Assembly: GCA_028689245.1 (NCBI GenBank)
Contig: JAQTWO010000005.1
Location: 1-32,636, forward strand
Reading direction: 5' to 3'
DNA: 32,636 nt
Source of the DNA: Candidatus Altimarinota bacterium
Lineage (GTDB): Bacteria; Patescibacteriota; Gracilibacteria; BD1-5; UBA2023
The position numbers and the translations under genes are program-made. Below the pieces are notes generated by a model, which did no database searches, was not told where the DNA came from, and saw nothing but the letters and a program-made list of their open reading frames with translations. Positions within the stretch are counted from its first letter, which is position 1, and every line of letters starts with the position of its first letter. Shown here piece after piece: positions 1 through 32,636 of this stretch.

Positions 1-1200
1 AGAAAGTTTCTCAAAGAGCGTTTAATAGGTCAAAGTGAGGCTATAGATACAATTTGCGATTTATTCGTATCTAATGCTTTTCGTGACCCCTCAGACCAAC
101 GACCTTTTATGTCGGTATTCCTTAATTGTCCTTCTGGAGTAGGAAAGACCATGTTGTTTGATCTGGTTGCGGAGTTCCTTAATAGTTACCATGAAAGCGG
201 ATTTGATAGAATCAGTTCGATAAATATCACAAAGATTCAGTGCAATAATTTATTTTCTTTTGAATTGGTGGAGACAGTTTCTGGCCTTACAAACGGAGCG
301 AGAAATCAAGGCGATTCGAGAAGAAGTAAGTTTGAGATACTTTTTCAACGCGCACAAGATCAAGATCCGATTTACGCTCGACAAATAATAGTACTTGACG
401 AGTTCGATAAATTAGGTAGTAGTCAAAATTGGAACGAAAAAAATGCGTTCGATTCAGTCAGTCAGATTCTGGATGATGCAATACCTGAATGTAAGACTCC
501 GGACTCGATTTCTGTCAATTGGAAAAATACAATTTTTGTATTTACAGGAAATTATTTCTTAAATGAAATCAAAGATCCGAGAAAAACCATTGGATTCTCG
601 ACACAAGGTGATGAAATAGAGAAAGAAGATGAACCCGAAGTAGAGAACACAATCGATAAGGAAGCAGTTATCGAGAAAATGAGGCGTCATTTTAGTATTT
701 CAGCATTTCAGAGGGTTGATAAATTCATTGTTTTTAATGACCTCTCAAACCGATGAGATATGCGTCGAGACTATGCTATTCGTGAAATCGAGCATCTTTT
801 CTCTACTATCGATATGTTCTATAAATCCCGTAGAAATATTCCTCCACCAAGGAATGAGTATGGGAATATCGATGACCTCGTTCTCGACGCCCTTGGGAAC
901 TCTGATCCTACATGATGATTTAGGGCTATAAAGCGATATGTACGGAACTTCATAAAATGACGCATTCTTGCTCGTCTACATTCGGAATATCCAAACCCCA
1001 AAGAAGTACGACAGCCACCTACAACTTACCATGAAAATATTGCAGTAACTAGGCGATTGGCGAGGAGTGAACCAGGGCGTGGATCGGAAATCGATCTTGA
1101 TAATGACGATTTTTGGAAAGACTTTTTTGAAGAACCTGATGGATCCATTGTACCTCTCCCGAAAGATTACCAGCCAAAAGATGGTACACATCCTACTTAA
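1..1200 (+). CDS. Clp-type AAA+ ATPase, 5' partial
   Basis: This is the C-terminal 399 residues of an AAA+ ATPase; the start lies outside the window. Visible motifs are Walker A CPSGVGKT (visible residues 43-50), Walker B IIVLDEFDKL (about 129-138), a sensor-1-like segment NTIFVFTGN, and FQRVDKFIVF, which resembles the FxxRID..IVF segment of ClpB/ClpC. The order and the IGQSEAID-type start match the second Clp ATPase module, so a protein-remodelling ATPase is the best guess; substrate and partners are unknown. In-frame TGA codons near 754, 913, 916 and 958 are read as Gly, and the true stop is TAA at 1198. Under the standard code only a 215-residue fragment would be called. It lies 33 bases upstream of another plus-strand gene and is probably cotranscribed with it. 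Confidence 0.8.
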
Positions 1201-1233
1201 CGTATTTTCATCTTTATCACGCATTCAAATTCT

Positions 1234-2052
1234 ATGTCAGAAAACCAAGATGGTGTAAAGATAAACCAATCGCTCACGGATGCATTCTCAGAATTCTGTG
1301 AGATAAGCAATAAAACAATTGCACATCTTCCTCTTGAGTTCTCCGAACAATCAGCGCTCTATTGAGATATTTATCTTATTCGCTCTGAGTTTTCAGATGG
1401 TTCGGTTATGTATTTTCCAGAATTACAAATAACATTCAACCAAACAGAGTTATTTGAGCCTGCACTTATTCCATATTCTTTGAGGGAACGTTATTTTATA
1501 TACAATGGTCCATTGAAGGACGTGGATGATGACAAGGAGGCACGATGTCAGTTCTTGCTTGAGTGTCTTAAAGAAAAAGAGATTCTTCGGGAGATGACAG
1601 AGATGTTGGAATTTTGAATGCGCAGATTTTTTGATCAAAATGAAATTGGGGAGTTTTTAGAATCACAACAAAACAAATTTATCGGACGTTGCGATCCTGA
1701 TGAAGACGTTATCGGAAACGGAGAAAGACAGTTCTTGGTTGATTTAGATGACCATTACGCGATGAGATATACGATCTCTAATAATGAATTCGATAGCGAG
1801 TTTGGTGATCCGACACTCTTGGTTGATCCATTTTTCATAGATCGGAATACCAGTGAAAATTATAGAATGCACGAGGTATTTCCTCCATATATCGTCGAAT
1901 CTTTATATGGACATTTACATTATGAATGCTCAGATCCAATCGAAGTGTTTCAAATAGTCTCAGAGTCTTTCCTGAACGTCGAAAATGACCCGAAATTACA
2001 GAAGAGAATTCGGGTCGCGATTGAATATTATGAGAAATTCTTGATGCTATAG
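1234..2052 (+). CDS. Hypothetical protein, 272 aa
   Basis: I do not recognise this protein. It starts at ATG 1234, reads through TGA (Gly) at about 1363 and 1615, and ends at TAG 2050. It is soluble in appearance, acidic and rich in aromatic residues, with no signal peptide or membrane segment. Under the standard code it would be split into a 69-residue and a 144-residue ORF in the same frame, joined only by TGA. It follows the AAA+ gene by 33 bases on the same strand, so it may be a partner or substrate adaptor of that ATPase; this is inference from position only. Its stop overlaps a hairpin shared with the convergent minus-strand gene. Confidence 0.65.
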
Positions 2053-2085
2053 ATAGCCCTTTTATGGAAGGGTATTATTTTTGTT
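2053..2085. terminator. Bidirectional terminator between convergent genes
   Basis: An arm at 2053-2061 pairs with 2068-2075 (one bulged G) around a six-base loop, followed on the plus strand by a T-rich run. It lies exactly between the stop codons of two convergent genes and overlaps the TAA of the minus-strand one. Confidence 0.6.
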
Positions 2086-2557
2086 CATATTGGATGCGTT
2101 CTCGAAGTAGGGAGAGGAATCTATCATATCGTGCCTTGGTAAGTTTTGTGACTTCCTCTTCATTCTTTCCTTGTTTTCGTAAATCCTCTTCCATCCGATC
2201 ATCCGCTTTACTTCCGTAACTGACTAAATTAAACTTCACAGTATTTCCTCCTGAAATCGCTCCCTCCATAACTTCATCATATGCCCCTCATTCTTTCGGT
2301 CCTGTGTATTCCTTCAAGTCCTTCATTCTTTTCATAAAGAACTCCAATTCAAAGAAAAAACGATTTACCAAACGAATATCTGTAGCATACTCGCCGAAAG
2401 CCTCCACAAGGCACTGCTTAACAGTTGCTGCTTGCTTGGAATATGGCATGCGAGAGTCTATGACATCGCTATCGAGTTCATCTTGAATATCCTGAGTTTC
2501 CGCCATGAATTTATTATGATCATCCTCTGTCCAACCAGTTGGTGCGTTTAATCACAT
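2075..2557 (-). CDS. Hypothetical protein, 160 aa
   Basis: I do not recognise this protein. Two standard-code fragments (72 and 64 residues) lie in one frame and are joined by TGA at 2288-2290, read as Gly. I place the start at the ATG at 2555-2557, upstream of the first obvious Met, because the extra segment (beginning MGLNAPTGWTEDD) reads as protein, contains a TGA Gly and leaves 13 bases to the upstream gene. The product is charged and probably helical, with no membrane segment; the C-terminal third is rich in Lys, Glu and Arg. It is probably the last gene of a three-gene minus-strand operon (5396 to 2075). Confidence 0.6.
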
Positions 2558-2570
2558 AGAAAAGATATTG

Positions 2571-5075
2571 TTAATTATTATTTTGATTATTGGATAGTTT
2601 CTTTTTGATTGTCTGTATATATTTCATCCTTATTATACTCATTTCATAAAAATAAGCAAAATCCTCATTGTTAAGACTTCTATTCATTGTCGATTGAGTT
2701 TTTTTAAGATATCAGTCGAGTATATTTTGTATCTCTTGGATTCTTTCCGGGGAAAGTTTTTCTCATCCAGAGGCTTCTACGAATAACTTATGGAGTTCTC
2801 ATTTTCCTCTGTTCCAAGTTTCTGTGAATTCCTGAAATTCAGGGAGTGCATTTTTCATCTTATCTCCCACTTTCTGCTGTTTCTCGTAATCCTTGATTAT
2901 TTCCCCAAGTATTTCTTTTACTTCCGGCAGTCTCGCGAAGATTGCCTCCAATCAAGGAGCAAGTTCATTGCCTGCGTGTTTTCGATATTTGTCGACCACT
3001 TCATCCATTTTGGTGATAAGATCGCGTGGCTGGTTAATTCCTGTCTTTTGGAGATAATGTGTAAGATTGTAAATTCTGGCTCCATCCTTCGCCTTTTCTC
3101 CAAACTTGTCGACAGAGTTTTTCAGGAGTTCATCCATTAGATTGATCGAGTAGGTATCAGCGAGATCGAATACTCCAGATACCTTTATTTCTTTTCCATT
3201 GAGCATGAAACTTTCGATCGTTCGAGGAATATTTCATAATTGTGTCAGACCTTTTCATTTTCCCTCCGCAAACATCTCCACCTCCATCGGGATTCCGTTT
3301 TCTGTATCAATATTGAAAACAATTTTGAGGTTTCCACTTTGGAGAAGTTGTTGTTGAATTGCGGGATCCACCACGTGTTCTTTGTGAGCCTTATCGATGG
3401 AATGGAGTTCGAGTCACCGGATCTTTCATTCGCTCTGTGCCTGTTGGAGTCATTCGTATATATTCGCAAAATCTTTGTCCCGTATCACTACATCAAAGTC
3501 GTCGGGGAGCATTCGGTACTCTTTGATATTTACATACATCGCATTGCTGCTCATGAGTACCCAATCCTTGGTATTCTGAAGGAGTTCCCCGACTTTTTCA
3601 AGCCCTTCTTTGTAGGCTTCGAGATATGCTTTCGTTTCGAACTTCACAGTTTCCCCGTTCGGTAGTTTTCTCTCTTTTACGACATTCGTTTCGGGTGATG
3701 CCATTTTCTCTGCAAGTGGGGCGGTTTGAGGGTTATCGAGGGAGATATCTCCAGAATTGATACGGTGAATATTTTCGGAGGCGACTGCTCATGCTGTGGT
3801 GAGCGGCTGTCATGGAAGATTTGAAGAAGGAGAGTTCTGCTGGTTCTGTGGTTGATTTTGTGGTATGTTTGGAGCCGGTTTCGGCGACGGTTTGTTTGGT
3901 GTGTTCTTGGTAGTGTCGGGGTTATTCGATAAAGGAGGATTCGGAGCGATATTCGGTTTCGGTTTGTTCGGAGACTCCGATCGCGGTCATCATCGCTCCT
4001 GATTAGGATTCGGCGGTGGAGTGAAACGTGTGGATTCTCCCGCGTCTCCTCCCGCAATTCATCTCTTTACCATTCGAGCGAGTTTCGGGAGGAACGGAGC
4101 GATTCCGATCACTCATTCTTTGATACCAGCCGGCGTCCAGGTATCCGGAGATCCCATTGAATGGATCAATTCTTTCATTCTACTTCACTTAGCATCGGCA
4201 CTTATGTTCGCTCCGAAAAGATTCTGTGTAACGTCAGCGGTTCCATCGTAAGCAAGAGCAAGAAGTCCGAGAGCCATATTATCATCGAGCCTTGATTTCA
4301 TTTTCAATGAATATTCTTTTTTCCCAACTTCGGTAGTTGCACGGTTGAATTGGTATCCGAAATACATATATTCCGGGAATTGCATGATCGCTTTTCAGAG
4401 ATCGTACACGAAATTGACGGCGATCTCGATCGCTTCGGGGCCGAGTTCGGTTCCGAGGGTAATGGAAAGGCCGGCGATGAATTTCATTTTATCTCATCTA
4501 AATTCAGTACTGGTAAAATCCTTTATCTGTTCAGGAGTGAAGTGACTAACGTTTTTTGAATACCATTCAGTAAATTTACGAGTCATCGGAGATTTCTCAT
4601 CCCTGTCTCCAAAGAGATCCATCTTACTAATAGTAGTTGTTTCGTAGGCATCCTTGTGAAGCACACTCATTTCCTTCCGGAACTTATCTACTCCACCAAG
4701 TTCCACGATAAGATTGAGGGCTTCTTCAAGATTCGCCATGTACCGCGCGAATTCATGGGAATCGAGTCAGGGCTCGCGGTCGGTATCCACGGAGGAGGCG
4801 TTGTATTCAGCGATCACGTTGGTGTCCTTCCCATTGATTTTTGTTTTCTCAAGGAGAGTATTCTGGATGGATTGGAGTAGAAATACTTTGATGTCTATCT
4901 TTAATTTCTCTTTCTGTTCGGGCTGGATATGGGAGAGAGTGTCGATGCGGGAGTTGTGAACGTTCAGGGTTCTCGAAAGTTGAAAGAATACCTGCTCTTT
5001 CGAGAGTGTCTTATCTTTTTTATCGCGGAGACCATCAGTCGCGCGATCGAGATTGTCCCCGAGCGATTCGGACAT
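2571..5075 (-). CDS. Large protein with Pro/Asn-rich linker and possible nucleotidyltransferase-like domain, 834 aa
   Basis: Four standard-code ORFs in one frame are joined by many in-frame TGA codons (for example 2712, 2763, 2952, 3450, 4185, 4494, 4767) into one 834-codon gene ending at TAA 2571. The N-terminal third is helical. A low-complexity linker rich in Pro, Asn, Lys and Gln lies at about 4055-3720. The C-terminal part contains YRMLPDDFDVVI and, further on, VSGVFDLADTYSINLMDELL followed by an IYNLTHYL segment. That layout resembles nucleotidyltransferase-like domains of the AbiEii/minimal-NTase kind (a DxD-like acidic pair, then a helical part). This assignment is tentative; I see no textbook GS..D.D motif. 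No signal peptide. It sits between two small unknown genes on the same strand. Confidence 0.6.
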
Positions 5076-5147
5076 CTTTATTTTTGTTTACAAAGTATTT
5101 GTTTTGATATTTGTGATTCTTTATTACTGGTATTGTTTGTTGAATCT

Positions 5148-5396
5148 TTACAGTTCCAAGAGAAAGTCCATCGCTTTGGATTCGTTCTCATTTTTTTCTT
5201 CCATGAGTATTGCTTCCGAAAGCCTGCGGTTCAGGAACGTCTGGAAATTCCCCTCGAAGGATCACTTTGAATGTATTGTCGCGAGATTTAGAAGTTCTTC
5301 TTCGGGGATGTCGTTCAAAAGATAGCGGTTTAATTCCGCTACTTCTTCTCGATTTAATGAGGAAATATCTGTGTTTGGAAAAATTTTCTGAAGCAT
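5148..5396 (-). CDS. Small hypothetical protein, 82 aa
   Basis: Start ATG at 5394-5396, stop TAA at 5148-5150, one in-frame TGA read as Gly. The translation is acidic and Leu/Glu-rich, with segments such as LNREEVAELNRYLL, so a helical cytosolic protein is likely. A different frame offers an 80-residue standard ORF over the same bases, but that reading is Arg/Ser-rich and less protein-like. It lies 72 bases upstream of the 834-residue gene and is probably the first gene of that operon. Function unknown. Confidence 0.5.
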
Positions 5397-5505
5397 GGAC
5401 AAATAGAAAATAGAGCACAGTATCGGTCACTGTACTATCAGGATAGCATATTTATCGTTCAATACCAAATATTTGTCTTTCTGAGTACAGATATTCATGA
5501 GGTGA

Positions 5506-5534
5506 TAAAAAAACCGATCAAATCGACCGGTTTT
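5506..5534 (-). terminator. Rho-independent terminator
   Basis: Arms 5510-5519 and 5525-5534 pair over ten bases with one mismatch around a five-base loop. Read on the minus strand it is followed by a run of T (plus-strand A run 5506-5513). It lies 25 bases after the stop of the 94-residue minus-strand gene. Confidence 0.7.
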
Positions 5535-5558
5535 CTGGGTGTAGTGGATACATATTTA

Positions 5559-5843
5559 CTATTGTAATGAAAAAGTACTCGTTCCAGGTATCTTGAATAG
5601 GGAAAGTGAAGCGGGAAGGATATAGCAAGCGCTTGGCTTCTTTGGTACGGTTATGAGTTTAGTCACGAATTCATCTATCTCGTTTGATGCATCCGCCATC
5701 GCAATATTTTCGTTTGCACTAGGTACATCTATATCGAATGGATAATTACCGCTCTCAACAGAGACAATCGCTGCTATTGCTCCGACTATGATAGCGAATG
5801 TGAATTTCAATATAGATTTCTTTGAAAAAATATTCTTGAACAT
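5559..5843 (-). CDS. Small exported or membrane-anchored protein, 94 aa
   Basis: The N-terminus has basic residues then a hydrophobic segment (about residues 12-29, ILKFTFAIIVGAIAAIVSV), a signal peptide or single membrane anchor. The rest is a short extracytoplasmic domain with no recognised motif and one Cys. Stop TAG at 5559. The gene looks monocistronic: it has a good promoter about 60 bases upstream (5907-5934) and a terminator 25 bases downstream. No internal TGA. Function unknown. Confidence 0.65.
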   Translation of the reverse strand: MFKNIFSKKSILKFTFAIIVGAIAAIVSVESGNYPFDIDVPSANENIAMADASNEIDEFVTKLITVPKKPSACYILPASLSLFKIPGTSTFSLQ

Positions 5844-5906
5844 ATAGCGTGAAATGAGGAAATATAAGGTTATTTATGGCTTTATTATGCCATTTCTTAC
5901 ACTTTC

Positions 5907-5934
5907 ATTATACCGCAAACTCACGTTTTTGCAA
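5907..5934 (-). promoter_or_regulatory. Sigma70-like promoter
   Basis: On the minus strand TTGCAA (5929-5934) and TATAAT (5907-5912) are separated by 16 bases. It points at the 94-residue gene starting at 5843. The TTGC-type -35 recurs at other promoters in the window. Confidence 0.65.
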
Positions 5935-6217
5935 AAGCAACTTTGAATTAAAGTAGAAAATAATACAGAGAAATATGAACAGAGAAATCGGGAACGGAAA
6001 AAGAAGTTCTTCTTCTATTATGGAGAGAGCCTCTAAAAAAACTTCAATTCTCTACTTCGCGAGTTTCACGAAGAGTCTTTTTCAAGAGTATCCAAGTCTC
6101 TATCTCGTTACCTTTGATCATATTCGGCATTTTCCCTTCTCTGCCTCACAATTCTGTTTCGATATCCGTCACGTCTCTAATTCGCCGAGATATGGAACCG
6201 ACGTTCGAAAACATAAA
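5935..6217. other. Gene-poor stretch
   Basis: No convincing gene. A 92-codon plus-strand ORF (5975-6253) is open, but the two other plus frames are also largely open, the ORF runs through a terminator, and its Ser/Arg/Lys/Phe-rich product looks like nothing known. A minus-strand reading of about 55 codons with one TGA is equally possible. I regard the stretch as unassigned. Confidence 0.35.
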
Positions 6218-6248
6218 AAATCCAGGAATAATTCATGTTCCCGGATTT
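6218..6248 (-). terminator. Rho-independent terminator
   Basis: Arms 6218-6230 and 6236-6248 pair with two mismatches around a five-base loop, with a T run on the minus strand (plus A run 6215-6220). It follows the stop of the acidic repeat protein gene by about 24 bases. Confidence 0.65.
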
Positions 6249-6271
6249 CTTAGTATGTATTCAGATTGCTT

Positions 6272-7222
6272 TTAATCTGTTCCAACCAGAGTTGCAACAC
6301 TTGGGATATTCATAGCATGAGTCGGTGATGCCAAATTTATCGACACCTGTCATAAAGGTATTATTTCATGGATAGGTGTTTCTTTTAACTCGGCAATTAA
6401 ATGGGGGGCATCATCTATCGAAATATCGAATTCTGGCCCATCTACTTCTTCCATAATCTCTCTATACTCGCTTTCCGATATCTCCCTTGGGAATTCGATT
6501 TCTTCTAAGTCTCCTGAATTGAATTCTTCCGACCCTGTATCAACCTTTTCTTCCATAATCTCCTCAATGTCATCTAATTTTATCTTGTTATTGGGAGAGT
6601 TAGAGTTTTCAGCAATCAAAGTAGTTGCTTCCCTCCTTTTCCTTTGTTCCTCTTTTTCTTTGTAAAGATTTATCATTACTTGTTCCATACTTCCTGGAGA
6701 AAGTTGTGAAAGGACTTTTGGAATCATAAATTCGAATACCTTTTCGAATTTTTCTCGTGAATCAGGAAACCATCCCTCTACAAAGAGGGAATGGTAGATA
6801 ACTAATCCAACATAGTCAGCGTTGCTTGAAAGATCCCACTTTTGACCGTTATTCCAGTATTTTTTAATTCCATATTCCTGAAAAATTGCCTTTGAATCAT
6901 ATATAGGATCCATGGCTGAGAACCTGAGCGCTTCAACAACAGCGTCTTTATTGTGTAAACTTTGGGCCTCACGCACGGCGGCATCAAAAAATGCAAATAA
7001 TCCTTTGCTAGATTTTGGGATGATCGGCGAAATTTTTTTTCGCAGACGCTCTTCTCTATTAGTCTTTTTTATGAGAGACTCATCGTCCGTATCTTCAATC
7101 AGAGGATCATCCTCAGTACCTTCAATTGGAGGATTATCTTCAGTCCTCTCAATCGGAAATTCACCCTGAGTATTTTCAATTGGAGACTCATCTGAGTCTC
7201 CTGCTACCATTTTATCCGGCAT
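6272..7222 (-). CDS. Acidic protein with N-terminal nine-residue repeats, 316 aa
   Basis: I do not recognise this protein. After MPDKMV it has about four and a half tandem nine-residue repeats of the form PIE-x-T-(E/D)-(D/G)-x-P, then a Lys/Arg patch, a globular middle (FAFFDAAVREAQ; WNNGQKWDLSSNADYVG) and a very acidic C-terminus. The start is taken at ATG 7220-7222; a longer form from TTG 7288 would add a Phe-rich AT-encoded stretch that looks non-coding. The standard code would stop it at TGA 6350; reading that codon as Gly extends it 26 residues to TAA 6272, which places the terminator at the right distance. No signal peptide. Probably cytosolic. Confidence 0.65.
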
Positions 7223-7392
7223 ATAAATGAAATAGAAAAAAAATAAAAGATTGTGATCGGTTAACGATTTCTTGCGATATGTAGACAAGAAGTAATTCGA
7301 TTATCGATTACATTATCTATTGTAAGGAAAAAAATACGTTTTCCGAAGTCTCAAAATTCCAAGGTTTACCAGAAGGGTCACTCAAACTCATT

Positions 7393-8460
7393 TTATTCCC
7401 ATTCGTCATAATTATCATGGCTCATACCAGTCAATGGTATGATGACAGACTTGGGAAAATCACAGCATTTCACAGCAGCCTCGACGAATCTATCTTCGAT
7501 GAAGTATATTGTCTTTTTATTTGTATTTACTGAAATCTGGTCCATAGGAAAACGAAATGCATGAAAAATGAGTCACTGTAATTCTGAGATTCGTTTGAGA
7601 CTCTCTTTAAGTTTTTGTATCGGTCTCGACCTCGTTATACAAACCACCTGTTCAAATTTTTTGGTTTCAAGTATCTTCTTGAGGTAGATCGGAGATTGTG
7701 AAACATGGACTGTTTCAAGTAGTTTCGGTTTTTCTTTTCCATTGTTCCAGGAGATATTATTAAAGAGGATGTGCATTCTCGCGATAGTATCATTATCCAT
7801 ACAACATTCATACCATCAGGCTTTCCCTTTTCGATCTGTGTGGATTTTCTGTGGGGCATATATAAGCATACGGAAAAAATCCACGAGAAAGTCCGCAAAC
7901 TCTCATTCTTCTGGCATTCGACCCCTTGAAGCCTGTGCTTGTTTTCTACGGAAGTCGAGAGCATTCCAAACATAGTCTATATATTGACCACAGCGGTCAA
8001 TAGGAAATCGGGAACAATTATCATAATTCATTCCTTCCCACATACTATAACCGATTCATGCTACTTGGCGTTCATTTAATCCGATATGTTTTCAATACTT
8101 CTCAATCATATCTATAAAATGACCCAATTTAAGAGTTCTAATGAATGTAATGTTATCCGATGTATATGGTGCCATAACTCGGATCTTCAGTCGTTCAATT
8201 CCAAAAAGATTCAGTTTCCTGATGAGCCATAATTCCTCGAAGTCGAGTATGGAGTCATACGGTAGCAAAAGATCTGAATCACTAAGTAAGTCTCTCGAAA
8301 ATATGTTGTCATAGCGAGGAGATCGCTTGAACATGAGATATATCATTTTTTTCAAATTATCATTTCCAAAAGGATGAAATTGCACTCGGAATTCGGTATT
8401 TATATTTATCATCTTTGATCCCGGGTTTTTTAGGAGACGTGTGGCTCGTATTTTCTTCAT
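7393..8460 (-). CDS. Hypothetical protein, 355 aa
   Basis: Standard ORFs of 122 and 75 residues lie in one frame and are joined through TGA Gly codons at 8092, 8056, 7903, 7816 and 7573 to a TAA at 7393. The start is ATG 8458-8460. The protein is mixed, Arg-rich at the N-terminus, with several Cys and Trp and no signal peptide or membrane helix. I see no family motif. A TATAAT box lies at 8533-8538 on the minus strand, about 73 bases upstream of the start, inside a 34-base element that recurs near 13620. Function unknown. Confidence 0.6.
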
Positions 8461-8526
8461 GATTCGTTTGGATTATAATAAAGATATGACCTGCCTAGAG
8501 AATAAAAAATAAGCGCAGACGATCTC

Positions 8527-8560
8527 GTGTATATTATAAGTTGAAAAATGATTTTTCTAA
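8527..8560 (-). promoter_or_regulatory. Promoter element, copy A of a repeated 34-base sequence
   Basis: Contains TATAAT on the minus strand (8533-8538). The 34 bases match 13620-13653 at 28 positions, including an unbroken ATTATAAGTTG core. No good -35 is visible, so recognition may depend on the AT-rich upstream part. It would drive the 355-residue gene. Confidence 0.45.
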
Positions 8561-8895
8561 ATATTTTAGCCTGACTATCTTCTATTAAATAATCTGTTCG
8601 GTTTTATAAAAAATCAAAAAGAAAATATATTCATAAATTTTACGTATCGTTGAATCATTTCTCGATTCTCTATAAATCATAGAAGTCGGGGACGTTCGTT
8701 ATTTTTAGTAAAAAAGATTCGGAAACGAAAGAAATAGTAAAAATATAAGGATGTCTCATAGGAAGATTTGGAGATAGTAGAATTATCAGTCATTTTTTTG
8801 TACCAATATTTTCATAGTACCAGGCCTTACTTTACAGGAAGCCACAGAGTGAGAATCATTAAAATAGAATAACGAGGGGTGTGAGTATATAGATT
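8561..8895. other. AT-rich intergenic stretch
   Basis: No coding region that I can support. The sequence is AT-rich with several short open stretches below 30 codons. It separates the minus-strand unknown gene from the plus-strand small ORFs leading to the Replic_Relax-type gene. Confidence 0.4.
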
Positions 8896-8985
8896 ATGGA
8901 AAAAACTACACATGTGGATGCTCCGATTTTTGCATGAGATGAGAAATTTGTTTTTTGTGAAAACTTAGCAAACTCAAAAATATAA
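8896..8985 (+). CDS. Possible small protein, 29 aa
   Basis: ATG 8896 to TAA 8983, with one in-frame TGA read as Gly. The translation starts MEKTTHVDAPIFAGDEKFVF. A G-rich stretch (GAGGGG) lies about 20 bases upstream. At this length it could be chance. The reason to list it is that a second small ORF starts seven bases after its stop and the Replic_Relax-type gene follows on the same strand. Confidence 0.25.
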
Positions 8986-8992
8986 AAGCGGA

Positions 8993-9133
8993 ATGCTCTT
9001 AAATAAAAAAACTGCTTATTCTATGAAATGAGTTATTTTTGAAATGATAGAACCAGAGTTATTTTTTAGTCTTTTCAGCGAAATCAGTCAAAAACACATA
9101 ACCTCTCAGCCAGGAAAAGTTTCTGCAAACTAG
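8993..9133 (+). CDS. Possible small protein, 46 aa
   Basis: ATG 8993 to TAG 9131, with one TGA read as Gly. The translation has a helical, amphipathic look (for example VIFEMIEPELFFSLFSEI). It begins seven bases after the previous small ORF and ends 52 bases before the next gene. Function unknown; chance cannot be excluded at this size. Confidence 0.35.
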
Positions 9134-9185
9134 CAAAAATTCCTTACTATAGAGATGAAATATTATTTTCTAATAAATACCGTAT

Positions 9186-10208
9186 ATGACACATTATAGT
9201 AGACATAAGCGAAATACTCTGCATCGCTGAAGGCGACCTTCCAGATTCCTTGTTAGTCGCGATTCTATAGGGTTATACTGAGATCCATCCTACATAATGT
9301 ATTGAGACCTCGCGAACGCAAAAGTCACACGAGATCGCGTCGATATAACGGGGATCATGTCAATAAATCAATATAAAGCCCTATGGAATGAAAAACCGGC
9401 TTTATGGCAAGCGCTTGGGGGCTCTAAATACAAAAACATGATGTCTTATCGGATCAATAGCGTAATACGATCAACATCAAAGACTTTACCAAAGAAGGGG
9501 TTGTGATATTTTTTAGATCTACCATCTTTTCGGCGAATGATGGATGCAAGAATCATTTTTTGATCGAGTACACAAGAGTCTCGGCTTTTTCATAATTATT
9601 CAAATATTGATTGAATCCTTTATTATATTAAAAAACTGCGTGCAAAAGCATCAGATGTGCTTTTCGATGGAGAATGTATGATAGAAGCAGATAAAGATAT
9701 GTTTGACACTTTTTCCGTAAGATCTGATGCTGTTATCACTAAATGAAACACTATCGTTTTTTTGGAAACCGATATGGGAACTCATACTTTTGACACACTC
9801 AAAAAGAAAGCATTGTTGTACAAAAAAATCATCGAAAGCGGATCGTTACAGAAAATGGGATATGAAAACATTCGCATTGCTATCTACTCATATTCCAGGA
9901 GAATTCACGGAATCGAGAAAAATAAATGCTTCGATCCGATAGAGAAATATATTGAGTTTCTTGATTTCCTTGATAATCCGTATGGATATTTTCCTCAAGG
10001 AGATACTGGCTTTCCTGATCATGACGCGTTTCTCTTTGTTGAGAAGTTTTTGAAGAAAATTACCAAAAGGTGGAGCGAAGATGTTTCTATGATGAAAAAG
10101 ACCAAACGTAAAATATTCCGAGATGGTAGACATTTTGATAAAGAAATATCGAGGGCGATTATAGAGAGACGCGAAAATTTATCCGAGAAAATTAAAATTG
10201 TCCTATAG
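9186..10208 (+). CDS. Replication-relaxation (Replic_Relax-like) family protein, 340 aa
   Basis: The core SVRSDAVI...NTIVFLETDMGTHTFDTLKKKALLYKKI (about residues 180-220) matches the signature of the Replic_Relax family (PF13814): PDA, then a strand ending in E-x-D-x-G-T, then Lys/Leu-rich helix and Tyr. That family is found on plasmids and integrative elements and is linked to relaxase/replication functions. The N-terminal third would be the DNA-binding part. In-frame TGA (Gly) occurs at 9228, 9279, 9303, 9504, 9561, 9612 and 9744. Start is uncertain: ATG 9186 (chosen, first after a TAA), 9297 or 9357. It is the main sign that this part of the window is mobile or plasmid-derived. Confidence 0.6.
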
Positions 10209-10369
10209 ATACTGAATTTATTTTTATCCTTCAAACCTAATTTTTTACAACAACAATAGATTGATTTCTTTTTGATATTTTCTCACAAGAAAACATCCTT
10301 TATTCTATTTCAATCGAAAGATTAAATGGGACAGAGGATGGTTTTTTATGTCCGAAAAAGGCTTGCAAC
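10209..10369. other. AT-rich stretch before the structured RNA
   Basis: No gene seen. It is AT-rich and ends at the promoter of the RNA unit below. Confidence 0.4.
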
Positions 10370-10396
10370 TTGCTTTTTTTGATAAATCCTTATACT
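10370..10396 (+). promoter_or_regulatory. Promoter of the structured RNA
   Basis: TATACT at 10391-10396 with TTGCTT at 10370-10375 (15-base spacer); an alternative TTGCAA lies at 10363. Transcription would start about six bases downstream, exactly where the outer stem of the RNA begins. Confidence 0.6.
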
Positions 10397-10401
10397 CAAC
10401 A

Positions 10402-10628
10402 GCGCTAAACTTAAACTACGAAACAGATTTCTTTGGTGAATAATATCGCCAGGGGGTGTTTGTGCGAATTACCTACAGGAAGGGCAACCCGAATACGCGG
10501 TGCCCTCATCTAGAGGTAATTCAAACCCCTCTGTTTGTAGTGAAAGTTTAGCGACTTGCCGTGGTTCGAGTTGCCCTTCGTGTGTTTTACTAAACGAATG
10601 CGATTCCCCTCCGGGAGTCGCATTTTTT
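10402..10628 (+). ncRNA. Structured non-coding RNA or leader RNA, about 227 nt, class unknown
   Basis: A nested fold is visible by eye. The outer stem pairs 10404-10426 with 10531-10553 with few mismatches. The 5' strand then carries a small hairpin (GGTGA...TCGCC, about 10435-10450). A second stem pairs 10451-10461 with 10523-10532, continued by a perfect nine-pair stem GAATTACCT (10466-10474) with 10514-10522 and an inner AGGGCA/TGCCCT pair. The apical segment AAGGGCAAC (10480-10488) is also perfectly complementary to GTTGCCCTT at 10570-10578, giving a possible pseudoknot or switch. A terminator ends the unit. It could be a free RNA (6S-like in size) or a cis-acting leader of the gene at 10664. 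It has no SRP, RNase P or tmRNA signatures that I can find. Confidence 0.6.
10597..10628 (+). terminator. Strong Rho-independent terminator
   Basis: Twelve-base arms (10597-10608 with 10613-10624, one G-T pair) around a tight loop, followed by six T. It ends the structured RNA 36 bases before the ATG of the next gene. Confidence 0.8.
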
Positions 10629-10663
10629 AATTCTCTATTTTATATATTTACCCCCGCCCCATT

Positions 10664-11992
10664 ATGACACTACGATATATACGGAAAGGACTTCTAGTTC
10701 TTCCGATTCTTTTTACAACCATAACGCCACTATTTACTTCCACAGTAAGTGCCTTTGAAACTTTTACTAACTCTTCGGGTTATGTTGCCCAACCAGGAGA
10801 TCAAATCGTAATTGATAGTGTCTCCGCGAAAATCGAGAAAATTATCTCCGTAAAATGAGATAGTTACCGAAGTAAGATCGTGGATCAGTTGACGAAATAT
10901 CGCGATTCTATTATTTCACTCCAGATAACGACCGAAAAGAAGGCGAAAATGTACTATATTGTTTCGACCGTCATAAATACCCTTAATAAAGGTTCGGTAT
11001 CCGGACGTATAACAATGGGGGCGGATGCTCTCCTGAAATACAATTCTAAAGCATTTTCGGACATCAACCTTGCGGATATCCGTGCCATCGCAGCAGATTC
11101 AAAAGCAATGAATCGGTTGTCTGCTATAAAAGATACTCTTGCCCAGAATGCCTTTGCGAAATGTACCAGTAAAAAGGACTCCAATGGTGCTTTTGCTGAA
11201 TGCCGAAACGCCTTTGCAATAAATTACTTAAAGGCTCTTTATATGGGGGCATCTTCTGTCCAATTGGAAACCACGGTTGAAACAGATAGAAAATATGTGG
11301 GCGACGTTATGTCTTCCATTGAGGATGCAATTGGGGCTATCGAGGGTGGAACACCCTCAGACAAGACTGTGTCCACGTATTCATATGGAGCAGACGGTGT
11401 CATGCAAAAATGACAGATATCCGTCTCGCACGGAACCGATCACGATATCGTTATTTTCCGTTTGGTACAGACGAAATCACTGACCAATGCTGACAATATA
11501 ATCAAGAATGGAGTGCAGTGATTGGACGGACTTAGTATAGATGATCTGAAAGCGTTGGTAAATGACCAAAACATAATATCCGCCATTTATGCCTCACAAC
11601 CAAATCTTACGAGCGATGCGATTGCGTTGTGCCAGAGGTCCGATTCGAACGGAACGTCCGCGACCTGTTCAGGCAAAACTGCCCTTACATTCCTTAAGTC
11701 TCTCTTTCTCCAGGCAAAGATGACAGAGAAATATTCAAATATCGCGTGGAACCAATCTTTCTCGGCCAATTCAGCCACTTCCATCGAGCACTGAATTCAG
11801 GACGTAGTAAAAGGGGATTTGTCTGGGGAAGAGACATATTACGGAGTATTTGATAGCAATGGAAAACTTTTGCAGAAAATCCAAATTTTGATTGGATGGA
11901 AAGAAACGTGAACTGGAACATCCAAAAAGATTTCCTACGATGAAATAACCATGTATTTTAATGATATTACAGCCAAACAGGCTATATATTAG
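10664..11992 (+). CDS. Secreted protein with two duplicated Cys-pair domains, 442 aa
   Basis: The N-terminus is a clear signal peptide (RKGLLVLPILFTTITPLF, then a likely cut after TVSA at about residue 30). The rest consists of two copies of one domain. Copy 1 has LADIRAIAAD, then C167 and C180 around SKKDSNGAF, then NYLKALYMGA. Copy 2 has IDDLKALVND, then C323 and C335 around SDSNGTS, then TFLKSLFLQA. Each copy ends in a strand-rich part with an SYGADG- or FDSNGK-type turn followed by LQK/MQK. The two Cys in each copy probably form a disulfide. TGA (Gly) joins three standard ORFs, and the true stop is TAG 11990. Exported, role unknown; it lies downstream of the structured RNA. Confidence 0.75.
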
Positions 11993-12081
11993 TCATACTG
12001 TAATTCAAGAAGAGCTACATACAGGAATTACTTAGTTACAGAAACAATATTAGTATATTATTTACTTAACAATCTTACATT

Positions 12082-12498
12082 ATGACAGAAAAACAGCAAA
12101 ATCAGCCACAATCGGTTCACTCCAGAAGCGAACTTTGAAGAGTTTTTGGTATTCTATCGATTGTATTCGGAGTAATCTGAATTATTGGCCCGGGTATTAT
12201 CTTCTTCCCACTTGCACTAATCTCATCAATAGTTGCACTTTTGAAAAAGGAATATATGCTCTGAGGTGTCGGAAGTATTTTGGCTTTGATAGTACTCATC
12301 CTATCACCTAGCATATGGGGAACCATGATATTGTTTAACAATGCAAACAATTATCAGAAAAAAGTAGATAATCAAGCGAAAGCAATCATCGAAAGTCGTA
12401 ATCATAACACTACAATATCAACTCCTGCCGATCCGTATTGAGTCAGTAATTCAAAACCGAAATCTGCATCTGGGCAGAATACAGTAGATATCTATTAG
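12082..12498 (+). CDS. Small multi-pass membrane protein, 138 aa
   Basis: ATG 12082 to TAG 12496 with four TGA Gly codons, so no standard-code ORF covers it. A Gln-rich cytosolic N-terminus is followed by three hydrophobic segments (VFGILSIVFGVIGIIGPGII; FPLALISSIVALL; GVGSILALIVLILSPSIW) and a polar C-terminal tail rich in Asn, Ser and Lys. The layout recalls small DUF4190-type membrane proteins, without a decisive motif. It sits 89 bases after the secreted protein and may be cotranscribed with it. Confidence 0.7.
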
Positions 12499-12899
12499 TC
12501 TCCGTTATTCTGTTCCAAGAGCCATCCTGTTATAGTATTTTATACTATTGGATTGAGACTATGCCTGAAGTATTACTCTACACCCTTGTTTCAGACTCTC
12601 AAAATCGTGATTTTATATATGCTGAAAACTGTGAATTCGCTTGTTTTAGCATATTTGGAGCACTGCTGGACGTTTTTTGTCCGTTTAGAACAGAAGTTTT
12701 CAAGCATTTATCATAAATCCGCTCATAGTATCGTTTTCAGCATGAATATTATTACTGAGATGAAACCCTCTTTTTCCGTTGCCGATTTTTGCTCAACTAG
12801 AAAGTCTGTATGAATGTTAATTGCAAGAAGAACTTAAAGAAAAGATGTTTTACGAAGTGAAAATTAGAAAAGGTTTTAAGGCCCTCTTTTTGAGAATTA
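12499..12899. other. Gene-poor stretch with short open frames
   Basis: Several frames are open for 30-90 codons under table 25, including a 51-codon reading from ATG 12561 and an 86-codon standard ORF (12553-12813) in another frame. Since table 25 has only two stops, such lengths are not good evidence. A hairpin ATAGTA/TACTAT lies near 12534-12550. I cannot assign a gene. Confidence 0.35.
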
Positions 12900-13619
12900 G
12901 GAATTTGGGCGCAATTATGGTATCGAAACGATACTTCGAACCAAACACTAAAGGTAGTGTTCCTATAACATGGGTTCCATCAGAAAAATACTGGTAGGTT
13001 ACCAATTATAGACGATATTCTGGGAGTTGGAGGAATTCCTATGGCCTTCCCCGGGTCGAACGGAATTTGGACGATTCCTAACCGGATTCAGGGATTTGAA
13101 TCCATCCCTGTTTCTCCACGAAGGCAGTGGTAAAACTGCTGTGGTTATAAAATTCCCTTGTATAAAGTTTCGGGAACGTATGAAGTGCCAATCATCTTCT
13201 TCTGGTGGATAATTTATGGCCGTTTGAAATAGCCTCGAAATAGAAATACTATTTCGACTAAATATATCATGCCAGGATTCAGAAATCCAATGATCGCTGT
13301 TACAGCGCCAGATAGTGTATTCCGGTCTCCTTACGGAGAAAGACTTGCATCTTTTTTATACCGGTACAGACATGTTTCCATACTCTTGTCTAAAAGCGGT
13401 GAACGTTTGTTTTGTCTATAGGGAAAGGGCTGTGCGAAGAAAGCCAATACACTACTCCTTTCAATATTCCTCCTCATCGGGGTTCAGTAGAGACCCCCAG
13501 AATTTTCTCTGTATCCTCCGTAATGTGCGTATCTCGTTCTTACTTTAGCAGCATAGGGATTAACATATCTGTAAGTCGGACCTGACGATCCTTTAATAGT
13601 TTTATGAATCTCTTCGATT
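12900..13619 (-). ncRNA. Candidate large structured RNA
   Basis: This stretch is unusually rich in perfect short stem-loops with small loops: 12944-12961 (7 bp, 4-base loop), 12920-12934 (6 bp), 12992-13004, 13124-13139, 13089-13110 (7 bp), 13235-13257 (9 bp), 13275-13288, 13295-13307, 13326-13339, 13479-13497 and 13605-13621 (6 bp). On the minus strand one loop is GTAA, a GNRA tetraloop. A TATAAT box (minus strand, 13626-13631) would start a transcript at about 13619, directly at the last hairpin. No long ORF fits either strand. I infer a minus-strand structured RNA; the 3' end is not located. Decayed coding DNA is the alternative. Confidence 0.35.
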
Positions 13620-13653
13620 CAGTACATTATAAGTTGGAAAATAATTTTTGAAA
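13620..13653 (-). promoter_or_regulatory. Promoter element, copy B of a repeated 34-base sequence
   Basis: Contains TATAAT on the minus strand (13626-13631). Identical to the element at 8527-8560 at 28 of 34 positions. It points leftward into the stem-loop-rich stretch. Confidence 0.45.
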
Positions 13654-14053
13654 AAGAAAACACAAGAAAACGCAAATAATTTATAAAAAATCAATAAAAA
13701 TCCATATTTTCGATTCGAAAGTTAATGCTTTTTTGTAGAAATTCGATATTTTTCCTGAAAAATTGCGCCTAATTAAAAATCCATCCGATATAAAAATCTG
13801 ATGGATTTTTAATATTCTGATATTTTTTCAAACAACTAAACCATTCATTATACGGGAAAAAACCATTTTTGAAAAACGAACTTAAAAAGCAATAAAATAG
13901 CATCAAATAAAGGATAAACAGATACATTTCTTTTTCTAAAAGTAATTTTTCCCGTAAAATATTAGGTAGACAAGAATATATCAACGTCATGGTGTCATCG
14001 CCGTAAATCGCTATAAAAGTTAAAATATGAACCCATAAATCAATCAGTAGAGC
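13654..14053. other. AT-rich stretch with inverted repeats
   Basis: Very AT-rich. It holds a 13-base perfect hairpin (13773-13785 with 13800-13812) and an 11-base perfect inverted repeat, TACGGGAAAAA at 13851-13861 and its complement at 13946-13956. A 73-codon minus-strand ORF (13769-13990) would encode a Phe/Leu/Tyr-rich hydrophobic peptide that runs into the hairpin; I do not call it. Confidence 0.45.
13773..13812. terminator. Perfect 13-bp hairpin, terminator-like in both directions
   Basis: TTAAAAATCCATC pairs with GATGGATTTTTAA around a 14-base loop, giving T runs on either strand. Which transcript it would end is not clear. Confidence 0.45.
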
Positions 14054-14197
14054 ATGTTATCAAATAGTCAGATAGAAAACACAAAACACCTTCTAAGGGA
14101 TGCCTGAGTTCAAGAAGACCAGTTATCGTTTTTCATCGAGCAGATAATAAGTTTTGTTGCTATCGGATATGAACAATTTATCAAGAAAAAAATATAG
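14054..14197 (+). CDS. Small protein upstream of the recombinase, 47 aa
   Basis: ATG 14054 to TAG 14195 with one TGA (Gly). The translation is helical and protein-like (LRDAGVQEDQLSFFIEQII, then SFVAIGYEQFIKKKI). It ends 50 bases before the recombinase start on the same strand, so it may be a small accessory or regulatory protein of the recombination module. That role is inferred only from position. Confidence 0.45.
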
Positions 14198-14247
14198 GAG
14201 TCTGAAATCTCGAAAATCTATTATTTCTTATTACCAAATCATACAAC

Positions 14248-16017
14248 ATGAATCCAATTTATGTCATAGGGCTTACAAGAGTATCCTCAAAGAAACAAGA
14301 TAATCGTTGAGAGAGCCCAAAAGTGCAAGAACAGGCGATCAGGCGATCGGCTGAGGGTAAATGAGAAATACTTCTAAAGACTTTCAAAGATAGTTGTACT
14401 GGAACGAAGATGGATAGACCGGCTATAATGGAGGCTCTTGAATTTATCAAGACGTCGAACAAAAAGATTTCGAAGTGTTATTTCTATAGTTTTGACAGAA
14501 GTTCCAGATGATGACATGATGTACATCACGGAATCAAGGAGATGTTTCGAAGCGTCTGAGTGACATACCTGGATATAAGTTGAGTAATCCAAGAGAAAAC
14601 AAAGGTTATACATATTGAATGAGTGAATACAGATGAATACGGGTGGGCTTATGAAAATCCGAGTGAATTCACCGAGGAAATACTTGTTATGATGGCAAAA
14701 GGTGACAAAGATAAAATGCTACAGAGGACTATTTCTCAAGAAATAAGGAATACACGGAATGGATATCACCAAAGACAGTCTCATTTTTGACTAAAGAATG
14801 TTAAAATCCGTGATGCAGACTGAAAAATAAAAGTAACTGAAATGGATGACGAGGTCGAGTCAGTGTGGGTAAAGAAGATTTATGAATTACGAGCCATTGG
14901 AATTCCTGATAGCGAAATAGTAAAAGAAGTTAATTGAATGGGCTTCACAACTAGATCTACGATGCGCCAGAATAAACGAGTACTATGACGCCCATTAACG
15001 GTAAAGTACCTACAAACCCTTATTAAAAAGCCTGTTTATGCTGGTATTAGTATGGAAAAGTGGACAGGGTATAAACCTATAAAAAAGGCTTCTGCGGATT
15101 GATTCAAGAATCTAGTTGATATAAATACTTGGAATAAGGCCAATAAGTGAAAAGTTCAAATAATTGAAAAAGAAGATTGAAAAATTGAAATACTATATTC
15201 AAAGAAATGAAAAGAGAGTTTTGAACCAATAATAGAAAGGCGAAAGAATTATAACCCGAAGTATCCTTTCTCCAGAGTTTTGCGTTGTCCCGTATGTTCA
15301 GGATATTTAACCCCCAATAAATCAAAGTCCAAGAATTGAGAACATCATCACTATTATCAATGTAATGGAAAAAAGAACGAGCATGGAATTCAAAAACATA
15401 GTAACTATTCTCTAAAAAGAGACGAGGTGAATCGTGTAGTGATGAAATTTATGCAGCAGGTAAAGCCATGAAATTGAGTCGTTAAAGCAATGGATTATAT
15501 TTCTTCCTTACATTTTGATACAAAAACGAAATCGAGTGCACATCTGGCATTAGATAGCGAGAAGAAAATTACAGAACTCAAAAAACAGAGGGCTCAAGTT
15601 GAAGAAAACATACCTCAGTATTTGCATCTTACAAAAATCATGGAAGCCATGGAGAAGCAATTATCAAAAATAGATGAAGATATTTTCCGAGAAGAATCTG
15701 AGTTTATGAATTCTTCTAGAGTTCTCGATATCGATAAGTCCGAATTTCGGAAATTCATGAATTATTGCATCACACACATAGAGAAGTTCGCTTCAGATAG
15801 CGAAAACAACGAGAAGATAGAATTGATTTTCCGATTCATTTTCCAAGAAAAACCTACCTACGAAGAAATAGTATCTCACACACCAAAGATGTACCCGATC
15901 TTCTCTCTACAAAGCCAACTAAAAAATTCCCCCGAAGGAGAATTCTTTAATATGACTTGATGGCAGATCAGCAGAGAATCGAACTCTGATCGCAGGATTT
16001 GGAGTCCTGCATTCTAA
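14248..16017 (+). CDS. Large serine recombinase, 589 aa
   Basis: This is a site-specific DNA recombinase of the large serine family. The N-terminal resolvase domain (about residues 4-150) has IGLTRVSSKKQ with the likely catalytic Ser13, and FDRSSR, the usual D-R-x-S-R motif. A recombinase domain follows (VWVKKIYELRAIGIPDSEI; LTVKYLQTLIKKPVYAG). Then comes a zinc ribbon (RCPVCSGYL plus a later Cys), and a C-terminal coiled coil. About 19 in-frame TGA codons encode Gly, so the standard code shows only its last 156 codons. Under table 25 the gene passes the TGA at 15958 and ends at TAA 16015. Its last 57 bases are therefore antisense to the 3' part of tRNA-Trp. It probably integrates or excises the element to its left. 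Confidence 0.85.
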
Positions 16018-16035
16018 CCGTTGAACTACTGATCT
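15961..16035 (-). tRNA. trnW: tRNA-Trp(CCA)
   Basis: The minus strand folds as a full cloverleaf: acceptor AGATCAG/CTGATCT, D-stem GTTC/GAAT, anticodon stem with loop CTCCAAA (anticodon CCA), T-arm CAGAG/CTCTG with TTCGATT, discriminator G and encoded CCA. Only UGG codes for Trp when UGA is Gly, so this anticodon suffices. It follows tsf on the same strand, two bases after the tsf terminator hairpin. The 3' end (15961) abuts the recombinase gene's standard-code stop, which suggests an attachment site. Confidence 0.95.
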
Positions 16036-16037
16036 AT

Positions 16038-16067
16038 ATATAAAAAGCTCTGTTGAGCTTTTTATAT
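16038..16067 (-). terminator. tsf terminator
   Basis: A perfect 13-bp hairpin (16038-16050 with 16055-16067) with a TGTT loop, starting five bases after the tsf stop on the minus strand and ending in T-rich sequence. It lies directly against the 5' end of tRNA-Trp, so the tRNA needs read-through or its own promoter. Confidence 0.7.
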
Positions 16068-16072
16068 GGGAC

Positions 16073-16858
16073 TTAAATGGAGAACTTGTAGAAACTTACA
16101 ATAGAGTCTCCGATGAAATCCTTGACTTTCTGGTCTGGATTTACAACGAATTGCTGAGTAAGGAGTGCATTTTCTTCTCGGAATTTGGTCATCTTTCCTT
16201 CGATAATCTTGAGGAGAATATCTGCTGGTTTAGAAGCATTCTTTGGATCTTCCTGCATGATAGCGAGTTGGATTTCCTTCTCTTTTGCAACCGCCTCGTC
16301 AGAGATGTCAGCAGGGGAGAGAACCTGAGGCTGAGTTGCGACGATGTGCATAGCAACGAGTTTCAGAGCTTCAGTATCAGAACCGCCTTTCCCGACAACG
16401 AGAGATGCGTTCTTGAAATTTGTATGAACGTAACTTGCGAGAACCGGTCCGGAAATCTTCGTAAGAGTCTTGATGACGATATTCTCTCCAACTTTGAGCG
16501 TATACTCAGAAGCCTTGAGTTCTTCAGCGATAGCGAGAGCTGCTTCGTCAGAAGCGGAAGTCTTTCGGATTTCGATGAACTTGGAGATCATCTCTTCGAA
16601 TGTCTCATTTCGAGAAACGAAGTCTGTTTCACATCCGATCACTGCAACATATGCGTCGGAACCATCAATAACGATCTTGATTTTCCCTTCTCCTGTCTCG
16701 TTTCCGGCACGTTTTGCCGCCTTTGCAAGACCTTTCTTTCGAAGTACGTCGATGGCTGCTTCCATGTCGCCGTTCGTTTCAACGAGAGCGTTTTTACAGT
16801 CGGACATTCCGACTCCGGTTCTTTCGCGAAGTTCTTTGATAAGCTGAGCTGTTACCAT
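16073..16858 (-). CDS. tsf: Translation elongation factor Ts
   Basis: EF-Ts exchanges GDP for GTP on EF-Tu in the cytosol. The N-terminal UBA-like domain and the family signature are clear (LRERTGVGMSDCKNAL, then a Gly-Asp-rich stretch and the start of the TDFVSRNETF segment, about residues 10-85). 261 residues, a normal length. Stop TAA 16073, start ATG 16856-16858. It has no internal TGA, as expected for a highly expressed gene here. It belongs to the rpsB-tsf pair, but a membrane-protein gene and a palindrome cluster lie between the two. Confidence 0.97.
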   Translation of the reverse strand: MVTAQLIKELRERTGVGMSDCKNALVETNGDMEAAIDVLRKKGLAKAAKRAGNETGEGKIKIVIDGSDAYVAVIGCETDFVSRNETFEEMISKFIEIRKTSASDEAALAIAEELKASEYTLKVGENIVIKTLTKISGPVLASYVHTNFKNASLVVGKGGSDTEALKLVAMHIVATQPQVLSPADISDEAVAKEKEIQLAIMQEDPKNASKPADILLKIIEGKMTKFREENALLTQQFVVNPDQKVKDFIGDSIVSFYKFSI

Positions 16859-16884
16859 AATAGTTTTGTGTTAATAATTAAAAT

Positions 16885-17034
16885 GTAGAGACAAGGCAGT
16901 GCCTTGTCTGTACGAATTATCAGTAATTATGTACAGATGTAGCGATGCTACATCTGTACGATACATTAAAATATATTTCCTCCCTCTCCTTCAAAAGGAG
17001 AGGGTTAGGGTGACTCCCTGAATGGGAGCACCCT
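16885..17034. repeat. Cluster of four REP-like palindromes
   Basis: Four separate near-perfect palindromes follow one another between tsf and the DUF4870-like gene. They are 16885-16913 (14-base arms, one mismatch), 16931-16959 (13-base perfect arms, GAT loop), 16982-17004 (10-base perfect arms, CAA loop) and 17007-17034 (12/11-base arms, one bulge). GC content is higher than around. They look like repetitive extragenic palindromes, mobile by a RAYT-type or similar enzyme, though no such enzyme is in the window. They may also act as mRNA stabilisers or partial terminators within the operon. Confidence 0.75.
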
Positions 17035-17043
17035 GGAGTGGTC

Positions 17044-17370
17044 TTATTTCTTAAACTTCTCAATAATTGCATCTATGAATTCATACGAGTACATCTCTCC
17101 ATTGAATGCTTTCCAGCCTGCAAAACCCGCGAGTCCAAGGTACACAAGGAAGAGTATCCCGAAAATACCAGGAAGAGGAATGATATTCAGAACAAAGAAC
17201 ACTCCGAATAGTATCCCCCCTTGCCGGACATGGAACGATAAAAATTCTGATTGCTTCTGCAAGAGAAGCGGGAGAAAACATCCAAATGGTGCATAACAGA
17301 GAGCTCCAATTGATCGTTCTTCTTTGTTTGGTCCTTGTTCTTCTTCGTGCATGCTTTCACTGAGAGTCAT
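17044..17370 (-). CDS. DUF4870-like small membrane protein, 108 aa
   Basis: After an acidic cytosolic N-terminus come two or three hydrophobic segments. The motif ALCYAPFGCFLPLLL, then SEFLSFHVRQGG and LGLAGFAGWKAFNGE, matches the DUF4870/Tic20-like pattern (short loop, F-H-x-R-Q-G, membrane helices). Length is normal for that family. It lies between rpsB (22 bases upstream) and tsf on the same strand, so it is probably cotranscribed with ribosomal genes. Function of the family is not established. Confidence 0.75.
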   Translation of the reverse strand: MTLSESMHEEEQGPNKEERSIGALCYAPFGCFLPLLLQKQSEFLSFHVRQGGILFGVFFVLNIIPLPGIFGILFLVYLGLAGFAGWKAFNGEMYSYEFIDAIIEKFKK

Positions 17371-17391
17371 AGGAAAATACTTGAGTGATAA

Positions 17392-18153
17392 TTATTCAGC
17401 GTCAGAAGTTTCGGTAACGGAACCTGCTTTTGGAGCAAGTTTCTCTGTTCGTCCCATAACACCTCCTTCTGTTTTTTTGGTTCGCTTAATGGCGGTCTTG
17501 AGATAATCGAGAACGAACTTGATGGATTTGATCGAGTTTACGTTACATGGAATGAAATCGGTACAGTGATCGATATCACCAGTAGAACCGAGAAGTGCAT
17601 ATGTCGGGATGCCAAGGGTCTTGGCTTCTTCGAGAGCGAGGGATTCATAATGTCCATCGACAACAATAAGAATATCTGGAGTTTTTTTAATGTCCTTGAT
17701 ACCTTCGTATGCTTTTCGGAGCTTTTCCAATTCTTTGAGTTTAGAAGCCTTTTCTTTCTTTGTAAGCATCTCAAGCGTACCTGTTTCCAGATCTTTTTCA
17801 ATCTGAACATAAGCAGCGATTCGTTTCTTGATAGTTGGGAAGTTTGTAAGAAGTCCTGGAACCCATTTTGTGTTGATATAGAAATTTCCAGTTTCCTCGG
17901 CGATAGTCTTAACCGTTTCACGAGCTTGAAGTTTTGTTCCTACCAGAAGCGCTACTTTCCCTTTGGATGTAGCATCCTCAAGAGCTTTCTTCACCTCGGT
18001 GATACGAGTCTCGGTCTTGTAAAGGTCGAATACATGGATATTGTTCTGTATCCCGTAAATATAGTCACGCATCTTTGCTGACCAGAATTGTCTCTTGTGT
18101 CCAATATGCACGGCATTGTCGAGCATATCCTTGATAAGGGCAGTATTTGCCAT
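17392..18153 (-). CDS. rpsB: 30S ribosomal protein S2
   Basis: S2 binds the 30S body and helps S1 attach. Recognisable segments are LDNAVHIGHKRQFW, MRDYIYGIQNNIHVFDL, TKWVPGLLTNF and VVDGHYESLALEEA followed by LGIPTYALL. The start is ATG 18151-18153 (MANTALIKDM), giving 253 residues; the frame stays open upstream to 18273 but that part is not S2-like. No internal TGA. The stop is TAA at 17392. First gene of the rpsB-DUF4870-tsf cluster. A 15-bp hairpin lies about 100 bases upstream. Confidence 0.97.
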   Translation of the reverse strand: MANTALIKDMLDNAVHIGHKRQFWSAKMRDYIYGIQNNIHVFDLYKTETRITEVKKALEDATSKGKVALLVGTKLQARETVKTIAEETGNFYINTKWVPGLLTNFPTIKKRIAAYVQIEKDLETGTLEMLTKKEKASKLKELEKLRKAYEGIKDIKKTPDILIVVDGHYESLALEEAKTLGIPTYALLGSTGDIDHCTDFIPCNVNSIKSIKFVLDYLKTAIKRTKKTEGGVMGRTEKLAPKAGSVTETSDAE

Positions 18154-18256
18154 AGGGTAAAAGGGTGAAAAAATAATCCTTAAAATAAATTTTCTTTCCA
18201 TACTACGAAAGGCTCTGTTCTCGGGAGTCCAGGAGATAGTATTATAGAGGAAAGAA

Positions 18257-18293
18257 AACCTCGGTTTTTTCATTTTCCGAAAAAACCGAGGTT
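18257..18293 (-). terminator. Strong hairpin terminator upstream of rpsB
   Basis: Perfect 15-base arms (AACCTCGGTTTTTTC at 18257-18271 and its complement at 18279-18293) around a seven-base loop, with a T-rich tail on the minus strand. It follows the 33-residue gene by about 30 bases and separates the upstream operon from rpsB. It could also act as an attenuator in the rpsB leader. Confidence 0.75.
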
Positions 18294-18324
18294 ATTATAT
18301 GGAAAAAATCCAAAAAGCAATCTT

Positions 18325-18426
18325 TTATTTGCTAAAAATAGTCATAAGCGGAGTCGCTACAAATGACGCCATGATGCCTATTATAATAATGAGAGCAACG
18401 ATTTTTGCGGGGGTATTTTTCTTCAT
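18325..18426 (-). CDS. Single-pass membrane peptide, 33 aa
   Basis: ATG 18424-18426 to TAA 18325. The sequence is a short basic start followed by one long hydrophobic helix (KIVALIIIIGIMASFVATPL). Too short for standard gene callers. Support comes from its clean start and stop, its membrane-helix composition, and a strong terminator right after it. It follows the 884-residue anchored protein on the same strand by 78 bases. Function unknown. Confidence 0.5.
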   Translation of the reverse strand: MKKNTPAKIVALIIIIGIMASFVATPLMTIFSK

Positions 18427-18504
18427 GGTTTTGGAATGATAGGAAATAATGAAAAGGTTCTAGGTGGCGAGTGTAACAAGAAAATCTTTCGTGTCAAAAG
18501 TATT

Positions 18505-21159
18505 TTAATCAGTCGGGATGGTCACCCCGGACGATACGCCATCCAATATGACTTTTTTCCCTATGAGATCGAGAATAATGGATTTTTGATTCGCATATGA
18601 AGAGCGAATGACATCGAGATAGTACCCAATGTCTTTTAGCAAGTCGGGAACCGTAAGAACGGATATGCGTGCAGGAAGAATTTCGATAATGGTTCCGTTG
18701 AGGTCATAAGATTTGGTATCTCAATCTTTTTTGATCTTGAGAGTCAATCGGGAAAAAGCATGTCTTTTGAAAAGATATTTCCCACTCATTTCTACGTTGT
18801 AGCTACTATTTTCTCAAGCGAACGATTTGTTTATATTATTTACATCGATGACATATTCTCACGTCTCATCGATAGAAGCGTCGATATCTTTAAATGTAAT
18901 AGGCAAAAAGTTTGCGATGTTTTTGAAATCCTTATCGAGAAGTTCTTTTTGTATGAATAGTTGGATAGTCGGACTATTGTTATCTCGGACCGTATCTTCA
19001 TCCGTACTTTGAATCTGAGGAATCAGACCGCTTGATTCGGTCTTCAGAAATGTTACCTCAAAGAAATTTTTAAAGTCGGATCGATATTTGAGAAGCGGAT
19101 CCGTCATCGAGGTGTTTGCGGTTTCCGATTTTTTTTCTTTTTCATCAAGGGATATCGCGATATTTGGGAATATCTTCTTTTGACCAAAAGTATCCGTCAA
19201 AGAGATATCTGCTATCATATGATTTTGTTCCCAGAGCTTGAAAGAAAAAATATTTCCCAGTATAGCCACTTGTACATCATAAAAACCATCTTTAGAAAAG
19301 TCATTCATGACATGGAGAGTCGTGATATCAACATTATTAAACTTCTTCAGATAGTCCTGTAAAAATTTCAAGCTCATCTCATTATTTGCCTCCACGAGTA
19401 TTCATTGTGCTTCTTTGTTGCTATCGTTCAGATGTGAATCATTGAGATATTTTGGATAGTTGTCAAACATCGCAACAAGCGTATCGAATGGCTTAATGGT
19501 ACTCTGTAAGAGCGTATAACTATCGACTACTTGAGAATCCAGCCGAAGAGAGCCGGTCGAATAAAAATCTTGACGCTTGCTTTCTATGTCTCTTTGAGCA
19601 TGGTTTATCATAGATTTGAAGGTCTCGATAAAACTTATTTTTAACTCTTTGCTTCATCCTTGGATAAATTCTGTTTTCAGGAGCCATCCCTTTGTGGTCT
19701 TGTCGACAAATGTGTTGACAAATACTCCATAGAGCTTCGAAAAAATCTTGGTATAGTTATAGAATATGGCAGAGGTGAGGGTAGTGGTTTTAATCCCGTT
19801 GGCCTTGTTTTGTGCATAAAACTCATTTGTAATCTGAAAGAGATGGTCTATTATTTGAAGCGTGTCTTCGTTTGCGATAGTTGGTCAGGAGGAGAGATAC
19901 TGGGTTGTGAAAAACACAAAAGGCAGGAACTCTTCTTGACTCAACGCTTTGTTGTCAAGTATTCTTTGAAGACTTTCTTCAAGAGAGCTATTGAGGTCGC
20001 TTTGATTGAGGGAGGAAAAATAATATACTGAAAAAATATCGGAAAGATGCAAATAATAAGAGTTCTGATGGAGATTTTTTTTCGGAGCGATAATATTTTC
20101 CGTCAAAGTCGTAAGAGGGGATTCCGGTGAGAGAGAATCAAATGTATCCGTATCGTTGATAAAATTGGTAAATCGGACGATATAGTAGTATTTTTTGAGG
20201 ATAGAAAGTCACTCGATGTAGAGATCGGGGTTGAGTTTCTTCATGGCATCGAGTGTATTTTTTACATTTGCTTCAGAAGCTTTCCCCGTAGTCATAAAGA
20301 ATGGAGCCATTTCTGCTACGAGTTCATTTTTGAGAAGTACTGCTTTTTTTGATTCGTTAATAAAAATAATACTGGACGTATCAAAAAAAGCAGTACCGTC
20401 CATATTTTTAAGTATTTTGCTTTCCGCTATAGCATTATAGGCATCTTTGAACGCATGAAACCTTTTATTGATGTCTTTTTGCACATTCATGAATGTATTT
20501 TCGTCGGACGCAATGAGTATCTTTCTTTCATCCGGGGAGTTCATGTCTATATATCGGATAAAGTCTATCAAGGATATACGAAGCATATCCGCTCACTTGA
20601 GATTTTGCGTATTTTTTGGATCGTGTTTAAAAAACAGAGAAGGAAAGAGCACGAAGTTCGTTGCATGAGATCGTTTCGTACCGCTCACGAGTTCTATATT
20701 GAGAAATGTATCAAATGAAAATATCTTTATGTCGGATCATCGGGTATCGACCATAAATACACCGCGGTTTTTTGGTTTCAGGGTAAGGTCGCTGAGCTGA
20801 AACTCGTATTCTTCAAGACCGGTTTGAATATTGCAAATAAAAAGTCCGGCACCGAGCACGACGGTATTCACTGCTCCATTTTTCTTGAAATCAATAGGCG
20901 TACGTGCTTGGGAGACATAATAGATATTATCTACTGGCGAGAATCGTTCAAGAAACAACACGTCTGCTTCCGATCTCGAACCGGACGCACTGACCTCTAG
21001 AAACTTTTTCTGGTCATCTCTCCATTTATAGAGCTTGTGTTCATCGGAAAAATCAACAGTAGTAGTCTGTTCTCTTGGGAGTATATCTCCTCAGAAGGAT
21101 ATGAAAATAAGAAGTCCAGCTCAGAGAAAAACCGTGAGTATAAAGATGAATTTTTTCAT
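18505..21159 (-). CDS. Large membrane-anchored extracytoplasmic protein, 884 aa, FecR-like N-terminal part
   Basis: Start ATG 21157-21159 (MKKFIFILTVFLGAGLLIFI), one N-terminal membrane anchor; the rest lies outside the cytoplasm. Five standard ORFs of one frame are joined through TGA Gly codons (for example 20737, 20209, 19885, 19654, 19402, 18859) to TAA 18505. The first part (about residues 60-160), with alternating strands and SDLTLKPKNRGVFMVDT, looks like the beta-rich FecR domain. This is a moderate guess. The remainder is helical and unassigned. It starts 12 bases after the stop of the penicillin-binding protein, so the two form an operon and may cooperate in envelope building. Confidence 0.75.
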
Positions 21160-21171
21160 AGGTGAAGAGTA

Positions 21172-24100
21172 TTATCGTGCTATAACTTCAAATGGAAGAG
21201 ATTTCCTTGTCTTTCGCATTTTTGCATCCACGGTTTCTATTTCTGCCGTATGCACACCAATCGCTAGATTGTTATCATCATTTATCGCAACGGTCTGTGT
21301 TATATCCGTTGAAAGTATTTTTGCCAGAAGACCGTCTATATAGAGATTGACACTCATTATCTCGTCCTGACCAGGCGTGAGAGTGAATCGGAGATTGAAA
21401 TACTGATCTCCGTAGATTCTTGTTGCAGCACCATCTTTTGCAGGACTCGTGATGGTGATAGTGGTTGCGGGATTTCTATCTTCAAATATTACTTTGACGG
21501 TATATATTCCAGTGTATCCGTACTTGTCTATGGCACGGAAAGTGAGGGTATGTTCCCCTCTGAATTCTTCCCCAAAAGCTATGCTCGGAACTTTGAATAC
21601 TCCTCAAGAGTCCGTTTCCGGTATGGGATATTTTTGTACCAGTACGCCATCTCGCAGGAATTCAAGTCGTGAGACTTGATTATCGGAATTGTATTTGATT
21701 TCAAATGGATACTTCGCAAGAGGATAGACTCCGCCATTCTTAAATGATGCGGAAACGGTGACGTGAGAGAGTCCTTCGTTCGGTCGTACGCACATCTCAT
21801 CACTCATATCGTTTATGACATTTTCCATCCCTGAGAAGTAAGCATTTCCCGCCTCGGATTTGAGCCAACCGGAGATAGAAGCAAGCCATTCTTTGTCAAA
21901 TCCGTCGATAATGGGATTGAGATTTGTTGCCAAGTATCATTTCTTGATAGCTTCAGACGGAGTATTGTCTGTCACCTTTCCATTACAGAGGCTGTCTACC
22001 TGGACTTCTTTGAAAGACCCTTCGTATTCGGTTGGCTTCACGGCAAAGAGGGAGGTGATTCTGAGTTTATCTGGAGTGGATTCGGTTGCGAGCTTCCCGG
22101 ATATCTGACTGATGGTTGCGGAAAATACAGAATCCGGTTTTGTAAATGTTTCTTTCGGAAGATTTTTGTGGGCAAATTCCATGTAATCATGCCAAATCGG
22201 AGCAGCACAATTGAGTCCATCGCACGTTCCTTTCGTCTCCGATCCATCAACGTTTCCTGCCCAAACCACTGTTGTGATCTGTGGGGTATATCCGGCCGTC
22301 CAGAGGTCCCGAGGAAGGATCATTTTCTTTCCGCCCTTGCTCACATCCTTGTTGGAAGTTCCGGTTTTTGCCGCTACTGGACGGTCTTTAAGAGTCAAGA
22401 CGTTGTTCCAGAAATCGCTCGGACGACTTGAGGCATCCGAGAGGATGGAACTTATGATATATGCGGCTGCATCGGAAACGATAGGTTTTCCCGGGATATC
22501 TGTATATTGTTCGACGAGATTCCCTTTCTTGTCAACGATCTTCAGGATAGGATTCAGCTCTTTTTTCGTTCCACCGTTTGCAAATACACTGTACGCTTGA
22601 AGGAGCTCAATCGGCTTCAATTCCCCGGTACCGATGGCGAGAGGGGCACCATAATTGCCATCATTACTGAGAGAACTTATTCCGAGGGCTTCAGCGAAAT
22701 CTACCACACTGCTTTCGCCACCTGCGAGATAGAACATTTTGATGGCAGGAATATTTCGGGAATAGTCGAGGGCTTTTTTGACAGTCATCTTCCCCATAAA
22801 ACGTTCATCATAGTTGTTCGGTTCCCAGTTTCCAAATTTGGTTTTGAGGTCGAAAATCGGCGTATCCGGTCCAATCGGATTTTTGGAAATAGCGAGCGTA
22901 TAGACAAGTGGCTTGAAAGACGATCCGGGTTGTCGTTTGGAAGTGATGATATTTACGTTCCCATCTTCATCTCCATTGAAGTAGTCAGCTCCGCCGACCA
23001 TGGCGAGAATCTGTCCGGTTTTATTGTCCATGCTTACGAGAGCCGCAGATTTCGCTCCGTATTTCGTTTCATTGATTTTCACTTGTTTCTTCACGAGCTC
23101 TTCTGCTTTGTTTTGGAGAGCTGGGTCAATGGTTGTATATATCTTGAGTCCACCCTGGGACTCAAAGTCTTTTCCGTATTTATTCTCCAGATAATCCTTT
23201 ATATAGAATACGAAATGCGGATATTTTATATTTTCCTGATATTTACGGAACTGGAAATCAAGACCTCCGATGAAAGCGCTTTGATACTCGGCTGGCTTGA
23301 TCTTTCCATCCTCGAACATACGCCCGAGTACGAAATCCTTGCGCCCTGTGTTATATTCGAGAACCATTGTTTTTCTTTCTCCTATGGAGACAGTTCAGGA
23401 GGACGCTTTTTCTTCTCTGGATGTTGGTAGAGTCTTGGTGTTCGTCTTTCCGGTTTTTACAACCGGTTTCTCATTCATAACTGCGGGAACGGCTTTTTCT
23501 CCGACTTGTCCTTCGACTTTGATGGAGTTGAGAAATGCAAGAAGATCGCTGTAGTCGAGTGTTGTACAACCGTAATTGTCGATCGAGTAAGATTTTTTGA
23601 GATATTCTTGTTTAATGTTACAAACACTCACTTTCGTCTGAGTGAGTGGCTTAAATTCGAGTCCTGAAAAGAATTCTTTGAACTGCTCTATGAGTCCCTG
23701 ATACTGTGTATCTTTCCCATTTGCATCCAGCTGGATACTGTCTTTTATATTACCGACTTCGTATACCGAGAAATACCCCATGAGACGATCTCGATGGGAA
23801 TAGGGAGAATAGTATGAAGATCCCTTGGGAAGTGATGCGAGAATGGAACTTCCGAGAACCCCGACATCCTTTACCGATTTATTGAAATACGTCTTGGAAG
23901 CTTCCTCGACTCCATACGCATTGTTTCCGAAACTAATCTTGTTGAGATAGAGTTCCAATATCTTTTCTTTTGAGTACTTATTGTTGAGTTCATAGGAGAG
24001 ATAAATCTCTTTTGCTTTTCGATCCGTACTCCGTTCGGATGTAAAGAATACATTTTTGATAAGTTGTTGACTGATAGTGGACGTCCCCTGTACTTTATCG

Positions 24101-24522
24101 GTTTTTCCGATAATATAATTGAGTCCAGCTCGTACCAGTCCCTTGAAATCGATTCCGGGATTTTCAAAAAAAGTCTTATCTTCCGCACTGATGATCGCAT
24201 TTCGCATGTGCGATGAAATCTGATCATACGGTACATAGGTGCGTTTCTCCTCGTTGTAGAGATTATAAAGTTCACCACCGTTCCTGTCGTAGATGATACT
24301 GCTTTCCGGAAGTATATCACTCTCGATTTTGGAGATGGCAGGAACATCGTGAAGATAGTATACCGCAAGTCCTATGGTCGAAAAGACGCCGAGAAAAACT
24401 ATCAAGAGTATGCTATAGAGTGCCATGTATTTTCAAGACCCTTTTTTCTTGTTGCCTTTGGCTGCGAGATAGGCTTTTTTCAGAGCAGATACGCGTATCT
24501 TTACTTTTTTGAATTCAGACAT
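21172..24522 (-). CDS. Class A penicillin-binding protein (PBP1A family), 1116 aa
   Basis: A bifunctional peptidoglycan synthase, anchored by one helix (about residues 36-56). The GT51 glycosyltransferase domain shows SAEDKTFFENPGID with catalytic Glu114, QGTSTISQQLIKN and KEKILELYLNKISFGNNAYG. The transpeptidase domain shows QPGSSFKPL (catalytic Ser534), SRN (588-590) and AKTGTS (719-721). A C-terminal extension has Ig-like features (EHTLTFRAIDKYG). The true start is MSEFKKVKIRVSALKKAY at 24522, joined by a TGA Gly to MALYSILL; other TGA Gly codons are at 23395, 21937 and 21604. Three standard-code pieces are thus one gene. First gene of an operon with the 884-residue protein. Confidence 0.93.
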
Positions 24523-24557
24523 AAGGGAAGAAAAGGAATTATTGCAATTCTTCCCGA

Positions 24558-25031
24558 GTGTATTCAGAAATGGTTTTTTTTCAAGAAGTTTTGTATTCGT
24601 TGCTCTGTCCTTGGTATTGTGAGGGTGAATCCGGGGAGAGATACCACCGATTTTACTTTTTCAGTTGGATGGATCATGAAGATGAGAAACAGGATTGGTT
24701 GAGTTTGGATGACGAGAGCATCATAAAAGAGCTCACGACTCTCAAGGGGGTGGGGAAATGGACTGTACAGATGATACTCATGTTTCGACTCGGACGACCC
24801 GATATCTTCCCAATCGACAATCTCGGTATCCGACAAGGCATCGCCGGACTCTATAGTATTGAACGAAAAACAGAAAAGGAGTTCACAAAAGAGATGAATC
24901 GAATTGCTGAATCTTGGAGACCTTACAGAAGTGAAGCATCAAGACATATTTGGAGATGGAAAGATGGACAAAAGAACAAAGCAAATCCCGAGTTTTCGGG
25001 ATTTGTTTCTCTTTCGAGTCATATTGGATAG
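24558..25031 (+). pseudogene. Truncated AlkA-type DNA glycosylase remnant
   Basis: The part from about residue 48 matches the C-terminal half of HhH-GPD 3-methyladenine glycosylases: LTTLKGVGKWTVQMIL (helix-hairpin-helix), PIDNLGIRQGIAG with the catalytic-type Asp region, and SWRPYRSEASRHIWRW. The N-terminal half of the family is missing, and the first 45 residues (from GTG 24558 or ATG 24570) are unlike AlkA. The gene is therefore 5' truncated, probably by a deletion that brought it next to the penicillin-binding protein start, and likely inactive. Its 3' end overlaps a terminator. Confidence 0.7.
24982..25005 (+). terminator. Rho-independent terminator
   Basis: Perfect 10-base arms (CAAATCCCGA and complement) with a GTTT loop, followed by TTTCTCTTTC. 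It lies inside the last codons of the glycosylase remnant. Confidence 0.65.
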
Positions 25032-25105
25032 AGGCCCCAGAACGTACTTGATTGTTGCGTTGACGGAGTGACCGATAGGTTCCTCATGGAATCTCACGAA
25101 ATTAT

Positions 25106-25134
25106 TTGCTTATTTAAAATAAACCTGTTACACT
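25106..25134 (+). promoter_or_regulatory. Promoter of the surface-protein operon
   Basis: TTGCTT (25106-25111), 17-base spacer, TACACT (25129-25134), 44 bases upstream of the ATG at 25178. Confidence 0.6.
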
Positions 25135-25177
25135 GTGATGGAAATGTGGATATTTTATAAATAATTTTATTTTTAGT

Positions 25178-26185
25178 ATGAAAAATTCTCCTATTTTACA
25201 GGTTTTGTTGATCGTTTTTCTCGTTGGAGCAGGGATATTTCTATATATAGAAAACAAATCGACCGTTCGTCCTGAGGACACAAAAATCCAAAGTGAATCC
25301 GAGAGGGGAACGACGGACGGAGTTAATAGCCTCTATGAAGCGGAACAAAAAAAGCTTCAAAAAAAGATGGATGATTACACTATATACAATAATGCCGTTG
25401 ATGCTCTCGATATCGGTGCGTGCGAGAAAATCGTAGGAAATGATGCACTCAAGTCTGAATGTACCGACAATGTATACACCGCACAGGCTTCCAAAGAAAA
25501 GAATGTACAGATATGTGATAAGATTCAGAATACCGATACCAAGACTCGATGTTTGAGCGGTTTCGCATACGATACGGCCATTGCTTCCGGAAAACAATCG
25601 GATTGTGATAAGATAACGGGTGATAGCGACCTCAAGAATGCCTGTACGAAAAATGTCGTTTTTGCTCAAATCGAGAGCGCGTCATTTACCGGAACTGTGG
25701 ATGTGTGTGCATCGCTCACCGGAGTAGATAAAGACTACTGTATGGGGCGTATCAAGAAGGATACGGACATAGACTTGCTTCAGAAAGGAACAAGCATACT
25801 GGATATGCAAGTATGTTTGAAGATTCAGGATACAAAGATGAAAAATACTTGTTCTGATACTATATATATAACACAAGCTATGGAGAAACAAGACGGAACT
25901 CTCTGTGCCAAGATCGTCGATCCGGCACGAAAAACAACTTGTACCGCCAAGTTTGTTCAAATTGCCGACAAACTTGCCTTGCAACAGGCTCGGGCGAGCA
26001 ATAATCTCGCAATGTGTGCCAAGATTACCACTCAGGCTCTCAAAACAAGTTGTACTGATGGTATACTTCAGAAACAGGGAGTAGCAAATAAAGATACGGC
26101 TATTTGTGCGAAAATCAGTGATGCTTCGACAAAAAAGGATTGTACCGATGCTGTCAAGCTCTTGATCAATCAGGCAAATAAATAA
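25178..26185 (+). CDS. Anchored surface protein with eight Cys-pair repeats, 335 aa
   Basis: An N-terminal membrane anchor (about residues 8-23) and a Lys/Glu-rich linker lead into eight repeats of 30-37 residues. Each has the form C-x-K-I, about ten residues with Asp/Lys, C, then a helical stretch with Ala and Gln. The Cys pairs are 82/95, 113/125, 143/156, 177/188, 213/225, 243/255, 280/292 and 310/322. The regular spacing suggests one disulfide per repeat and an extended helical array outside the cell. No TGA. I do not recognise the family. A promoter lies upstream, and the next secreted protein begins 32 bases downstream, so the two are probably one operon. Confidence 0.8.
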   Translation: MKNSPILQVLLIVFLVGAGIFLYIENKSTVRPEDTKIQSESERGTTDGVNSLYEAEQKKLQKKMDDYTIYNNAVDALDIGACEKIVGNDALKSECTDNVYTAQASKEKNVQICDKIQNTDTKTRCLSGFAYDTAIASGKQSDCDKITGDSDLKNACTKNVVFAQIESASFTGTVDVCASLTGVDKDYCMGRIKKDTDIDLLQKGTSILDMQVCLKIQDTKMKNTCSDTIYITQAMEKQDGTLCAKIVDPARKTTCTAKFVQIADKLALQQARASNNLAMCAKITTQALKTSCTDGILQKQGVANKDTAICAKISDASTKKDCTDAVKLLINQANK

Positions 26186-26217
26186 ATCAAAATAAATATT
26201 TCTTTACTTTTTTCTTT

Positions 26218-29200
26218 ATGAAACGCTTTTCTTTTTACGTAATATCGTTGTGTGTTGCGTTGTGTACCGGAATATCTCTGTCTTTTGCAGCCTGTACTTC
26301 TCCAACATTGCTTCAAAAATGGGGTGGGATGACCTACGTCAACTGGGATTTTAATACTTCGGATATAAATACTCTTGAATTTGAGGTGAAAGTCAATAAC
26401 AATCCTGGTCCGAGTAGTGATTTATTTCTCCAACTATATGACGGGAAGATTGATGGTACTGATCAATATTTTGGAATTCAAACTACTGGGAGAGTGCTCT
26501 TTAGTAGATTTAAAACATCCAGTCCGTGAGATGCACAAGTACCAGCTGGTTCGACACTGGCTTTAGATGGAAACCCGGCAAATGGGGAGGGATCAACGTA
26601 TATTAGCGTGAGAAAGGAATTTGGATCGCTTCCAGTAGGGACCTACTTAGTGAAGATAAAACGAGATAACTATGACGGGACGGGTGATTGGTTTAAATAT
26701 TATGTCACATTTCCTGGTGGTACGGAGCAATATATTGGAGCTATTCGTTTTCCTCGATTAAATCCTAGTGTTCCAGCGAGCTTTAACAACGATGGAGGAA
26801 CATGGACAGAATTCTGGGACAATAATGGGGCGACTCTGAACCCTGTGCCTGAGTGGAATGTCAGTACGAAGGTCAGAGCAAATGGGGGCATGATTCCACG
26901 TACAGCAGTAAGTAAGTATTCACCTATGCCAAACTCAGACACCTATGCGGAGTCTGTTGGCGGATTTGTAAATAATACCATAGGTGGATGTACAGTGAGG
27001 GTTCATGGAGGTACAACCCCATGGATACAAACGAATCTTTGGACTGATTTTGCTGATACAGGAGTTGCTATCATGCCTTCAAGTGCTGCTCCAGTTGTTG
27101 GGACAGGAGCTGGACAGAATGCCGGAGTTGTATTGTTTGATTATCTCACAGGACTTCCTTCTGATCAGAGAGTATCCCTCAATGCCAATACATTGAATTT
27201 TACTGGAACTTTCTGGACACAAAATGCAGGATGGTGTACGTTTGGCGAACTTGGTGCGAATGGTGCCAAACTCACAGGAAGTACGGATAATCTGTCCATG
27301 ACAGGATTCGCTTGGTGTGAAAACGCTGGATGGATTTCATTCAATCCGACGGGATCGATATCTCCAGGAACAGATGTTTATTTCACGAAATCCACTGGAC
27401 TCTTTCATGGATTTGCTTGGTCCGATAATCTCGGGTGGATTAGTATGGAAGGACTTATGACGGATATAACGGCTCCATCTCCTTTGAATTTCGCTACTTT
27501 TAGCGCGAGCGGGTCGAAAATGTTTACTTTGAATGATCCATCTCCGACAGTGCCAGCTAGTGGAAATTATGAATTTAAGATAACTAATTGGGATAGTACT
27601 ACAACTACACTGACAGGTGCTTCTTCTCCAAACTTTACTCACGACTTCCGTCAAGCAAAACTCTATTATCTCAAAATAACCGATCCGTTTGGAAATAGTT
27701 CTGAGGGAAATGTGCAAGTGGTCGCAGATGTACCGTCTGAAACGTTGGATAATTCACACAAGATCGCATTGGGTGCTACAGAAACTACATATACTGGAAC
27801 TTTTGCCACTTCGAAAGTGGCAGATGGAACTCAAGTTCACTCGTTGAGCTTGAAACTTCGTGATCAGTATGGAAATGTGGTAAAGAACGAGTCCACTACC
27901 GATACACCAGCAGTTGCTATAAAAACAGTGACTGTGAGTGTTGCATTTAATAATACTGTCTCTAAAGATCAAGTAAATATAGGAGGGAATGCAATAAAAT
28001 ATCCTCTTGGAACTATCGGACTTGCTTTAGGTGGTACTGATAGTGGAACGGGTAGTGAGGATTCTGGGAATTATAAGCTCGATATTGTGTCATATGCTCC
28101 GACCAGCTCAGGATATTCATTTACGACACCAGGCAATAACATCTCTCTCCATAAACTCACGTATGAAGTTACAGGAGTCGGTGGAACTTCTGGACAGATT
28201 GAAAAAAAGGATAAATTCGGTACGAATAATCTGAAATTCTCTCCAGCCCTCTATATAGGATCGGTTACAAATAACGATAATTGGGCTATTCGCCAGGGAT
28301 ATGATAGCACCTTTACTGCAACTCTTCTGACAGGAACAACCGTTCCTCTTGGTACTCCGAAAGTACAACATATTCTTGGTATATACGATACTTCAGGAAG
28401 TTATGCTGAGAGCACCCTGATGTCCTACCAAAATCCAAAGGTTACTCCTGGTAGTGGCACAGAACTATGTAATGGATATATGAAAACCATCACAACATTC
28501 AACGATCCAAAATATATGACAGGGGGTTCTGTAAATGACTGTTATCGTCCAGATTCTTCCAATATTCTCTTGAGTAACCCAAGTAGCTCTATGAGCTTCT
28601 CTTGGAAACCAACGATTATCTATGCTGCACCAACAAATAGTACGGTTAAATACTCTTCCGAGATTTCTTATACCACTGGTTCAGTCAGCGTAAAATACCC
28701 ATCCTATAGCCGAACGAATAACTGAGCTACTATCACAGATCCTCTCGCAATCACGCCAACAGATGTTTGATCAGGAGTCATCAATCAATCCGTCAAAATC
28801 CTCGGTATGGCGACCGGTCGAAATACGATTGATATGCTCTCTGGAAACAGTACGAATGCGGTTGGTTCCCTCACGCGTACCGATATCAAGAACGCTATCC
28901 ACAAGAATGTCGAACTCATGACCAAATGAGGAGCTACTGGAACAGGTACGAAATACCAAGTATACATAGGAGATCAAATTATTTCCGCTTGGCCAGATTC
29001 TAGCAAAGATACCATCATCATTAAATGAGGAAATCTGACTATCGATGGGAATATTATCGGAGGAACTGCGATACGAGGTATCATCGTCCTCCAAGATGCA
29101 AACGGACATGGAGGAAATATCTATATAAAAGATACGGTGCGTAATATAGATGCAGTTCTCTATGCCGACAAGAGTGTCATTTCTGGAACTTCCGCCCCTT

Positions 29201-29532
29201 CTTCTTACTACTCCGATACGCAAAGTGCTACAGGACAGCTCTTTCTAAATGGATCTATGATCTCCGATAATACGATTGGAGGAGCCTCTATGACGCCACT
29301 TAAGTGTCCGTACAATGTGAGTTGTAATACGGGTAACGCAACAAATGATGATAAAATGGCGAAACGATATGACCTCAACTACTTCCGATTCTACTCTGGA
29401 ACTGGTGCTTTAAGTCCAGGCGCAGCAATGAGTCCGCAGGTTCCTGCCGGAACGGAGACCTATCCATTCGTCATAAAGTACGATAATCGTCTCCAGACGG
29501 CACCGCCTCCAGGATTCAAGATAGCACAATAA
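26218..29532 (+). CDS. Large secreted surface protein with GWI motifs, 1104 aa
   Basis: The signal peptide (MKRFSFYVISLCVALCTGIS, cut after about residue 24) is followed by beta-rich domains. Residues about 331-411 hold three copies of a motif seen in surface proteins of candidate-phyla bacteria: NAGWCTF, GFAWCENAGWISF, GFAWSDNLGWISM. Ig-like segments follow. The C-terminal 250 residues are rich in short strands (GNLTIDGNIIGGTAIRGIIV, GGNIYIKDTVRNIDAVLYA), as in a right-handed beta-helix. TGA Gly codons at 26527, 28723, 28768, 28927 and 29026 join three standard ORFs; stop TAA 29530. Probably cell-surface or cell-contact protein. Confidence 0.85.
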
Positions 29533-29619
29533 GAATATATCCACATGATGAGTTCTCTTGAAATCATCATCAATAGATCGGACCGGTAGTTTTAATGACA
29601 CATCGAACCCCTTTCTATA

Positions 29620-29658
29620 AAAGAAAAGACTCAACCTGAAACGTTGAGTCTTTTCTTT
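29620..29658 (+). terminator. Strong Rho-independent terminator
   Basis: Perfect 16-base arms (AAAGAAAAGACTCAAC and complement) around a seven-base loop, about 90 bases after the surface-protein gene. Confidence 0.85.
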
Positions 29659-29744
29659 GGGCGATTCAACCGGTATTCGGATTGCTATTTGACTCCTCCA
29701 AGTATGCGTCGTCACTCCTTATGAATGATATTGTGGAAAAAAGT

Positions 29745-29772
29745 TTGACATCCTTCCTTATTTTTATACTAT
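29745..29772 (+). promoter_or_regulatory. Promoter of the Phe attenuator and pheS
   Basis: Perfect TTGACA (29745-29750), 16-base spacer, TACTAT (29767-29772). Transcription would start near 29779, just upstream of the leader-peptide ATG. Confidence 0.65.
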
Positions 29773-29801
29773 CTATGTGTTGGCATTTCTTACTATTTTT
29801 T

Positions 29802-29873
29802 ATGCAAACGATACAAAAACAATTTTTCTTTAGCTTCTTCTTTCGAAAATTCGAAGGATTGTTTTTGGTGTAA
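29802..29873 (+). CDS. Phe-rich leader peptide, 23 aa
   Basis: ATG 29802 to TAA 29871. Eight of 23 residues are Phe, in the order QFFFSFFFRKF then LFLV. This is the classic layout of a leader peptide whose translation senses charged tRNA-Phe. It precedes hairpins that can pair in two exclusive ways and then the PheRS gene. It is analogous to the pheM leader of the E. coli pheST operon. Confidence 0.85.
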   Translation: MQTIQKQFFFSFFFRKFEGLFLV

Positions 29874-29922
29874 AAAACACTACGATCAACCAATCCTTCG
29901 AGCAATTGAGGGATTTTTTTTA
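29843..29922 (+). promoter_or_regulatory. Transcription attenuator of pheS
   Basis: Four pairing segments are visible. A short 1:2 hairpin (TTCGA-AAAT-TCGAA, about 29843-29856) overlaps the last Phe codons. The 2:3 antiterminator pairs CGAAGGATTG (29852-29861) with its exact complement at 29891-29900. The 3:4 terminator pairs AATCCTTC (29892-29899) with GAGGGATT (29908-29915), followed by eight T. Ribosome stalling at Phe codons would free segment 2, form 2:3 and let transcription continue into pheS. Confidence 0.85.
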
Positions 29923-29941
29923 TTTTTTCACTTTTCTTTCT

Positions 29942-31189
29942 ATGAATACAAGTAAACGTTCAGAAGCGGACATGCAATGGATTTCTCGTATACAAAACCA
30001 GTTGCGGAGCGATTCCATAAGCGAACAGGATCGAGCCTACTATTCACGCATCCTTCGAGTCCTGGACATGGAGGATCTCACGGAACAAAAGGGACATCCG
30101 GTGCGGATGATCGTGGAATCCATCACCACCTCTCCGTTTTTTGCGAATTTTTCACAGGCTTCGGTACCGGAAATCGTTTCCGAATGGGAAACATTCGATC
30201 TCTTCAACTTTCCTGAGGATCATGTGGCGAGACGTCCGAGCGACAGCTATTTCTTGCACAAATCCGACATCAAAAAAGAGAGTATTCTCCTTCGACCCCA
30301 TACTTCCGTCATGTGGTACTACCACCTCGTCGAGAATGGAGGCATGGAGACACTCGCACAAACAGGAGAAGTGCGGGCACTTTCGTACGGAAAGGTATAC
30401 CGAGTGGACGAACTCGACACAACGCACCATGAATGTTTTCATCAGATAGACGGACTCCGAATCGTGGAAAAAGAACGGGAAATCATCGACCAGAACACCC
30501 TCAAAGAAGTGCTCTCCGCCACCATACAGGCACTCTTCGGAGCGGGAGTGAAGTACCGTTTCAATGCAGACAATTTCCCATATACGACCGACAGTCTCGA
30601 AGTGGAAGTGGAGTACGAAGGGCGATGGATAGAAGTACTCGGAGCCGGGGTCGTACACCCGAGCGTACTCCAAAAACTCGGTATAGATCCGGAAAAGTAC
30701 AACGGATGGGCATTTGGATTCGGGATCGAGCGACTCGCCATGCCGCTCAAAAAAGTATCCGACATCCGTATATTTTGGAGCCAGGATCCACGGATTACGA
30801 GCCAATGGGGGGATTTTGCACCATACAGAGAAGTCAGCAGCTATCCTCCCGTACTCAAGGACATATCCTTCATAGTACCGAAGGAATTGTTTGTCATGGA
30901 TGAAAAAGAGATGCAAAAATCGGGAGAATTGGAACTCACTCGGGAAACGGAATCCAATTTCTTCGCCATCACCGGTGCGATCCGAGACATATCGTGAGAT
31001 CTCATCGAGGAGGTAAAAATCACCGGGATGTTCGAGGATGATGCCAGATTTTCGGAGGACAAAAAGTCCATCACCATCCGTATCACATTCCGATCGCTCG
31101 AAAGAACCCTGACAAATGAGGAGATCAATATAGCATACTTCCTGATCCGGGAAAAAATCGAGAAAGAACTCGGGTATGTATTACGATAA
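29942..31189 (+). CDS. pheS: Single-chain, mitochondrial-type phenylalanyl-tRNA synthetase, 415 aa
   Basis: Charges tRNA-Phe. The catalytic core has class II motif 2 (GKVYRVDELDTTHHECFHQ, about residues 150-168) and motif 3 (WAFGFGIERLAMPL, about 256-269), as in PheRS alpha. Unlike bacterial PheS it carries a C-terminal FDX-ACB anticodon-binding domain (about 301-415: YPPVLKDISF, GDLIEEVKITGMFED, ITFRSLERTLTNEE), which in bacteria normally sits on PheT. The layout matches eukaryotic organellar PheRS (FARS2), which works as a monomer. No pheT follows. Gly352 of the conserved GDL(V/I)E motif is encoded by TGA 30995; the standard code would cut the protein there. Start ATG 29942; an upstream TTG frame runs through the terminator and is rejected. 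Confidence 0.9.
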
Positions 31190-31222
31190 GTATATTTCTG
31201 GAGGGGTCAAAATCCCCATGTG

Positions 31223-31957
31223 CTATATTCGATCCTCCTGTGCAAACTCACTTCCGTCAATCCACGCTTCCTCGCTTCCTTCTTCTTCGATATTTTCATC
31301 GAAAATAAGGTGAGAATCGATACTGCCGATAATAAATCAGACAATACTCCATAGATTTTTTGCGGTAACATGAGGGTTTTCCGTTGCTATGTAGGCAATG
31401 GGGTAAATTTTCTCAAGGATTGAGGGTGTTTTTGCTGTGTGCACAAAAGAATAAAGTTCGCTATCGAACGTGTCATTTTCATATGCGAGACGAAGCTGTA
31501 TACGAAAATCTTCGAGTCATTGATCCCAATTTCAGCTGACATGAATCCCGCCAACCGAGAGACCGAAGGAATCGAAATTATAATCTCCTTGGAGCGGATA
31601 GTGTTCCAGAAATACAGGAGAGGATATTTGAGAAGCATCTAGTTGTTTTGCTCCATCCGTAGTTCCCATCTCGGGATTATGAGAGAAAAACACATTCGGG
31701 AGAATAATATCTCCCGCGAATTTTTCGTCGCTTACTGGATATGATTCTGAAAGAAAAAACACAGTATCGGGATTGAACTCTGAAATCATGATGGAAAGAA
31801 TATCGCTGGCAGATCAAGAAAACTTTCATACAATACGGATATTGCCATAAGCATAGACTTCACACGATATATGAGAAAGAGGGGCTCTCTTCGCATCGAT
31901 TTGTTTTTGTATGAGATCGAAAATGACGGGATTTTGGACAATAACTGTGTGAAGCAT
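31223..31957 (-). CDS. Hypothetical protein, possibly nucleoside-phosphorylase fold, 244 aa
   Basis: ATG 31955-31957 to TAG 31223, with TGA Gly codons near 31830, 31818, 31532, 31517 and 31337. The layout (a strand-rich N-terminus with GNIRIVGKFSGSASDIL, then GDIILPNVFFSHNPE, then SFGLSVGGIHVSGN) faintly recalls the MTAN/PNP phosphorylase superfamily (GDVVV, HD/NP, GxxxSGN). Key residues are not clear, so the function is a weak guess. The C-terminus is very acidic. It converges on pheS with only a weak GGGG/CCCC hairpin between. Confidence 0.55.
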
Positions 31958-32043
31958 GGGAATTTGTGAAGAGATATATTGAGAAGATTATACGGGAAAT
32001 ATCAGATATATCAAAAAAGTTTTTAAAAAGCCTGAAAATACTT

Positions 32044-32071
32044 TTGCCTTTTCATCTCTTTTCCATATACT
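32044..32071 (+). promoter_or_regulatory. Promoter of tRNA-His
   Basis: TTGCCT (32044-32049), 16-base spacer, TATACT (32066-32071). A hairpin with GCTCTTTT/AAAAGAGC arms follows in the leader (about 32090-32117). Confidence 0.65.
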
Positions 32072-32135
32072 TGCCCCCGCTTCTTTAAAAGAGCTCTTTT
32101 TTCTGTTCAAAAGAGCAGGAAAAATATATGACCAT

Positions 32136-32213
32136 GGCGGATGTAGTTCAATTGGTTAGAGCGCCAGACTGTGAATCTGGATGTTGAGGGTTCAAGCCCC
32201 TTCATTCGCCCCA
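32136..32213 (+). tRNA. trnH: tRNA-His(GTG)
   Basis: Full cloverleaf: acceptor GCGGATG/CATTCGC with an extra G-1 facing C73, as is typical for tRNA-His; anticodon stem CCAGA/TCTGG with loop CTGTGAA (anticodon GTG); T-arm GAGGG/CCCTT with TTCAAGC; CCA encoded. Its own promoter lies upstream. Confidence 0.95.
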
Positions 32214-32215
32214 TT
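32194..32215. repeat. tRNA-His 3' end, first copy of a 22-bp direct repeat
   Basis: The 22 bases from the T-arm through CCA and two following T are repeated exactly at 32346-32367. Confidence 0.9.
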
Positions 32216-32345
32216 TTTAGAATGATTTGTTTTTTCTCCAAAGCTCAGTTTAGTTCTCTTATGGGGGCTTGAACGTGAGGCAAAATCGTGCATACGATTT
32301 TAGAAAGCCAACGATTTGGCTTTCGGCCGAGGGCGGTCCGGAGGA
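32214..32345. mobile_element. Small insert between duplicated tRNA-His ends
   Basis: About 130 bases between the two copies hold an inverted piece of the tRNA (GGGGCTTGAA at 32264-32273 is the exact complement of 32191-32200), an 8-bp perfect hairpin (32282-32301) and a 9-bp perfect hairpin (32303-32324). No coding region. It looks like a miniature element or the scar of a larger element at the tRNA 3' end. This is inference from the repeat structure. Confidence 0.5.
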
Positions 32346-32367
32346 AAGCCCCTTCATTCGCCCCATT
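32346..32367. repeat. tRNA-His 3' end, second copy of a 22-bp direct repeat
   Basis: Exact copy of 32194-32215. No tRNA body precedes it, so it is a fragment such as an att site would leave. Confidence 0.9.
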
Positions 32368-32371
32368 ATAA

Positions 32372-32452
32372 TAGTTACTAGGGAATAGTAGCTAGTTACT
32401 AGGAATAAGTATTTTATCTGCTCCTGGCAACTGGTAACTAGCAACTAGCGAC
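32372..32452. repeat. TAGTTACTAGG repeat cluster
   Basis: TAGTTACTAGG occurs at 32372-32382 and 32393-32403 with a 21-base period, and related inverted units (CTGGTAACTAGCAACTAG) lie at about 32431-32448. It is an intergenic repeat block upstream of rpsA, of the ACTAG-rich kind seen between genes in candidate-phyla genomes. Confidence 0.6.
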
Positions 32453-32481
32453 GAATCTTATTTTTTAACCTTTACATTTTT

Positions 32482-32636
32482 ATGACTCAGACACAAGGAA
32501 AGAAAGATGATGATTTTGGACTCGTACTCAAGGACGCAGCTCCGATACATACTCCTAATATGGGAGAACTTGTTTCCGGAACCGTTGTAAGTGCCAGTCA
32601 GAAGATGATTCTTGTAGATCTTGGCGGTCAATTCAC
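32482..32636 (+). CDS. rpsA: 30S ribosomal protein S1, 3' partial
   Basis: Only the first 51 codons are present. After a charged start, APIHTPNMGELVSGTVVSAS and MILVDLGGQF match the opening of an S1 RNA-binding domain (a GELVSGTV strand, then V-D-L-G-G). Position next to a tRNA and ribosomal context agree. A related S1-domain protein cannot be excluded from so short a piece. Confidence 0.7.
   Translation, partial: MTQTQGKKDDDFGLVLKDAAPIHTPNMGELVSGTVVSASQKMILVDLGGQF

Follow-up and report, generated by a model that had tools for sequence, protein, structure and literature searches.

The window, a stretch of 32,636 nucleotides, is contig C46 of a 1.24-Mb, 99-contig assembly, the genes of which require reading of TGA as glycine (code 25). 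The assemblies compared below are metagenomic bins, with 5.6% contamination in the window's own genome, and because of this origin the presence or absence of single genes should be taken as approximate. Named relatives of the PheRS gene considered here belong to Candidatus Gracilibacteria, SR1 and Absconditabacterales. Elsewhere in the window (14248-16035), a large code-25 ORF resembling a recombinase extends into the tRNA-Trp gene of the opposite strand (15961-16035), which suggests an element integrated at tRNA-Trp. The region 29745-29941 combines a promoter, a Phe-rich leader ORF, an antiterminator and, in competition with the latter, a terminator ending in a run of T, and is followed by the gene of a monomeric PheRS:

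29745..29772, plus strand: sigma70-type promoter TTGACA-16-TACTAT (TTGACA at 29745-29750, 16-nt spacer, TACTAT at 29767-29772)
29802..29873, plus strand: leader peptide ORF MQTIQKQFFFSFFFRKFEGLFLV, 23 codons, 8 of them Phe (ATG at 29802, stop TAA at 29871-29873)
29823..29843, plus strand: regulatory codon run FFFSFFF (TTT TTC TTT AGC TTC TTC TTT)
29839..29858, plus strand: 1:2 hairpin TCTTTCGA-AAAT-TCGAAGGA
29851..29861, plus strand: segment 2, the 5′ arm of the antiterminator, TCGAAGGATTG
29891..29901, plus strand: segment 3, the 3′ arm of the antiterminator and 5′ arm of the terminator, CAATCCTTCGA
29892..29921, plus strand: intrinsic terminator (3:4) AATCCTTCGA-GCAA-TTGAGGGATT, a 10-bp stem (29892-29915) followed by T6-A-T6
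29942..31189, plus strand: monomeric PheRS P0001, read as auxiliary, 415 aa, one in-frame TGA as Gly (code 25), PF01409 and PF03147

Both the TTGACA promoter and the 23-residue leader with eight Phe codons had been claimed in the first-pass annotation and hold as described. Phe is encoded by codons 8-10, 12-14, 17 and 21 of the leader, the ATG of which is the first one downstream of the presumed transcription start, with no Shine-Dalgarno sequence seen in front of it. The antiterminator had been considered as an exact 10-bp pairing; it is exact indeed, but extends over 11 Watson-Crick pairs (29851-29861 with 29891-29901), that is, one pair more. The exclusive terminator with eight T is likewise real as regards the T8 run and the competition, but the first two T belong to the stem closure, so that six remain, plus the A-T6 tract. 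Since segment 3 is common to both structures, pairings 2:3 (11 bp) and 3:4 (10 bp) are mutually exclusive. The minimum free energy of 29780-29941 lies three standard deviations below that of shuffled sequences.

The downstream product P0001 unites in one chain the class II PheS core (PF01409) and a C-terminal FDX-ACB domain (PF03147), both scoring over cut-off, and its closest solved (PDB) relatives are mitochondrial PheRS. With TIGR00469 (pheS_mito) it gives 183 bits versus the equivalog cut-off of 258.35; judged by its predicted domains, P0001 shares the architecture of mitochondrial PheRS but stays outside the mitochondrial equivalog. NF051887 (PheS-related mystery ligase SrmL) gives 224.6 bits, below its curated cut-off of 300. 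In the same genome canonical PheS (on C88) and PheT (on C3, over the family cut-off) are encoded, and P0001 is for this reason regarded as auxiliary, which disagrees with its earlier designation as "the" PheRS of the cell. PheT was matched in all 11 tested Gracilibacterial genomes carrying the monomeric gene (over cut-off in 10). No PheT reached the cut-off in any of the 31 Parcubacterial genomes that encode relatives of about 45% identity, and the monomer is therefore probably the sole PheRS there. Pocket residues are common to the Gracilibacterial and Parcubacterial groups (FPYT in many, HQxDG and a conserved Ala257). Given the domains, the distribution of PheT and these pocket residues, P0001 is read as a genuine but auxiliary PheRS, which would charge tRNA-Phe. 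In many PheT-less Parcubacteria (e.g., G592:C12, G546:C34 and G367:C12) a short stand-alone ORF corresponding to PheT positions about 40-151 adjoins the monomeric PheRS; it is possibly a separate tRNA-binding partner.

Folding was modelled by means of the partition function at equilibrium with the ribosome as a moving mask, and the position of the ribosome flips the predicted fold at the point where the Phe codons cease. In the window leader, the antiterminator has a probability of 0.79-0.97 as long as Phe codons 8-10 and 12-13 occupy the A site, and from codon 14 onward the terminator takes over with 0.91-1.00, the value of 1.00 applying once the ribosome has left the run behind. A comparable change of fold, again where the Phe codons cease, is predicted for L003, L009, L008 and L075, leaders of the same kind in related genomes, while in L042 the terminator is favoured almost throughout in these equilibrium calculations. 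The ribosome-free window leader is antiterminated at equilibrium with a probability of 0.74, while the classical scheme predicts termination via 1:2 and 3:4.

The monomeric PheRS gene occurs sporadically, in 17 of the 353 class genomes, and no conserved neighbours of it were found. The Phe attenuator is present in 5 of 13 main-clade orthologues with enough upstream sequence (the window, G002, G017, G054 and G062) and is thus not universal; the presence of relatives keeping the gene without a Phe leader, which had been named as an argument against the attenuator, is thereby confirmed in part, for the eight remaining orthologues. All five leaders are preceded by TTGAC[A/T]-16 nt-TANNNT, as read from the sequence, and their peptides are quite different from one another. 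They sit in three places of the PheRS protein tree, and a sixth Phe leader, L075 of a Zambryskibacterium, is located far apart among Parcubacteria. Such scattering implies either frequent loss of the element or repeated gain. In this Zambryskibacterium, which uses code 11, the attenuator occupies L075 4673-4866 before the monomeric PheRS and has a 10-bp antiterminator TCGAAGGCTG/CAGCCTTCGA. The L009 leader (G017:C10) contains an in-frame TGA (Gly) within antiterminator segment 2, where translation by the standard code would stop; the window leader is free of in-frame TGA. If the antiterminators of the six loci are registered on GAAG/CTTC, 86% of cells are paired versus at most 56% when the register is slid, and 7 of 12 pairs have changes on both sides; alternative pairings are kept via compensatory change, in a set of loci partly selected because they pair.

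In related Gracilibacteria the GAAGG/TCCTTC core recurs in leaders with Phe, Tyr or mixed codons. A first pattern search (GAAGG...CCTTC...T7) covered 30 relatives, and a class-wide pattern (GAAGG-N28-58-TCCTTC-N3-20-GRRGGWTTTT) was applied to 353 class genomes, yielding 18 hits versus one in the reversed control. Seven of the 18 turned out to be plain terminators without aromatic leaders and were set aside. Eleven attenuators with aromatic leaders were found, all within the window's own family, and two of them precede auxiliary PheRS. Since the pattern fixes the core sequence, AT-rich variants such as L008 and L042 escape it, and the regulon is undercounted. With downstream genes identified by Pfam and NCBIfam, leaders before other genes are as follows:

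G001: leader MNLMRQYSFFFFFRA, before DAHP synthase
G006: leader MNLHCQNFFFFFFRNESKGLFLAGN, before DAHP synthase
G018:C57 (L210): leader 1 MLTIIQKQYFFYFFFQTFEGLFCGV, then tandem leader 2 MITLNKKLYFFFYYFYFRTRGKFFYCLC with its own terminator, before DAHP synthase
G017: leader MNKLITTTSYFFFYFFSKAEGYFWCM, before a small ORF, chorismate mutase and DAHP synthase
G010: leader MKIISSTFFYFYFFQS, before prephenate dehydratase
G018:C33 (L195 / L213): Tyr-only leader MVNFATKYYYYYLS with five Tyr codons, before prephenate dehydrogenase (TyrA)
G002 (C107): leader MNISQNSSYFYYFFR, before an aminotransferase
G000:C5:932-1001 (L197), minus strand, the window's own genome: leader MQNLRKQSYYYYFFR, before a class I/II aminotransferase
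G016:C7 (L192): leader MIQNIVHQNYYFWFCFFQRRRIIFDV containing codons for Tyr, Phe and Trp, followed by two small ORFs, neither of which matches Pfam

The regulatory codon fits the product: Phe before PheRS, and Phe, Tyr or mixed codons before the aromatic genes of the relatives. DAHP synthase is encoded in only 5 of 27 family genomes, and four of these five have an aromatic attenuator, no leader being found for the DAHP synthase of G013. In G018:C57 the auxiliary PheRS lies about 50 nt past DAHP synthase, in operon with it, and the tandem attenuators there could serve to combine Phe and Tyr signals or to multiply them. No leader precedes the PDT gene (G000:C4) or the chorismate mutase/TyrA genes (G000:C60) of the window's own genome. 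Ribosome-mask folding predicts a clear switch where the aromatic codons cease for 6 of 10 further leaders (G001, G018 leader 1, G018 TyrA, where it is sharp, G010, G017 and G016) and a noisier one for G006; in G000:C5, G002:C107 and the second G018 leader no switch is predicted at equilibrium, the terminator being favoured at nearly all positions.

T runs and TTT codons arise readily in AT-rich DNA, and most orthologues are devoid of the leader, so the locus might be perceived as a plain intrinsic terminator with accompanying hairpins in AT-rich intergenic DNA, in which the Phe-rich ORF is an accident of T-richness. The rate of such accidents was estimated with a detector built on three elements, namely a U-tract terminator, a segment further upstream that can pair with the 5′ arm of this terminator, and a short ORF that ends in that place and has four or more identical residues out of seven, any amino acid being allowed; an initial requirement for three G-C pairs was loosened, since L008 and L042, the leaders of which are AT-rich, escaped it. 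Six Phe leaders were detected in 108 distinct upstream regions of monomeric PheRS genes versus 0.03 per dinucleotide-preserving shuffled set of the same regions, and Leu, reported once, was the second frame of one of the six Phe loci. Over 1.61 Mb of the loci, both strands included, 13 Phe-rich hits were obtained, six of which are the PheRS leaders, and upstream regions of canonical pheS (22) and pheT (10) contained no Phe leader with competing pairings. Other Parcubacterial genes with a Phe-rich ORF in front of them (L063, L103, L109 and L110) were dropped, competing pairings being absent there. The architecture found in the window is thus far beyond chance. T-richness does not predict the Tyr-rich (TAT/TAC) leaders before tyrA, nor would an accident entail compensatory pairing in the antiterminator, and this explanation, largely refuted already by the shuffles and Tyr leaders, is in our estimation highly improbable.

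Accepting the leader as real, one may still ask what it senses. The same structure would result from a ribosome halted at any point of the run, and auxiliary aminoacyl-tRNA synthetases are sometimes resistance genes, as reported for trpRS1 of S. coelicolor (cited in PMC4787780), so that control could be exerted by a general slow-down of translation or a translation inhibitor, rather than by Phe-tRNA. Codon specificity would be superfluous for general stalling, whereas leader codons fit the downstream pathway (Phe for PheRS and DAHP synthase, Tyr for prephenate dehydrogenase), which leaves this option a small chance. A bound ligand, protein or tRNA, as in a riboswitch or T-box, might cause attenuation in place of a ribosome on the leader ORF; this has a precedent in Firmicutes, where T-boxes are common controllers of aminoacyl-tRNA synthetases. 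At the Rfam gathering threshold, however, two tRNAs are the only matches in the window, without any T-box or riboswitch, and no T-box is matched in 29700-30000 at E up to 5. At the lax threshold Phe_leader RF01859 ranks first among 4227 Rfam families (31.1 bits, E 0.0016 in 301 bases), and we consider control by a bound effector very unlikely.

Taken together, these observations make it very probable that 29745-29941 is a ribosome-mediated transcription attenuator sensing charged tRNA-Phe and controlling an auxiliary mitochondrial-type PheRS as one of an aromatic set. Its anatomy, recurrence, codon specificity, compensatory pairing and in-silico switching support this directly, while transcription, stalling, termination and induction in the cell, as well as tRNA-Phe charging by P0001, are expected from the sequence. 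If Phe-tRNA is scarce, the ribosome would stall in FFFSFFF and cover segment 1, allowing segment 2 to pair with segment 3, so that no terminator would be formed and the PheRS gene would be transcribed. With ample Phe-tRNA, the ribosome would pass through segment 2 to the stop codon, and the 3:4 terminator would end transcription. Related attenuators of the family would operate before DAHP synthase, chorismate mutase, prephenate dehydratase, prephenate dehydrogenase and aminotransferase. Classical leader-peptide attenuation, as the first-pass annotation had it, thus remains the best reading in view of the codons, compensatory pairing, in-silico switch, recurrence and aromatic genes, but it is not confined to Proteobacteria. 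We are inclined to think, with reasonable rather than high confidence, that in this family of code-25 Gracilibacteria the aromatic regulon is controlled wholly by leader-peptide attenuation (one GAAGG/TCCTTC switch, a Tyr-only TyrA leader, tandem DAHP synthase-PheRS leaders), that the auxiliary PheRS is its starvation-induced member, and that the device is independent of Proteobacterial ones in origin or spread.

Attenuators in reduced-genome bacteria imply that transcription is coupled to translation and that amino acids are sensed without regulatory proteins. In uncultivated organisms leader codons represent a readable signal of which amino acid a gene answers to; here, they single out the monomeric PheRS as a second, Phe-responsive enzyme and help to assign the aminotransferase.

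The closest known counterpart is Phe_leader RF01859, comprising Proteobacterial pheA and pheST leaders, with which the window leader shares a Phe-rich short ORF, 1:2/2:3/3:4 pairings, a U-tract terminator and an aromatic gene or PheRS downstream. It differs in belonging to code-25 Patescibacteria, in AT-rich short stems, in the auxiliary monomeric PheRS as a target and in a score of 31.1 bits against the gathering cut-off of 55 (L003 and L075 give 29.4 and 24.4 bits, respectively); the window leader works like Phe_leader, yet is not filed as an RF01859 member. Vecchione and Sello reportedly described in 2010 ribosome-mediated attenuation of an auxiliary tryptophanyl-tRNA synthetase in Streptomyces coelicolor. 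Such control of an auxiliary TrpRS is cited in PMC4787780, and the reported system resembles ours as an extra aminoacyl-tRNA synthetase under ribosome-mediated transcriptional attenuation and differs in amino acid (Trp, here Phe), host (Actinobacteria, here a Gracilibacterium) and a tie to antibiotic resistance. Classical attenuators are known from Proteobacteria and Actinobacteria, including those in front of Streptomyces trpS and leuS, which likewise subject aminoacyl-tRNA synthetase genes to leader-peptide control, but no Phe leader was found for Actinobacteria in that work (PMC1262725). The 2010 survey, which to its authors' knowledge was preceded by none shown outside these two phyla, added Firmicutes, with histidine leader peptides before duplicated hisS paralogues of bacilli (Naville and Gautheret 2010, PMC2965389). 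There too a classical leader peptide outside Proteobacteria acts on a duplicated aminoacyl-tRNA synthetase gene, but with His codons, in Firmicutes and for a paralogue of the same type, whereas here Phe codons precede a mitochondrial-type monomer existing beside PheST. In the full-text literature searched, which does not extend to most subscription papers, no report was found of a leader-peptide attenuator of Patescibacteria or of a Tyr-codon leader before tyrA. Within the searchable literature, therefore, the mechanism is a known one, while its lineage, its target and the probable aromatic regulon are new.
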